This document shows positions 1-50,177 of a stretch of 50,177 nucleotides of DNA, piece by piece. The translations under genes and the position numbers were made by a program. Source of the DNA: a virus; the IMG/VR virus record IMGVR_UViG_3300044491_001277, positions 1 to 50,177 of that record; one strand, written 5' to 3'. Under the pieces are notes generated by a model that was given only the letters and a program-made list of their open reading frames with translations, had not been told where the DNA came from and ran no database searches. Positions within the stretch are counted from its first letter, which is position 1. Each line of letters begins with the position of its first letter.

Positions 1-1
1 C

Positions 2-40
2 CAGTTTGAGGACAAATTCTTGACCACGCAAAACTTTTAA
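2..40 (+). CDS. C-terminal tail of an upstream gene (partial)
   Basis: An open frame enters from the window edge and reads QFEDKFLTTQNF before a TAA at 38-40. The next gene starts 6 nt later, in keeping with the tight spacing in this genome. Too little is present to name the product. It is called a gene end only because of the open frame and the spacing. Confidence 0.4.
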   Translation, partial: QFEDKFLTTQNF

Positions 41-46
41 TAAGAC

Positions 47-295
47 ATGATCAAATCACTGTTTAGTATTATGTTTGCTGCTCTTATGTGGGTTCAAGTC
101 CCACAATGGAGTGACGATTGGTCTAAGTGTGCGGTTGATGTACCAGACACAGCATGTCATTGGTACATCACAGCACCCGATAGCACAATGGGTGAAGGAT
201 TCAGTTGGGCTAATGCTCCCTGGTTCAGTGTCGAAGGTCTCCTAGACATTGGAGAACTTCATGACACCATGACATCACTTCAGATAAATAGTTAA
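47..295 (+). CDS. small exported or membrane-anchored protein, paralogue of the gene at 1892
   Basis: This 82-aa protein has an N-terminal hydrophobic segment (about residues 3-18, with a KSLFSIMFAALMWVQVP core) that could be a signal peptide or membrane anchor. A Trp- and Cys-containing domain follows (C28 and C37). It is nearly identical in residues 8-72 to the 80-aa protein encoded at 1892-2134, so the two are recent duplicates. The C-termini diverge after the DIGEL motif. Function is unknown. The two Cys suggest a disulphide if the domain is exported, which is inference. Confidence 0.7.
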   Translation: MIKSLFSIMFAALMWVQVPQWSDDWSKCAVDVPDTACHWYITAPDSTMGEGFSWANAPWFSVEGLLDIGELHDTMTSLQINS

Positions 296-320
296 AGATT
301 TGTCTGATACGACTAGTAGA

Positions 321-644
321 ATGAAAAATTTTAAACAATTTATGTCAGAGTCAGTCAATATCTCTGGCGACTTCAACGGAAACTTATACATTAACTCTTA
401 AGACCAACAACCTCAAGAGGAAGTTGGTGAGAGTTATGTTGCCGACATAACTTGGCAAAATAGCATATATAGAATTGAGATGGTAACAAAGACTGGATTA
501 CCATCAAAGCATGAATTGGCTGAAAAACTTCAGAGTGAATATCCTGGTGCAATGGTTCATAACATTTATCCAGTAGAAGAAAAGAACTTTAATATTAAAA
601 ATTCACAAAGGTATCAACCTGAAAGATTATCGTGGAGTGACTAA
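321..644 (+). pseudogene. conserved small phage gene interrupted by an in-frame TAA
   Basis: The frame opens at ATG 321 (MKNFKQFMSESVNISG...), meets TAA at 399-401 after 26 codons, and then stays open in the same frame for 80 more codons to the TAA at 642-644. That stop overlaps the next start as TAATG. The part after the stop is well formed (EEVGESYVADITWQ, then AELIYP-like sheet/helix text ending RYQPERLSWSD). No frameshift is needed, so one C-to-T change of a CAA codon would explain it. A shorter product could start at the in-frame ATG at 480 (54 aa). The gene is dead, translated from the internal start, or read through. Function unknown. Confidence 0.7.
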
Positions 645-1456
645 TGGCACAATGGAATAAGAATACACAGGACTATCTTAATGATGGTAGAACCCTATTT
701 GAAGTTCATATGTGTGCCGATAAGTATGGCAACATTGGTGCTTGTGGTGGTGATACACAATTTGATTTAAACGTTGCTGCTGGTATTACAACACAACTAG
801 CAAACGTTCATAAGTTTGGTGCAGTGGTAACTACATCAGCAGTTTATGATACCGTTTGGTCCTATGGTGGTGCATATACATTCCCATCCACAGCAGGAAT
901 TGTTACAGTAACTTCCAATTCTTCTCAAGATGATAGTGGAGGAACGGGAGCACTTACAGTCAGACTTGAAGGTCTCGATACAAACTATAATGAAGTGGAA
1001 GAAGATTTTACTTTAAATGGGACTGTTGGTGTTGCTGGAACAGTAGAGTTTTTAAGAACTCATAGAGCATTTGTATTAACTGGTAATAACGATAATACCA
1101 ATGTAGGAGATATTGATTTCACTCATAGTGTAGGAGTTACATGTCAGATTGCCGCAGGAATGGGTCAATCTCAAGTTACTTTCTATACTATTCCTGCAGG
1201 TAAAAGTGGATACCTGAGATCATTTGCAGCAACGATGAATAAGAACCAAGAGAACACTGTTAGATTATTTCAGAAAAAACCAGATGGTGGTGTATTCAGA
1301 CTTGCTAGTGAACTCAATCTATATAATAGTAACATGCATACAACTTATAGTATTCCTCTTTACTTCACAGAAAAAACTGATTTGGAAGTAAGGACATATA
1401 CTGGAAGTAACGCAACTGTTTCATCAATGTTTGATTTATTGATTGTAGATAACTAA
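644..1456 (+). CDS. probable virion structural protein
   Basis: The 270-aa product is Gly/Thr/Asn-rich with alternating beta-type text and no membrane segment, typical of cyanophage virion proteins. It opens MAQWNKNTQDYLNDGRTLFE and contains a central stretch around residues 90-200 rich in short beta strands (TGALTVRLEGLD, GTVEFLRTHRAFVL). Its start overlaps the preceding stop (TAATG) and the next gene begins on the base after its own stop, so it belongs to a translationally coupled string. Similar proteins are annotated as structural in T4-like cyanophages. The exact position in the particle is not visible here. Confidence 0.65.
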   Translation: MAQWNKNTQDYLNDGRTLFEVHMCADKYGNIGACGGDTQFDLNVAAGITTQLANVHKFGAVVTTSAVYDTVWSYGGAYTFPSTAGIVTVTSNSSQDDSGGTGALTVRLEGLDTNYNEVEEDFTLNGTVGVAGTVEFLRTHRAFVLTGNNDNTNVGDIDFTHSVGVTCQIAAGMGQSQVTFYTIPAGKSGYLRSFAATMNKNQENTVRLFQKKPDGGVFRLASELNLYNSNMHTTYSIPLYFTEKTDLEVRTYTGSNATVSSMFDLLIVDN

Positions 1457-1666
1457 ATGAATAACTTTGAAGTCTTTTTATACTTTGTGTGCTTTGCTGC
1501 CATTGGTGGTTCTGCCTTTGCAATGATGTGGAGTAACATTCAATCTATTAATATAGAGATGAATAAACCTCCTAAACCAAAACATCCTGAAGCGCCTGAA
1601 GTAGGTGAAGAATTGATGTATGTTGATTTAACTAGAGAAAAATTAGAGGATTTGTACAATGACTAA
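1457..1666 (+). CDS. small single-pass membrane protein
   Basis: The 69-aa product has one strong hydrophobic segment (about residues 6-26, FLYFVCFAAIGGSAFAMMW) followed by a Pro/Lys/Glu-rich soluble tail (PPKPKHPEAPEVGEE). The layout is N-terminal membrane anchor plus cytoplasmic tail. It starts immediately after the previous stop and overlaps the next gene by 8 nt. No family is recognised. Confidence 0.7.
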   Translation: MNNFEVFLYFVCFAAIGGSAFAMMWSNIQSINIEMNKPPKPKHPEAPEVGEELMYVDLTREKLEDLYND

Positions 1667-1895
1667 ACTACTGTTTGCCTTATTGATTCTCTGCTCACCT
1701 GTAATGGCTGAGACAGAAGTGAAATTGCCTTCTTACTGTATCCGCTCAGTGGTTATCAATGATGATGGCACCTTCTTACTTGACATGCCTGGGTATCCTT
1801 ATGGTATGGACGACGAACCTATGCTCGTTACGAGCATGGATAGATTAGAAAATGTAACCAATTGCACACCAGACGACCCTAGGATGAACCGATGA
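1659..1895 (+). CDS. small secreted protein with signal peptide
   Basis: The 78-aa product begins with a classic signal peptide (MTKLLFALLILCSPVMA) and a predicted cleavage after the VMA motif before ETEVKLP. The mature part is about 60 residues, acidic, with two Cys (in YCIRSV and NCTPDD) that could pair in the periplasm. It overlaps the genes on both sides by a few bases. A role in the host envelope is inferred from the signal peptide only. Confidence 0.7.
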   Translation: MTKLLFALLILCSPVMAETEVKLPSYCIRSVVINDDGTFLLDMPGYPYGMDDEPMLVTSMDRLENVTNCTPDDPRMNR

Positions 1896-2134
1896 AATTC
1901 TTTCTATCAATCATGTTCGCTGCTCTTATGTGGGTTCAAGTCCCACAGTGGAGTGATGACTGGTCAAAATGTGCTGTAGATGTACCAGACACAGCATGTC
2001 ATTGGTATATCACTGCCCCAGACAGTACAATGGGTGAAGGGTTCAGTTGGACTAATGCTCCATGGTTTTCTGTAGAAGGATTGAGAGACATTGGTGAACT
2101 GAAAAATACAGTTCAATCTCTACAAGAAACTTAA
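1892..2134 (+). CDS. small exported or membrane-anchored protein, paralogue of the gene at 47
   Basis: The 80-aa product is the second copy of the 82-aa protein at 47-295. They share the N-terminal hydrophobic segment (FFLSIMFAALMWVQVP), the two Cys and the core ending in DIGEL, with only a few changes in between; both tails differ. It overlaps the preceding signal-peptide gene by 4 nt (ATGA). A rho-independent terminator lies just downstream, so it closes the first transcription block. Confidence 0.75.
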   Translation: MKFFLSIMFAALMWVQVPQWSDDWSKCAVDVPDTACHWYITAPDSTMGEGFSWTNAPWFSVEGLRDIGELKNTVQSLQET

Positions 2135-2150
2135 GTTCTGAAATACACAC

Positions 2151-2173
2151 AGGAGGGTTGACACCTCCTTTTT
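2151..2173 (+). terminator. rho-independent terminator with an embedded promoter element
   Basis: Stem AGGAGG (2151-2156), loop GTTGACA, stem CCTCCT (2164-2169), then a T run. It ends the 47-2134 block. The loop contains a perfect TTGACA -35 box used by the promoter described next. Confidence 0.8.
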
Positions 2174-2186
2174 ATTTGCCTAAAAT
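2158..2186 (+). promoter_or_regulatory. sigma-70-like promoter overlapping the terminator
   Basis: TTGACA at 2158-2163, a 17-bp spacer, and TAAAAT at 2181-2186. The predicted start near 2193 lies about 19 nt upstream of the micro-ORF at 2212. A second extended -10 (TGGTATAAT, ending at 2252) inside that micro-ORF could also serve the gene at 2280. Confidence 0.6.
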
Positions 2187-2211
2187 ATAATGACAAACAT
2201 CCTTTAATAAG

Positions 2212-2283
2212 ATGTTACTCATACTATCTTATTTTTTGTTTTTTGGTATAATTCTATTTGTATTATCTATTTTTGATTCATGA
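2212..2283 (+). CDS. 23-aa hydrophobic transmembrane micropeptide
   Basis: ATG 2212 opens a 23-codon frame reading MLLILSYFLFFG followed by IILFVLSIFDS, which is hydrophobic over almost its whole length and long enough for one membrane span. Its TGA (2281-2283) overlaps the ATG of the next gene (2280) as ATGA. The same coupling occurs at several clear gene pairs in this window. A promoter ends 26 nt upstream. There is no strong ribosome-binding site, which is the main doubt. In size and hydrophobicity it resembles small photosystem or toxin-like membrane peptides, but no specific family is recognised. Confidence 0.45.
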   Translation: MLLILSYFLFFGIILFVLSIFDS

Positions 2284-2540
2284 CTCTTTACCTCTACAAG
2301 AGTGATAGTGGCTGTATAAGTCATGATGGATATATCCAACTTGGATCTTTCCCACACTCAGTTGAAGAACATATCAAACTCAACCCAACAATAGAATGGA
2401 TTGAGACGTATTGGGTACCAGATTGTTTTGGTATGAGATACAAGAGATCTAGTTTCCAAAGAACAGAAAGGGCTAATGAGGGAAGTCCCAGAACTGACAA
2501 TTCAGTTCAAATACAAACTAGACTAGAAAGGACATTATGA
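2280..2540 (+). CDS. hypothetical protein
   Basis: The 86-aa product has no signal peptide or membrane segment. It has an N-terminal motif LYLYKSDSGCISHDGYIQLGS and a basic, low-complexity C-terminal third. It overlaps the upstream micro-ORF (ATGA) and the downstream gene (ATGA at 2537), so it is probably translated as part of a coupled set. No family is recognised. Confidence 0.6.
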   Translation: MTLYLYKSDSGCISHDGYIQLGSFPHSVEEHIKLNPTIEWIETYWVPDCFGMRYKRSSFQRTERANEGSPRTDNSVQIQTRLERTL

Positions 2541-3013
2541 GTTTTTGTATTGGAGCCCAAACTGTGATGGGCACTCTAGCAACAATTGGTGTTGGTGTAG
2601 CCACACCAGATGAAGTTAGAACTTATGTTGGAGTTTATGTCACACCTATTGATAGTAGTGAAGTCTATTTGGAGGAACCCTCAGGAACATTTGGTATTGA
2701 GTATGATGCAACCAATCATATTAGATTGTTTGCAGAACATCACTCATCACCAATGAGTTGTGAAGATGATCCTGGATTGAATATGGCAGGTGTCAAGTTC
2801 TTTGTACCTCTGTCATCTGACGCAACAGTATACACTGGTGTGGCTGTTCATGATGAAGGATTTGATAGTAATAATGAATTAAGGAACCCTATCATCATCT
2901 CAGGTATTGAGGCTGGTCCAGAGGGTGTCAAACTATACGCAGAATATATGACTGATACCTACAACTTTGGTGGTGGTAGGGTTCAGTCAGGAGTTAAGTT
3001 TTTCTTTAGATAA
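2537..3013 (+). CDS. hypothetical protein with beta-barrel-like sequence
   Basis: The 158-aa product has repeated amphipathic beta strands (VRTYVGVYVTP, HIRLFAEHH, AGVKFFVPL, VKLYAEYM, SGVKFFFR) and ends in an aromatic strand. This pattern is seen in small outer-membrane-type barrels and some phage cell-surface proteins. A short hydrophobic N-terminal stretch (MGTLATIGVGVA) could be a weak signal. The barrel reading is inference from strand periodicity, and no named family is recognised. Confidence 0.6.
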   Translation: MSFCIGAQTVMGTLATIGVGVATPDEVRTYVGVYVTPIDSSEVYLEEPSGTFGIEYDATNHIRLFAEHHSSPMSCEDDPGLNMAGVKFFVPLSSDATVYTGVAVHDEGFDSNNELRNPIIISGIEAGPEGVKLYAEYMTDTYNFGGGRVQSGVKFFFR

Positions 3014-3015
3014 CA

Positions 3016-3192
3016 ATGATTGATTCTCCAGAAGCACCTATCGAAGGCAAAGTTGATAAACATGGGTTTACTATCAAACCCTCTATCACTGACGATGAGT
3101 TGATCCTCATGTGTATCAAGAACGCCCCCTGTGGAGCAGATCGTAAACAAGTATTGTCCCTTATTAAAAAGTACGAAGACAAAGTAAAATGA
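3016..3192 (+). CDS. small hypothetical protein upstream of talC
   Basis: The 58-aa frame runs from ATG 3016 (MIDSPEAPIEGKVDKHGF) to a TGA at 3190-3192 that overlaps the talC start as ATGA. It is acidic at the N-terminus with a C-terminal helix (LILMCIKNAPCG then KQVLSLIKKYEDKVK). The exact overlap with talC supports real coding. Function unknown. Confidence 0.65.
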   Translation: MIDSPEAPIEGKVDKHGFTIKPSITDDELILMCIKNAPCGADRKQVLSLIKKYEDKVK

Positions 3193-3839
3193 AAATCTTT
3201 TTAGACACAGCAGACGTGTACGCCATAAGAGACTACTACTCAACAGGTCTTATTGATGGTGTAACTACAAACCCCACACTCATTATGAAGAGTGGTCGTA
3301 ACCCTGATGTTGTGTATCAACAGATCAAAGATGTTGGTGTACAAGACATCAGTATGGAAGTGATGGGTGACTTTGTTGAGATGTATACAGAGGCATCACG
3401 ACTCTCTCAGAAGTTTGGTGATGTGGCCACTATCAAAGTTCCTATGACTCGTGATGGTCTGAAGGTTTGTCATCAACTCTCTCAGGTTGATAAAGTGAGA
3501 GTGAATGTAACTCTTATCTTCTCAGCATCACAGGCAGTTCTAGCAGCTAAGGCTGGTGCCACCTATGTGTCACCCTTTGTTGGTCGTTTGGATGACCAGT
3601 CTGTGGCTGGTTTGGAAGTGGTTCGTTCTATCTCTGAACTGTATCGTATCCATCGTATCCCCACCCAAGTACTATCAGCCTCCATTCGTTCAGTACAGAG
3701 GGCTGTACGATCCTGGTATAACGGAGCAGAAGTGGTTACGATGCCTCCTAATATCTTTGAACAGATGTATGATCACATCTTGACTGACAAAGGTCTAGAG
3801 ATCTTTGAGAAAGATGCGGTTAACATCAAACATGACTAA
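3189..3839 (+). CDS. talC: transaldolase-like enzyme (host-derived metabolic gene)
   Basis: This 216-aa TIM-barrel protein is of the short TalC/fructose-6-phosphate aldolase type. Conserved features are D6 in the FLDTAD motif, the TTNPTLI loop (residues 26-32) and K83 in TIKVPMT, the expected Schiff-base lysine. The family moves a dihydroxyacetone unit between sugar phosphates. In cyanophages it is thought to drive the host pentose phosphate pathway so that ribose-5-phosphate and NADPH feed nucleotide synthesis. Length and motifs are complete. It overlaps the small gene upstream by 4 nt and the 52-aa gene downstream by 8 nt. thyX lies 6 kb away and uses the same pathway's products. Confidence 0.95.
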   Translation: MKIFLDTADVYAIRDYYSTGLIDGVTTNPTLIMKSGRNPDVVYQQIKDVGVQDISMEVMGDFVEMYTEASRLSQKFGDVATIKVPMTRDGLKVCHQLSQVDKVRVNVTLIFSASQAVLAAKAGATYVSPFVGRLDDQSVAGLEVVRSISELYRIHRIPTQVLSASIRSVQRAVRSWYNGAEVVTMPPNIFEQMYDHILTDKGLEIFEKDAVNIKHD

Positions 3840-3990
3840 AGTGTATTCTGGGAAACCAGCCGAACTCGAAGCTGGTTTCTCACCTCACCTTGAGGCAGTG
3901 TTCAAAGATAAGAAACAAGCAGAAGAATATGTCAGAACCTGGATGGACTTCTATCCAAAGATGGATGTAGTATTCTGGACAGAAGAATAA
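3832..3990 (+). CDS. small hypothetical protein downstream of talC
   Basis: Starting at ATG 3832 gives a 52-aa protein (MTKVYSGKPAELEAGFSPHL...). An upstream in-frame start at 3805 would extend it deep into talC and is less likely. The 8-nt overlap with the talC stop suggests coupling. The sequence is soluble and helix-rich, with Trp and acidic residues at the end (DVVFWTEE). No family recognised. Confidence 0.65.
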   Translation: MTKVYSGKPAELEAGFSPHLEAVFKDKKQAEEYVRTWMDFYPKMDVVFWTEE

Positions 3991-4004
3991 CTGTCACAAC
4001 CCTG

Positions 4005-4033
4005 TTGATCTCATAGATCAATGGGGTTATACT
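4005..4033 (+). promoter_or_regulatory. sigma-70-like promoter
   Basis: TTGATC at 4005-4010, a 17-bp spacer and TATACT at 4028-4033. The predicted start near 4040 favours ATG 4054 over the earlier ATG at 4021 for the next gene. Confidence 0.6.
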
Positions 4034-4053
4034 ATGTGTATCAGAAAACAACT

Positions 4054-4437
4054 ATGAACGGATCACTGGAACCTGAGGATCGTATCCTCGAAGAACCAAC
4101 CATCACAGAACAACTCTCAAAGTTGATAGAAACACTTGGTTGGGAAGTTGATGATGATGTTATAGTTGAGGTTGGTGGTACCGTTGTATCTGGTATCCAT
4201 CAAGGTGAAAACTATAACAAGAAGTGGGCAACACCTTTTGGTGTTCGTAAGTATAACAAAGATGCATTCATCATCATTAGTAATCAATCTCGTAGAGATC
4301 TGACTGGATCTCAACCTATGGATAGGGAACATAAACCACATCATACTCTAAATACTTCTGAAGAAGTAGTGAGTGAAGATGACGTTTCTGGAATTTATGA
4401 ACGAATCGTCCCTGAATCGAGTCCGTCAGAAGGATAG
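4054..4437 (+). CDS. hypothetical protein
   Basis: The start at 4054 is chosen because the earlier in-frame ATG (4021) lies inside the promoter spacer. The 127-aa product has an acidic first half (ITEQLSKLIETLGWEVDDDVIVEVGGTVV in order), then a Gly/Lys-rich middle and a hydrophilic tail. The last 59 nt overlap the next gene in another frame. The tail (after about residue 95) may therefore be poorly constrained. No ribosome-binding site stands out. No family recognised. Confidence 0.5.
   Translation: MNGSLEPEDRILEEPTITEQLSKLIETLGWEVDDDVIVEVGGTVVSGIHQGENYNKKWATPFGVRKYNKDAFIIISNQSRRDLTGSQPMDREHKPHHTLNTSEEVVSEDDVSGIYERIVPESSPSEG
4348..4354 (+). promoter_or_regulatory. possible late promoter
   Basis: CTAAATA, a one-base variant of the T4 late -10 element core, lies 25 nt upstream of ATG 4379. 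It is inside the end of the preceding gene, so this is a weak call. Confidence 0.3.
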
Positions 4438-4867
4438 TAAGGGTGGTATGGCTATCATGTCTGCACAACGTGGTGACAAGTCTAAGAAACAGAACGCGGC
4501 ACGTTCTAAACAACTAGACAAAGACATCCGTGGTGCAGGTCTTCCTGGTGCTACTAAGGTATCAGGTAGATATACTGAGAACAAAGGCCAGAAAGGTGAG
4601 AAGAAAGTGGGTGAGAGATCCCATGTAGTTTCATCTGGTAAGATGGGCAAGAAGAAGTTCAAAAAAGCCATCACCAAACTTGGGAAAAAGTATGACCAGG
4701 ACAGTGTTCTGATCAAGAAGAAACCCAAGTCTGATGCAGCACTGGTTGGAACTAATAAGAGTTCTTTCCCTGGTATGAACAAACGACTGAAAACTGGTAA
4801 GATGAAACCAGGTAAGACTGGTGAATTTGACACTAAAATTAAAAACAAGACCTTTACCTATGAGTAA
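4379..4867 (+). CDS. basic lysine-rich hypothetical protein (possible virion or DNA-associated protein)
   Basis: The 162-aa product begins MTFLEFMNESSLNRVRQ and is strikingly basic, with many Lys/Arg and Gly and a spread of KKK tracts (MGKKKFKKAITKLGKKY). The opening FxEFMxE resembles the N-terminal tag on several T4-like cyanophage proteins; the pseudogene at 321 has a related KNFKQFMSES start. It could bind nucleic acid or be packaged in the virion, which is inference from composition. The ATG at 4379 is preferred to GTG at 4373. Confidence 0.75.
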   Translation: MTFLEFMNESSLNRVRQKDSKGGMAIMSAQRGDKSKKQNAARSKQLDKDIRGAGLPGATKVSGRYTENKGQKGEKKVGERSHVVSSGKMGKKKFKKAITKLGKKYDQDSVLIKKKPKSDAALVGTNKSSFPGMNKRLKTGKMKPGKTGEFDTKIKNKTFTYE

Positions 4868-5066
4868 GATGAACAAATTTCCATTCAACCATGTTGTCCT
4901 TAATGATCGTAAAGAGGTTTGGATCAAAGGTGGATACCCTGGATGTATGGCTGTCCCACGATTGATGGAGAAGTTCTACCCTGGTTATGAAGCCAAGTTG
5001 GCCAAGAATGAATTCATTGAGAAACTCAAAAAGGATTACACACTCAGAGATACATTAGATGCCTGA
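4860..5066 (+). CDS. hypothetical protein
   Basis: The ATG at 4860 overlaps the preceding stop by 8 nt and gives a 68-aa product (MSKMNKFPFNHVVLNDRKEV). The ATG at 4869 is an alternative. The sequence contains WIKGGYPGCMAVPRLMEKFYPGYE and an amphipathic C-terminal helix. It is the last gene before a rho-independent terminator. No family recognised. Confidence 0.65.
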   Translation: MSKMNKFPFNHVVLNDRKEVWIKGGYPGCMAVPRLMEKFYPGYEAKLAKNEFIEKLKKDYTLRDTLDA

Positions 5067-5078
5067 CCACAGTATTCG

Positions 5079-5106
5079 CCCTCTACTTGAACAGGTAGGG
5101 GGTTTT
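5079..5106 (+). terminator. rho-independent terminator
   Basis: Stem CCCTCTAC (5079-5086) pairs with GTAGGGGG (5095-5102) using one G-U pair, with an 8-nt loop and TTTT after it. Confidence 0.7.
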
Positions 5107-5150
5107 ACTATTACAATATTAATGTTTCTGATTCCTATTCTAGTTTTACT

Positions 5151-5402
5151 ATGACTTTCGTTGTTTATTCTAAAGATGGTTGCCCTTACTGCACTAAGGT
5201 TGCACAGGCACTTCAACTTGCTGAAATGAAGCATGTGATATATAAACTTAACCAAGACTACACCAGACAAGAATTCTACAAAACATTTGGAGAAGGTTCT
5301 ACCTTTCCACAAGTCAGAGTATTTACTGAAGAAGAAGGTGAAAGAACCATCGGTGGGTGTAGTGAAACGGTTAAGTACCTACGAGAAAACAAACTGATCT
5401 AA
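5151..5402 (+). CDS. glutaredoxin
   Basis: The 83-aa protein has the whole glutaredoxin fold signature. The dithiol site CPYC is at residues 11-14 after the first beta strand (VVYSKDG), the cis-proline loop TFPQV is near residue 53, and the GG motif is in IGGCSETVKYL. It would reduce disulphides with glutathione and could supply electrons to ribonucleotide reductase, as T4 NrdC does. Its stop overlaps the next start (TAATG). A second, degenerate relative lies at 7731. Confidence 0.92.
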   Translation: MTFVVYSKDGCPYCTKVAQALQLAEMKHVIYKLNQDYTRQEFYKTFGEGSTFPQVRVFTEEEGERTIGGCSETVKYLRENKLI

Positions 5403-5758
5403 TGGACAATACCTGGGAACTCCTAAACATTGTTGAGAGAACAATTGATAGTGCATTCCAAGGCAAACAGATGCTCAACATGTATGAGTATCTCAAATCT
5501 ATCAAAGCAACTAAAAGAGATGCTACTGAGTTTATTGACAGTTCTGTAGCCAGAGAGATCCAACTTCTTGTTTTGGATCTTGAGGATTATCTTGAAGGTG
5601 GTAATGATGAACAACATAAACAACTGAGAGAAGGTTATGGTCATCTGGGTAAACCCGAAGCCAGAAAGATAAAGAACTATCTCTATTCTATACTAGAGGA
5701 TGCGTGGAAGTATGAGCAAGAAAAAAGACCAGGAAGAAGGAGGAAAGCTTCTAAATAA
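5402..5758 (+). CDS. hypothetical helical protein
   Basis: The 118-aa product is nearly all helical by composition, with acidic and basic segments (VAREIQLLVLDLEDYLEGG; SILEDAWKYEQEKRPGRRRK) and a basic C-terminal tail that could contact nucleic acid. It is coupled to the glutaredoxin gene by TAATG and overlaps the next gene by 47 nt. No family recognised. Confidence 0.75.
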   Translation: MDNTWELLNIVERTIDSAFQGKQMLNMYEYLKSIKATKRDATEFIDSSVAREIQLLVLDLEDYLEGGNDEQHKQLREGYGHLGKPEARKIKNYLYSILEDAWKYEQEKRPGRRRKASK

Positions 5759-5936
5759 AAACACAAATAACTTCCCACCAGAAATAGATAGAGGTGTTGA
5801 GTTACTATTAAGAAATAAAAAGGGGAGGAAGGAACCAAAGACTTTACAGTTTAGACTTAACAAGATGATCTCTCTATTCAAGAGAGAGTTTTATTTCAAT
5901 ATCGATTTTAGTTTCGATATAAAGAAGAACCCCTAG
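5712..5936 (+). CDS. small basic hypothetical protein
   Basis: Starting at ATG 5712 gives 74 aa (MSKKKDQEEGGKLLNKNTNN...). The in-frame ATG at 5700 is less likely. The C-terminal half, FRLNKMISLFKREFYFNIDF followed by SFDIKKN, is compact and resembles a conserved small cyanophage protein. The N-terminus overlaps the previous gene out of frame. Function unknown. Confidence 0.65.
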   Translation: MSKKKDQEEGGKLLNKNTNNFPPEIDRGVELLLRNKKGRKEPKTLQFRLNKMISLFKREFYFNIDFSFDIKKNP

Positions 5937-5945
5937 GAGGTTAAG

Positions 5946-6170
5946 ATGTTAGCAGTTACTCTCACTTTTTCGGCATTGTTTTCTGTGATGTTCCTTGTAT
6001 TAGGAACAGTAGTTGGTTGGATGGCCAAAGATTATGTGCTACAAAGAGACTCTAAGTACATCCCAATGCATCCAGAGATGTTTGATGAGAATGGACAGAT
6101 CATTCCTGATCAAGTATTAGCAGTAAGGTTTGAGAATGATATGCTTGATCCTGATGATCCTTTAAACTAA
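5946..6170 (+). CDS. small membrane protein
   Basis: The 74-aa product has one N-terminal transmembrane segment (residues 4-26, VTLTFSALFSVMFLVLGTV) and an acidic soluble tail (MHPEMFDENGQIIPDQVLAVRF). A strong ribosome-binding site, TAGGAGGT, precedes the ATG by 6 nt. Closely similar small membrane proteins are common in T4-like cyanophages. Function unknown. Confidence 0.8.
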   Translation: MLAVTLTFSALFSVMFLVLGTVVGWMAKDYVLQRDSKYIPMHPEMFDENGQIIPDQVLAVRFENDMLDPDDPLN

Positions 6171-6173
6171 ACA

Positions 6174-6181
6174 AATAAATA
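6174..6181 (+). promoter_or_regulatory. late promoter
   Basis: AATAAATA, one base from the T4 late consensus TATAAATA, 31 nt upstream of ATG 6212. A TATACT box also lies at about 6185. Confidence 0.5.
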
Positions 6182-6211
6182 CGATATACTGAAACGAGAA
6201 AGTAAATTACT

Positions 6212-6670
6212 ATGGCTACATCAACAAAACTTCCACCTAATGCTTTTGTTCATGAGATCCTTGAACATGTATCTAAACAAAGAACTGTTGCAAAGAAAGT
6301 AGAGGCACTGAAAGAGTATCGTAATGATGCTCTGACTGCTATTCTTATCTGGAACTTTGATGATACCGTTCAGAGTCTCCTACCTGAGGGTGAGGTTCCC
6401 TTCAATAAGAATGAAGTCCCTGTAGGAACCGACCACACCTCCCTGAGGAGGGAATGGAAGAACCTCTACCACTTCATCAAGGGCGGGAACGACAAACTCT
6501 CCAAGACCCGTAGAGAGTCTATGTTCATCCAGATGCTAGAGGGTCTCCACCCAGAAGAGGCAGGTATCATTTGCTTGGTGAAGGATAAGAACCTTGGGAC
6601 AAAATACAAACTGACACAAGAACAGGTTGCCAAAGCGTTTCCTGATATAGTATGGGGAGGTAGATCGTAA
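6212..6670 (+). CDS. DUF6433-like protein
   Basis: The 152-aa soluble protein starts MATSTKLPPNAFVHEILEHV and contains NDALTAILIWNFDDTVQSLL and the C-terminal LTQEQVAKAFPDIVWG. These features match my memory of the DUF6433 family, widespread in T4-like marine phages and of unknown function. The late-type promoter upstream suggests late expression. The middle (about 6430-6560) is richer in CC/GG codons than the flanks. Confidence 0.7.
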   Translation: MATSTKLPPNAFVHEILEHVSKQRTVAKKVEALKEYRNDALTAILIWNFDDTVQSLLPEGEVPFNKNEVPVGTDHTSLRREWKNLYHFIKGGNDKLSKTRRESMFIQMLEGLHPEEAGIICLVKDKNLGTKYKLTQEQVAKAFPDIVWGGRS

Positions 6671-6675
6671 AACCT

Positions 6676-6927
6676 ATGAAAATCGTTCACGAAAACTGTG
6701 ACCTTGAGAAGTGTAACAACATCAAGTTGCCCAACACTGCCTATGTTGTGACCTATAAGGTCGATGGTAGTGAGTGTAATGACATTACAATCTCACAGAA
6801 GAAGGTTGAGATCTTTGACCACTACTATGACAAGTACAAGAAAGATCTAATCAACATTGTTCAGTCTAAAGGAACAGCAAATCCAAAACTGTGGAAAGGA
6901 GTAGAGAAGGATGTCAAAGGGGTTTGA
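6676..6927 (+). CDS. hypothetical protein
   Basis: The 83-aa product starts MKIVHENCDLEKCNNIKLPN and has two Cys near the N-terminus (CDLEKC) that could form a small metal site or a disulphide. The rest is mixed alpha/beta with a Lys-rich helix. It starts 5 nt after the preceding stop and overlaps the next gene by 17 nt. No family recognised. Confidence 0.7.
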   Translation: MKIVHENCDLEKCNNIKLPNTAYVVTYKVDGSECNDITISQKKVEIFDHYYDKYKKDLINIVQSKGTANPKLWKGVEKDVKGV

Positions 6928-7099
6928 TATTAACTTCGAAGGTCTTGACATGAGCCAAGAGGGTGTTCAAGAACTTGTGAAGAAGTATAAGAAGATCAAG
7001 AAGTATCAGAAGTCTTCATTGTTTGCAGTGAAGACTATGGATGGTACAGAAGAGATCGTATCTAAGATGGTAGAGGAAGCTCGTGAAGGAGGCTTCTAA
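6911..7099 (+). CDS. small hypothetical protein
   Basis: The 62-aa product (MSKGFDINFEGLDMSQEGVQ) has a Lys/Tyr-rich helix VKKYKKIKKYQK and ends EEAREGGF. It overlaps the previous gene by 17 nt and the GTG-started frame at 7083 by 17 nt. Function unknown. Confidence 0.65.
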   Translation: MSKGFDINFEGLDMSQEGVQELVKKYKKIKKYQKSSLFAVKTMDGTEEIVSKMVEEAREGGF

Positions 7100-7250
7100 T
7101 CCTGTTGATGTTCTCAGGTTGATATCAGAACTTGAGGGCAGTTCACAAATGCTCAACCTATTGGAATGTTATGATGACAAAGAAACGATCGACGAAATCA
7201 AAAAGAGGTTTTACAGAATTTACTTCGACCTCAAACGATCCCTACGATAG
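7083..7250 (+). CDS. possible small helical protein with GTG start
   Basis: A 55-codon frame starts at GTG 7083, the only possible start after an upstream in-frame TAG. AGAGGA sits 7 nt upstream as a ribosome-binding site. The peptide NPVDVLRLISELEGSSQMLN, then LLECYDDKETIDEIKKRF, reads as a well-formed helical protein. It overlaps the start of the next gene by 80 nt in another frame. Either both frames are used or the next gene starts later, at 7264. No family recognised. Confidence 0.5.
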   Translation: MKEASNPVDVLRLISELEGSSQMLNLLECYDDKETIDEIKKRFYRIYFDLKRSLR

Positions 7251-7380
7251 ACATAAGTATAGGATGAGGTTTGTTGGTACAGACAAAGCCATCATCTTTG
7301 ATGACTATGAAACTATGAGAGTGTTTTGGTTTCAACACTCTGGTATGAAAAGACCTTGTGTTGTTGATGTAATTGATTAA
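7171..7380 (+). CDS. small basic hypothetical protein
   Basis: The frame starts at ATG 7171 (MMTKKRSTKSKRGFTEF) and ends DDYETMRVFWFQHSGMKRP then CVVDVID. The second half is the convincing part, while the first 31 codons overlap the 7083 frame and are low-complexity basic text. ATG 7264, 14 nt after the stop of the 7083 frame, would give a 38-aa protein without the overlap. Function unknown. Confidence 0.6.
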   Translation: MMTKKRSTKSKRGFTEFTSTSNDPYDRHKYRMRFVGTDKAIIFDDYETMRVFWFQHSGMKRPCVVDVID

Positions 7381-7389
7381 ACTTTGTTA

Positions 7390-7397
7390 AATAAATA
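7390..7397 (+). promoter_or_regulatory. late promoter
   Basis: AATAAATA in the 36-nt gap, 20 nt upstream of ATG 7417. Confidence 0.5.
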
Positions 7398-7416
7398 TTC
7401 GAAAGGTTAGTAGAGT

Positions 7417-7731
7417 ATGTTGTCAACCAAGTATCGACTTCGACTTGAGTTTATCTGTAAATGTATCGCTAATGGCGAGGAAGTAAAACTAGATGATATG
7501 GTCTGGGCACAGAAACTTGCTAAGGCAAATACATCTGCTAATGAGATGTTGAAGAAAGCAAGACGACAATCTTCTCAGGATATTGAAGAAGGTAGTACTG
7601 ATGATTTTCTGAATAGATTAGGGTTGGGAGACCCTGACCCATCTAATCATAAGACAGGATTTAATAGCGCTGATGATATCAAAGACTGGTTTAAACAAGA
7701 CAAACCTAAGGATTGGAGACAGAGGGACTAA
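7417..7731 (+). CDS. conserved hypothetical cyanophage protein
   Basis: The 104-aa soluble protein opens MLSTKYRLRLEFICKCIANG and has a central helix (VWAQKLAKANTSANEML). Its Asp-rich C-terminal motif is LGDPDPSNHKTGFNSADDIK ending DWRQRD. The pattern is familiar from T4-like cyanophages, where it is unnamed. It is coupled to the next gene by TAATG. A late promoter lies upstream. The ends look complete. Confidence 0.75.
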   Translation: MLSTKYRLRLEFICKCIANGEEVKLDDMVWAQKLAKANTSANEMLKKARRQSSQDIEEGSTDDFLNRLGLGDPDPSNHKTGFNSADDIKDWFKQDKPKDWRQRD

Positions 7732-7967
7732 TGCAATCAGTAATCTATTCGAATAAAAGTCAAGAGTGTGAGAGAATTGTCATGCTTCTTTCGAATGTGA
7801 AAGAAGATTTCCATGAGTATGTTTTGGGTCAGGATTTTACTGACAAACAATTTCGTGCAGAGTTTGGAGAACAGGCAGAGTATCCACAAATCTCTATTGG
7901 GTTAGACCACAGGGGAGGTATGAAAGATACTCTTAGATATATGAGTGATAAAGGTATGTTTCTTTGA
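7731..7967 (+). CDS. glutaredoxin-like protein lacking the CxxC motif
   Basis: The 78-aa product follows the glutaredoxin pattern: a first strand VIYSNKSQEC where the active-site loop should be, the cis-proline loop YPQISIG near residue 56, and a final helix KDTLRYMSDKGMF. Where the 5151 gene has CPYC, this one has SQEC, so only one Cys remains, at the second position. That argues against normal dithiol chemistry. It may be a monothiol or non-catalytic binding protein. The start at 7731 overlaps the preceding stop, and an in-frame ATG at 7713 is less likely. Confidence 0.7.
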   Translation: MQSVIYSNKSQECERIVMLLSNVKEDFHEYVLGQDFTDKQFRAEFGEQAEYPQISIGLDHRGGMKDTLRYMSDKGMFL

Positions 7968-8515
7968 TAAGAAATCATATAGAATGTTATGAAAATCATA
8001 TATCATCAAAAAAGTGTGATTCTTTGATTGATATATTTCATAAGAATGAATCTATATTACATGAAGATATACATAGAAATTACACTGTGATGCATTGTAA
8101 TATTCATAACTTTGGTGATACCTTTCATCAAGATTTGTGGGAAGCAATGGAAAAGTATATGGAGACATACACATACCTTGATGAAATGTATTGTAGTTGG
8201 GATTTAGAAGAAAACTTCAACATCCAAATGTATTATCCAGGAAAATCATATGGAGGAGAACATCATGAGCATGATGGATCTGAGGTTGGTTCTAAAAGAC
8301 ATCTTGCTTGGATGATATATTTGAATGATGTGAATGATGGGGGAGGAACTTACTGGCCTCAACAACTAGTTGAAACAAAAGCTAGAAAGGGTTCAATGGT
8401 AATCTGGCCAGCATCATGGACTCATAGTCACTATGGACTGGTTAGTCCGACAGAAAAGAAATATATTGTCACTGGGTGGGGAAAAACCCAACCAGCAAAT
8501 ATTAATATTTGTTAG
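7964..8515 (+). CDS. 2OG-Fe(II) oxygenase (prolyl 4-hydroxylase-like)
   Basis: The 183-aa product has the double-stranded beta-helix motifs of phage prolyl-4-hydroxylase-like enzymes. The metal-site region is GGEHHEHDG (residues 97-105), in which H100 and E102 or H103/D104 could be ligands. LAWMIYLNDV and GGGTYWP follow, then the distal histidines in WTHSHYG (154-156) and the 2-oxoglutarate-binding YIVTGWG. Such enzymes hydroxylate proteins or nucleotides using O2 and 2-oxoglutarate. The substrate is unknown. No in-frame ATG precedes the conserved N-terminus, so TTG 7964, overlapping the previous stop as TTGA, is chosen. Confidence 0.82.
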   Translation: MIRNHIECYENHISSKKCDSLIDIFHKNESILHEDIHRNYTVMHCNIHNFGDTFHQDLWEAMEKYMETYTYLDEMYCSWDLEENFNIQMYYPGKSYGGEHHEHDGSEVGSKRHLAWMIYLNDVNDGGGTYWPQQLVETKARKGSMVIWPASWTHSHYGLVSPTEKKYIVTGWGKTQPANINIC

Positions 8516-8519
8516 AACC

Positions 8520-8549
8520 TTGACATAAATAGCGCAGAAGTGTTATAAT
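8520..8549 (+). promoter_or_regulatory. strong sigma-70 promoter with an overlapping late motif
   Basis: Perfect TTGACA (8520-8525), an 18-bp spacer and perfect TATAAT (8544-8549). CATAAATA (8524-8531) within the spacer fits a T4 late element, so the site could serve both early and late. The predicted start near 8556 is just ahead of the riboswitch-like leader. Confidence 0.8.
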
Positions 8550-8557
8550 AACACTGT

Positions 8558-8611
8558 CGTTCATCCTCTTAGAGGACGCAAGTAAGTTGACTCGGAACGG
8601 AGCGTTCATCC
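8558..8611 (+). promoter_or_regulatory. glutamine-riboswitch-like leader (Downstream-peptide type)
   Basis: CGTTC (8558-8562) pairs with GAACG (8595-8599) to close the element. Inside are a CCTC-TTA-GAGG hairpin (8565-8575) and the conserved-looking ACGCAAGTAAG. The layout matches what I recall of the glnA/Downstream-peptide RNAs, which bind glutamine and occur in cyanobacteria and marine phages before very small genes. CGTTCATCC is repeated at 8603-8611 directly before the ATG, so GAACG can instead form GAACG-GAG-CGTTC. That competing hairpin places the GGAG ribosome-binding site in a tight loop, which predicts a translational ON switch. Confidence 0.7.
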
Positions 8612-8612
8612 T

Positions 8613-8909
8613 ATGAAACTTTTATTATTGTTGTTAACTCTGGTTCTTCCTCTCCCAGTTACGGCTGAGAATGAGAATAGGTATCTCACCTGTGAGGACT
8701 ATCAATTTCTTTTGGAAGGAGTAGAAAGAGCAAACATGGATGAATCAATTAAAACAGAAGTTCGTTTAGAACTCTTGTTAGCAACTGATCCTACATGTTT
8801 TGTTCATAGGACGCAAAAGGCAACTGAAGGAACGGGGCCTAAAAATCCAACTACTTCAGGAGTATCAAATGAAAGTCACGTATCGTGGTGTGTCATACGA
8901 CACAGTTGA
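8613..8909 (+). CDS. small secreted protein whose 3' end encodes a second riboswitch-like element
   Basis: The 98-aa product starts with a signal peptide (MKLLLLLLTLVLPLPVTA, cleavage before ENEN) followed by a helical, acidic domain (RYLTCEDYQFLLEGVERAN...) with Cys residues in LTCED and TCFVH. No stop occurs before 8909. The last 30 or so residues are therefore encoded by the second riboswitch-like element and the start of the DUF4278 gene, and they read as unstructured (TQKATEGTGPKNPTTSGVSN). An export role is inferred from the signal peptide. The protein may have lost an earlier stop codon. Confidence 0.65.
   Translation: MKLLLLLLTLVLPLPVTAENENRYLTCEDYQFLLEGVERANMDESIKTEVRLELLLATDPTCFVHRTQKATEGTGPKNPTTSGVSNESHVSWCVIRHS
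8811..8862 (+). promoter_or_regulatory. second glutamine-riboswitch-like leader
   Basis: TGTTC (8811-8815) can pair with GAACG (8830-8834) around GGACGCAAAAGG...CTGAAGGAACGG, which is close to the GGACG-AAG-GG...CGAAGGAACG core I recall for glnA-type glutamine aptamers. CTGAAG (8824-8829) is also the exact complement of CTTCAG (8854-8859), which abuts the AGGAG ribosome-binding site. Aptamer folding would therefore release the site. The element lies wholly inside the coding region of the 8613 gene. Confidence 0.65.
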
Positions 8910-9003
8910 ATATCAGAACAGACCCCAAGTTACCAAAAAGGTAAGTGAAGTCTATCGTGGTATCAAGCACACCGAAACTGTAAAAGTGGAGGTATCGAAA
9001 TGA
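8869..9003 (+). CDS. DUF4278-like small protein
   Basis: The 44-aa protein MKVTYRGVSYDTVEY... carries the YRGVSYD motif typical of DUF4278 peptides of cyanobacteria and cyanophages. It ends with a second short YRGIKH motif, so it is an internal near-repeat of the same unit. AGGAG lies 7 nt before the ATG, and the riboswitch-like hairpin overlaps it. It is coupled to the next gene by ATGA. Function unknown. Confidence 0.75.
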   Translation: MKVTYRGVSYDTVEYQNRPQVTKKVSEVYRGIKHTETVKVEVSK

Positions 9004-9107
9004 ATGTACTAGCCATCGAGCAAAGGAAGATTCTCAAGAAAAGAGCTATCAAGGTAGCCCAACTTGAGTTGACTAAGAAAACACTTGTTTGTTCTAACAA
9101 CAAGTGA
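9000..9107 (+). CDS. 35-aa basic peptide
   Basis: The frame ATG 9000 to TGA 9107 overlaps the DUF4278 stop as ATGA. The peptide MNVLAIEQRKILKKRAIKVA then QLELTKKTLVCSNNK is a basic amphipathic helix. Only the coupling and reasonable sequence support it. The -35 box of a downstream promoter lies in its 3' end. Confidence 0.5.
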   Translation: MNVLAIEQRKILKKRAIKVAQLELTKKTLVCSNNK

Positions 9108-9113
9108 TATAAT
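9085..9113 (+). promoter_or_regulatory. sigma-70-like promoter
   Basis: TTGTTT at 9085-9090, a 17-bp spacer and perfect TATAAT at 9108-9113. The predicted start near 9120 falls inside the following terminator stem, so transcripts from this promoter escape that terminator and read the gene at 9141. Confidence 0.65.
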
Positions 9114-9116
9114 TAA

Positions 9117-9139
9117 GGGAGGTAACACTCCCTTTTTTT
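9117..9139 (+). terminator. rho-independent terminator
   Basis: GGGAG (9117-9121), loop GTAACA, CTCCC (9128-9132), then seven T. It ends transcripts coming from the 8520 promoter. Confidence 0.8.
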
Positions 9140-9140
9140 A

Positions 9141-9302
9141 ATGGAAAAAGATAAACTCAAACTAATAACCAGAAACCTAAGACTGTTAGTTGATGCACTG
9201 GAGTCTGAAGTTTATTCTGATGTAAAGGCTTATACTGAACGAATGGAAGAGACACTCCCTCCTCTCCCAGATTATGATGAGGTGTTTGAAGATGACGAGT
9301 GA
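9141..9302 (+). CDS. small acidic hypothetical protein
   Basis: The 53-aa frame from ATG 9141 reads MEKDKLKLITRNLRLLVDAL with an acidic tail (PDYDEVFEDDE). The KLKLITRNLRLLVDALESE helix is familiar from short T4-like cyanophage proteins. It overlaps the next gene by 11 nt. Function unknown. Confidence 0.65.
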   Translation: MEKDKLKLITRNLRLLVDALESEVYSDVKAYTERMEETLPPLPDYDEVFEDDE

Positions 9303-9507
9303 TTGGAGATACAGCGGAGAGAGATTGAAACTTAGAGGGGTTTGTTTGTCCATTCTTCTAAATAAGTATGGTGGAGCAAGGATTGAAGAAGCCTCCTACT
9401 CAACCAAAGATATTTACGAATGCGTTGATACCTGGATTAGTCAAGGGAATAAAATCTCTCATGGTATCGAACCTTACTTTAAGACTTATTTTTCTAACAC
9501 TACTTAA
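9292..9507 (+). CDS. conserved small hypothetical protein
   Basis: Start at ATG 9292 gives 71 aa (MTSDWRYSGERLKLRGVCLS); the in-frame ATGs at 9274 and 9277 lie further inside the previous gene. The SDWRYSGERxKLRGVCLSIL block looks conserved in cyanophages. It ends with TAATG coupling to the next gene. Function unknown. Confidence 0.7.
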   Translation: MTSDWRYSGERLKLRGVCLSILLNKYGGARIEEASYSTKDIYECVDTWISQGNKISHGIEPYFKTYFSNTT

Positions 9508-9683
9508 TGTACACATTTACTAATTACGAAAGAGCTTTAAGACAATTTAGTATTCAAGTTGAATACATATGTGCAGCGGAAATGGCTGGTAAGATTGATT
9601 CTGAGGAAGCATACCAAAGAATCAAGACTCAACTTAAGACAGTCAAGAAAGTTAGAAAGTCTGTTAGAACAGGCGTACAATAA
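9507..9683 (+). CDS. conserved small helical protein
   Basis: The frame runs from ATG 9507, overlapping the preceding stop, to TAA 9683 and encodes 58 aa: MYTFTNYERALRQFSIQVEY and then a Lys-rich helix. The YERALRQFSIQVEYIC block resembles a common T4-like cyanophage small protein. No function is known to me. Confidence 0.7.
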   Translation: MYTFTNYERALRQFSIQVEYICAAEMAGKIDSEEAYQRIKTQLKTVKKVRKSVRTGVQ

Positions 9684-9745
9684 GAGTCATTCTGAATATC
9701 CAAACTCGATATTCTTTGTTCAATAATGTGAGTGAAAGAAACCCA

Positions 9746-10399
9746 ATGGACCAATCAGAAAAGATGAAACCCGGAGCTAAGTTAGTATCAGTTACACCTG
9801 ATGCTGAGAAACATATAGCATTCTGTGCTAGGGTGAGTAATCCAAACAACCAGGATAACGAAAAGTTTTCTGGTCTACTAAAGTATTGCATCAAACATCA
9901 ACACTGGAGTATTTTTGAACAGGCGTTCATGACTCTAGAGATCACAACCAACAGGGGTATCGCAGCACAGATCCTGCGCCACCGTTCTTTCACTTTCCAG
10001 GAGTTCTCACAGAGGTATGCCTCTACAAACTTCCTAGGTGAGATTGAACTACCTGAACTACGTCGTCAGGATGATAAGAATCGTCAGAACTCTATTGATG
10101 ATCTTGATCCTGAGATCGTTGATAAACTTGAGAGACAGATGGTAACTCTCTTTAGTTCTGCCAACTCCCTGTATCAACAGATGTTGGAGGCAGGTGTGGC
10201 TAAGGAGTGTGCACGCTTTGTGTTACCATTGGCAACACCAACAAAAATCTACATGACAGGATCAATTCGCAGTTGGCTCCATTATATCGATCTGAGATCC
10301 TCTAATGGAACTCAGAAAGAACACATGGATATTGCCAACAACTGTAAGGAGATCTTTGTAGAGCAGTTCCCATCCATTGCAGAAGCGATGGAATGGTGA
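9746..10399 (+). CDS. thyX: FAD-dependent thymidylate synthase
   Basis: The 217-aa protein has the ThyX signature RHRSFTFQEFSQR at residues 78-90 (RHR, seven residues, then S88), plus the N-terminal SVTPDAEKHIAFCARVSNP block and the C-terminal LRSSNGTQKEHMDIA. It makes dTMP from dUMP using methylene-tetrahydrofolate, FAD and NADPH, supporting phage DNA synthesis. NADPH and ribose-5-phosphate would come from the pathway boosted by talC. ATG 9746 is chosen. ATG 9764 and an upstream TTG at 9716 are alternatives. No strong ribosome-binding site is seen. Confidence 0.95.
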   Translation: MDQSEKMKPGAKLVSVTPDAEKHIAFCARVSNPNNQDNEKFSGLLKYCIKHQHWSIFEQAFMTLEITTNRGIAAQILRHRSFTFQEFSQRYASTNFLGEIELPELRRQDDKNRQNSIDDLDPEIVDKLERQMVTLFSSANSLYQQMLEAGVAKECARFVLPLATPTKIYMTGSIRSWLHYIDLRSSNGTQKEHMDIANNCKEIFVEQFPSIAEAMEW

Positions 10400-10401
10400 T
10401 A

Positions 10402-10409
10402 CATAAATA
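10402..10409 (+). promoter_or_regulatory. late promoter
   Basis: CATAAATA, followed by CACACACTGA. The same ATAAATACACACACTGA string recurs before gp26 at 18793, so both genes likely share late control. Confidence 0.55.
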
Positions 10410-10430
10410 CACACACTGAAAACGGATATT

Positions 10431-10676
10431 ATGGCAAAGTATGATGTGGTAAACACAGATACTGGGGAAACTAAGATCATTGACGTTAGTGTTCATGAGA
10501 TTACCCAGTGGTATGAAGACAATCCTGAGTGGAAACGGGATTGGTCTCAAGGTGCAGCGGTTTCAATTGGAATGGTTGGAGAAGTTTATGATAAACTTAA
10601 GAAGACTCATCCAGGTTGGAATGATGTTCTTCATAAAGCATCTAAAGCTCCCAAGTCAATTGTCAAACCTATTTGA
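10431..10676 (+). CDS. conserved hypothetical protein, possibly related to phage zinc-ribbon-type regulators
   Basis: The 81-aa product starts MAKYDVVNTDTGETKIIDVS and ends WNDVLHKASKAPKSIVKPI. This is the N- and C-terminal frame of a family seen in T4-like marine phages, some members of which carry a FmdB-type zinc ribbon. This copy has no Cys, so it cannot bind zinc in that way. A late promoter precedes it, suggesting a virion or late role. The family link is from memory and moderate. Confidence 0.6.
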   Translation: MAKYDVVNTDTGETKIIDVSVHEITQWYEDNPEWKRDWSQGAAVSIGMVGEVYDKLKKTHPGWNDVLHKASKAPKSIVKPI

Positions 10677-10681
10677 ATCAC

Positions 10682-11443
10682 ATGCCTAGAAAGAGTAAGT
10701 CCGGTATTGGTACGAACCCTGTTCCATTTGGTACAAGTAACAGGGCAATGAAAAGAAAGAAGCCAATCAATTTAGATTACATTAAGAAGATTGAACCTCT
10801 CACTAAGAATCAGGAGATGTTCTTTGAACAGTATGGTAAGGACCAGAACATGGTTGCTTATGGTGTAGCTGGTACAGGTAAGACCTTTATTACCCTCTAC
10901 AACGCCCTTCTGGATGTTCTAGACCCTAAGACACCATACGATAAGATCTACATCGTTAGATCCCTTGTGGCTACCCGAGAGATTGGGTTCCTCCCTGGTG
11001 ATCATGAAGATAAATCATCCTTGTATCAGATTCCATACAAGAACATGGTAAAATACATGTTCGAGATGCCAGATGATAACTCCTTTGAGATGTTGTATGC
11101 CAACCTCAAGGCACAAGGAACTATTAGTTTCTGGAGTACATCATTCATTCGTGGTACCACATTTGATAATGCCATCTTGATCATTGATGAGTTCCAGAAC
11201 TTGAATTTTCATGAACTTGATAGTATCATTACTAGGGTAGGTGAGAGTTCCAAGATCTTCTTCTGTGGAGATGCTACTCAGTCTGACTTAACTAAGACAG
11301 CTGAGAAGAATGGTATCGTTGACTTCATGTCTATCATCAAGAACATGCCATCTTTTGATACGGTAGAGTTCCAGGCAGAAGACATCTGTAGAAGTGGATT
11401 GGTTAAGGAATACATCATTGCAAAACTTGAATTAGGTCTTTAA
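10682..11443 (+). CDS. phoH: PhoH-like ATPase
   Basis: The 253-aa product has Walker A GVAGTGKT (61-68), Walker B AILIIDEFQN (D169, E170) and the PhoH-type RSLVATREIGFLPGD and FFCGDATQSD motifs. PhoH proteins are predicted RNA or nucleotide-dependent ATPases. They are frequent in marine phages, and their role in infection is not settled. ATG 10682 is chosen over TTG 10673. The stop overlaps the next start (TAATG), linking it to the nuclease gene and the replication block. Confidence 0.92.
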   Translation: MPRKSKSGIGTNPVPFGTSNRAMKRKKPINLDYIKKIEPLTKNQEMFFEQYGKDQNMVAYGVAGTGKTFITLYNALLDVLDPKTPYDKIYIVRSLVATREIGFLPGDHEDKSSLYQIPYKNMVKYMFEMPDDNSFEMLYANLKAQGTISFWSTSFIRGTTFDNAILIIDEFQNLNFHELDSIITRVGESSKIFFCGDATQSDLTKTAEKNGIVDFMSIIKNMPSFDTVEFQAEDICRSGLVKEYIIAKLELGL

Positions 11444-12120
11444 TGTTTACACATAGTGATGTACCTTTCGTTCCTATTGAACGAGAGTCGATTGATGGAG
11501 TTCGTTACTACAAAGTATTCGGAACAGAAGAACTAGTAAAGATGCCTTCCATCACTTCTGTGATTAGTTGGAGGAACCGTAACAAGTTTAAGAAGTGGAG
11601 AGCAAAGGTAGGTGAGGAAGTTGCCAACAACATCACTCGCAAGGCCACACATCGTGGTACTGATGCTCACACATTGATTGAAGAGTATCTGAATAACTCA
11701 GAGACTTTTTCTGATGTTCTCCCTCTATCCCAGTTCTTATTCAAACAGGCTAAACCTACGTTGAATAAGATTGATAACATCCTATGTCAAGAGACGGCAC
11801 TTTATAGTACCCAACTTGGTATTGCTGGTAGTGTTGATTGTATAGCTGAGTATGAAGGTGAGTTGGCAGTCATTGACTTTAAGACATCAGCTAAACCCAA
11901 ACCACGGGAGTGGATTGAAGACTACTTTGTCCAGTGTGCAGCATACGCTTGTATGTTGTATGAGATGAAGGGTATAATGGTAAAGAAATTTGTCATTATC
12001 ATGACATGTGAAGACGGTGAATGTGTAGTCTATGAAGAACGAGACAAGAAAAAGTACATCAACCTTCTCTCCGAGTATATTAGAGAGTTTGTTGAATCTA
12101 AATTACAGGAATATGCTTAA
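11443..12120 (+). CDS. RecB/MGME1-like PD-(D/E)XK nuclease
   Basis: The 225-aa protein has a PD-(D/E)XK core: HRGTDAHTLIEEYL near residues 70-83, GSVDCIAEYEGELAVIDFKTS with D132, D145 and K147, and a downstream QCAAYACMLYE helix. This arrangement is that of the RecB-family or MGME1-type single-strand exonucleases found in cyanophages. It likely processes DNA ends or host DNA during replication and recombination. It is coupled to phoH (TAATG) and overlaps gp33 by 8 nt. Confidence 0.85.
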   Translation: MFTHSDVPFVPIERESIDGVRYYKVFGTEELVKMPSITSVISWRNRNKFKKWRAKVGEEVANNITRKATHRGTDAHTLIEEYLNNSETFSDVLPLSQFLFKQAKPTLNKIDNILCQETALYSTQLGIAGSVDCIAEYEGELAVIDFKTSAKPKPREWIEDYFVQCAAYACMLYEMKGIMVKKFVIIMTCEDGECVVYEERDKKKYINLLSEYIREFVESKLQEYA

Positions 12121-12382
12121 TCCTGAAGAGAAGAAACTAAACGAGATCTTTGAGAATAAATTCTATTGTTCTCAGAGATTTGCCGAAGAGATCGAGAAGT
12201 TAGTTCACAACTCAAAGGAGATGAAGTATGTTGATGCTATCATTCACTTTTGTGAAGAGAACAACTTGGATGTAGAATCAGTTCCCAAACTGATATCCAA
12301 ACCATTGAAAGAGAAGATCAAGGTGGAAGCCATGGAAAACAATCTTCTCAAGCGTACATCACATGCTAAACTCCCATTATGA
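12113..12382 (+). CDS. 33: late-transcription coactivator gp33-like
   Basis: The 89-aa product matches the phage late-transcription coactivator pattern: a central helix block MKYVDAIIHFCEENNLDVES, then LKEKIKVEAMENNLLKR and the C-terminal AKLPL tail, the kind of hydrophobic end that contacts the RNA polymerase flap. In T4, gp33 bridges the gp55 sigma and the sliding clamp. The position just before gp59 also matches the T4 33-59-32 order. The start at 12113 overlaps the previous stop. No sigma gp55 is in this window. Confidence 0.8.
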   Translation: MLNPEEKKLNEIFENKFYCSQRFAEEIEKLVHNSKEMKYVDAIIHFCEENNLDVESVPKLISKPLKEKIKVEAMENNLLKRTSHAKLPL

Positions 12383-12984
12383 TTCCTAAAGTGACAGACT
12401 ACGAAGTTTATAAAACATATCTTGGTATATCAAGACACTTTACGAGTGAGTCTTATGACTATCAAAAGTATCAAGGTAAAGTGAGATGTAGTCTGAATAG
12501 CTTTTACAAAAACAAACAGAGGTTCTGGTTCGAGAAACTCTCTAGGAAGTATGATGATCAGGAGATAAAAGAATTATTCATCTCCAACTATGCCTTGTCT
12601 GATGATAACTCTAAGATCTGGATTGGTAACCTGGTAAGAGAAGGTGAGACTCTCTATCAGGAGTGGAAGAAACAACAACAGAGTATGAGTTATCTTTTCA
12701 GAGAGGAGTGTGAAAAGATATTTGATGATAACAAGATTGATGATGTGTTTGATTGTTCCAAGGGTCATCCATTGATCCTGAAGAAACATCTCGGTAAGGA
12801 AGTCTCCCTTGAAACTCTGATCATCTGTGATAGAATACTCTCATACAAGAGTAGGTTTGATAGTTCCCTTAAGGATCCTGTATGGGAATCAGTGAGTATG
12901 AAGATGAGTAAGTATTCTCCGTTTCTCAACATAGATATGTTTAAGTACAAAAAGATTTTAAAAGAAGTTGTATTAGGAAGATGA
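12379..12984 (+). CDS. 59: helicase loader gp59
   Basis: The 201-aa protein follows gp59: an N-terminal basic segment, then FWFEKLSRKYDDQEIKELFI and SNYALSDDNSKIWIGNL, which line up with the FFQKLSEKY...FISN...WIGD block of T4 gp59, and a helical C-terminus. It loads the gp41 helicase at forks coated with gp32. Overlaps gp33 (ATGA) and the next gene (ATGA). gp32 lies downstream past an inserted homing endonuclease. Confidence 0.9.
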   Translation: MIPKVTDYEVYKTYLGISRHFTSESYDYQKYQGKVRCSLNSFYKNKQRFWFEKLSRKYDDQEIKELFISNYALSDDNSKIWIGNLVREGETLYQEWKKQQQSMSYLFREECEKIFDDNKIDDVFDCSKGHPLILKKHLGKEVSLETLIICDRILSYKSRFDSSLKDPVWESVSMKMSKYSPFLNIDMFKYKKILKEVVLGR

Positions 12985-13313
12985 GTTTTTTCAATTCAGA
13001 GTTTGTTCAAGAAGAATTAAAGGAGATCTCTACTCTACAGGAAGAGATCTACACAAAGATGCATTCCTTCTCTGGTATGAACAAGGAAGATAGACTCTAT
13101 CATGTGGATCTATTGGAGAAACTTCTAACTAAACAACGAGTCCTATATACTAGGATGAGTTTATCGGATGACCCTGAAGCAAAGACCATGAAGGAAACTA
13201 TCATGGAACAGGCAATGATGTTGGGGTTTCCACCTAATACAGACATTTCATATGTGTTTTCTAACATGACAGGCATCATTGCCAACATGAGGAAAGCAAT
13301 TTCTGAAAGTTAG
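12981..13313 (+). CDS. DUF1825 family protein
   Basis: The 110-aa protein, MSFFNSEFVQEELKEISTLQ through ANMRKAISES, reads as the DUF1825 family shared by cyanobacteria and T4-like cyanophages, with the helical N-terminal FVQEEL-EI block and LGFPPNTDI near residue 80. Function is unknown. It is coupled to gp59 by ATGA and is the last gene before the promoter and hairpin region at 13318. Confidence 0.85.
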   Translation: MSFFNSEFVQEELKEISTLQEEIYTKMHSFSGMNKEDRLYHVDLLEKLLTKQRVLYTRMSLSDDPEAKTMKETIMEQAMMLGFPPNTDISYVFSNMTGIIANMRKAISES

Positions 13314-13317
13314 GGGG

Positions 13318-13346
13318 TTGTCAAACACCTAAAAAAGTAGTATAAT
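13318..13346 (+). promoter_or_regulatory. strong sigma-70 promoter (P1)
   Basis: TTGTCA at 13318-13323, a 17-bp spacer and perfect TATAAT at 13341-13346. The predicted start, near 13353, coincides with the first G of the hairpin RNA. Confidence 0.75.
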
Positions 13347-13352
13347 AGGTAT

Positions 13353-13399
13353 GGAGAGGGACTAACCTTGTTTGTGGTTATTCAAATTAGTCTCTCTCC
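13353..13399 (+). ncRNA. candidate hairpin small RNA with a loop complementary to the endonuclease mRNA leader
   Basis: GGAGAGGGACTA (13353-13364) pairs with TAGTCTCTCTCC (13388-13399) as a 12-bp stem with one G-U, around a 23-nt loop. The loop holds CTTGTTTGTGGTTAT (13367-13381), the exact reverse complement of 13437-13451. The downstream U run (TTTAAC) is too short for a standard terminator, so the RNA may run on. The promoter position and the loop complementarity support a regulatory RNA. It could also be a terminator or a structured leader of one long transcript. Confidence 0.5.
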
Positions 13400-13451
13400 T
13401 TTAACATGCCTCGAAATAGTTAGTATAATATATACTATAACCACAAACAAG
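13367..13451 (+). repeat. 15-bp perfect inverted repeat
   Basis: CTTGTTTGTGGTTAT at 13367-13381 and ATAACCACAAACAAG at 13437-13451, 55 nt apart. The first arm lies in the loop of the hairpin. The second begins at the predicted start of the P2 transcript and ends 8 nt before the endonuclease ATG. Confidence 0.9.
13401..13429 (+). promoter_or_regulatory. sigma-70 promoter (P2) for the homing endonuclease
   Basis: TTAACA at 13401-13406, a 17-bp spacer and perfect TATAAT at 13424-13429. The predicted start is 13436-13437, giving a 24-nt leader to the ATG at 13460. Confidence 0.7.
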
Positions 13452-13459
13452 AGAATACT

Positions 13460-13867
13460 ATGGGCATCATTTATTGCGGAGTATGTCTGTATACAAACAA
13501 AAAATATATTGGGTCGTCTAAACTCTCCCTCCAACGACGAATAACATATCATATAAACCGACAACAGGACAACGAGTTTTATAACGACATACAACTCTAC
13601 GGACGAGAGGGTTGGTTATGGGGTGTAGTTGAAAAGGATATACCCGACGACGAACTCCTGTTGAGGGAGTTGTATTGGGTTGAGGAGTTTGGTATTGACA
13701 ACCTATACAATACCAGACGACCTATCAAACCTCTTGGAGAGACCGACTACTCCCTCCATAAACAAAAATACTTGGATAGACAGAGGGAGTATCTCAAACG
13801 ACCAGAGGTTAGGGAGAGACGACGAATACAGAGACAGGAGAAATACAGAGAGACACACCCTGACTAA
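13460..13867 (+). CDS. GIY-YIG homing endonuclease
   Basis: The 135-aa protein starts with a GIY-YIG domain: GIIYCGVCLYTNKKYIGSS (residues 2-20), catalytic-region Arg in LQRRITYH, a Glu in the ELYWVEEFG helix (70-78) and NLYNTRRPI. The C-terminus is a very basic repetitive helix (YLDRQREYLKRPEVRERRR) likely to bind DNA. It is a selfish gene that cuts gp32-region DNA of relatives lacking it. Codon use (many CGA, ACC, GAC codons) differs from the neighbours, pointing to transfer. It interrupts the usual gp59-gp32 spacing. Confidence 0.85.
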   Translation: MGIIYCGVCLYTNKKYIGSSKLSLQRRITYHINRQQDNEFYNDIQLYGREGWLWGVVEKDIPDDELLLRELYWVEEFGIDNLYNTRRPIKPLGETDYSLHKQKYLDRQREYLKRPEVRERRRIQRQEKYRETHPD

Positions 13868-13874
13868 ATACTCT

Positions 13875-13900
13875 GTTACAACCAGTTTTACGGATGTAAC
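13875..13900 (+). other. short hairpin after the endonuclease gene
   Basis: GTTACA (13875-13880) pairs with TGTAAC (13895-13900), with one further flanking pair and a 14-nt loop. There is no T run, so it is not a clear terminator. Confidence 0.4.
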
Positions 13901-13922
13901 ACCATACATTACTCTCATTATA

Positions 13923-13931
13923 TGTTATAAT
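13923..13931 (+). promoter_or_regulatory. extended -10 promoter for gp32
   Basis: TGTTATAAT: a TGn extension directly before a perfect TATAAT (13926-13931), with no good -35. It sits inside an ACTCTCAT/ATGAGAGT inverted repeat (13911-13918 and 13932-13939). The predicted start near 13938 gives an 80-nt gp32 leader. Confidence 0.6.
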
Positions 13932-13944
13932 ATGAGAGTAGGTT

Positions 13945-14017
13945 TCTCGGTTCTAAACAGACCGAGACACACACATACAACACAATACAACTAATACATT
14001 CAATACGAGGTATACAA
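13945..14017 (+). promoter_or_regulatory. gp32 mRNA leader, possible autoregulatory operator
   Basis: A hairpin (TCTCGGT 13945-13951 with ACCGAGA 13961-13967) near the 5' end is followed by about 45 nt of A/C-rich unpaired sequence up to the GAGGT ribosome-binding site and the ATG. This is the arrangement T4 gp32 uses to repress its own translation: a 5' structure followed by an unstructured tract. The pseudoknot itself is not evident. Confidence 0.45.
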
Positions 14018-14974
14018 ATGGGTTTCGGAGACCTTAAAAAGCAGTCTTCTCTTGGTAGTCTTACTGCCAAACTCGTTAAAGAGGTTGAGAAGCAAAATGG
14101 GGGTGGGGGAAAGGTTCAAGATGATAGAACCTGGAAACCAGTCATGGACAAGAGTGGTAACGGTTACGCTGTCATTCGATTCCTCCCAGCACCTGATGGA
14201 GAAGATCTCCCTTGGGTAAAGATGTTCTCTCATGCCTTCCAAGGACCAGGTGGTTGGTACATTGAGAACTCACTCACCACTATCGGACAGAAAGACCCTC
14301 TGGGTGAACTGAACCGTGAACTGTGGAACAGTGGTAATGATTCTGATAAGGATACAGTTCGTAAACAGAAACGTAAACTCTCCTTCTACGCCAACATCTA
14401 TGTTGTAAAGGATCCTGCTAATCCTCAGAACGAGGGTGGAGTATTCCTCTACAAGTTCGGTAAGAAGATCTTTGATAAGATCATGGAGGCAATGCAACCT
14501 GAGTTTGAAGATGAAGAGGCAATCAATCCCTTCGACTTCTGGCAAGGAGCAAACTTCAAACTGAAACTGAAGAAGGTTGCTGGTTATTGGAACTATGATT
14601 CCAGTGAGTTCGCAAACGTTGGTCCACTCTTGGACGACGATGATGCTATGGAAGCCATCTGGAAGAAAGAGTATTCACTTTCTGCCCTTACTGCACCAGA
14701 TCAATTCAAATCCTATGATGATCTGAAGAAGCGTCTTGATAATGTATTAGGTACAAAGTCAACACGTCAAGCAGCACAAGAAACAGAGTATGATAACTAC
14801 CCAGCAACAGAACAGAAGCGAGTCACAGAAGAGGAGGTCATGCAGAAGCTTGAAGACTCTTATCAGGCAGCCAAATCAACACCAACTTCTAGTGTCAGTG
14901 ATACTAGTGACGGAGACAGTGAAGATGATGACTCAGACCCAATGTCATACTTCGCCCGCCTCGCAGATAGTTGA
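14018..14974 (+). CDS. 32: single-stranded DNA-binding protein gp32
   Basis: The 318-aa protein has the gp32 layout. It has a basic N-terminal cooperativity region (FGDLKKQSSLGSLTAKLVKE), an OB-fold core with YAVIRFLPAPDGEDLPWVK and FKLKLKKVAGYWNYDSSEF, and a Ser/Asp-rich acidic tail ending DDSDPMSYFARLADS. No Cys is present, so the zinc site of T4 gp32 is absent, as in other cyanophages. It coats single-stranded DNA and recruits gp59. It is preceded by its own promoter and structured leader and followed by a terminator. Confidence 0.95.
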   Translation: MGFGDLKKQSSLGSLTAKLVKEVEKQNGGGGKVQDDRTWKPVMDKSGNGYAVIRFLPAPDGEDLPWVKMFSHAFQGPGGWYIENSLTTIGQKDPLGELNRELWNSGNDSDKDTVRKQKRKLSFYANIYVVKDPANPQNEGGVFLYKFGKKIFDKIMEAMQPEFEDEEAINPFDFWQGANFKLKLKKVAGYWNYDSSEFANVGPLLDDDDAMEAIWKKEYSLSALTAPDQFKSYDDLKKRLDNVLGTKSTRQAAQETEYDNYPATEQKRVTEEEVMQKLEDSYQAAKSTPTSSVSDTSDGDSEDDDSDPMSYFARLADS

Positions 14975-15008
14975 GTAGGGTTATATCGCATAACTGAATA
15001 TCTGTCAA

Positions 15009-15040
15009 GGGGTTGTGATATTTCTTCACACCCCTTTTTT
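15009..15040 (+). terminator. rho-independent terminator after gp32
   Basis: GGGGTTGTGA (15009-15018) pairs with TCACACCCC (15026-15034) with one bulge, then six T. The convergent minus-strand remnant ends inside it, so it may work on both strands. Confidence 0.85.
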
Positions 15041-15154
15041 ATTCCATATAACTCTACCTTCCTCAAAAGTCTTCTTCATTCTTTCACTATGTCTCTTCTT
15101 TGCCTCCTCACTCCAACCTCTCTTCTTCTTCCCTGTGAATTTCGCTCTTTGTTT
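15026..15154 (-). pseudogene. homing-endonuclease-like remnant (NUMOD-type DNA-binding text)
   Basis: On the minus strand a 42-codon frame without a usable start reads KFTGKKKRGWSEEAKKRHSE then RMKKTFEEGRVIWNKKGV. The GW/SEEAKKRHSERMK pattern resembles the NUMOD3-type modules at the C-termini of homing endonucleases. A TGA lies immediately upstream in frame, so it is a decayed piece and not a gene. It sits on the far side of gp32 from the intact GIY-YIG gene. It is followed on its 5' side by the 58-nt intergenic element. Confidence 0.45.
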
Positions 15155-15210
15155 TCAAATAAGCGGAAAAAATTATTCTGGCAAAAATTAGACCCTATTA
15201 CTTTTTTTTA
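15153..15210 (+). repeat. 58-nt intergenic element, copy 1
   Basis: It runs from TTTCAAATAAG through CGGA, an A-rich block and GACCC to a TTACTTTTTTTTA end. The second copy, at 35260-35317, has the same length and order of blocks. Here its last three bases are the complement of the gp53 stop. Confidence 0.6.
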
Positions 15211-15876
15211 CGGATACAATCTAATGTTGTCACCCTTGACAAGAGATGAACCAACATATTGTGTACTACCTTCTTTATAAGGCATCAGTTCTCCAATCTC
15301 TGTAATAATCAAAGAGACATACTCTGGTCTGAGTAGATAGATTTTAGTCTTCCCTTCTTGTATCTCGTCTTCATGTACAAGATTGGATACCTCACCTGTA
15401 ACATTAGTTGCAACTCTCTCAACACCATTATCATAGTAAGTGATTGAGAAATCTTGTGGTACTTCCAATCCTTTTGGAAGAATGACATTCTTATTGGTAT
15501 CAAGAACCTCTATAGTTTCATAGTGATGAACACCATACATGTTCTCATATGAACCATACTTGTTCAACAGATAGTTATTATATGAAACCTGATCCATAGG
15601 CCACTCTGTCTGAAGATTGATAATATTATTAGATAACATTACCAACCAATCAAGATTGGGATCTTTATATACATTAAAAGCAACAGAGTCAGGTCTCTCT
15701 TGGTTTTTGATGATATACTTATTGAAGTATGTGAGTTCACCAAAGATTTCATCAGACAACTTAACTCTCTTAAAGAGGTTCTTTGTCTTAACATAATCAC
15801 TGATAAGTTTTGAATTGGGAAGACGACTTACATAGTCGAAATCTGGTACATGTCTGAAGTAAGTTTTGTTAGCCAT
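15208..15876 (-). CDS. 53: baseplate wedge protein gp53
   Basis: The 222-aa protein has the gp53 profile: an N-terminal YFRHVPDFDYVSRLPNSK, then FNVYKDPNLDWLVMLSNNIINL, where family members have a YGNPxLYWVLL-type motif, and a C-terminal beta domain. In T4, gp53 is part of the baseplate wedge and needed for its hexagonal closure. Its start overlaps the end of gp48 by one base (same strand, coupled). It is the last intact gene of the minus-strand operon. Confidence 0.82.
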   Translation of the reverse strand: MANKTYFRHVPDFDYVSRLPNSKLISDYVKTKNLFKRVKLSDEIFGELTYFNKYIIKNQERPDSVAFNVYKDPNLDWLVMLSNNIINLQTEWPMDQVSYNNYLLNKYGSYENMYGVHHYETIEVLDTNKNVILPKGLEVPQDFSITYYDNGVERVATNVTGEVSNLVHEDEIQEGKTKIYLLRPEYVSLIITEIGELMPYKEGSTQYVGSSLVKGDNIRLYP

Positions 15877-17234
15877 TAGAATCCAGTGCCTCCTGCAGCT
15901 TGTTGTTCATCTGCGTAGATAGGAACAATTTCATTGAACGTCATAGTTACATCGTATCCAGTCATGGCACCATCCTGATATGTCATGTAGCTATTATCTG
16001 GAGTATAGTTAACATTGAACGACGCTAACATACAAGGTTTAATCCTATTCATGTATGGATGTTCTTCTCCATTGTTGTGAATATATTTAATACTAAAGAT
16101 GTTTGGAGTGAGTAGGAACGCCTCTGAAGCTGATCTCTGAACAGCCATATTCCTTTTAAAGATTCTAATAATCTCTTTAACCGCCTTTGATTCATCTTCA
16201 AATCTAGGTCTAAACTTGAAAGCAAAGTTAAAGGTTCTCAGGTTTGGTCCTTTGAATAACAACTCCATATTTGGGTTGAGAACAGAACCTGTGGCTCTAG
16301 TAAGAAGACCTGGAGCCTGTGCAGCTTGTCCAGCAAAGTATGCTATAATACCACTCTTTAATTCACCTTCATTTTGTAGAAAACCATTTAGTTCTTCTTT
16401 AGTTTTAGTACCCAATTCACCTAGACCCGCGACCATCCCTTCACCACTAGTGACATTCAGGGTATTGAGTGCAATTCTTCCAGCAGCTGCTTGAATTATA
16501 TTCATACTATCAGAACCAAAACTAACAGAGTTAGCTTCTTCTCTTCCAGGTAACATTGGGAGACTGACAGTCTCTAATGCTGCACCTAATCTTTCTAATC
16601 CAGATGAAGATGTTAAATTGGACAACCCACCAGCTTTATATTCATGAGCTGTGAATGTAACATAATCATATCCAAGATCTGGAATCTGTCCCAGTGGGTA
16701 TCTTAGATTTTGATTTGTAGTAGTACCAGTAGGTTTTTCTTCTATTGGTTGTAATTCAAAATCTTCATTCTCATCTCCTTGATTTTTATCAGGATCTTCT
16801 ACACTATCACCATTACTATTATTCTTTTCACCTGTTTCTGGATTCTTTACACCAGGTATTCCATTCTCAGCAAACGCTACTTGATTTCTTATGGCTTCTG
16901 ATACACCACTATAATTTTCTTCGTTGTTTAGAACGGCAGCTCTATCGTTATTGAATAACTTTACTCCTTTTGTAAAAAACTTTTTATTGAATTCCTTTTG
17001 ACTAAGAGTAGGTTTCCCTTGACTCTTCTGTTTGTTATTATATCTACGACGAAATCCTGCTTGGTCATCGTAGGACCAATTTCCTTTTGCATCACCAGTC
17101 GCAAGGAGAACCCCCTCAGATCCAAGAAAGGAAGCAGATCTAAGTTCAATGACACCAGTATCGGTATTGGTGGTTTCTTCTACTGATAGACCATTCCAAA
17201 CTCTAGTGGTCTTGACTGTACTAAAAAAGGCCAT
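15876..17234 (-). CDS. 48: baseplate tail-tube cap gp48
   Basis: The 452-aa protein begins MAFFSTVKTTRVWNGLSVEE. The middle is low-complexity and polar (about residues 120-175), and the C-terminal half is tail-tube-like (FNFAFKFRPRFEDESKAVKE, IKPCMLASFNVNYTPDNSYM, GAMTGYDVTMTFNEIVPIY). That C-terminal text is typical of gp48/gp19-type tube folds. It caps the baseplate and starts tube growth. Located between an unknown gene and gp53 in one transcript. Confidence 0.82.
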   Translation of the reverse strand: MAFFSTVKTTRVWNGLSVEETTNTDTGVIELRSASFLGSEGVLLATGDAKGNWSYDDQAGFRRRYNNKQKSQGKPTLSQKEFNKKFFTKGVKLFNNDRAAVLNNEENYSGVSEAIRNQVAFAENGIPGVKNPETGEKNNSNGDSVEDPDKNQGDENEDFELQPIEEKPTGTTTNQNLRYPLGQIPDLGYDYVTFTAHEYKAGGLSNLTSSSGLERLGAALETVSLPMLPGREEANSVSFGSDSMNIIQAAAGRIALNTLNVTSGEGMVAGLGELGTKTKEELNGFLQNEGELKSGIIAYFAGQAAQAPGLLTRATGSVLNPNMELLFKGPNLRTFNFAFKFRPRFEDESKAVKEIIRIFKRNMAVQRSASEAFLLTPNIFSIKYIHNNGEEHPYMNRIKPCMLASFNVNYTPDNSYMTYQDGAMTGYDVTMTFNEIVPIYADEQQAAGGTGF

Positions 17235-17246
17235 TTAGGTTACACC

Positions 17247-17642
17247 TTACGAGTTATTTATCTTGTAGTTTTGATATGGAATACTTCTTAGATCTTCTAG
17301 TTCTGATGGGTATACTAAGAATGGATTAGTAACTAGTTCTTCCCAGGCATAGTTACGAAAATCTCCCCAGTGATAGTTGATACCTGTGAATCCCCACTGG
17401 TATATACCAGTACAAGCTATGAGAGGATTGGAATCGTATCTAACTCTTGGTGTCTTTGCTTTATAAGAGAAAGTATAGTAACACCCAACCTGTGGTATCG
17501 GCATCACTGTATCAGTTAGGAGGGTTAGGATTGCCTCCATCATTCTATCAGGTGTTTTTAGGATTCTGACATCATCTACGAGGCCGTTTATTCGACTGTC
17601 TTCTCCGTTGTACTCCTCCAGATCCAGTGCGTCTACTATCAT
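17247..17642 (-). CDS. conserved hypothetical protein of the gp4-gp48 operon
   Basis: The 131-aa product has VRILKTPDRMMEAILTLLTD, then a Trp/Tyr-rich stretch (QWGFTGINYHWGDFRNYAWE) and LVYPSELEDLRSI. I recall similar proteins in this position in marine T4-like phages, but not a function. The first 71 nt overlap the end of gp4 in another frame, a larger overlap than elsewhere in the window. A structural role is inferred from the neighbours. Confidence 0.7.
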   Translation of the reverse strand: MIVDALDLEEYNGEDSRINGLVDDVRILKTPDRMMEAILTLLTDTVMPIPQVGCYYTFSYKAKTPRVRYDSNPLIACTGIYQWGFTGINYHWGDFRNYAWEELVTNPFLVYPSELEDLRSIPYQNYKINNS

Positions 17643-18087
17643 TTTGTTTGATACCTAATTCATCCTCTGTGATGATTCTAAATTCAACTCCATTATCTAA
17701 ACAGAACTCTTGAGCAGCTCTCCATTTAGCCTGGTTCTTCTCATACATTGTAGCCTCGTAGAGAAATGACTTTGTGATTCTCTTTGGTACGGCTGGTGGT
17801 TTGGTTTGTTTCTTTGGTTTGACTTCGATGACTTGTTTCTTTATCTTGCCAGATGAATCACGAAACTCAACCAGATAGTCTGGATAATATCTATGAACTC
17901 TTCCATCAGTAGGACACACATAAGGGATTGAGAACTCCTCACTCGCCCACTTTAATATGTTAGGATTAGTATCACACCAATTGCAAAATCTACGTTCCCA
18001 TGAGGAACGACAGATAATGTTATTGGGATTGCCTTGATACTTCTCAGGGTGAGAAGGTTTATACTTTGACTTTATGAATTGTCCCAA
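17572..18087 (-). CDS. 4: head completion nuclease-like protein gp4
   Basis: The 171-aa protein matches gp4 (gp50) of T4: KYKPSHPEKYQGNPNNIICR, SSWERRFCNWCDTNPNILKW, ASEEFSIPYVCP, RYYPDYLVEFRD, VIEVKPKKQTKPP. The Asp in PDY, Glu and Lys in VIEVKPK form a PD-(D/E)XK-like site. It is needed to finish the DNA-filled head before tail joining. The C-terminal 25 residues are basic and overlap the next gene. A late promoter lies 32 nt upstream. Confidence 0.9.
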   Translation of the reverse strand: MGQFIKSKYKPSHPEKYQGNPNNIICRSSWERRFCNWCDTNPNILKWASEEFSIPYVCPTDGRVHRYYPDYLVEFRDSSGKIKKQVIEVKPKKQTKPPAVPKRITKSFLYEATMYEKNQAKWRAAQEFCLDNGVEFRIITEDELGIKQNDSRRTGSGGVQRRRQSNKRPRR

Positions 18088-18118
18088 AACTCATATACAT
18101 AGTAATAGTAATCAAGTG

Positions 18119-18126
18119 TATTTATA
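18119..18126 (-). promoter_or_regulatory. late promoter for the gp4-gp53 operon
   Basis: TATAAATA on the minus strand, the exact T4 late consensus. The predicted start is near 18111, 24 nt ahead of the gp4 start. Confidence 0.75.
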
Positions 18127-18127
18127 G

Positions 18128-18796
18128 ATGGCTATCGGACCCATCAAAACATCAGATCTGAAGAGTCGTATACTTCAACTTGCTCAGACATCCGTATATC
18201 AAATCAAGTTATCTCCACCAGCTAGTGTTAAGGCTCACCTTAAGTCAAATGGATTTGATTATGATAATGATGGTGAGAACGTAGAACTGTTATGTAACAG
18301 TGCTGTGTTGCCTGGAACTAGTCTATCAACACATGAAGTGATTGGTGACTATCAAGGTGTTCGTGAGAGAATGGCCTATCGTCGTCAGTATGATGATACA
18401 GTTGATCTAACATTCTATGTTGATCATGACTATAAGGTTGTAGATTTCTTTGATGGTTGGGTTGATTATATCTCTGGACAAGGGAATGGTCAGAGATTGA
18501 GTAACATTGATGCGAGAAAGTGGACAGCAAACTACAGGATGAACTATCCTACTAGTTACAAAACTAATATGTATATTGTTAAGTTTGAAAAGGATGTATC
18601 CACAGTTCAACAAGTATTTGAATCTGACCCTACAACATATCAATTGACATATACAATGATAAATGCTTTCCCAATCAATATTATCAGTACTCCTATTTCA
18701 TACGAGGGAAGTCAGATTCTTAAGTATCAGGTATCAATGAGTATGCAGAGATACACAATTGATAAACTTAAAATCAACGCTAGAGTTGATGAATAA
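18128..18796 (+). CDS. tail-tube-fold baseplate protein (gp54-like candidate)
   Basis: The 222-aa protein has the tube-protein pattern: VYQIKLSPPASVKAHL, a CNSAVLPGTSLSTHEVIGDY motif typical of tail tube and tube-initiator proteins, then YDDTVDLTFYVDHDY and a beta-rich end. In T4 the initiator gp54 sits beside gp48. Here it is divergent from the gp4-gp48 operon and upstream of gp26. It is either the gp54 counterpart or a second tube protein. No ribosome-binding site is obvious. Confidence 0.7.
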   Translation: MAIGPIKTSDLKSRILQLAQTSVYQIKLSPPASVKAHLKSNGFDYDNDGENVELLCNSAVLPGTSLSTHEVIGDYQGVRERMAYRRQYDDTVDLTFYVDHDYKVVDFFDGWVDYISGQGNGQRLSNIDARKWTANYRMNYPTSYKTNMYIVKFEKDVSTVQQVFESDPTTYQLTYTMINAFPINIISTPISYEGSQILKYQVSMSMQRYTIDKLKINARVDE

Positions 18797-18799
18797 ATA
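18792..18799 (+). promoter_or_regulatory. late promoter for gp26
   Basis: AATAAATA followed by CACACACTGA, the same downstream string as at 10402. ATG 18825 lies 25 nt after it. Confidence 0.6.
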
Positions 18800-18824
18800 C
18801 ACACACTGAGGTTTTTAGAATATT

Positions 18825-19544
18825 ATGCCTTTACCAAAAATTGCAACACCCACATATGAATTGGTGTTGCCTTCTACGAAGAAAACTATTACTTATCGTC
18901 CCTTCCTTGTGAAGGAAGAGAAACTTTTAGTTCTTGCTTTGGAGAGTGAAGATACAAAACAAATCACAAATGCAGTTAAGGCTGTCATTAAAGCTTGTGT
19001 GACTAGTAGGGGTATTAAAGTAGAACAACTACCTACATTTGATATTGAATACCTGTTCCTCAACATTCGTGGTAAGTCTGTTGGTGAAGAAGTGGAAGTT
19101 AATATCACTGCCCCTGATGATGGTGAGACACAAATCCCTGTGACTATTCAACTTGATGAGATCAATGTTGTGGAGAATGAGGATCACAACAAACAGATCA
19201 AACTTGATGATCAGTTAATGATGGAGATGAGGTATCCTTCACTGGAACAATTCATCCAGAACAACTTCACTATGTCTGATGAGATGAATATTGAGAAGTC
19301 ATTTGAATTGGTAGCATCATGTATTGATAAGATCTACAATGAAGATGAGGTATGGTCTACTTCTGATGTAAGTAAGAAAGAAGTTATGGAATTTCTTGAA
19401 GGTATGAACTCAATTCAATTCAAACAGATTGAGAAGTTCTTTGAGACAATGCCTAAACTTTCACATACAGTTGAGGTAGTTAATCCAAAAACTAAAGAGA
19501 AAAGTACTATCGTATTGGAAGGTCTCTCAAGTTTTTTCGCATAG
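18825..19544 (+). CDS. 26: baseplate hub assembly protein gp26
   Basis: The 239-aa protein begins MPLPKIATPTYELVLPSTKK and contains ITYRPFLVKEEKLLVLALES, typical of the T4-type baseplate protein family (gp26). It is followed directly by a gp51-like gene, as in T4. It acts in assembly of the central hub. A late promoter precedes it. Confidence 0.88.
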   Translation: MPLPKIATPTYELVLPSTKKTITYRPFLVKEEKLLVLALESEDTKQITNAVKAVIKACVTSRGIKVEQLPTFDIEYLFLNIRGKSVGEEVEVNITAPDDGETQIPVTIQLDEINVVENEDHNKQIKLDDQLMMEMRYPSLEQFIQNNFTMSDEMNIEKSFELVASCIDKIYNEDEVWSTSDVSKKEVMEFLEGMNSIQFKQIEKFFETMPKLSHTVEVVNPKTKEKSTIVLEGLSSFFA

Positions 19545-19546
19545 CC

Positions 19547-19720
19547 ATGATCCACATGGATCTTGAGGCTTATTTTAAACTGAATTTCGCTTTGATGCAG
19601 TACCATAAATACTCATTGACAGAGATTGAAAATATGATGCCTTGGGAGCGTGATGTTTATGTCGCACTTCTCCAACAACACCTTGAGGAAGAAGAAGAAA
19701 AGGCTAAACAGAGGAGCTAA
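19547..19720 (+). CDS. gp51-like hub assembly protein
   Basis: The 57-aa frame from ATG 19547 (MIHMDLEAYFKLNFALMQYH) has the gp51-type core YSLTEIENMMPWERDVYVAL LQQ and an acidic tail. It begins 2 nt after gp26 and its stop overlaps the next gene as TAATG. In T4, gp51 helps assemble the hub and is small. Position and sequence both fit. Confidence 0.75.
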   Translation: MIHMDLEAYFKLNFALMQYHKYSLTEIENMMPWERDVYVALLQQHLEEEEEKAKQRS

Positions 19721-22392
19721 TGGCTTTAACAATCTACGAAGGAATTAAAGATGATCAACAAGTCGATGAGAATATCGATGAGGAGATTCTTCGCCTTCTT
19801 GGATTGGAGGATGTAAGTGACTTAGATTATGATGAGTATAAGACTCTTCTGAAGGAGAGGATGGCTGCTGGTAGAATGCCAGGTAATGATATTCCTTCAG
19901 AAGATACAGAAAGAATTACGGAAGAATATAAGAGAGTAAAGAAAGAGACTGGTAGATTTAGAGTAAGGAATAGGAATAAGATTAAGTTTGACTCTGTAAT
20001 TAGATCAACAGAAAAAACAAAACCACTATCTAATCCTACCAAGACATTGATGGGTGCAGATGTAAAACCTGAAGAAGAAACTAAAGTCACTAGTGAACCA
20101 CAAGATGTGATGGAGTTCCTCACTGCAGTGGTGGCTCCTAGTCTCTCAAAGATTGAGACAAGTCTTGCAAATATTCTTGCAAACTTGAGTAGTCAACAAC
20201 AAGCAGAGGATAAAGCTGCAAGTAAGGCTAGAACTGCCTCTCAGAAAGCAAAGAGTAGAGATAAGGAAGAGAAACAAGAGTCAGGAAAAGGTCTCTTGGG
20301 TAAAATAGGTGATGTAGGCAAGAAGGTTCTGTCACCTTTGTCTGGTCTTTTTAGTTCTATATTTAAGTTTCTTTTTAATATTGCCGCTGGTATATTGGCA
20401 CTAGGGGTTCTAGAGTTCCTTAAAGATCCTGGAAAGATATTCAGAGATATTGCTAATTCAATTATTGATTTCTTTAATGGGTTTATGAAAAGTGTATATG
20501 ATTTTATATTCTTTCCTTTCAATCTTTTTATTGATGTACTGAATGGTGCTATAAATGAATTTGAGTTTGCTATAAACAATACCATAGGTAATATACCTGG
20601 TATTCCTGATCTCAAACTTCCAGATATTGGTAACATAGAACCTCCACAGATAGAGAGAATTCCACCTCCAGAAGAAAAGACTGGAGAACCAAAAGAACCT
20701 GCTAAAAAGGCACCTGTTCCTGCTATGGCAGGTGGTGGTGAGGTTACTAATATTACCAATCAGAAGAGTGAGGTTACCAATAAGTATTACCAACTTATGG
20801 AAGGTGGTGGTAAAGTTAGAACTGATAGTGGAGAGAAGGTTACAGGTGCTGGTCCCGATACACAACTGGTAGCACTCCAACCTGGTGAGGTTGTGATGAG
20901 TAAACCAGCTGTAGATACCTATGGTGCTGATACTCTGTTGGGTATGAACGCATCTGCTGGTGGAACTAACTCACCCAAGATGGCAAAGGTTCAGAGTGCC
21001 TCTGGTGGAGGGTTGATTCCTGCTATGTCTGGTGGTGGTTATGTTGGAACAAGTAATGTTGTTGATACTGGATATCAAGACTATAAGGGTAGACCAGTTA
21101 TGTTGGCACCACCTGCAGCATCTGCATTCAAAAGGATGGTTAGTGATGGAATGCCATACAATCCTGCTGATGTTGCTAATGTTTATAGAGACAAAGCTGA
21201 GTACAATAGATTAAGAAATCAAGGATATATTCCAGCTTCAAATAGTTTCCACAACCATGGCGAAGCTGCTGATATTCATGGTGAAATGAACACCTGGATC
21301 AGAAAGAATGGTGCTAAGTATGGCTGGAAAGCTAATGATTATAGTGGATCACATGGTGGCCACTTTGAATACAAAGGTGGTGGTGGTAGCAGTAACCAAA
21401 CTCAGGTAGATCCTCAAGAGACTGTAACTGGTGGACAAAAAACAACACCTTCAAGAAAATCAAAAGATTACTGGGCACTTGCTGCTATCATGTCTGTAGA
21501 GGCTGGTAATCCTCAGGGAAGAGCCGATGTGGCCACCTCAATCATGAACAGGGCAGCATCTGGTGGTGTATATACAGGAGCTCCATCTATTCACGCCTTG
21601 GTTAATGCAACGAACCAATATGAACCAGTAAGAAAAGGTGATCCAAAATTGTGGTCAGCGATTAGTGATAAGGAATCTGCTATTAGGGCACTCAATTCTG
21701 TTCCATATGTTCAAGGCCAAGGAGCTTCGTTTATCTCAGAGGCAACTGCTGTTCTAAATGATCAAGGTTTGATGAAGAACGCAGCTGAGTTTGTTGGCCC
21801 TCGTAGTGACTTCTCAACACCATCAGCTATGAGTGTTCACAAATACCGTGACAAACATAGATCAAAAGAAGCTACTCGTCTTGGTCATGTCTTTGGATTC
21901 TTTGTAGGGCCTGGTGCTGTGGAACTAGGAACTAAAAGATTTGGAGAAGGAGCAGGTGCAACTTCAATGGAAAGTATGAACATGTCATCAGGAGATAGTA
22001 GTGGCCAACAACCAGAACAATTACCTCGAACAACTACAAGTCCTGCAAAACCATTTACAGTACCGCGTATCGCTGAGTTCAAAGGAACACCAGGTGCCAG
22101 TAACCATTCAACAGGCCCTAGTACATCAGATCTAAGTATTCCAAGTATGACTGCTGGTAGTTCTTCACTACCAATAGTATCACCAACAGTAAAACCATCA
22201 TCAAGATCCACTATACAACCACCTAGATCTCGAACAGGAACAGGTGGTATTATTCCTGTAGCTATACCAGGACAACAACAACCAACTTCTAGTACTGGTG
22301 CAAACCAAGCAGAAGCACCTATGTTCTCATCAACAGATCAGAATAATCCTGAACTGTTAGTCATTAAATCGATCTATAACATTGTAGGATAA
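19720..22392 (+). CDS. large tail protein with M15 peptidase and SleB-like hydrolase domains
   Basis: The 890-aa protein has an acidic N-terminal third, hydrophobic segments at about 207-235 and 250-275, and a Pro/Gly linker. An M15/VanY-type peptidase domain follows, with S509, H511, G514 and D518 in SFHNHGEAADI and H545/H548 in SHGGHFEY as zinc ligands. Then comes a SleB-like cell-wall hydrolase domain (MSVEAGNPQG with E594, then SIMNR) and a Ser/Thr-rich tail. It occupies the place of the T4 tape-measure/hub genes. It likely rides in the tail and opens peptidoglycan at entry. It is coupled to the next gene. Confidence 0.8.
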   Translation: MALTIYEGIKDDQQVDENIDEEILRLLGLEDVSDLDYDEYKTLLKERMAAGRMPGNDIPSEDTERITEEYKRVKKETGRFRVRNRNKIKFDSVIRSTEKTKPLSNPTKTLMGADVKPEEETKVTSEPQDVMEFLTAVVAPSLSKIETSLANILANLSSQQQAEDKAASKARTASQKAKSRDKEEKQESGKGLLGKIGDVGKKVLSPLSGLFSSIFKFLFNIAAGILALGVLEFLKDPGKIFRDIANSIIDFFNGFMKSVYDFIFFPFNLFIDVLNGAINEFEFAINNTIGNIPGIPDLKLPDIGNIEPPQIERIPPPEEKTGEPKEPAKKAPVPAMAGGGEVTNITNQKSEVTNKYYQLMEGGGKVRTDSGEKVTGAGPDTQLVALQPGEVVMSKPAVDTYGADTLLGMNASAGGTNSPKMAKVQSASGGGLIPAMSGGGYVGTSNVVDTGYQDYKGRPVMLAPPAASAFKRMVSDGMPYNPADVANVYRDKAEYNRLRNQGYIPASNSFHNHGEAADIHGEMNTWIRKNGAKYGWKANDYSGSHGGHFEYKGGGGSSNQTQVDPQETVTGGQKTTPSRKSKDYWALAAIMSVEAGNPQGRADVATSIMNRAASGGVYTGAPSIHALVNATNQYEPVRKGDPKLWSAISDKESAIRALNSVPYVQGQGASFISEATAVLNDQGLMKNAAEFVGPRSDFSTPSAMSVHKYRDKHRSKEATRLGHVFGFFVGPGAVELGTKRFGEGAGATSMESMNMSSGDSSGQQPEQLPRTTTSPAKPFTVPRIAEFKGTPGASNHSTGPSTSDLSIPSMTAGSSSLPIVSPTVKPSSRSTIQPPRSRTGTGGIIPVAIPGQQQPTSSTGANQAEAPMFSSTDQNNPELLVIKSIYNIVG

Positions 22393-25300
22393 TGGCAGTA
22401 ATATCAGGATCTATAGCGGCACTCGCAACCGCATCCAAAGTCTTGGCCGGAACAATGACCAAGAAGGCAGTGATGGATGGTGCTAAGAATTTTATTAAAG
22501 GTAAGGCTAAAGATGCCGTAAAGAATAGAGTTACTGGTAAAGGTAGAAAGAAAAAGAAAGGTAAGGGTGGAGAAGGTTCCACTGAAGAACCTGGTTCAAT
22601 CACAAAGGTTGGTTCATCAGATATCATACCAACCTCACCTATGTTTGGTGGGATGACTCTTCCTGATCCTGTAGAACCAGAAGTTCAAGCAGTAAAACCA
22701 GTAGGTAAAGTTTCATTCACATCCATCACTAGTCAGTTGGATAATATTGTAGCTCTTACTGGAGCAATTGAATCTGTTACTGGAAAAGGTATTGCATCCA
22801 AGAAGAAGAGGGCAGCTACTGCAAGAAAGGATAAAGAGAAGGCAAAGAAGAGAGAGAAGGAGAATAAGAGAGAAGGTATTCTGGCTGGTGTTGGTGGTTT
22901 CTTAGGCAATAAAGCCAAGGAAGCTGGTAAGGGTTTGGGTATCTTTAACTTCCTTACACAATTATTCTTAGGGTTTGTTGCACTCTCATTACTCAAGTTT
23001 GCCAGACCAATCATGTCTGGTATTAAGTTTGCAACTGAGAATCTTCACTTAGTATTCTTAGGATTCAAAGGACTAAATGAAACATTCAAAATACTTGGAC
23101 CTAAGGTATCTAAGTTCTTCAAAAATGGTCTTACTAAGTTAAAGAACTTCAAACCAAATATCTGGGGTAAGATTGGGAATGGTATTAAGGCTACCATTAA
23201 AGCTCTAGGTAAAGTTCTTCCTGGTTTTATTACTAGGGGAGTAGAGAAGATTGCTGAGGTAACCAAGGCAGTTAATCAGGGAATAAAGACTGCAACTAGA
23301 GCTGCTACATTCAACACAAGAACAGAAGCACTAGGAAAAACATCAGGAGCATTAAAGAAACTTACTAGTGGTAGTGGTAGAGCTGGTCGTAACCTTGGTA
23401 TTGGTGATGGTTTTAGAAGACTTCCAGGTAGTTCGGGAAGAACAAATATCTATACTCTGAGTAAGAAAACTCTAGAGATACGAGCAAAGCATGGTGATGC
23501 AGCTGCTGAAATGTATCAACAGGCTCTTGATTCTGGAAAGAGTCCCAGAAGAGCAATGTCGAATGTTAATAAGGCATTAAAGTATGGTAAGTTAGAATCA
23601 ATTCCCATGAAGGGATCCCTTGGTGGTGGTATTAAAGGGAGTAAGATTTTTAAGGGTGGTGCTAATACCTCTGCAACCAGAGGTATGAACAAAATCTTTG
23701 GAAAGAATAAGGTAACGAAATTTATTACTAATAAGGGTGGACTTCTGGCAACCAAATCAGGTATGTCTAGAATACCAGTCATTGGTCCTCTGATTGTTGC
23801 TGTCACTACTTATTTTGAAGATGATGATGGTGATGGTAAACCAGATAAGAAACTTGATAAAGCTTTGTTCAAAGCTGGTGGAGCCCTGTTGGGTGGTTTC
23901 TTAGGAACCTTTATTCCTATTCCTATTATTGGAACAATCCTTGGTGAATTGATTGGTGAGTATGTTGGTGAGTTGTTTTATATCCTACTTAAAGGTGGAG
24001 GTATCAGTGAGGTTGGTAACAAGTTAAAAGAAGATGTTATGTCTGTTCTTCAGACAGGACAAAAGGTTCTTGGATGGGCTGGTGATGGTTTCGGGAGAAT
24101 GTATGAGGGACTGCCAAAGTTAAATCTTTTTGGTTATAAAGGACTTGTTAATTTCCCTGCATTGATGATCAATCCACTCCAGATTGCTCCTATTATGATG
24201 AAGGCGTTCTTCAGTAGGGATCCAATGAATCCTGGTGAAGAGAAGGAAGGTGAAACGAATGGTCCTAGAGATACATCAAATGATGGAAATCAAAAAATTG
24301 ATAGAAACTATGGTCTTAAAGTTGGTGATGAAGTAACCTTCACGACAAGCACAGGTATGAAGGTAAAGGCACACAAAACCACAAATGGATTTGATTTTTA
24401 TAAAGAAGGATTTCTTGGTATGGGTGGTGGAAAAATTGATTTTGCAGATGGAAAGAACTCTTGGATTGTTGATGAGTTTGCACAATCTCAACAATCTAAA
24501 AATCCTGATCAACCACCTGGTTCAACAGAAAGTAGTTCAACAGATCAGAGTGGTAGTTCTAGTATGCAGGCAGACAGACCTGGATCTGATACTGCTGGAT
24601 TGAAAGCTGTTCCTCCAAGTTCTAGTCAATCAGTCACACCATACAATGCATCTGGTGGTGATAAGAATAGAAAGATTTTCCTTCACTGGACAGCTGGAGG
24701 TCACAATACACCCTACTCTTACTATCATACTACCTTCCTTGGTAGTGGTAAGGCTGTAAGATACACACCTTATGGTAAGAATAAAAACTCACATACAGCA
24801 GGAGCTAATAGTGGTTCTATTGGTTTGAGTGTTGCTGCTATGCACGGACCACCAGGTCAAGATAGGGCATCAACATGGCCTACACCACCAACCTCAGCAC
24901 AGATGGATGCCATGGTTACTGAGGCAGCACAGATTGGTTTGGATTGGGGTTGGGATGCATCAACTGTTGATAAGAATGTAAGAACTCATGGTGAGTGGGA
25001 AAGAGAAGCTACATCTACTGGAGTATTATCAGGTGGCCCACAGAGATGGGATCTTGATAAACTAAAACCATCTGATCCTAACATCAATGTTTCTAGAGTA
25101 TTGAGTCATGGTGGTAATACTCTGAGAGCTAGAATCAAAGCCAAGATGGCCTCACTGAAAGGTGGAGCAGATCCAGAACAGAAGAAAGAGAAAGGATCAC
25201 CTACTCCCCCACCAGCTACTGAAATATCACCAGTTGATCCTCCTGAAGAGGTGAAGAAGCCTGAGAGATCTGATTATAAAGGTAGATCTGGTGCTGCTAA

Positions 25301-25808
25301 TTATGAAAAGGATCTTAAGAAGTATGAGGCTAGTAAAGGTACTCCTGTTAAGGCAGAAGTTACACCTAAAGAAACTATGACTGGACAGGAAGTAAAACCA
25401 GTTGATCCTCCTGAGATGAAGAAACCTGAAAAGTCTGACTACACAGGTAGATCTGGTGCTGCTAATTATAAAAAGGATATGGAAAAGTATGAGGCACAAC
25501 AAAAAGAAGAACCAAAGATCACTCCAACTGATACACCAGAGGCTCCAGGTCAGACACCAGAACCACCAACACCAACACCTACAATCACACCACAAAAGGC
25601 ACCAACTCAGAGTGTTGATAGTGTTGAGAGACAAACTTCATATGAGAAACCTGCTGAAGGAACACCATCTGTGATGGCACTTCCACCTCCACAAGAACCA
25701 TCAGGAGGAGGTGGTGGTAAATCTTCTCCTAGAATTGTGAGTTCTGGAAACATGTTAAATAGTTATTATGTAGCACAACTCTTAGGATCCTTATATAAAT
25801 TAGGTTAA
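22392..25808 (+). CDS. very large tail protein (tape-measure-like) with an amidase domain
   Basis: The 1138-aa protein has a basic N-terminus, hydrophobic helices at about 185-205 and 495-535, and a calcium-type loop EDDDGDGKPD (about 476-485). An amidase-2-type domain follows at about 755-900, with H765 in FLHWTAGG, H801 in HTAGAN and H866 in RTHGEW as expected zinc ligands. Two tandem 37-residue Pro-rich repeats follow (about 947-983 and 1003-1038). Length and helical character suggest a tape measure. The amidase would cleave peptidoglycan stems. The start shares one base with the previous stop. Confidence 0.78.
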   Translation: MAVISGSIAALATASKVLAGTMTKKAVMDGAKNFIKGKAKDAVKNRVTGKGRKKKKGKGGEGSTEEPGSITKVGSSDIIPTSPMFGGMTLPDPVEPEVQAVKPVGKVSFTSITSQLDNIVALTGAIESVTGKGIASKKKRAATARKDKEKAKKREKENKREGILAGVGGFLGNKAKEAGKGLGIFNFLTQLFLGFVALSLLKFARPIMSGIKFATENLHLVFLGFKGLNETFKILGPKVSKFFKNGLTKLKNFKPNIWGKIGNGIKATIKALGKVLPGFITRGVEKIAEVTKAVNQGIKTATRAATFNTRTEALGKTSGALKKLTSGSGRAGRNLGIGDGFRRLPGSSGRTNIYTLSKKTLEIRAKHGDAAAEMYQQALDSGKSPRRAMSNVNKALKYGKLESIPMKGSLGGGIKGSKIFKGGANTSATRGMNKIFGKNKVTKFITNKGGLLATKSGMSRIPVIGPLIVAVTTYFEDDDGDGKPDKKLDKALFKAGGALLGGFLGTFIPIPIIGTILGELIGEYVGELFYILLKGGGISEVGNKLKEDVMSVLQTGQKVLGWAGDGFGRMYEGLPKLNLFGYKGLVNFPALMINPLQIAPIMMKAFFSRDPMNPGEEKEGETNGPRDTSNDGNQKIDRNYGLKVGDEVTFTTSTGMKVKAHKTTNGFDFYKEGFLGMGGGKIDFADGKNSWIVDEFAQSQQSKNPDQPPGSTESSSTDQSGSSSMQADRPGSDTAGLKAVPPSSSQSVTPYNASGGDKNRKIFLHWTAGGHNTPYSYYHTTFLGSGKAVRYTPYGKNKNSHTAGANSGSIGLSVAAMHGPPGQDRASTWPTPPTSAQMDAMVTEAAQIGLDWGWDASTVDKNVRTHGEWEREATSTGVLSGGPQRWDLDKLKPSDPNINVSRVLSHGGNTLRARIKAKMASLKGGADPEQKKEKGSPTPPPATEISPVDPPEEVKKPERSDYKGRSGAANYEKDLKKYEASKGTPVKAEVTPKETMTGQEVKPVDPPEMKKPEKSDYTGRSGAANYKKDMEKYEAQQKEEPKITPTDTPEAPGQTPEPPTPTPTITPQKAPTQSVDSVERQTSYEKPAEGTPSVMALPPPQEPSGGGGGKSSPRIVSSGNMLNSYYVAQLLGSLYKLG
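25253..25506 (+). repeat. tandem coding repeat inside the amidase protein
   Basis: Two copies of a unit carrying PVDPP, KKPE+SDY, GRSGAANY and a Lys/Glu-rich helix, about 56 codons apart. The two copies differ at several positions, so the duplication is not recent. Confidence 0.7.
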
Positions 25809-27103
25809 TGTCAGAAAAAGATCTATCACAAGCAGGTAATATTGAATCATTTCAGATCAACTCCAACACTGGAGGTGGGTCTGTAGATCTTTCTGCTGGT
25901 GTAGTAGAGTATAATTATTATGAGAGTGTTCTTTCAAATACAATATCTGCCAGTGCAACCATTGTTGAAACAGGTAATGATTCTGATGGACCTGCTAGAG
26001 GATCTTTGGATGGTCTTCCTATTAGAGGTGGTGAGAGAGCACAGATTCGGGTAAGTGACAATCAGGGTGGGACATTGGATGTTCCTTTGTATGTGAATAG
26101 GGCAAGAGATGCCATTCCTGGAACACAACAGGACTTATACATTCTTGACTTTGCTTCTCAAGAATACTTTGCAAACACACAGACTAGAGTTACTAAGAGA
26201 TATGAGGGTAAGATCTCTGATCATGTGAGTTCTATCTTAGGTGATGTTATTCCTGTGTCTGGTAATGTTGATGTAGATGAGACATCACTAGAGTATAACT
26301 TCATAGGCAATGATAGAAAACCTTTCTATGTTTGCACATGGTTGGCATCAAAGTCTGTACCTGCACAGGGTATAGGTGGTGCAGCTGGTTTCTTATTCTT
26401 CCAAACCAGAGATGGGTTTCACTTTAAGTCTATTGATAATTTGTTTAGAGGATCATCAGTAAAGAAGTTTAATTATAATAATACTGGTAATAGTGTTGCA
26501 GGTAATGATGCCAACATTCTGAACTATACTATTGAAAGTGATACTGAACTACATCAGAACCTCACACTAGGAACATATAATAACAAATCAATCTTCTTTG
26601 ATTTTCTGTCTATGAATTATAGAGAGGTTGAGTATAGTATTGAGGATCAACAGGGCAGTGTTCAGGTTGCTGGTAAGAAGGGTGATAATTATAACTTTGT
26701 GGCCAAGGAATTCACACAGACACCATCTAGATTTATGACACATGTTTTAGACATTGGTGTCAATCCAAAGGGAACTGGAGATGAACAACTTGATAAGTGG
26801 GAAGAAGAAGTGGAAGATGGAAACTTTAAAGCAGAGGATACAACAGTTCAAAGTATTATGAGATATAATCAGTTGTTCAGTGTGAAGGCACAGATAACTA
26901 TTGCTGGTGACTTTAGCATCAAAGCTGGTGATCTAGTTGAGTGTAGTTTTCCTGAGTTGTCTGGTGCTGACCTAACTAATACTAATGATGAAAGTGGAGG
27001 TATATATATGGTAGCACATGTATGTCATAGGATTACTCCAAAGACAACATTCACTAGTCTTGGTCTGGTAAGAGACTCCTATGGTAAGAGGTCAGGTTTC
27101 TGA
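25808..27103 (+). CDS. 27: baseplate hub protein gp27-like
   Basis: The 431-aa protein has beta-rich hub text: FQINSNTGGGSVDLSAGVVE, YYESVLSNTISASATIVETG, then LYILDFASQEYFANTQTRVT and a C-terminal SIKAGDLVECSFPELSG domain. These blocks fit gp27-like hub proteins of marine T4-like phages. gp27 trimers with gp5 form the cell-puncturing hub. It shares its last base with the next start, and that gene is the gp5 counterpart, as in T4's hub. Confidence 0.8.
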   Translation: MSEKDLSQAGNIESFQINSNTGGGSVDLSAGVVEYNYYESVLSNTISASATIVETGNDSDGPARGSLDGLPIRGGERAQIRVSDNQGGTLDVPLYVNRARDAIPGTQQDLYILDFASQEYFANTQTRVTKRYEGKISDHVSSILGDVIPVSGNVDVDETSLEYNFIGNDRKPFYVCTWLASKSVPAQGIGGAAGFLFFQTRDGFHFKSIDNLFRGSSVKKFNYNNTGNSVAGNDANILNYTIESDTELHQNLTLGTYNNKSIFFDFLSMNYREVEYSIEDQQGSVQVAGKKGDNYNFVAKEFTQTPSRFMTHVLDIGVNPKGTGDEQLDKWEEEVEDGNFKAEDTTVQSIMRYNQLFSVKAQITIAGDFSIKAGDLVECSFPELSGADLTNTNDESGGIYMVAHVCHRITPKTTFTSLGLVRDSYGKRSGF

Positions 27104-30100
27104 TGATTGATCAAACTTTATTCAAAAAACATTTTGTAGGTAGAGATGGTTTCCAATGGTGGATCGGACAGATCCCACCTGAAGAATCATGGAGAGAAAA
27201 TATTGCTGGTGAAGCTGCAGAAAGCAATACTACAGCAAAAGGATTCGGTGAGAGATATCGTGTTCGTATCTTAGGATATCACACTGCCAATGCAGATGAT
27301 ATTCCTGATGATGAACTACCATGGGCATACGTCATGTATCCTGTCACTGCAGGTGGTGGTGGTAGAGGTTCATCTCAGTCCGCAAACCTAACACAAGGAA
27401 CATTTGTGTTTGGTTGGTTCATGGATGGTGATGACGCACAACTTCCTATCATCATGGGTGTCTTAGGACACAATGATTATGCTGCAGTGATGAAGAATGT
27501 CACTCCAACTAGATTCCTTCCTTTTGATGGATATCCAGAACAAGATGAAGTTTTTGGTGAAGAGAGATCAACACTTCAGGTGAAAAAGGGTAGTGGTGGT
27601 GATGTTCTTCAACAGGAGAATGCTCAGGGACAACAGAATACCAATGATCAATATACATCCAGTGCTCAGAGCAATACATCACAACTAACTGCCTCTGATG
27701 TAGATCCTCCACCAAAAGATACAATACCAAAAACTTCTGAGTGTGAGAAATCACCTCTAGGTGATATTCAGAATGTACTTCAGAACTTGATGAATGAAGT
27801 TCATAAACTTAATGCAATGATCTATGATGCCAAAGGAGCTATAACAGCTGGCATTAAAGATGCACAAAGATATATTGATAACTTGATAGGTAAAGCCACT
27901 AATGCTATTGCGGGAGCAATGAAGTGGATATTCACTGAGATTGAGAAGTTTGTTCTAAAACAAATTAATGGTATTACAAGTAAAACACACTCACTGGTGT
28001 TCCCAAACCTGAGAGAACCACTCAGACTTGGTATCGCACAAGCTAATGATATTATTGTTTGTATCTTTAGGAAACTTATCAATGAATTGCCATCTATGAT
28101 TGGTGGATTCATTAGTGATATGATTGGTGATCTTATTGGATCTATAGAAGGAGGGATTCCAAGTCCAACTAAGGTTGTGAATGTTCCAAGATGTTTTATT
28201 GAAGGATTTGTAGGAACAACCATTGGTAATGTAGCAAATCAAATCACAGATTCTATCAACCAAGCTCTATCAGCTGTTTCAGATATTGCTGGTGCGGTTG
28301 GTGATGTGATTGGTGATGTGATGGGATTTATTGAAGATATCATCGCCTTTATTAGTTGTGATGATAACCCCCAATGTCCCTCAGTTAATGAGTGGAGTAT
28401 CTGGAGTGGTCCTGGAAGTAAGGGTGGTGATTCAAACTTAAGTTCTTTGTTGGAGAGTGCTAAGAATGTATCATCTAGTGTTACTCAACTAGGATCAAAG
28501 GCACAGAATAGTTTATCTGGTTTAGGTGAGATTGATTTTGGTGGTGTGTTTGAAGGTGCTCAATGTGATCTAGGGCCTAGACCTTGTAGTAGTCCAACTG
28601 TAGAATATATTGGTGATGGTATTGGAGCACAGATCAATCTAATCATATCTTCAACTGGTGAAGTTATGGGTGGTGATGTTATCAGTTCAGGTATTGGATA
28701 TAATGAGAGTAGATCTTATGTTAAAGTGTATGATGATTGTGGAATAGGGCATGGTGCTGTTATTAAACCTATTTTTGGTCCTGTAGATCCTGTTTTTGAT
28801 GAAGATTTTGATCCAAATCTTCCTATTGTATATCCTGATTATGGAACAGGTAGACCTGGTGATGAGAATCCATCTGGTAATGGATCTGGTAGTGATTCAG
28901 TATTCCCAGGAGTTGGTGGAGGCGGTGATTCAGTATTCCCAGGAGTTGGTGAAGGCAACAATTCATCAATTCCAGGAACTCCTGGTGCTGGTCCAATAGC
29001 ACCTAACAAACCATCAAAAACTAAACCTAAAGGGCCTAGAGGAGAAGAGATTGAGATCTGTCGTTCTGTAAGTTTTAAGATAGTGATGTCCGCGGGAGGT
29101 GGTCCTGAGTTTGCTCCAATCCGTGTTAGATTTACACTCATAGGAGACATACCTGATTATTCAGGTGATAGTTTTTTTGAATTTGATGTCACCGATAGAG
29201 ATACAACCATTACACAATGTGTATACCCCAACCAAGATTACCTAGTAACTGCCTCTTCTCTTCCCTCAACATCTGAGAGAATTCAGAGAGCCGCAGATGA
29301 TGGGTTGTATGATATTGATGATCCAGATAATATCAGTCTAAGGATAACCCGTGGTCCTCAGAGTGGAGATGCTAGATATGGTGATCACAAAGGCACTGAT
29401 AGGGAAGGATTTACTAGTGGTAATGGTTTGTGGGCTGATTTCAAAGATAAAATATCAGATGATAGACCTCTTGGATCTGCTGGACCTAGAGATCTGCAAA
29501 TCTATCCAAGTAGAGGTCAGTATAAAGAAATTGATGCAATATCTGATCATAAGGTAATCTATAGACTTAAAGCAGATAGATTACCATCACTACCAGATAC
29601 ATCTGGAGAAGATCCTATTGGTATTGTGGATCTTATTGTTATTCATCCTGGTTTTGATTACTTACCTGCTCCTGATGGTTCTACTGGTGGTGACGGAGAT
29701 GTCTGGCAAGAGAAAGATGAAACTGTGATTATTGGTGGTGATGATGATGATCCCCCTGAGTTTGAAGTTCAAGTTCCTAACAAGGGCAAAAACCCACCCA
29801 ATCATCCTGATATTTGGGTACCAACACCTGGAGATGGTGGTTTAGTTCCAGATTGGAATCCTGAAGAGGATTATGTTCCAGGAGATGTTGTTAAGGTGCC
29901 AACAGTTCCTGGTACAGATTATTATCCACCGATCCCACCAGGAAATACTGTCCCTGTTCCTCCTGGAGGAATAGTAACTACACCACCAACATCAGAGGTA
30001 ACAGAAGGTACTGATAATGAAGGCAACTCAGTACCGATACTTCCTGGTGTTCCTACACCATTCCCTGGAGGTGGTACTATAACTACACCACCAATAGGCG

Positions 30101-30510
30101 GTGGTGGTGGTGGTGCAGGTGATGGTGGATCTCTTGGATCAGAGAGATTTACACAAACCAGATACCCATCTACATCTGCTTACCCAGTTATTCTTTATCT
30201 GTGTGAGGTGATCATTCAATCCGCTGGTGTTGATTATAAACCAACTGATACTGTTGTAATTGAACCCAACATGGGTGCTACAGCTGTACCTAAGTTTGAT
30301 CAATTTGGTAGATTACTATCTGTCAAGGTTACTGCAGGTGGTGAAGGGTTCCAGAGTATGCCAAAGTTGTATATCAAAACTGAAACTGGATTTGGTGCAA
30401 AGATCTTACCTAAGTTCTGTATAGATAGAATAGGTATCGATGATCTTGAGAGAAACCCAGAACTTCAAGATAAAGTTATTAGTGTTGTTGATTGTGTAGG
30501 TAAGATCTAA
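27103..30510 (+). CDS. gp5-like hub protein without a lysozyme domain
   Basis: The 1135-aa protein starts with a gp5-type OB-fold (GRDGFQWWIGQIPPEESW; RYRVRILGYHTANADDIPDD; LPIIMGVLGHNDY). A helical stretch (about 235-420), several polar domains, and Pro/Gly-rich linkers follow. No T4-lysozyme-like E-D-T catalytic block is visible. The two upstream tail proteins carry the hydrolases, so the digesting activity has been moved out of gp5. The C-terminus has a repeat of IIQSAGVDYKPTDTVVIEPN type. Confidence 0.78.
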   Translation: MIDQTLFKKHFVGRDGFQWWIGQIPPEESWRENIAGEAAESNTTAKGFGERYRVRILGYHTANADDIPDDELPWAYVMYPVTAGGGGRGSSQSANLTQGTFVFGWFMDGDDAQLPIIMGVLGHNDYAAVMKNVTPTRFLPFDGYPEQDEVFGEERSTLQVKKGSGGDVLQQENAQGQQNTNDQYTSSAQSNTSQLTASDVDPPPKDTIPKTSECEKSPLGDIQNVLQNLMNEVHKLNAMIYDAKGAITAGIKDAQRYIDNLIGKATNAIAGAMKWIFTEIEKFVLKQINGITSKTHSLVFPNLREPLRLGIAQANDIIVCIFRKLINELPSMIGGFISDMIGDLIGSIEGGIPSPTKVVNVPRCFIEGFVGTTIGNVANQITDSINQALSAVSDIAGAVGDVIGDVMGFIEDIIAFISCDDNPQCPSVNEWSIWSGPGSKGGDSNLSSLLESAKNVSSSVTQLGSKAQNSLSGLGEIDFGGVFEGAQCDLGPRPCSSPTVEYIGDGIGAQINLIISSTGEVMGGDVISSGIGYNESRSYVKVYDDCGIGHGAVIKPIFGPVDPVFDEDFDPNLPIVYPDYGTGRPGDENPSGNGSGSDSVFPGVGGGGDSVFPGVGEGNNSSIPGTPGAGPIAPNKPSKTKPKGPRGEEIEICRSVSFKIVMSAGGGPEFAPIRVRFTLIGDIPDYSGDSFFEFDVTDRDTTITQCVYPNQDYLVTASSLPSTSERIQRAADDGLYDIDDPDNISLRITRGPQSGDARYGDHKGTDREGFTSGNGLWADFKDKISDDRPLGSAGPRDLQIYPSRGQYKEIDAISDHKVIYRLKADRLPSLPDTSGEDPIGIVDLIVIHPGFDYLPAPDGSTGGDGDVWQEKDETVIIGGDDDDPPEFEVQVPNKGKNPPNHPDIWVPTPGDGGLVPDWNPEEDYVPGDVVKVPTVPGTDYYPPIPPGNTVPVPPGGIVTTPPTSEVTEGTDNEGNSVPILPGVPTPFPGGGTITTPPIGGGGGGAGDGGSLGSERFTQTRYPSTSAYPVILYLCEVIIQSAGVDYKPTDTVVIEPNMGATAVPKFDQFGRLLSVKVTAGGEGFQSMPKLYIKTETGFGAKILPKFCIDRIGIDDLERNPELQDKVISVVDCVGKI
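28892..28951 (+). repeat. 33-nt tandem repeat encoding SVFPGVG
   Basis: A 27-nt unit is identical at 28892-28918 and 28925-28951 with a period of 33 nt. It encodes DSVFPGVG twice in a Pro/Gly linker of the gp5-like protein. It lengthens the linker and could vary between strains. Confidence 0.85.
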
Positions 30511-31106
30511 TGGCTAAACAGAAAAGTTATCATACTATCAGGTATGGTACTGCAGAAGGTGAGATTAAGTTTGGACATGTTCATTCTGATAATGTGATCT
30601 CTGCATGTCAGTTAAGAAGTGGTTTCACCAATGATCATTACATCACACTGGATGGTACTGGTGGTGAAGATTTTAGAACACATAGTACTACTTGTGTATC
30701 ACCTGGATCCTTTCAGGTTAAGGCAGGTAAGGGAACTCCTGATGAACAACCAGGAATCCTGTTAGATTCTGAGAATGGTGATGTTGTTATTATGGCACCT
30801 AATGGTAGAGTGAGAATCTCAGCTCTTGATGTGGAAATTAGATCCACTGGTTCTGAAGGTAAGAGAGGAAATATTATCATTGATGCCAATGAAAAAGTCA
30901 TTATGAATGGTCAGATTATTGATTGTAAGGCAAAGGCAGCAGCTAAGTTCTTCTCTGAAAATAATTGTGAAATCTCTGGGAAATCAGTACTAAATGTATA
31001 TGGGGGATTCATTGACATGGCAGATGGTGCCACAAGTTTGAAGGGATCTAAACCAGCAATTGGTACTGAGTGGGAAATTAGAAATCAAATTGAGGGTACA
31101 GTATGA
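30510..31106 (+). CDS. beta-helical baseplate spike-associated protein
   Basis: The 198-aa protein has short repeated strands (EIKFGHVHSDNVI, GDVVIMAPNGRVRISALDVE, NIIIDANEKVIMNGQII), like the beta-helix C-terminal prism of gp5 or a small spike accessory protein. It directly follows and is coupled to the gp5-like gene, so it may be the detached spike part. That is inference from pattern and position. Confidence 0.65.
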   Translation: MAKQKSYHTIRYGTAEGEIKFGHVHSDNVISACQLRSGFTNDHYITLDGTGGEDFRTHSTTCVSPGSFQVKAGKGTPDEQPGILLDSENGDVVIMAPNGRVRISALDVEIRSTGSEGKRGNIIIDANEKVIMNGQIIDCKAKAAAKFFSENNCEISGKSVLNVYGGFIDMADGATSLKGSKPAIGTEWEIRNQIEGTV

Positions 31107-31435
31107 GAATCAATCATCCAACAGAAGAAGGAAAGAGTTTAGTTTATGGTTCACTAGATGGACCAGAGAACTCTGTATATTGTAGAGGAAGACTGAAAGG
31201 TGGTAAGAAGGTTATCAACCTACCTGTTGAGTGGGTTGAACTTGTGAGACCTGGTTCAGTCACAGTTAGTATCACACCTGTTGGTTCCTTTCAGGATATT
31301 ATTATCAAAGGTGTGAGTGATAATAAAGTTGTATTGGAGGCCAGACCTGGTGTTCCTATTGATTGTCACTACTTTATCATTGGTGAGAGACAAGACATAC
31401 CTAGATTGGAGGTAACAGTAAATGAAAGTACCTGA
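31103..31435 (+). CDS. small tail protein sharing a domain with the next gene
   Basis: The 110-aa protein is one copy of a domain: HPTEEGKSLVYGSLDGPENS, VYCRGRLKGG, INLPVEWVELVRPGSVTVSI, TPVGS, HYFIIGERQD. The same pattern forms the C-terminal 120 residues of the 31422 gene. This text is common at tail-fibre C-termini in marine phages. It is coupled upstream (ATGA) and overlaps the next start by 14 nt. It looks like a duplicated, stand-alone copy. Confidence 0.65.
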   Translation: MRINHPTEEGKSLVYGSLDGPENSVYCRGRLKGGKKVINLPVEWVELVRPGSVTVSITPVGSFQDIIIKGVSDNKVVLEARPGVPIDCHYFIIGERQDIPRLEVTVNEST

Positions 31436-32369
31436 TTTATTTGTAGGTAAAAGATTATTTGTTGGTGATGGGTTACCTGTCAACCTAGGCATTGGTCCTG
31501 CAGAGATCAGAGGGTCTGGATATATTGAAGGACCATTGGATGTTGGTACTCCTATCTTTGCTCCTGGTGAGAGTAATGTGTGTATTAGTAGGTGTCTCAA
31601 TCCTGAAGCACTGCCACCACCAATCTCACTAATCAAAGTCAGAAACACTCTCCCAGCACTACCAACTGATGTTATCATTGGTGATCCTGCTGGTCCTGTT
31701 GGTGTGACTGTGTTCTGTGGTCCCTCATTCTTTACAGTTACTGCAACTACAGTAAGTTTATTGGAACAGTTATACTTCAACTTTAATGTGTTGAGAGATG
31801 AAGTATCTTCATTGTATACTGACCTCTCAAATAAAGTATTCACTGGTTATAAGACTGAACTTGGTATTGATCATAACTTTGCAATTGCCCTGAACTCTGC
31901 TCCTGTTCTTGGTGATACTTATGAACAGTTTATTGACTTTGCAACAGGAGCGACTACTCTCAATAGTACCTATGGTATTGCTGTAAGTAAGAAACCATTT
32001 GATATCCTACACCCAACTAAAGAAGGACATAGACTGAGATATGTGTCACTTGAGGGACCAGATGCTGAGGTATATGTAAGAGGTAAGTTGAAGGACAATA
32101 ACATTATTCATCTTCCTGATTACTGGAAGGGTTTGGTTGATCCTGAGAGTATCACTGTAAACCTCACACCTATTGGTTCATTCCAATCACTGTATTATGA
32201 AGAGGTTGAGTGGTGTAGTACAATCAAGGTAATCAACTCTGATGGTGGACCTATCAATTGTAGTTACACTATCTACGCAGAGAGAATTGATACTGAGAAG
32301 AACATTCCTGAATATAAAGGCTTAACAACAGCTGACTATCCGGGTGATAATGATGAATATAGATTGTGA
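31422..32369 (+). CDS. virion structural protein with a fibre-type C-terminal domain
   Basis: The 315-aa protein has an N-terminal part rich in Gly/Pro strands (MKVPDLFVGKRLFVGDGLPV). A middle helix precedes the C-terminal domain HPTKEGHRLRYVSLEGPDAE through YTIYAERID, paralogous to the 31103 product. Probably a baseplate or short-fibre component. The exact role cannot be read here. Confidence 0.65.
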   Translation: MKVPDLFVGKRLFVGDGLPVNLGIGPAEIRGSGYIEGPLDVGTPIFAPGESNVCISRCLNPEALPPPISLIKVRNTLPALPTDVIIGDPAGPVGVTVFCGPSFFTVTATTVSLLEQLYFNFNVLRDEVSSLYTDLSNKVFTGYKTELGIDHNFAIALNSAPVLGDTYEQFIDFATGATTLNSTYGIAVSKKPFDILHPTKEGHRLRYVSLEGPDAEVYVRGKLKDNNIIHLPDYWKGLVDPESITVNLTPIGSFQSLYYEEVEWCSTIKVINSDGGPINCSYTIYAERIDTEKNIPEYKGLTTADYPGDNDEYRL

Positions 32370-32374
32370 TATGA

Positions 32375-33058
32375 ATGGGAAAGGTACATGAAGTATTCCC
32401 TCTGGTAATCTATCAGGGGGATGTTAGTTGTCATAATGAATTTAAAGAGAACCTAGAAGATATCAAGAAGTATTGGTTCAATGGGTATAAGTATGAATCT
32501 CCTGAAGGTTCAGAGAGAATCTTCCTACATCATAATGAGAAGTATCAGGAATTCTTTAGTGTAGGTTTGAGAAAGGTGTTTGATGAATACCTTGAGACTC
32601 TGAAGATTGATTATAATAAACTCAACTATCATATCTGTAAGTCATGGGTAGTGTATCATAAGGATGACACTACACCACCACTGGCACCACACAAACACAA
32701 TGAAGCCAACATCAGTTTTGTATACTATCTAAACACTGATGAAACTTCTGATAAGTTTGTAGTGAATCAGAATTCAGATAACAATCCCAATCAAGTTTGT
32801 ATGGGATTCTTTGATGTTGCAGATGAACTGAATCTGATGACTGGATTCAATAGATACAACTGTAACAGTTATACTATCACTCCAAGGGAAGGTAGTTGTA
32901 TTGTGATGCCATCTGAAACTTATCATCATACTATCAAGAAACAACCCAGAGTGAATGAGAGAGTGGCGATTGCTGGTGATGTAAGAATCACACTGAAACC
33001 AGAACACTATAGACATCATCAGGGTTGTACTCATCCCTCACAATGGTTAGAGATATGA
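32375..33058 (+). CDS. putative 2OG-Fe(II) oxygenase
   Basis: The 227-aa protein has the APHKHNEANISFVYYLN strand with H106 and H108 as likely metal ligands, the late SCIVMPSETYHHTIK region (H184/H185) and an R196 in NERVAIAGDV that may bind 2-oxoglutarate. This resembles the longer TIGR02466-like phage oxygenases. It lies between virion genes, so it may modify a tail protein or act late. ATG 32375 is chosen, as an ATG at 32371 is in another frame and short. Confidence 0.7.
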   Translation: MGKVHEVFPLVIYQGDVSCHNEFKENLEDIKKYWFNGYKYESPEGSERIFLHHNEKYQEFFSVGLRKVFDEYLETLKIDYNKLNYHICKSWVVYHKDDTTPPLAPHKHNEANISFVYYLNTDETSDKFVVNQNSDNNPNQVCMGFFDVADELNLMTGFNRYNCNSYTITPREGSCIVMPSETYHHTIKKQPRVNERVAIAGDVRITLKPEHYRHHQGCTHPSQWLEI

Positions 33059-33396
33059 GTTACAAAGTAGTATTAGATGATAGAGAACCAGTGATGATTG
33101 ATCACTCAGAGATCTGTTATCCTCCACCAAATCCTGATCTGATTGATCAGGTAGATACATCTTTCCCTGGTATTGTTATCAAGTATGAGAATGGATATTC
33201 AATAGAGGATGGTGTTCATCGTATAGGAAAACTTCAGAAACAAGGTATCTTCAGATCACTCTTCTATGTTGTTAGTCAACAGGAATATAGAGATGGTGTT
33301 GTTGGTATGAAATTTATTATGAATGGTCAGAGGTGTTGGACGAAGTTAGGAGAGTGGAATCACGACACAATAGATCCTCAACCACATAATAAATAA
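33055..33396 (+). CDS. conserved hypothetical protein
   Basis: Start at ATG 33055, overlapping the oxygenase stop as ATGA, gives 113 aa (MSYKVVLDDREPVMIDHSEI). It has VHRIGKLQKQGIFRSLFYVV and MKFIMNGQRCWTKLGEW in a small mixed fold. The in-frame ATG at 33043 is an alternative. It could act with the oxygenase, given the coupling. No family recognised. Confidence 0.65.
   Translation: MSYKVVLDDREPVMIDHSEICYPPPNPDLIDQVDTSFPGIVIKYENGYSIEDGVHRIGKLQKQGIFRSLFYVVSQQEYRDGVVGMKFIMNGQRCWTKLGEWNHDTIDPQPHNK
33388..33395 (+). promoter_or_regulatory. late promoter
   Basis: AATAAATA at the very end of the preceding gene, 18 nt before ATG 33414. Confidence 0.5.
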
Positions 33397-33413
33397 GTAA
33401 AAACTTACATATA

Positions 33414-34943
33414 ATGGCTGATAGTTATACAGATCAAATGTCAAGTGGTGTGTCTGGTATCAGTACACATGCTAGAGAGACAACTGATCAAGCTAAATTG
33501 AAGATCACTGTAATTGATAATAGTAAGATTCCATATGATGAGTCTATTAAGAACGTAGATAGAAACCTACAGAATACTATCAATGAGACAAACGATACTC
33601 TTGTAGCAGTACAAGATGCCTATCAAGATAGGATGGATAACCAGAATTGTAAGAGTGATCTCTTCTGGAGAGTAACTGGTATTTCTACCTCATCTGGAGG
33701 TGGAGGTGGTGGTTCCAACTCTACTACAGTTACCTGTGTCTGTACTAAGTTAGCTGCAACTTATCAGAAAGTTCAGAATACTGGTAATGGATCTAGTACT
33801 GTAGGATTCGCTACAGATAAGATGATGTGGTATAAAGGTGGTAGTGGTATTGGATCAGGAGCAACCTTTGATATTGATAGAATCAATATGGGTGATGGTG
33901 ATACACTTATTAGTGCTGGATCAGCGTTCGATGCTTACTATGAACCAGACAACCTCCATGGAATTCTTCTATACAGAGAACCATATGATAGGGATGTGTT
34001 TGATACATTTGTAGCAACTGGTATTGGAACAATTGCACAGGGTTCGACAGAACTTACCATTCTAACAACCAATATCAATCTGGGAGTTGAAGTTGGTATG
34101 GTTGTAACACCAAATAAACTTGGTGTATTTCCATCATCACAAGGCAATATTGTTGTTGGTATAAGTTCCACCAATATGGATCTCAGACCTTATAGTGATG
34201 TTCTCAGTGTAGGATCTACATCAATCTATTCTGTCCCAGTATACACACTACAAGATCCAGCTATTGCTTCAGTCGAAGCACCAAATTCTGATGGTAACTA
34301 TTCCTACTTTGATTTCAGTAAAGATCCAGACTCGATTAGTGATTCATACGCTATTAGTCCTACAGAGAGTCCATATGTCCCTCAAGTAATCAGTCTATTC
34401 AGTAATAATGATCTTGGTAATGGTGTGAAGATTAAGTACATCAATAATGGTGTCAGTCCAGCATCTCAAGAGTGGAATAAATTCTTAGAAGGTTTTCCAG
34501 ATCCTGATTTGTTGCCAGATAGTATTGTAACTGTTACTGAACCAAAAGTTGGAGCTGGTAAGATTTATTACAATCTTGGATTTGATCAGAAACCAATTTC
34601 ATCTGGTGGTGGTGATGCATCAGAAGGTGATCAGAGAGTTTTCAATGGATCTATAGGATTTCTACAACCAGCATACGCAGCTCTCTCAGGGTGTAATGAT
34701 AGTGATATCAACAATGCCATTGATAATAGAAATGAGGCAGAAGCTGCATTGTCTGGTGATAATGAATTCCCAGAGAAGATTACACTAGTCAATGAAGTCA
34801 GAACAAAGAGGAATGAACTGAATATTGCTATCTGGGGATATAGAACACATATTGGTGATTCTGAACAGAAAGTGAATGTCAATGATGACTTCATGAACAC
34901 CGTAAATACATCAAAATACAAAGACCTGATGAATGACGGTTGA
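33414..34943 (+). CDS. virion structural protein
   Basis: The 509-aa protein has a helical N-terminus (HARETTDQAKLKITVIDNSK; NLQNTINETNDTLVAVQDAY), a Gly/Ser linker (SSGGGGGGSN) and a long beta-rich body (GTIAQGSTELTILTTNINLG). A helical C-terminal tail (ITLVNEVRTKRNELNIAIWG) follows. This matches large tail/baseplate structural proteins of cyanophages. The next gene starts 71 nt after it with its own promoter. Confidence 0.68.
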   Translation: MADSYTDQMSSGVSGISTHARETTDQAKLKITVIDNSKIPYDESIKNVDRNLQNTINETNDTLVAVQDAYQDRMDNQNCKSDLFWRVTGISTSSGGGGGGSNSTTVTCVCTKLAATYQKVQNTGNGSSTVGFATDKMMWYKGGSGIGSGATFDIDRINMGDGDTLISAGSAFDAYYEPDNLHGILLYREPYDRDVFDTFVATGIGTIAQGSTELTILTTNINLGVEVGMVVTPNKLGVFPSSQGNIVVGISSTNMDLRPYSDVLSVGSTSIYSVPVYTLQDPAIASVEAPNSDGNYSYFDFSKDPDSISDSYAISPTESPYVPQVISLFSNNDLGNGVKIKYINNGVSPASQEWNKFLEGFPDPDLLPDSIVTVTEPKVGAGKIYYNLGFDQKPISSGGGDASEGDQRVFNGSIGFLQPAYAALSGCNDSDINNAIDNRNEAEAALSGDNEFPEKITLVNEVRTKRNELNIAIWGYRTHIGDSEQKVNVNDDFMNTVNTSKYKDLMNDG

Positions 34944-34982
34944 CGAACTGTCACAAAACCCCACCACAGGGGGGTCTGTGTG

Positions 34983-34991
34983 TGTTATACT
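34983..34991 (+). promoter_or_regulatory. extended -10 promoter
   Basis: TGTTATACT: a TGn extension before TATACT (34986-34991), with a CCCC/GGGG hairpin just upstream (34959-34974) and no clear -35. The predicted start is near 34998, ahead of ATG 35014. Confidence 0.45.
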
Positions 34992-35013
34992 ACTAAGGTA
35001 TCAAAAGAACTCT

Positions 35014-35259
35014 ATGACGGACTACAACCCAGAAGATTTTGAACTCGAAAACGAAGATGATGAGTATCTAACAGATGTCATGGTCAACGTTGGATCAAGA
35101 ACCTTTGTTATGTTCTCCAATGAAGGAAAAGAACGTAAGGTAGAGTGTGATACGGTTGATGACTTCATGGAAGTTCTGGAGATGGTTAGGATTCTTGTTG
35201 ATGATGAGATCGTTCGATACGTCTCACCAGTAGTGACCACAGGGAAATTCGACTTTTAG
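35014..35259 (+). CDS. small acidic hypothetical protein
   Basis: Start at ATG 35014 gives 81 aa (MTDYNPEDFELENEDDEYLT...). The longer frame from 34933 runs through the promoter. Strongly acidic N-terminus, then VGSRTFVMFSNEGKERKVEC and a helical end. It is the first gene of a short early-type block flanked by structural genes. No family recognised. Confidence 0.65.
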   Translation: MTDYNPEDFELENEDDEYLTDVMVNVGSRTFVMFSNEGKERKVECDTVDDFMEVLEMVRILVDDEIVRYVSPVVTTGKFDF

Positions 35260-35317
35260 TTTCAAATAAGTCGGATAAAAAATACCAGGTATTTTTTGAC
35301 CCCTTTACTTTTTTTTA
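35260..35317 (+). repeat. 58-nt intergenic element, copy 2
   Basis: Same order of blocks as at 15153: TTTCAAATAAG, CGGA, an A-rich run, GACCC, then TTTACTTTTTTTTA. This copy fills the whole gap between the preceding stop and the ATG at 35319. It contains AAAAAATACC-A-GGTATTTTTT, a near-perfect palindrome not seen in copy 1. Confidence 0.6.
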
Positions 35318-35318
35318 A

Positions 35319-35498
35319 ATGAGAAAAGCAACTAGAGAAGCTATGGAGAACCTTTTCACCGCAAGGTGGAATGTTCCTAAAGCTGCTAAACATTGTGGTC
35401 TGACAGTTAAAGAATTAAAGATCTGTTTTCACAACTATGTCGAGACTCATGATATTACATACATAGAACAAAATAGCACTCAGTTACATCTTTTCTAA
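35319..35498 (+). CDS. small helix-turn-helix-like protein
   Basis: The 59-aa frame ATG 35319 to TAA 35498 reads MRKATREAMENLFTARWNVP and KAAKHCGLTVKELKICFHNY. The WNVPKAAKHCGLTVKELK stretch resembles a helix-turn-helix, so a DNA-binding regulator is plausible. The stop overlaps the next start (TAATG). Confidence 0.65.
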   Translation: MRKATREAMENLFTARWNVPKAAKHCGLTVKELKICFHNYVETHDITYIEQNSTQLHLF

Positions 35499-35671
35499 TG
35501 GTAGTAAATTTATGGTTTTCCAAGGAATTAGAGATATGGAGATGGACTCTAACTTCTAGAGATGATAGTTATCTTCAAGAGAGTGGTAGTCAGAGAGATT
35601 TGAGAGATGCTATGGATGATATTGCCAACACCATTGAATACCTTCTAAATACAGACGAACCTTCCGTGTGA
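35498..35671 (+). CDS. small hypothetical protein
   Basis: The 57-aa frame from ATG 35498 (MVVNLWFSKELEIWRWTLTS) is acidic and Trp-rich with a helical second half ending NTIEYLLNTDEPSV. It is coupled to the HTH-like gene and closes before a terminator. Function unknown. Confidence 0.6.
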   Translation: MVVNLWFSKELEIWRWTLTSRDDSYLQESGSQRDLRDAMDDIANTIEYLLNTDEPSV

Positions 35672-35696
35672 TAAAGTGCCACTCTGTGGTAATAAG

Positions 35697-35722
35697 AACC
35701 TCCCCTAGTGGGAGGTTTTTTT
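35697..35722 (+). terminator. rho-independent terminator
   Basis: AACCTCCC (35697-35704) pairs with GGGAGGTT (35710-35717), loop CTAGT, then a run of T. It separates the small early-type block from the fibre genes. Confidence 0.85.
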
Positions 35723-35725
35723 GTG

Positions 35726-35733
35726 AATAAATA
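35726..35733 (+). promoter_or_regulatory. late promoter for the large fibre gene
   Basis: AATAAATA right after the terminator, 30 nt ahead of ATG 35763. Confidence 0.6.
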
Positions 35734-35762
35734 AGATTAATAGAAGTAATTGTGCGAGTAAG

Positions 35763-38700
35763 ATGCCACTCAGTCGCTTAGATAATTTCCTAAAGAACGT
35801 TCGTGGTAACATTCTTTATGTAAACCCAAATGACCTGGATGCTACTGATAGTATTGAGAATCAGGGAAACTCGATGGGTCGTCCGTTTCTAACAATTCAG
35901 AGAGCACTTGTAGAAGCTGCGAGATTTTCATATCAGGTTGGATTGGATAATGATCGTTTTGCAAAGACAACGATCATGTTGTATCCTGCAGAACACGTTA
36001 TTGATAACAGACCAGGATGGATTCCTGATGGATTGAATAACTATCAGCTGAGGGATGGCACTACCTCTTCTGATTTCTCTGCATTCAACTCGACATCAAA
36101 CTTCGATCTTACTACTACTGATAACGCACTCTACAAACTGAACTCTGTTCATGGTGGTGTTATTATTCCCCGTGGTGTTTCTATTGTTGGACAGGATCTG
36201 AGAAAGACCAAGATCCGTCCTCTATATGTTCCCAATCCCGAAAACGACGACATTGAGAGATCTGCCTTATTCAGACTGACAGGTGGTTGTTACCTGTGGC
36301 AGTTCTCTATGTTTGATGCTGATCCAAATGGATTAGCATATAAGGACTACACAACTGCTCAGTTCGTTCCTAACTTCTCACACCACAAACTCACCTGTTT
36401 TGAGTATGCTGATGGTGCAAATGGTGTTGAAATTGCTGATAACTTTGTAACCTACTCAACATCCAGAACTGATCTGGATATGTATTATGAGAAGGTTGGT
36501 TTGGCTTATGGTTCTGCCTCTGGTAGAGCAATTGAACCTGATTATCCTTCAGGATTGATTGATATTCAAACCAAGGTCGATGAGTTCCGTATTGTAGGAC
36601 CAACTGGTGGTGAAGTTGGCATCTCAAGTATCAAGGCTGGTGATGGTTCTACCTCTACTGCTATTGTTACAGCAACTGTAACCGAGGGTGTCTCTGGTTT
36701 GGATGTAGATACTACATTCATTATAAATGGTGTTGCTGATAGTGACTACAACGGTAGTTACTCTGTTCAAGAAGTTCTCACCACAAATGCTGATGGTGAA
36801 GCTACTTCATTCACCTATCAAGTTCCCGATGTTCCAGTAGATGCACTTCCTGCTGTTACTGGTGCTACTGTTGCATTGGATACTGATACAGTTACCTCTG
36901 CATCTCCATACATCTTCAATACCTCACTGAGATCCGTTTATGGTATGTGTGGTATGCACGCTGATGGATCAAAAGCCAGTGGATTCAAATCCATGGTTGT
37001 TGCTCAATTCACTGGTGTATCTCTCCAGAAGGATGACAACGCATTCCTGAAGTTCAACCAATCAACTGGTGGTTTTGATGACTCCACCACTGTAGATAAC
37101 CTCCATAGTGATCCTAACGCTATCTACAAACCTTCATATTACAACTTCCATATGAAGACATCGAACAACGCTGTCACTCAGCAGGTTTCGATCTTCGCTA
37201 TTGGTTTTGCACAACAGTTCATCAATGAATCTGGTGGTGATACCAGTATTACAAACTCTAACTCTAACTTTGGTCAGAACTCACTGATTTCCAAGGGATT
37301 TAGAGAAGAGGCATTTGTTAGAGATGACGTTGGTTATATCTCACACATTATTCCACCCAGAGAGAGTGTAGTTCAGAATGTTAATCTAGAATTTGATTCT
37401 ATTGATGTATCAACGACTGTTGGTGTTGCATCCACTGGTCATCTATATTTGTATCAGAAAACAAACCCATCCTCTATTCCAGAAACTGTTATTCAGGGTT
37501 ACAGAGTTGGTGCTAAAGTAAATGATAAGTTGAATGTTTTAATCTCACAAAGTGGAACTCCAACCAACTACTTTGCTCGTATCGTGATGCCCAACACAGA
37601 CAAGAGTTCTGTGAAGGCATATAATGTTGGTAGAAATGTAGGAACTGGAAATAGTATTGCATCTTCCATTATCACCTTCACTGAGGATCATGGATTCATC
37701 AATGGTGAGAGTATTAGAGTTCTGAGTGATAATGCTAGACTACCTGATGGTCTGGATAACAATAGACTCTACTTCGCCATTACTGATGGTGTTGCTTCTA
37801 ACCAGATTCAACTGGCAACCACACTCAATGATTCTCTAGATGGTTCAGAGACCAGTTTCAATAACGCTGGTGGCAACCTGGTAGTTGAATCAAGAGTATC
37901 TGATAAGATCGCTGGTGATATTGGACACCCTGTTCAGTATGATAACACTCAGAACCAGTGGTTTGTTAATGTATCTTCTGCATCTACAGAGAACACCATC
38001 TATGGAACAGTATCTTCTCTTGGTGTATCTGGTCTTGGAGATGCTACACCAAGAACATTTATCACCAGAACACCTGATAATAGAAAGAACAGTGAGAAGA
38101 TTTATACATTCAGATATGTAGTTCCTGCTGGTAGTGGTATTGCTTCTGCTCGTGCTCCTAGAGTTAACTACGTTCTTCAAGAATCAAATAAAGTAACTGG
38201 TGATAGTAACAGTGAGGTTGCACTTCAGTACAACCCAAGTTCGGTCACCATGACCAACGAAACTGAAATGAGAAACTTCAGTTTCCTGAGAGAAGCTAAC
38301 TGGGCTGGTGGTACATCATACTTCACCTCCGAACAACCACACGGAATGGTTGAAGGAACAGAAGTTAGAATCAAGAATGTTATCAGTTCTAGTAACCCAA
38401 CTGGTGTTGCTAACTCAGCATACAATGGTAAGTTCACAGTTGCTGGTATCTCAAGTGCCAACACTTTCTATGTAACTGGACCTACTGTTGATCCTGGATT
38501 GTTCCAGAACAATACATCACTAAGAACCACAACTCTACCTACATTCCAGAGAACATCATCTAAGAATACTTTCTTCATCTATGATGTTAATACTCTGAGA
38601 GAGTATGTGACTGGAGAACAGGATGGTATCTACTACCTCACGGTTATTGATTCGTCTAACACTCCTGTTGTATCCCCATTCAATGATAAGGATCAGTTCT

Positions 38701-41606
38701 CATTCCCATCACCTATCAGAGATCTGTATCCACAGTATGATAGAGATAACCCTCAGTTTGATCCTAAAGGTTCCAAAACATATGCCAAACCAACTCCTCT
38801 TGGTGAAGTTGTAGTTGATGATCCTAGAAACAGTATCACCAGAAAAGCTATTGATACTGCAATCTTTGATTTTGGTATTGGTGTTGGTGTTACTGATATT
38901 ATCTCCAATCCAACAGGAACAGCTCACACCATCTTCACTCAACATGATCATAGATTGAATAGAGCTGCTGTTGTTAGTGTTGCTAGTAGTGGTGCTGGAT
39001 ATGGTGATGGTACTGGATCTATTGAGAACCTTTATAACGCAGTTCTTGTTAATACAGGAAGTGCAAGAGGAGTAAGTGCTACAGCAAGAATCACAGTAGA
39101 TGGTACTGGTAGTGTCTCAGATGTTGAGATCATGAACAGTGGTAGTGATTATCAAGTTGGAGATGTTCTGAATATAACTGGAACAGCTACAACCACAGGA
39201 TTCTCACAAGCAACTGTTACTGTAACACAGATCAATAACGATATTGGTGATACAGTTCGTGTTTCTGGTATTCAATCCACTTCTTATGAAGGATATAACA
39301 CACTTTATAGAATCACTGGTATCACAACCAACAACGCTTTTGAAGCTGAATCTGTTACATCTGTAAATGGAGCAAGTGTAACTGGTGTTGGAATTACTTT
39401 AACTCAAAACTCATTCACTCATGTAACTGGTAAAACATTGGATGTTTCATCTATTGTTTACAATAATGTGAGTGGATTTGCAACTGTTGTTACAGCTCAA
39501 AATCATGGTCTGAGACCTAATAACAAGATTGTGATTGGTGGAGCTGATACTGAACTGGCAAATGGAAGTTTCCTAGTTACAGAAATCACTGATCTCACAA
39601 CATTCTCCATGAATGTCGGTGTAAGTACCCTATCACCAAGTATTGGTGGAACTATGAAGGGATATATTCCTGGACTAACTTCACAAGAAGGTTTCCCTGT
39701 TCTGTATGGAGAGAACTTTGGTGGTAGAGTTCAGAACATCTACGCTGGTATCACAACTACACTCTCTTCAGCTGTTTCTTCTACCTCAGATGATGAGATT
39801 GAAGTATTGAACATTGAGAACCTGGACATCAACATTGGTGATTATCTGAGAATTGATGATGAGGTTGTCAGAGTTAAGAGAACTGTAACTGGAAACCCAG
39901 TTCGTGTATTCAGAGGATTGTTCGGAACAAGAGCTTCCACACATGATGCTGGTTCTGTTGTAAGAAGGATTAGAATTAATACAGTTGAGTTTAGAAGACC
40001 TTCTATTGTTAGAGCTTCTGGTCATACCTTTGAGTATCAAGGTTATGGACCTGGTAACTACTCAACAGCACTTCCTGATAGACAGGATACCTCACCTACA
40101 CTAACAGAACAGACACTATCCCAGTCCTTCAGGTCTGATGGTGGTCTCAGTGTTTACACTGGTATGAATGATAAGGGTGACTACTTTGTCGGTAACAGAA
40201 GACTTTCTTCTACTACTGGTAAGGCTGACATCTATAATACACCTGTACCAACAGTTACTGGTGAGGATGTTGCATCTATCGATAGAGATGTAAGTGTTGA
40301 CATTGTTGAAACATCAGCAGCTGACATCACTGGTTCTATCAAGGTTAGTGGTGGTATCAATAATAACTTTGTATCAGAGTTTGATGGTCCTGTTGTACTG
40401 AACAAGAAGGTTACATCTACTTCTAGTGAAGGTATTGAATCTGTAAGTGTATTCCTTCAGGGTGATGCTACTGTTTCTAGAAAGTATACAGTTGGTATTT
40501 CTACTCCAGTTAACGCTGGTAACCCTGGTGATGTAGTGTATAACGCTAACCCAGCACCTGGTGGTATTCTTGGTTGGACATACACAACTGACAATAACTG
40601 GAATACTTTTGGTTCTGTATCACTTGATCAATATGGTGAAAGTGTTCTCTTTGATAAGGTTGGTGTTGCAACTGATTCACTTGGTGAGAACACTGTATTG
40701 GTTGGTTCAGGTTCAACTCAAGTTTCTATTGATGGAACTGGTGGAGTTGGTATTGGAACTTCAGCTAATGGGTTCAAACTTCATGTATTTGGTGGAAACA
40801 TCAGAGGTACATTTGAGGGTGATGGTTCACAACTAACCAACCTTGATAGTATCTGGACTAACAATGATACTGATGAATGGGCTTATACTAAGGACAATCC
40901 TGATCTGAGAGTTGGTATTGGTACATCAATTGGTGTAGATGCACAACTGAGAATCGCTGGTTCTGCTACAACATCACTTCATGTTATCAATGGTTCATTG
41001 TTTGATGGTGAAGTTACATTCACCAATGATGTAACAGTTGGAACTGGTAAAACACTTACAGTTGAAAACCTTGATGTTACTGGTAGTGGTGTACTCAATG
41101 TCAATCTAGGCACAGTTCAACAACTCAATGTTGGAACTGGTGGAACAATCATCTCCACACCTGCTAACGCTGAGTTTGTAGGTGTTGGTATTGGAACCAC
41201 AGCAGCTAGAGCATCACTGGATGTTGAAGGATCAGCTAGATTTAAAACCTATCATGAGATCGCAAAGAATGTTACTAGTGTTAGTGGTGAGGTGACATTG
41301 AATCTCTCTGAAGCTCAGTCATTCCTTCTCACTACTTCTGAAGATATTAGTTCCTTCACTCTCACAGGTGCAACAGCTAACTCAACCACAGCATTCACAG
41401 TGAAGATTCTTCAAGGATCTACAGCTAGAGGAGTTGGTATAGATACATTCAGATCAAGTGGTGGTACTCCAATCCCAGTCTATTGGCCAGGTGGTTCAGT
41501 TCCTGTAGTTACACCAACCGCAGCTAAAACTGATATCTACTCCTTTATGACATTTGATGGTGGAGCTTCACTCTTTGGTGTTGTTGGAGGTCAAAACTTC
41601 TCATGA
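35763..41606 (+). CDS. very large tail-fibre or baseplate virion protein
   Basis: At 1947 aa this is the longest gene here. The N-terminus MPLSRLDNFLKNVRGNILYV and MGRPFLTIQRALVEAARFSY matches a large cyanophage structural protein. The body is a series of beta-rich Gly/Ser/Thr domains. The region near 1640-1720 has the phage-fibre motif GGVGIGTSANGFKLHVFGGN, and the C-terminus has GIGTTAARASLDVEGSARF. Repeated VTATVTEG/STTGF-like strands suggest a trimeric beta fibre. It is probably attached at the baseplate. Shares 4 nt with the next gene. Confidence 0.75.
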   Translation: MPLSRLDNFLKNVRGNILYVNPNDLDATDSIENQGNSMGRPFLTIQRALVEAARFSYQVGLDNDRFAKTTIMLYPAEHVIDNRPGWIPDGLNNYQLRDGTTSSDFSAFNSTSNFDLTTTDNALYKLNSVHGGVIIPRGVSIVGQDLRKTKIRPLYVPNPENDDIERSALFRLTGGCYLWQFSMFDADPNGLAYKDYTTAQFVPNFSHHKLTCFEYADGANGVEIADNFVTYSTSRTDLDMYYEKVGLAYGSASGRAIEPDYPSGLIDIQTKVDEFRIVGPTGGEVGISSIKAGDGSTSTAIVTATVTEGVSGLDVDTTFIINGVADSDYNGSYSVQEVLTTNADGEATSFTYQVPDVPVDALPAVTGATVALDTDTVTSASPYIFNTSLRSVYGMCGMHADGSKASGFKSMVVAQFTGVSLQKDDNAFLKFNQSTGGFDDSTTVDNLHSDPNAIYKPSYYNFHMKTSNNAVTQQVSIFAIGFAQQFINESGGDTSITNSNSNFGQNSLISKGFREEAFVRDDVGYISHIIPPRESVVQNVNLEFDSIDVSTTVGVASTGHLYLYQKTNPSSIPETVIQGYRVGAKVNDKLNVLISQSGTPTNYFARIVMPNTDKSSVKAYNVGRNVGTGNSIASSIITFTEDHGFINGESIRVLSDNARLPDGLDNNRLYFAITDGVASNQIQLATTLNDSLDGSETSFNNAGGNLVVESRVSDKIAGDIGHPVQYDNTQNQWFVNVSSASTENTIYGTVSSLGVSGLGDATPRTFITRTPDNRKNSEKIYTFRYVVPAGSGIASARAPRVNYVLQESNKVTGDSNSEVALQYNPSSVTMTNETEMRNFSFLREANWAGGTSYFTSEQPHGMVEGTEVRIKNVISSSNPTGVANSAYNGKFTVAGISSANTFYVTGPTVDPGLFQNNTSLRTTTLPTFQRTSSKNTFFIYDVNTLREYVTGEQDGIYYLTVIDSSNTPVVSPFNDKDQFSFPSPIRDLYPQYDRDNPQFDPKGSKTYAKPTPLGEVVVDDPRNSITRKAIDTAIFDFGIGVGVTDIISNPTGTAHTIFTQHDHRLNRAAVVSVASSGAGYGDGTGSIENLYNAVLVNTGSARGVSATARITVDGTGSVSDVEIMNSGSDYQVGDVLNITGTATTTGFSQATVTVTQINNDIGDTVRVSGIQSTSYEGYNTLYRITGITTNNAFEAESVTSVNGASVTGVGITLTQNSFTHVTGKTLDVSSIVYNNVSGFATVVTAQNHGLRPNNKIVIGGADTELANGSFLVTEITDLTTFSMNVGVSTLSPSIGGTMKGYIPGLTSQEGFPVLYGENFGGRVQNIYAGITTTLSSAVSSTSDDEIEVLNIENLDINIGDYLRIDDEVVRVKRTVTGNPVRVFRGLFGTRASTHDAGSVVRRIRINTVEFRRPSIVRASGHTFEYQGYGPGNYSTALPDRQDTSPTLTEQTLSQSFRSDGGLSVYTGMNDKGDYFVGNRRLSSTTGKADIYNTPVPTVTGEDVASIDRDVSVDIVETSAADITGSIKVSGGINNNFVSEFDGPVVLNKKVTSTSSEGIESVSVFLQGDATVSRKYTVGISTPVNAGNPGDVVYNANPAPGGILGWTYTTDNNWNTFGSVSLDQYGESVLFDKVGVATDSLGENTVLVGSGSTQVSIDGTGGVGIGTSANGFKLHVFGGNIRGTFEGDGSQLTNLDSIWTNNDTDEWAYTKDNPDLRVGIGTSIGVDAQLRIAGSATTSLHVINGSLFDGEVTFTNDVTVGTGKTLTVENLDVTGSGVLNVNLGTVQQLNVGTGGTIISTPANAEFVGVGIGTTAARASLDVEGSARFKTYHEIAKNVTSVSGEVTLNLSEAQSFLLTTSEDISSFTLTGATANSTTAFTVKILQGSTARGVGIDTFRSSGGTPIPVYWPGGSVPVVTPTAAKTDIYSFMTFDGGASLFGVVGGQNFS

Positions 41607-43978
41607 GTGCAGTAGGATTTCACTTCTATCGTTCAGTACCGACACAGTTGGATCTCAATGGTCCACTGTTGTCTTTCACACAACAACCAGAATCTGTGAG
41701 TACTGATGGTTCATCAGTAACTCTAACTGGTATTGCAACAGTATCATTTGCTAGTACAAATCCATCCAATAGTGGATCACTGAAGTATCAGTGGTATGAA
41801 GTTGGTGTTGGACCTATTAGTGATGGTAGTGGTGTTACAGGGTCTGCCACAACTACACTATCTTTACAGAGTTTAGTATCACCTACTGACAGTGGTAGAG
41901 ATTTTTATCTTGAAGCATCCTATGTTCCATCCACAGAGACTGGTTCTGGTGTCAATGGACCACTAAACTCAAATATTGTATCAGTAACTATCTTCCCATT
42001 TATTGAGATTATTGCTCAGCCATCTAATAATACTACAATTCCAAACAGGGATGTGGTGTTTAATATTGATGCGAGTTTGTCTGATGCTACATTCTCAGAA
42101 TCTCTTTCTTATCAGTGGACTTTGAATGGTGAGGATGCTGTAGATGGAACAACAACACAAGAAATTCCTGTTACTAGATTTGAACAAACCTTCTCATCAG
42201 ATACTTCAGTTACACTTCCTAATGATGCATTAGATATTGAAATCGAAGTTGCTGGTGCCTCTGGTGGCAATGGTGGTTATGATTCTGGTGGCCCTGGTGG
42301 TGGAGGTGCAGGTGGTAGATATGGTAAGTTTAGTTATGGTAGTGGAGGAAGAACACTACAATTTAAAGTAGGTAGAAATGGAAATGGTGGTGGAACTGGT
42401 AACCAAAATGTAGGTGGTGGAGGTGGTTCATCATCTGTAGCTGGAGGCGGCAGAGGTGGTGGTGCTGGCAATAGTGGTTGGTCTGGTGGTGGAGGCGGAG
42501 GCGGTGGTGCCTCTGGTGTTTATGATGAAACATTGGGTCGTTATACTATCGTCGCTGGAGGCGGCGGTGGAGGAGGCGGTGGTTCCCTAGGACGTGGTGG
42601 TTCTAGTGGAGGTGGTGCTGGTGACTTTGATGCTGCATCTGGTTCTTTCTCTATCTCTGGTGGTGGTGGAGGCCAAACCAAGAGTGGTGATGGTGGCGGC
42701 GGTGGTGCTGGTGGCGGTGGTGCTACTGGTGGCGGCGGTGGTGGATCAGGCCAAGATAACTCCTATGGTGGTAGAGGTGGTGGAGGAGGAGACTCCAAGT
42801 ATGATACAACCATTGTAACTAATAAAATTGATGATAGAACAACGAGTGGTAATGGTTTCATTAAGCTTAAGTATGATGTTCCTGCTGGTAGTAACTCAAC
42901 AGGTCTTTTAAAAATCATTAACACTACATTGAGTGGTTCACAAACCGAATCACTTACTGCAAGTGTTGATACTGTTGGTATTCAAACAATCACTTGTAAG
43001 TTAAATCATCCAACTGCAACTAACTCACCACTTGAAAGTGATGTGGCATTGTTCTCTGCTATCTCTAATGCAGATTCATTCCCCATTAGAGTAGAAGAAA
43101 TTGGTGGAAATACAGATGCAAATATAGTTGATGTTGATTTGTTTAATGGTGATTTTGAGTTAGATACTACTGGAAGTGGAGACATTTCAAATAATGAATT
43201 CACTAACTACTACAGTATCTACTCTCCAGATAAGGATATTGAAGTAGAGGTTGATTTGTATGGTGGTAAGGGTGATAACTCTGGTTCTTTTGTTGGTGGT
43301 GAAGGTGGATTCTCAAGAATTAGATTCACAATGGAACAGAATGTTGAGTATGTACTAACTGGATTGAACACACTTATTGATACACCATTCCTGTATCGTA
43401 AAGGTTCACTGATTGCCTGTGTCGGTCAAGGTGGTGCTGCAGGTAGTAATGGTAATGGTGGATTTGGTGGTGGTATTGGTGTATCTGGTGATGAAGGTTA
43501 TGGTAGAAGAGGTGGTAATGGTGGAGAATCTGTATCTGCTGGTACTCTTTCTAACATTGGTATCTTTGGTTCATTATTCACAACATCAGTTCCTGTAGCA
43601 CCTGACACTATTGCTGCTAATCCTGATGGTGGTAGAACACTCCCTTGTCCTTATGGTGTTTATTGGAGAAACCAAGGTGTATCAGCCTGTTCTGATGTTG
43701 GAACCACACAATTCAGATTATCAGATGGCACTGTAGTTTCTAATACAGCTAACATCACCAGAGGATATAAGGCTGGATACAGTATCATTGAAACTGCTGG
43801 TTTAGGTAATGTGAATGGTGGAAATGGTGGCAATGGAGCCACAGGTGGACAAGGTGGAGTTGGTGGAGATGGAGGTGGTGGTGCTTCTGGATATACCAAT
43901 GGTAGTGTTGCAGTGGTGTCCACTATTCTTGGTGGTAGTAATGGGGTTGCCAAGGCAATATTCAGAGTAGCTTCATAG
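41603..43978 (+). CDS. glycine-rich adhesin with Ig-like N-terminal domains
   Basis: The 791-aa protein has two Ig-like segments (about 20-132 and 134-195; KYQWYEVGVG and SYQWTLNGEDA are the Trp strands). A glycine-rich domain follows (about 217-396) with runs of up to nine G, then further glycine clusters near 555-575, 610-645 and 745-775. This is the glycine-rich domain type in which poly-Gly II helices stack, as in the receptor-binding adhesin of phage S16. It likely contacts the host surface. It is coupled to the large fibre gene (ATGA). Low-complexity DNA makes it prone to strain variation. Confidence 0.75.
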   Translation: MSAVGFHFYRSVPTQLDLNGPLLSFTQQPESVSTDGSSVTLTGIATVSFASTNPSNSGSLKYQWYEVGVGPISDGSGVTGSATTTLSLQSLVSPTDSGRDFYLEASYVPSTETGSGVNGPLNSNIVSVTIFPFIEIIAQPSNNTTIPNRDVVFNIDASLSDATFSESLSYQWTLNGEDAVDGTTTQEIPVTRFEQTFSSDTSVTLPNDALDIEIEVAGASGGNGGYDSGGPGGGGAGGRYGKFSYGSGGRTLQFKVGRNGNGGGTGNQNVGGGGGSSSVAGGGRGGGAGNSGWSGGGGGGGGASGVYDETLGRYTIVAGGGGGGGGGSLGRGGSSGGGAGDFDAASGSFSISGGGGGQTKSGDGGGGGAGGGGATGGGGGGSGQDNSYGGRGGGGGDSKYDTTIVTNKIDDRTTSGNGFIKLKYDVPAGSNSTGLLKIINTTLSGSQTESLTASVDTVGIQTITCKLNHPTATNSPLESDVALFSAISNADSFPIRVEEIGGNTDANIVDVDLFNGDFELDTTGSGDISNNEFTNYYSIYSPDKDIEVEVDLYGGKGDNSGSFVGGEGGFSRIRFTMEQNVEYVLTGLNTLIDTPFLYRKGSLIACVGQGGAAGSNGNGGFGGGIGVSGDEGYGRRGGNGGESVSAGTLSNIGIFGSLFTTSVPVAPDTIAANPDGGRTLPCPYGVYWRNQGVSACSDVGTTQFRLSDGTVVSNTANITRGYKAGYSIIETAGLGNVNGGNGGNGATGGQGGVGGDGGGGASGYTNGSVAVVSTILGGSNGVAKAIFRVAS

Positions 43979-43986
43979 TATAAATA
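43979..43986 (+). promoter_or_regulatory. late promoter
   Basis: TATAAATA, the exact T4 late consensus, 37 nt ahead of ATG 44024. Confidence 0.75.
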
Positions 43987-44023
43987 AGTATAAGGTGGAT
44001 AGTGAAACCTTTACAGGAGAACA

Positions 44024-44986
44024 ATGGCTGTCAACAAGAATTTTGTAGTCAAAAATGGGATTGAGGTTGCAGAGGATCTAATCTTTGCAAACTCAGACCT
44101 AGATAAAGTCGGTATTGGTTCCACTATCCCAACCACTACCCTTGACGTTAAAGGTCAGGGTATTGCAGCACAAGATGGTCTGTTTACTGGAATCTTAACC
44201 GCAACATCTGAACTCAATGTGGGTGCAGGTGGAACAGTTATTACTGCACTACCATCAGGTCTGATTGGACTTGGTACTGCATCTCCAGAATATAATGTAC
44301 ATATTGTAAGACCAAATCCTGAATCACCAGGTAATATTTCCACTGCATTGTATGTTGATGGGGATCTTACTGTAACTGGACGTGTTGAAGCTAACGCTAT
44401 CACACTTGATGAAGGTATCGAAACAGTTGAATTAAATGTTACTGGTATCGCCACTATTACTGGTCTTACCGCTAATCAATCTGAAGTATACACTCAGTTT
44501 GATGTAGTCAATAATGGTAGTGGAGCCTATCAGTTCAATGCAACTGGTATTGGTTTCACACAAAACACACTCAATCCTCCACTGTATTTGAACAGGGGTC
44601 AGAACTATCGTTTCAATGTAAACGCATCTGGTCATCCATTCCTTATTAAGACTTTACCTGGTACTGGTCTTGATAATGTATATCCTAATGGTGTTACTAA
44701 TAATGGTGCTGAAGTTGGTATTGTAACCTTTAAGGTTCCATTCAACGCACCTAATACTCTGTATTATCAGTGTGAGTATCACGCCTCAATGGTAGGTGTG
44801 ATGATTATTGACTCTGATGGAAACCTTGGTATCCAATCAGGTGGAACACTTGTAGGTTCTGCATCAAGTATTAACTTTGTATCATCGTCTGGTGCTGGAG
44901 TTGATGCTATTGTCACCGCAGGAGTTGCTACAGTTACATTCACACCAGGAGTTTCAATTGGTCTGGCCATTGCACTTGGCAGCTAA
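44024..44986 (+). CDS. tail-fibre protein with a cupredoxin-like domain
   Basis: The 320-aa protein opens MAVNKNFVVKNGIEVAEDLI, then beta-fibre strands (GIGSTIPTTTLDVKGQGIA). From about 165 to 262 it has a cupredoxin-like domain: LYLNRGQNYRFNV, GHPFLIKT (H204), VTFKVPFNAPNTLYYQC (C250), then H253 and M256. The H...C-x2-H-x2-M set is the type-1 copper ligand pattern, with a shorter C-terminal loop than plastocyanin. The end is beta-rich. A late promoter precedes it. Copper binding is inference. Confidence 0.75.
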   Translation: MAVNKNFVVKNGIEVAEDLIFANSDLDKVGIGSTIPTTTLDVKGQGIAAQDGLFTGILTATSELNVGAGGTVITALPSGLIGLGTASPEYNVHIVRPNPESPGNISTALYVDGDLTVTGRVEANAITLDEGIETVELNVTGIATITGLTANQSEVYTQFDVVNNGSGAYQFNATGIGFTQNTLNPPLYLNRGQNYRFNVNASGHPFLIKTLPGTGLDNVYPNGVTNNGAEVGIVTFKVPFNAPNTLYYQCEYHASMVGVMIIDSDGNLGIQSGGTLVGSASSINFVSSSGAGVDAIVTAGVATVTFTPGVSIGLAIALGS

Positions 44987-44992
44987 TAAATA
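44985..44992 (+). promoter_or_regulatory. late promoter
   Basis: AATAAATA overlapping the preceding stop codon, 21 nt before ATG 45014. Confidence 0.6.
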
Positions 44993-45013
44993 TCACTAAC
45001 ACCCCGTAAAACA

Positions 45014-45550
45014 ATGGCAGAATCATTTGTAAATGCGTTAGCTAAATCGGCAGGTATTGTAACCACTAGTTCCAATACTTCAGTTGGATCTAATGCTACA
45101 GTAATCGCAGGAGTTTCCACTGTCAACTTGGGAGTGGGTTATCTTGTAAGTAACCAACACTTCCGTGGTGGAACAAAGGTCGTGTCTATTGATAGTACCT
45201 CACAGGTTACTGTTGATAAGGCATCAACAAACACTTCTCCAGTAAACAATCAGCCAGTAAGTTTTCTTGGCCCAACAACGGCTTATACATCACCTAGTGG
45301 TGTCAAATCTATTCTTATTGGTGGTACATTCTCAAACCTCACAAATAACAATGTGAATATTACGGTTGAGGTTGTAACTGGTGTTACTTCTACTACTATT
45401 GCAAATGATATTCCTGTTCCAACAGGTAGTTCTTTTGTTATTAGTGATGCTGGTAAGACAGTATTGGCTGGAGGGGATGTAGTGAATATCTATTGTGATA
45501 CAGAGAATGCTATTGATGGAACATTAGGTATTCTTCAGGGGGTTAACTGA
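45014..45550 (+). CDS. small fibre/virion protein
   Basis: The 178-aa product begins MAESFVNALAKSAGIVTTSS and has repeated beta strands (TVIAGVSTVNLGVGYLVSNQ). Its body, GVKSILIGGTFSNLTNNNVN with ITVEVV, matches a common cyanophage small structural protein. The stop overlaps the next start (TGATGG). A fibre-accessory role is inferred from the neighbours. Confidence 0.65.
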   Translation: MAESFVNALAKSAGIVTTSSNTSVGSNATVIAGVSTVNLGVGYLVSNQHFRGGTKVVSIDSTSQVTVDKASTNTSPVNNQPVSFLGPTTAYTSPSGVKSILIGGTFSNLTNNNVNITVEVVTGVTSTTIANDIPVPTGSSFVISDAGKTVLAGGDVVNIYCDTENAIDGTLGILQGVN

Positions 45551-46269
45551 TGGCAGATAGAAGCGGGTATATTGGAAGAGCTCCTGGTGATAGTAGTATC
45601 ACTGTTGCTCGTCAAACAAATCAACCAACAACTACTACATCAACCTTTGTATTCAACTCTGGATATGATGTAGGATACCTTGATGTCTATATCAATGGCT
45701 CCAAACTTATTAACGCACTTGACTATACTGCAACTGATACTCAGAATATATCACTCACTACTGCAGCAGTAAGTGGTGATGTAGTTGAGTTTGTAGCTTA
45801 CAAAGCTTTCAATCTATCTAATGTTGTTTCATCAACACCTGGTGACCTAACAGTTAATGGTAGTGTTACCGCAACAACATATTATGGTGATGGATCGAAT
45901 CTAACTGGTATTGATGCCACTTCACTTAAAGATGGTGATGGAACGATAAGAGTTCAAGCCAATACCTCTGGTGCTGTTGTCACTGGCATTCTGACAGCTA
46001 CATCATTTAGTGGTAGTGGTGCTAACCTCACTGATGTTATCTCTGGCGTAGAACTTCAACAAGGTGGTAGTAGTGTTGGTACATCCATTACTGCTATCAA
46101 TTTTAGTGGTGCTACAGTATCTGCACCAGTATCAGGATTGTCTACTGTGTCAATTTCTCAACAACTCACTATTGGAGTAAGAACAGGAGCTGCAGTTACT
46201 TTTGGAGTTACTGGCAACAGTTTCAATATTTCTAATAGGGCTGGAGGAAATGTTCCAATCAACATCTGA
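45550..46269 (+). CDS. tail-fibre-like structural protein
   Basis: The 239-aa product starts MADRSGYIGRAPGDSSITVA, has the FNSGYDVGYLDVYINGSKLI segment typical of phage fibre proteins, and a later ATTYYGDGSNLTGIDATSL fibre motif. The rest is Ser/Thr/Gly-rich beta text. It is coupled to the upstream gene, and a late promoter overlaps its stop. Confidence 0.7.
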   Translation: MADRSGYIGRAPGDSSITVARQTNQPTTTTSTFVFNSGYDVGYLDVYINGSKLINALDYTATDTQNISLTTAAVSGDVVEFVAYKAFNLSNVVSSTPGDLTVNGSVTATTYYGDGSNLTGIDATSLKDGDGTIRVQANTSGAVVTGILTATSFSGSGANLTDVISGVELQQGGSSVGTSITAINFSGATVSAPVSGLSTVSISQQLTIGVRTGAAVTFGVTGNSFNISNRAGGNVPINI

Positions 46270-46275
46270 TAAATA
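46268..46275 (+). promoter_or_regulatory. late promoter
   Basis: GATAAATA overlapping the previous stop, 24 nt ahead of ATG 46299; AGGAG also lies 14 nt before the ATG. Confidence 0.55.
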
Positions 46276-46298
46276 CCCACATAGGAGTTTAATTCAAA

Positions 46299-46886
46299 AT
46301 GGCTGATAGATTTCCACTCATTGCTAATTCATCATCTAATCAAATTCAAGAACTGGCTGTCAGTGACAATTTGAATTTAGATGGGAATAGTATTGTGGGT
46401 GTTGTAAGTATTACCGCTAGTGGTGATGTATCCATCGGTGGAACACTAACATATGAAGATGTAACTAACATTGATTCAGTTGGTATTGTAACCGCACGAA
46501 CTGGAGTAAGAGTTAATGCTGGTGGTATTGTAGTCACTGCTGGTATTTCTACAATAGGTGCAGGAGTAAGTCTAACTGGACCTTATAAAGAAAACATCAC
46601 TGCAATGGGTGCATTGGAGGTTGATTGTTCACAAGGAAATTACTTTACAAAGACTATTAGTGGTGATAGCACATTCACCTTTGCTAATGTACCAACAGGT
46701 TGTGCATATGCTTTCACATTAGAACTAACACATACAAGTGGTACAGCAGAATGGCCAACATCAGTTAAGTTCCCAGGAAATACTGCACCAACGCTTACAG
46801 CAGGTAAGACAACCTTGTTTATGTTCATCACCGATGATGGTGGAACAAGATTTAGAGGTTCATCACTAGTAGATTACGATAATTGA
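46299..46886 (+). CDS. tail-fibre-like structural protein
   Basis: The 195-aa product starts MADRFPLIANSSSNQIQELA and has a fibre-shaft pattern (SIVGVVSITASGDVSIGGTL; VTNIDSVGIVTARTGVRVNA). Its C-terminal domain reads VDCSQGNYFTKTISGDSTFT and GGTRFRGSSLVDYDN. This end resembles the domain at the end of the 1947-aa protein (SFTLTGATANS / YSFMTFDGGASLFG). It is probably a fibre module. Confidence 0.7.
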   Translation: MADRFPLIANSSSNQIQELAVSDNLNLDGNSIVGVVSITASGDVSIGGTLTYEDVTNIDSVGIVTARTGVRVNAGGIVVTAGISTIGAGVSLTGPYKENITAMGALEVDCSQGNYFTKTISGDSTFTFANVPTGCAYAFTLELTHTSGTAEWPTSVKFPGNTAPTLTAGKTTLFMFITDDGGTRFRGSSLVDYDN

Positions 46887-46887
46887 T

Positions 46888-48864
46888 ATGAGTAACTTAA
46901 CAAGAGCAATGATGATGGGTGCTGCTGGAGCATCTGGAGATCCAGTTTACGTTGATGATGTTTTTAGTACTTATGTATATGAGGGCACAAGTAGCGCACA
47001 GACGATTACGAATGGGATTGATCTCGCTGGTGAAGGGGGATTGGTTTGGACTAAATGCAGGGAATTATTTTCAGGAATTGGACTTTCTCACGCTTTGATT
47101 GATACCGAAAGAGGGGTCACCAATGTCCTTAAGTCTGATTTAACCGACGCCAATCAGGTAAGGTCTGCCACTATTACTCAGTTTAATAACGATGGTTATT
47201 TATTGGGTGGTAATGATGTTCTGCTTAATTATCAAACAGGATTAAACTACGCCTCCTGGACATTCCGCAAAGCGCCTGGTTTTTTCGATATTCAAACATG
47301 GACCGGCACTGCTGCTACTAGAACCATTCCACATAACTTAGGTAGTGTGCCTGGGATGATCATTGCTAAGAGAACTGATGGGGCTGGGCAATGGTATGTG
47401 TATCACAGGGAGCTAGCTAATACGCAATATATTATGCTCAATAGCTCTAATGGCGAAGACACTGGAGCGATTTGGGGTAATACTACACCTACATCAACAG
47501 AATTTACTGTAGGGACTGGCCAACCCAACGAGGGTAACCAAAATTACGTCGCCTACATCTTTGCTCATGACGACGCATCGTTTGGTACTGGTGGTAATGA
47601 AAGCATTATTAAATGTGGAGGTTTTACTGCAACAAACACTTGGGGCAATTTTAAGGTGGACCTTGGCTTTGAGCCTCAGTTCGTGCTGATGAAGAAAACT
47701 AGTGCCACTGGTAATTGGATTATGCTTGACTCTATGAGAGGTATTACTGGGCCGGGCGATTATCCACTTTCGGATACATCAACATTCTTTAGTGCACTAC
47801 AAGCATCTGATGATGCTGAATTAGAAGCTAATAATTCTTCAGCTGAATCAACTCAAGGTAGAGCAAGTCTTTATTCACAGGGATTTTTAGGAACAACAGG
47901 AGCTGGCGGTGGTGTTGAGTACATCTACATGGCAATCCGCCGTCCGCATAAGCCGCCGGAAGCTGCGACGGAAGTGTTTGCTGTATCTACAGGGAATGGT
48001 TCTAATACTATCCCCGCATTTGTTAGTAATTTCACTGTTGATGCTGCCTTTTTGTTTAATTTCGGTGGTGGCTATGATCCTTATTTACTTTCTAGATTAA
48101 CTGGTGAAACATACCTGAGAACAAATACTTATGAGGCACAGGTAACTAATACTGGTGAAACTTATGATAGTAATACGGGTTGGGCAAGAATTTACAACAG
48201 CACCTACCAAAGTGTGATGTTCAAACGTGCCCCAGGTTTCATGGATGTAGTTGCTTATAGTGGATTTGGCAGTAACTCTAGTACTTTTGGAAATATATCT
48301 CATAATCTTAATGTTGCACCTCAACTAATTTTGGTAAAAAGTCGAGATGATGTATCCTCTCTTGGTGGCGCTGGTGGTTGGCATGTTTATCATTCAGGTG
48401 TTAATAAAGAGTTTAATTATTTAAATACTAATGCCAGCGGTGGTAGTCCTTACTTTATTACTGCTAGTACTTCTACTACTTTTACAGTAAGAGATCATCC
48501 TAATACTGGATATACAGGTTACAACTACGTCGCCTACCTATTCGCAACCCTACCCGGCATCAGCAAAGTAGGTAGTTATTCTGGCAATACTGGATATGCA
48601 GTTAACGTTGATTGTGGGTTTATTGCAGGCGCACGATTTATTTTAATTAAACGCAGCGACAGCCCTGGTGATTGGTACCTTTGGGACTCATTGCGTGGCA
48701 TTGTCAGTGGCAATGATCCTTACTTACTCTTAAATGTAAATACGACACAAACAACAAACACTGATTACATTGATCCACTTGGCACGGGCTTTACAGTTAC
48801 TGCATCAGCCCCTGCTGCTCTTAATTTAACTGGCGGCACTTACATCTTCCTCGCAATCGCATAA
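46888..48864 (+). CDS. large fibre/receptor-binding candidate with DUF7483-like repeats
   Basis: The 658-aa protein has repeated lectin-like segments of DUF7483 type (VDLGFEPQFVLMKKTSATGN; RAPGFMDVVAYSGFGSNSST; IPHNLGSVPGMIIAKRTDGA), each with a WY/W strand and a YVAY(L/I)FA ending. It likely binds the host surface. Base and codon use differ from the neighbours: GC-rich stretches, for example near 47938-47980, and codons such as GCG, CCG and CGC that are rare elsewhere. Transfer or recombination of this host-range gene is likely. Confidence 0.72.
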   Translation: MSNLTRAMMMGAAGASGDPVYVDDVFSTYVYEGTSSAQTITNGIDLAGEGGLVWTKCRELFSGIGLSHALIDTERGVTNVLKSDLTDANQVRSATITQFNNDGYLLGGNDVLLNYQTGLNYASWTFRKAPGFFDIQTWTGTAATRTIPHNLGSVPGMIIAKRTDGAGQWYVYHRELANTQYIMLNSSNGEDTGAIWGNTTPTSTEFTVGTGQPNEGNQNYVAYIFAHDDASFGTGGNESIIKCGGFTATNTWGNFKVDLGFEPQFVLMKKTSATGNWIMLDSMRGITGPGDYPLSDTSTFFSALQASDDAELEANNSSAESTQGRASLYSQGFLGTTGAGGGVEYIYMAIRRPHKPPEAATEVFAVSTGNGSNTIPAFVSNFTVDAAFLFNFGGGYDPYLLSRLTGETYLRTNTYEAQVTNTGETYDSNTGWARIYNSTYQSVMFKRAPGFMDVVAYSGFGSNSSTFGNISHNLNVAPQLILVKSRDDVSSLGGAGGWHVYHSGVNKEFNYLNTNASGGSPYFITASTSTTFTVRDHPNTGYTGYNYVAYLFATLPGISKVGSYSGNTGYAVNVDCGFIAGARFILIKRSDSPGDWYLWDSLRGIVSGNDPYLLLNVNTTQTTNTDYIDPLGTGFTVTASAPAALNLTGGTYIFLAIA

Positions 48865-48867
48865 TAT

Positions 48868-49332
48868 ATGGAACTAAGGATTAGAGAAACTGGTGAAGTA
48901 ATCAGTGAAAGAGATTTTTATTATAAGTATCCAAATATATCTTTCCCTAAACCTTTACCAACATATGTTTTAGATTCATATGGTATTGATGCAGTTCTTG
49001 AGGGAGCACAACCACAAGTTACTCCACCATATGAAACTGTTGTAAGACAGGGTGTTGAGGAGATCGAAGGTATGTGGTTTAAGAAGTATGTGATTGGGCC
49101 TATCTTCACTAATCAAGAAGAAGAGGACTCATATAGATTAAGGATTGATACTCAAGCATCTGAGGGTATTAGAAATACTAGAAATAGTTTGATATCAAAA
49201 ACTGATTGGATGGGTTGTTCTGATGTTATTATGAGTGATGAATGGAGACAGTATCGTCAAGAACTGAGAGATATTACAACTCAAGAAGGTTTCCCACATA
49301 ACATAGATTGGCCTGAAGAACCAGGTCATTAG
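48868..49332 (+). CDS. tail-fibre-assembly-like protein
   Basis: The 154-aa protein ends with the tail-fibre-assembly-type motif WRQYRQELRDITTQEGFPHN IDWPEEP and has a middle region (EGMWFKKYVIGPIFTNQEE) seen in such chaperones. It directly follows the large fibre gene, the usual position. It likely helps trimerise or attach the upstream fibre. The start at 48868 is 3 nt after the previous stop. Confidence 0.75.
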   Translation: MELRIRETGEVISERDFYYKYPNISFPKPLPTYVLDSYGIDAVLEGAQPQVTPPYETVVRQGVEEIEGMWFKKYVIGPIFTNQEEEDSYRLRIDTQASEGIRNTRNSLISKTDWMGCSDVIMSDEWRQYRQELRDITTQEGFPHNIDWPEEPGH

Positions 49333-49360
49333 AATTACTAAATAACTAAAAAATAATAAA

Positions 49361-49389
49361 TTGACACCTCACTAAAACTGATATATACT
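49361..49389 (+). promoter_or_regulatory. strong sigma-70 promoter
   Basis: Perfect TTGACA (49361-49366), a 17-bp spacer and TATACT (49384-49389). It marks a return to early-type expression after the fibre genes. Confidence 0.75.
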
Positions 49390-49412
49390 TAACCTGAATA
49401 CATTATAGGTAT

Positions 49413-50033
49413 ATGGCATTCCAAAGCGTTTGGTATTACTCTGATCTGCCAGAAGATATTGTAGAAATTCTTGATAGAGACCTAACAGAAACATTTGATG
49501 AGCAGATGGCAGACTCCAAGTTACATGGAGATGCTCTCAACAAAGATAAAAGAAATTCACAGAATGCATGGATTCCTACCACACATTGGGTTGCTGGTTT
49601 TCTATGGCACTATGTGCAAAGAGCAAACCGTGAGAACTTTTTGTATGACCTGAGAAACATTGATGGTGAATCAATGCAATATACTCGTTATGCAGAAGGT
49701 CAATTTTATGGATGGCATAATGATGCTGGATTGGCAACACAGTATAAACCTGTAAGTGTCGGTAATCGTCAAGATGGTTTAGCACAAGACTTTGTGAATG
49801 AGAATATTGAACTTGTAAGGAAACTTTCTTTCTCAGTCCAACTCTCTGATCCTGATGATTATGAAGGTGGTAATGTTCAACTGCTAGATGAAGCAGGTAA
49901 TTCTTATATTGCTCCACGAAAACGTGGTTGTATTGTTCTATTTGATTCTCGCACACAACATAGAGTTCTTAAGGTAACAAAAGGAACTCGTAGATCTATT
50001 GTTGGTTGGGTAGTGGGCCCACGTTGGCGTTGA
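49413..50033 (+). CDS. 2OG-Fe(II) oxygenase (PKHD-type)
   Basis: The 206-aa protein has the full motif set: H102-x-D104 in FYGWHNDAG, the strand VRKLSFSVQLSDPDDYEGGN, distal H183 in TQHRV and R193/R194 in GTRRSIVGWVVGP. This is the PKHD-type (PiuC-like) hydroxylase family, which modifies proteins or small molecules using O2, iron and 2-oxoglutarate. Substrate unknown. The sigma-70 promoter just upstream suggests early expression. Confidence 0.88.
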   Translation: MAFQSVWYYSDLPEDIVEILDRDLTETFDEQMADSKLHGDALNKDKRNSQNAWIPTTHWVAGFLWHYVQRANRENFLYDLRNIDGESMQYTRYAEGQFYGWHNDAGLATQYKPVSVGNRQDGLAQDFVNENIELVRKLSFSVQLSDPDDYEGGNVQLLDEAGNSYIAPRKRGCIVLFDSRTQHRVLKVTKGTRRSIVGWVVGPRWR

Positions 50034-50063
50034 ATTTTAATGGAAATATTATAAGAGGTAAAA

Positions 50064-50177
50064 ATGGCAGAACAAATGAACGAACTGCAGTTAATGTTTC
50101 AAGAGAAGCAAAATACTGGAACTGCATGGACTCGTAATGAATCCTTTGATAAGAATGGATATCTGGTTGTAAAGGAC
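50064..50177 (+). CDS. N-terminus of another gene, possibly an oxygenase (partial)
   Basis: ATG 50064 has AGAGGT 6 nt upstream and opens a frame through the window end (MAEQMNELQLMFQEKQNTGT, then FDKNGYLVVKD). The FDKNGYLVVKD text is a common start of prolyl-4-hydroxylase-like proteins, and the gene follows another oxygenase. The rest is missing, so the call is tentative. Confidence 0.5.
   Translation, partial: MAEQMNELQLMFQEKQNTGTAWTRNESFDKNGYLVVKD

Follow-up and report, generated by a model that had tools for sequence, protein, structure and literature searches.

Tandem glutamine-I-type aptamers in a cyanophage leader, the second split by a complete gene

We analysed a 50,177-base contig of a T4-like cyanophage, a marine cyanobacterial virus, taken from a virus record (the window), and find in it two glutamine-I-type aptamers in tandem, the second of which is split by a complete gene. 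The halves of aptamer 2 lie on either side of a small gene, ORF B, that occupies the loop of the P2 helix; a DUF4278 gene, ORF C, follows. Comparison with related viruses indicates that this architecture is real and widespread, and the gene-in-aptamer layout within a known riboswitch class appears to be undescribed in the open-access literature searched. As the layout recurs in well over 100 related virus sequences, a single RNA on one transcript probably controls both the nested gene and the following gene. We assign a probability of about 0.68 to the whole model, in which we infer that the tandem aptamers bind glutamine, that ORF C is turned on and that the start of ORF B is masked. The comparison shows the anatomy and its conservation, modular exchange, and selection on both the genes and the long-range stem.

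Table 1. Positions of the aptamers, genes and flanking elements in the window
Feature	Position	Strand	Details and basis
Promoter	8520-8549	+	TTGACA 8520-8525, 18-nt spacer, TATAAT 8544-8549; sequence
Inverted repeat AGTGTTA-TAA-TAACACT	8539-8555	+	immediately 5' of aptamer 1; sequence
Aptamer 1, compact	8556-8600	+	RF01739, 34.4 bits; pairs checked
Aptamer 1, stems		+	P1 8558-8562/8595-8599; P2 8564-8568/8572-8576; P3 8585-8586/8591-8592
Relay hairpin GAACG-GAG-CGTTC	8595-8607	+	P1 3' strand of aptamer 1 can pair with P1 5' strand of aptamer 2
Aptamer 2, 5' half	8603-8617	+	P1 5' strand CGTTC 8603-8607, A8608, P2 5' strand TCCTATGAA 8609-8617
ORF B, 98 aa	8613-8909	+	nested in the P2 loop of aptamer 2; phrog_13397, E 2.6e-5
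Aptamer 2, 3' half	8803-8835	+	P2 3' strand TTCATAGGA 8803-8811, core CGCA 8812-8815
Aptamer 2, rest of 3' half		+	P3 8818-8819/8824-8825 with GCAA loop; P1 3' strand 8830-8834; G8835
Competing helix of ORF C	8824-8859	+	CTGAAG 8824-8829 with CTTCAG 8854-8859
ORF C, 44 aa, DUF4278	8869-9003	+	PF14105, 27.7 bits, above the cut-off of 25.3
Small ORF, 35 aa	9000-9107	+	after ORF C; possible third gene of the transcript
Terminator-like hairpin AAGGGAG...CTCCC, then T run	9115-9138	+	sequence; hairpin in Rfam-search alignment

The original prediction described two glutamine-riboswitch-like leaders 250 nt apart, each in front of its own tiny gene. Two copies of the GGACGCAA...GGAACGG core are indeed present, at 8574 and 8809 (235 nt apart), and both belong to real aptamers arranged in tandem. 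However, the first gene lies inside the second aptamer, which is not confined to the region around 8800: its 5' half is found 195 nt upstream.

Aptamer 1 is, as judged from its sequence, a borderline glutamine-I-type aptamer with a predicted ligand site. The glnA RNA model (RF01739) matches at 8556-8603 just below its gathering threshold of 35 bits (E 1.3e-5, search space 751 bases); among compact relatives, scores rise to 39.4 bits and so exceed the threshold. All ligand-contact positions mapped from PMC6698751 are present (C8558, G8559, G8578, C8579, C8598, G8599 and G8600). The loop-E motif (AGUA opposite GAA) is incomplete, with the AGUA side present and the GAA side absent. The Downstream-peptide RNA model (glutamine-II, RF01704) gives 24.5 bits against a cut-off of 33, with several non-standard pairs in the second helix, and membership of this class was rejected. 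Of the two names proposed originally, glnA RNA is supported by the borderline match in the window, by above-threshold matches in relatives and by the contact nucleotides, and Downstream-peptide RNA is not. A scan of the window at the Rfam gathering thresholds returned zero matches; sub-threshold matches to Yfr19, the psbA 3' UTR, the sodium switch and PhrS (E of at least 1) resemble chance hits and were set aside.

The 5' half of aptamer 2, beginning with CGTTCA (8603-8608), comes directly after aptamer 1. Its P2 strands, 8609-8617 and 8803-8811, form nine Watson-Crick pairs in the register that the aptamer needs and close over the complete ORF B, whose ATG lies inside P2; P1 is formed by 8603-8607 and 8830-8834. 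The P1, P2 and P3 pairs around the junction are present in both aptamers of the window, and all ligand-contact positions are again found in aptamer 2 (C8603, G8604, G8813, C8814, C8833, G8834 and G8835, by the same mapping). Here the GAA side of loop-E is present and the AGUA side is absent. The GTTCA at 8802-8806, which had been taken for the 5' side of the second switch, is instead part of the P2 3' strand TTCATAGGA, and its partner is TCCTATGAA around the ORF B start codon; the true 5' strand of P1 is CGTTC at 8603-8607.

A local aptamer at ~8800 lacking P2 was dropped after comparison with S-PM2, P-SSM7, P-RSM6 and P-SSM4. S-PM2 has two complete aptamers with a core spacing of 54 nt: CGTTCA(YC) follows the GGAACGG of aptamer 1, and a short hairpin forming P2 separates it from the second core. 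P-SSM7, P-RSM6 and the window likewise have CGTTCATCC directly after aptamer 1, but there the small gene starts inside this sequence (CGTTCATCC-TATG) and the second core is reached only 3' of that gene. P-SSM4 has both aptamers split. By this comparison, aptamer 2 of the window is a split aptamer.

Pattern scans of IMG/VR yielded 153 distinct loci with both cores, part of them found by exact match to a core, and 151 could be classified. Each of the two aptamers is independently compact or gene-split across these cyanophage loci, going by their sequences: aptamer 1 and aptamer 2 are compact/split in 78, split/split in 35, compact/compact in 22 and split/compact in 16. The spacing between cores is bimodal (43-54 or 170-242 nt, with none between). 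All 115 split copies of aptamer 2 retain CGTTCA, and their contact nucleotides are identical (115/115). We counted 159 tandem pairs across the loci and hardly any lone copies away from contig ends; the window itself carries two apparent aptamers of the same class in one leader, the arrangement that defines a tandem riboswitch. On bacterial genome contigs, the phage-type core occurs as pairs only in two Prochlorococcus single-cell records, which are phage-like (L178 and L203), and the other 27 matches are single and scattered. At one locus (L136:6503-6825), three cores stand in succession, which looks like an additional duplication. Synechococcus phage RB11-B has a gene-split aptamer 2 whose 5' half is separated from aptamer 1 by an HNH endonuclease gene (L175:2501-3414). 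In several relatives (L002:3472-3657, L004:2517-2702, L030 and L062), a manA RNA (RF01745, 168-188 bits) is found a few hundred bases or less from the glutamine aptamers, so that two regulatory RNAs of phage metabolism adjoin.

The long-range P2 stem covaries and, by this evidence from alignments, is under selection. Positions 3, 4 and 5 of the split aptamer 2 P2 are paired in 100, 92 and 95% of distinct strand pairs, compared with 83, 64 and 49% expected from base composition, and C-G, T-A and A-T pairs are all common there. The strands of a locus form on average 6.0 contiguous base pairs with each other; combining strands from different loci lowers this to 4.1 (at most 4.8 in 5000 swaps). 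Watson-Crick pairing reaches 67% in register and falls to 18-29% when the strands are slid. In 65 comparisons between nearest relatives, we found six two-sided changes that are still paired, 19 one-sided changes and eight with a mismatch. P1 is invariant across relatives and hence uninformative for covariation. Split copies of aptamer 1 display the same trend in P2 more weakly, with only 3 bp in about a third of relatives.

The nested genes keep a fixed relation to the aptamers that enclose them. Their ATG lies 3-7 nt after CGTTCA. The stop codon is a TAA within CGCAAGTAAG (CGCAAG-TAA-G) in 42 of 54 genes in aptamer 1, and a TGA or TAA at a fixed place (C-TGA-AGG) in 92 of 102 genes in aptamer 2; some nested genes stop 5' of the core, including five of the aptamer 2 relatives. 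ORF B differs from most relatives: it reads through the core in an unusual frame, stops past the aptamer at 8907-8909, 95 nt after the core start, and shares 41 nt with the beginning of ORF C. Two relatives (L078 and L173) share its frame, with the stop 26 nt after the core start. The core is kept where the gene stops earlier or reads another frame, as in these two and the window, which points to selection on the RNA. This reading is tempered by the exact core match through which part of the loci were found; cores that were left free to vary, at loci chosen by the other site or by the protein, are nearly as uniform.

The nested proteins are mostly 49-69 aa long, with a hydrophobic N-terminus, also seen in ORF B, and two cysteines, invariant across the alignment (Cys27 and Cys62 of ORF B). 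In PHROGs they fall into families annotated as "unknown function". AlphaFold predicts with confidence a two-helix hairpin (residues 27-39 and 44-57) between the cysteines, and has low confidence at both ends, including the core-encoded C-terminal tail. With the tail left out, genes nested in aptamer 1 have a median dN/dS of 0.14 and genes nested in aptamer 2 one of 0.26, indicating that the nested genes are real and under purifying selection.

To avoid choosing loci by the aptamer, we searched with two nested protein families after removing the aptamer-encoded tails. The gene lies between CGTTCA and CGCA...GGAACG in 80 of 80 loci of the first family and 79 of 80 of the second (159/160 in total). 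In the second family, the ATG follows CGTTCA by 4-6 nt in 76 loci, the offset is slightly longer in two (L361 and L364), and the 5' side of one is lost at a contig end. The sole exception (L322:1501-1677) is a free-standing gene of the nested family that has its own terminator and no aptamer, possibly a donor or an escapee.

Pairs of closely related loci differ in what P2 contains. The P2 of aptamer 1 holds a gene in one and a hairpin in the other of two loci with flanks 98-99% identical (L128/L167), a case repeated in a second pair (L037/L096), and the P2 of aptamer 2 holds either a hairpin or a gene in two loci with flanks 95% identical (L062/L068). The HWTIKC protein family occurs in both aptamers, with the tail GRK in aptamer 1 (L010) and DAKxD in aptamer 2 (L052, L090 and L109). 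The tail changes with the aptamer slot: the RNA dictates the last residues. At another locus (L033), ORF C is nearly as in the window and the nested gene is different; its sequence suggests a recent cassette exchange.

The expression platform of ORF C is a helix between CTGAAG and CTTCAG adjoining AGGAG, as the original prediction had correctly recognized. It overlaps the ribosome site (AGGAG, 8858-8862) and is mutually exclusive with aptamer 2. The six-pair version, CTRAAG/CTTYRG, is found at this site in about 129 of the 153 loci, with slight covariation and one informatively varying position only. In the window, it pairs with a probability of 0.92 when the RNA folds freely and of 0 when aptamer 2 is enforced. 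Ligand-free folding prefers this helix and gives P1 of aptamer 2 a probability of zero, a modelled value expected for a ligand-dependent fold and no proof of one. Since the helix excludes aptamer 2, glutamine is predicted to turn ORF C on, in agreement with the host switches: in cyanobacteria, most glutamine aptamers are located 5' of DUF4278 genes and increase expression (reviewed in PMC6316151). Of the ORF C products that were read in relatives, nearly all share the YRG...YRG pattern of the window. Earlier, ligand binding had been proposed to turn on both a DUF4278 peptide and a secreted protein. For the DUF4278 gene this agrees with the family match, the conserved helix and the host ON switches; the gene of the "secreted protein" is the one nested in the P2 loop, and activation is doubtful for it as masking of its start codon is predicted.

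The GAACG-GAG-CGTTC hairpin is also present as proposed, although its CGTTC, read then only as a strand opposing the ribosome-binding site, is the P1 5' strand of aptamer 2. The linker between the aptamers is 3-6 nt long in all 153 loci. In the window, P2 together with this hairpin has an energy of -8.8 kcal/mol versus -7.3 for P1 and P2 of aptamer 1, so that ligand on aptamer 1 could shift the equilibrium and thereby free aptamer 2.

We propose the following mechanism, of which glutamine binding, the ON direction for ORF C and the relay are putative. Without glutamine, the P1 3' strand of aptamer 1 would pair with the P1 5' strand of aptamer 2 and block the latter; the ORF B ATG would be accessible and ORF B on, while the CTGAAG/CTTCAG helix would cover the ORF C ribosome site and keep ORF C off. 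With glutamine, aptamer 1 would close and release the P1 5' strand, and the halves of aptamer 2 would join through P1 and the nine-pair P2 and rebuild the glutamine site. CTGAAG would then leave the competing helix, and the ORF C ribosome site would be freed. The ORF B start would become buried: it is built into P1 and P2, and folding of aptamer 2 should therefore mask it. This glutamine OFF effect is the weakest step, and we give it slightly less than even odds; translation of ORF B could begin while the 3' half is still to be transcribed, and the effect would then be weaker. Only tentatively do we extend the model to the P2 loop being a standard cyanophage slot for exchangeable genes and each gene-bearing aptamer a two-way switch, in which glutamine would shut the nested gene and open the next, the tandem aptamers folding in relay.

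Alternatively, P2 may be a landing or exchange site in which insertion is harmless, with aptamer 2 acting on ORF C as before and ORF B outside glutamine regulation. The swapping of hairpins and genes, the use of one gene family in both slots with a tail set by the slot, the HNH endonuclease gene between the aptamers of RB11-B and the low-confidence tail encoded by the core would all fit. We regard this as possible and somewhat doubtful: the ATG lies inside P2 and not deep in the loop, and some coupling to folding is hard to avoid.

It is also conceivable, and in our view unlikely, that ORF B serves as a translation sensor, a ribosome at the stop codon in CTGAAG freeing ORF C, which would then be switched on by glutamine or by translation of ORF B. 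In most relatives, the stop codon does lie within the blocking strand (CTGAAG or CTAAAG), and coupled upstream-ORF control is known for the riboswitch gene ppe2 of M. tuberculosis (PMC11260477). However, with the distant stop of the window, ribosomes would pass through the strand instead, and in the five aptamer 2 relatives mentioned above they would stop before the core.

The insertion might instead have killed aptamer 2, leaving half-sites that are relics kept as the start region and stop signal of ORF B, with only aptamer 1 at work. Gene and aptamer do share nucleotides, with the ATG in P2 and the stop codon in the core. Yet the long-range P2 covaries, CGTTCA is invariant, the core is retained where it is untranslated or in another frame, and the competing helix, which needs aptamer 2, is kept; relics are thus improbable. 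The two independent local switches originally proposed find a weak RF01739 match at 8799-8838 (14.6 bits against a cut-off of 35), but we consider them scarcely credible, as U8801 would replace a ligand-contacting C, the local P2 is absent, and relatives usually lack a local GTTCA next to the 3' half while the CGTTCA after aptamer 1 is invariant.

The tandem model with a gene-split aptamer 2 has partial counterparts among known RNAs. Group I introns carry ORFs in peripheral loops and likewise show a structured RNA hosting a gene in a loop with its fold retained; the phage aptamer differs in having no splicing or ribozyme and in a predicted role in translation control. With glutamine-I riboswitches, the window shares the P1/P2/P3 junction, the CGUUCA and GGAACG strands, the contact nucleotides, the DUF4278 target and a predicted ON-type platform. 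It differs in the whole gene held by the P2 loop of aptamer 2, the incomplete loop-E, the score of aptamer 1 just under the cut-off and the long-range pair next to P1, which is C:G (CGCA...GAACGG) as in glutamine-II, unlike the consensus CGG...GAACGC. The CGUUCA...CGCA...GGAACGG core and the C:G pair are likewise shared with glutamine-II; in contrast to that class, the window keeps P3 and has no convincing second helix of the glutamine-II type. A glutamine-II aptamer in two pieces, split artificially in its linker, still binds glutamine in vitro (PMC6698751), making a split aptamer physically plausible.

Glutamine riboswitches are known in phages (PMC9964418, PMC9004378), and 157 doublets and four triplets have been described in a survey of tandem glutamine riboswitches that excluded arrangements with intervening ORFs (PMC9481103). 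Those doublets resemble the window in having two aptamers for one ligand in one leader and differ in that the phage ORF lies within one of the aptamers. At metE and ppe2 of M. tuberculosis, upstream ORFs accompany B12 riboswitches, including a short ORF in the B12 aptamer (PMC11260477). There too, translation of a short ORF located within or beside the riboswitch has an effect on the gene that follows; the ligand and structure are different, and the phages have a conserved, exchangeable family of genes of 50-69 aa in one loop across the group. In the open-access literature searched, we came across no report of a conserved gene residing in a glutamine aptamer; priority is not certain. Riboswitch searches assume one short continuous aptamer, and gene-split aptamers are invisible to standard covariance searches; the tandem survey, in turn, discarded cases with intervening ORFs. 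If the halves jointly bind glutamine, one RNA would directly couple ligand sensing to the translation of both the nested gene and the gene that follows. Phage infection would then be linked to the nitrogen state of the host through DUF4278 proteins, which are related to the N-terminal region of IF17, the host's glutamine synthetase inactivating factor.

Neighbours in the window include a 2OG-Fe(II) oxygenase, identified by a Pfam match, and, from reading of the ORFs, ThyX, PhoH and an exonuclease, in the gene order that follows the homologous locus of S-PM2. Many of the 143 distinct relatives compared have similar promoter-like boxes 5' of aptamer 1, and the promoter stretch of the window contains ATAAATA (8525-8531), which resembles a T4-type late promoter. 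The inverted repeat is centred on the TATAAT box, and in relatives its arms vary and still match (GGGTATGCTAACATACC, TGTGTTATAATTAACACA and GGTCTATAATAGACC); the 36 nt 5' of aptamer 1 have a mean perfect stem of 6.05 bp in relatives versus 3.67 in shuffles. The repeat could form a 5' hairpin in the RNA if transcription starts upstream at the ATAAATA-like box, or could be an operator. No convincing family was found in PHROGs or Pfam for the 35-aa ORF after ORF C. The terminator-like hairpin beyond it is likely to mark the end of the transcript.

Follow-up and report, generated by a model that had tools for sequence, protein, structure and literature searches.

A hairpin loop complementary to the leader of a homing-endonuclease gene in a T4-like cyanophage: a candidate RNA brake

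Why should the loop of a strong hairpin match, base for base, the start of a homing-endonuclease message a short distance downstream, and could the two pair to hold down translation of that gene? The question is raised by a gap between two genes in the window, which is the whole stretch of DNA analyzed here, a 50,177-base fragment of a T4-like cyanophage that carries genes for gp32, gp59, and PhoH.

The insert and its promoters

The locus lies between the end of a DUF1825 gene at 13313 and the start of gp32 at 14018, and a GIY-YIG gene sits in between. The features are listed below, all on the + strand.

13316..13924, +, insert of ~609 bp running from the DUF1825 gene to the gp32 promoter region and holding P1, the hairpin, P2, the leader, and the GIY-YIG gene
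13318..13346, +, P1, sigma-70-type promoter TTGTCA-17-TATAAT, 11/12 to consensus
13353..13399, +, hairpin S1 at the predicted P1 start, 13 bp (13353-13365 with 13387-13399) and a 21-nt loop, fold of -20.5 to -21.7 kcal/mol
13367..13381, +, loop arm CTTGTTTGTGGTTAT of a 15-nt inverted repeat, perfectly complementary to 13437-13451
13401..13429, +, P2, sigma-70-type promoter TTAACA-17-TATAAT, between the two repeat arms, 11/12 to consensus
13437..13451, +, leader arm ATAACCACAAACAAG, the 15 nt with which the P2 mRNA is predicted to start, perfectly complementary to the S1 loop arm
13449..13454, +, weak Shine-Dalgarno-like AAGAGA, by sequence, partly within the leader arm
13460..13867, +, GIY-YIG homing-endonuclease gene, 135 aa (Pfam PF01541, 2.8e-6; PHROG 5123, 4.6e-7)
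13923..13931, +, P3, extended -10 TGTTATAAT, likely the gp32 promoter by sequence, its -10 in the L009 position with respect to gp32
14018..14974, +, gp32 single-stranded DNA-binding protein (Pfam 5.1e-49; PHROG 224)

The boundaries of the insert can be read by comparison. In the closest relatives (L002-L009, whose DUF1825 is 81-85% identical), the allelic site is empty and the endonuclease gene is absent, and the gap between DUF1825 and gp32 in L002-L008 is 77 nt. In L009, GAAAGTTAGG runs directly into TTATAATAT; in the window, the same two sequences are separated by 13316-13924. Since these empty relatives have readable junctions, the hairpin, both promoters, and the gene came jointly or took shape inside one insert. 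The first-pass annotation had called the gene GIY-YIG, and the Pfam match bears this out. The gene looks intact, with residues R27, E70, and N84 preserved (alignment A1).

The same gap holds other endonucleases elsewhere. An HNH endonuclease occupies it in S-H68, S-B43, RB11-B, and S-B05 (L048, L049, L054, and L161; 455-1413 of L048), another HNH endonuclease occupies it in ACG-2014f (L171-L173), and SegG occupies the gene 59-32 gap of T4 (PMC2988022, PMC535899). With GIY-YIG genes in the window and in T4 and HNH genes in other cyanophages, the gp59-gp32 gap is flagged as a recurrent landing site. In ACG-2014f, a TATAAT box stands ~6 nt ahead of the HNH start codon, and the mRNA of this gene may thus have no leader.

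Both tandem promoters of the first-pass annotation are present. The 50 kb contain seven sites scoring at least 11/12 on the two strands together, P1 and P2 among them, and the two are spaced 83 bp apart. The position of P1 matches that of the gp32 promoter in many relatives. P2 is not a late promoter, because the late-promoter motif NATAAATA is absent near it (13401-13436); the nearest copies on the + strand are at 10402 and 18792. Between 12400 and 14700, the + strand has no terminator-like site, and hairpin S1 is followed by TTT and AA only.

The loop–leader match and its folding

The loop at 13367-13381 is, as first annotated, the perfect reverse complement of 13437-13451, and the leader arm ends 8 nt ahead of the endonuclease ATG (13460). 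The hairpin is also where it was placed, at the P1 start; its stem and loop lengths, given as 12 bp and 23 nt, had to be corrected to the values listed above, and they were the only coordinates that did.

The match is real, and chance is a very poor explanation for it. The window has no further inverted repeat of at least 14 nt with arms within 150 nt, and 40 dinucleotide shuffles of the window yielded none of 15 nt and, on average, 0.025 of 14 nt. In the viral loci fetched, 768,286 bases in all and many of them redundant, the pair is the sole inverted repeat of 15 nt or longer whose arms lie 30-150 nt apart. The loop–leader duplex is worth -21.7 kcal/mol, which none of 1,000 leader shuffles reached, and the 131-nt region around the hairpin has a folding z of -2.5. 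An Rfam search gave no match. A function for the match at the RNA level is likely, if unproven, and complementarity beyond chance, falling on the leader of a homing endonuclease with two strong promoters, makes a pairing that lowers translation plausible. To this extent, the proposal that a hairpin RNA blocks the leader stands; the part of it that called for a free short RNA is not well supported, as is discussed below.

The reading that we favor, tentatively and at a little under an even chance, is that the endonuclease insert brings its own cis-acting RNA switch, in which a pseudoknot between loop and leader serves as the brake. Transcripts begun at P1, or reading through from gp59 and DUF1825, would start with or contain the 13-bp hairpin. 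The hairpin loop would then bind the nearby downstream leader, forming 8-12 bp in a pseudoknot that leaves the stem intact, or as many as 15 bp should the uppermost stem pairs come apart. Such pairing would mask the region just 5' of the weak Shine-Dalgarno, of which the leader arm overlaps just three bases, and endonuclease translation would fall. The loop arm is missing from transcripts started at P2, whose leader would be free and which would be translated. This means that P2 transcripts would escape the brake, and P2 would thereby set the timing of endonuclease production. The P1 mRNA could additionally act in trans on the P2 mRNA. In favor of the cis switch, the repeat coincides exactly with the P2 start as predicted, and the 13-bp stem flanks the loop; against it, S1 excludes the loop–leader pairing in nested folding, P2 is not of the late type, and the searches gave no relative of the insert in which the arms could covary.

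In nested folding of the RNA, hairpin S1 is retained at -32.7 kcal/mol compared to -21.1 kcal/mol with the loop–leader helix forced, which goes against the expectation that the pairing would open the first stem in a read-through transcript. The S1 loop and the P2 leader are both largely unpaired. By this modeling, the S1 stem and the loop–leader helix coexist only as a pseudoknot. A rough energy for the pseudoknot, with S1 and a second helix of 8-12 bp, comes to -28 to -34 kcal/mol compared to -20.5 kcal/mol for S1 alone; the estimate includes an added penalty of 9.6 kcal/mol, a Dirks-Pierce value. The full 15 bp together with an intact S1 stem is sterically doubtful because just one nucleotide would bridge the helices.

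The cost of opening the ribosome site in the nested fold is similar for the two messages, at 4.2 kcal/mol for the P1 mRNA and 5.2 kcal/mol for the P2 mRNA. Without the 5' arm of S1, the loop–leader helix does form, and opening the ribosome site then costs 11.3 kcal/mol instead of 4.2 kcal/mol, which indicates that the pairing is able to block the site. One other candidate was set aside: hiding of the start codon through pairing of ATGCC (13406-13411) with GGCAT (13463-13467), which is present if the sequence is cut at 13470 and gone with downstream sequence included.

Related leaders and rival explanations

A second copy of the insert was not found in searches with both arms, the stem, the DNA, and the protein, which returned distant endonucleases only, and viral and genome contigs hold no close relative of the endonuclease protein. 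The distant relatives (L055-L080) lie nearly all directly behind another gene, with no comparable leader, and the GIY-YIG genes of ACG-2014f are part of an operon elsewhere. Scans of viral contigs for both repeat arms, and for the S1 stem with its AA/TT ends, gave no match; a wider pattern for the stem gave nine, every one unrelated.

A partial parallel is seen in S-H68, S-B43, S-B05, and RB11-B. In these phages, a hairpin lies 38 nt past the stop codon of DUF1825, compared to 41 nt for the hairpin of the window; it begins with the same ten bases GAGAGGGACT and has AGTCTCTC in common in the other arm. Its loop (512-532 of L048) pairs with a leader (715-737) past a downstream TAGACA-17-TATAAT promoter. 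The arms differ in sequence from those of the window, and the complementarity is retained. The duplex, at -27.4 kcal/mol, is reached in 3 of 1,000 leader shuffles and at 7 of 3,000 random places, modest statistics once the choice of loop and promoter is counted, the pairing having been spotted prior to testing. Taken as a whole, the local alignment between the two leaders lacks significance, its score being reached in 87 of 1,000 shuffles; the sole features to stand out are the 10-base match in the stem and the complementarity. Also, the target leader in S-H68 belongs to a 53-aa ORF, with the HNH gene next. This ORF (L048 752-913) has a weak PHROG 10005 match (3e-4). In contig L174, the same HNH gene lies directly behind DUF1825, joined by TGATG (L174 1000-1060 compared to L048 440-925), so that S-H68 carries ~457 bp extra at the junction, comprising hairpin, promoters, and 53-aa ORF, an insert beside an insert. 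With the HNH gene of L174 lacking that region and the leader alignment not significant, S-H68 was rejected as proof of covariation, and the arrangement is suggestive only. A broader proposal would make it a recurrent module of endonuclease inserts in the cyanophage gp59-gp32 gap: an upstream promoter, a GAGAGGGACT hairpin, and an antisense loop matching the leader of a second promoter, through which RNA made at the first promoter would silence, both in cis and in trans, the message of the second. We regard this as rather unlikely.

The gp32 leaders of cyanophages and marine contigs (L002-L160, L047, L048, L054, and L174) were compared as well. A small hairpin is placed at the promoter, its loop pairing with a segment further downstream. 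In a short class, defined by a GAGG/CCTC, GGGG/CCCC, or GGG/CCC hairpin and a CTR-NNN-RAY loop, the NNN pairs fully, with G-U allowed, with the triplet just 5' of a conserved ACACARGCCAAAT-like stretch. All 37 of the leaders in this class do so; they comprise 24 distinct rows and carry six loop triplets between them, and none of 20,000 permutations equaled this, the positions having been assigned by the author on the same sequences as were counted. In a long class, the second helix has 5-8 bp of unrelated sequences, for example CCCAGA/TCTGGG in RB11-B, GGTCAGG/CTTGACC in RN05-S, and TCCCAGTT/AACTGGGA in L034; L174 has CCCCGA/TCGGGG. The remaining leaders of the set are shorter and have no such structure. 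The topology is that of the T4, T2, and RB69 gene 32 operator, and the sequences thus compared point to a covarying 5' pseudoknot, T4 operator-like, in cyanophage gp32 mRNA leaders. The window's gp32 has, at 13923-14017, its own extended -10 promoter and a strong hairpin, TCTCGGTT-CTAAACA-GACCGAGA, and a pseudoknot of GTTT/AAAC plus CTCGGT/ACCGAG can be drawn in its leader. A 2010 review knew of no other viral pseudoknot in translational autoregulation and wanted gp32 autocontrol studied in more diverse T4 relatives (PMC3014915). Our literature search found no published pseudoknot in a cyanophage gp32 leader; such a structure would extend the T4 model of autoregulation to a large marine group.

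The main rival to the cis pseudoknot brake is a neutral inverted copy, in which a switch of template as the DNA was replicated put an inverted copy of the leader into the loop of a tight hairpin already present, leaving a mutational by-product of no function. The match is exact over 15 of 15 bases, with abrupt ends and no similarity in the flanks, the hairpin minus the match would have an ordinary 6-nt loop, and no conserved copy indicates selection. Yet the match coincides exactly with a leader and its predicted start of transcription, between two promoters close to consensus, and the process would have to be rare, since no second such repeat occurs in the data inspected. We consider this origin unlikely, though it deserves to be taken seriously. 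The idea first put forward for this locus, that a free small hairpin RNA from P1 acts in trans, binding to the P2 mRNA and preventing its translation, has the unpaired loop and leader, the stable duplex, and a promoter of its own starting at the hairpin to recommend it. A separate small RNA is made less likely by the absence of a terminator after the hairpin; the P1 RNA would run on into the endonuclease gene, so that pairing in cis comes first. The free RNA is accordingly an improbable account.

Equally improbable, in our judgment, is a gp32-type operator, with hairpin and leader forming an enlarged version of the gp32-leader pseudoknot through which gp32 protein would repress the endonuclease too. 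The topology is shared, with a hairpin at the start site, a loop pairing to the downstream leader, and then an A-rich leader; P1 also occupies the gp32 promoter position of many relatives, and the gp32 leaders themselves covary. However, the stems here have 13 bp and as many as 15 bp and the linker 37 nt, compared to 3-8 bp and 5-12 nt in the gp32 leaders, and gp32 retains its own promoter and hairpin downstream. Control could also act on the DNA, if both 15-mers were protein sites, perhaps for the endonuclease as autorepressor, that loop or cover P2. One copy does overlap the P2 start, and the GIY-YIG enzyme I-TevI represses its own promoter through an operator resembling its homing site (PMC2988022). 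But the 15-mer is unlike the empty-site region of the relatives (best 11/15, in scattered places), and the 13-bp stem around one copy would be left unexplained, which makes control of this kind very improbable.

Comparison with known systems

RNA structures that hide the ribosome-binding site have been described for I-TevI, I-TevII, I-TevIII, SegB, and Aeh1 MobE (PMC2988022), and in cyanophage S-PM2, an antisense RNA of ~225 nt, CfrI, is reported over a homing-endonuclease gene (PMC2984593). These precedents overturn the view that RNA brakes on homing endonucleases of phages were undescribed. As in the T4-type switches, the gene in the window is a homing endonuclease, and inhibitory pairing is possible only on longer transcripts from upstream. 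Like I-TevI, SegB, and MobE, it has an internal promoter (P2, 13401-13429) between the arms, which end and begin at 13381 and 13437, and a short mRNA without the 5' arm.

The differences are as clear. The 5' arm in the window is in the loop of a strong hairpin, so its pairing needs a pseudoknot or a contact in trans, and the leader arm lies mostly 5' of the Shine-Dalgarno. The internal promoter is of the sigma-70 type, whereas that of the T4 class is late, and the long transcript does not hide the ribosome site or start codon in the nested fold (4.2 compared to 5.2 kcal/mol). Since the locus has neither a ribosome site hidden in the nested fold nor a late internal promoter, we describe it as working, putatively, like the I-TevI class and do not file it as a member. 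If the favored cis switch is true, selfish endonucleases of marine T4-like phages would solve the problem of timing by loop–leader pairing, unlike the nested hairpins of T4.

Three other systems come close in one respect each. T4 SegG is likewise a GIY-YIG gene in the gene 59-32 gap with gene 32 control elements on its 3' side; it is described as lacking a promoter and being transcribed from upstream (PMC2988022, PMC535899), whereas the window gene has two promoters ahead of it and P3 behind. The gene 32 operator of T4, T2, and RB69 (PMC3014915, PMC535899) shares the 5' hairpin, the loop pairing downstream, and the A-rich leader next; in the window, the stems and linker are much longer, and an endonuclease gene, not gp32, lies downstream. 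As with CfrI, the RNA here would be tied to regulation of a homing endonuclease in a T4-like cyanophage; CfrI is antisense, from the opposite strand, whereas P1, the hairpin, and the gene share one strand, with the RNA upstream. RNA control of T4-type homing endonucleases is thus already known, and the loop–leader pairing is a new variation on it.
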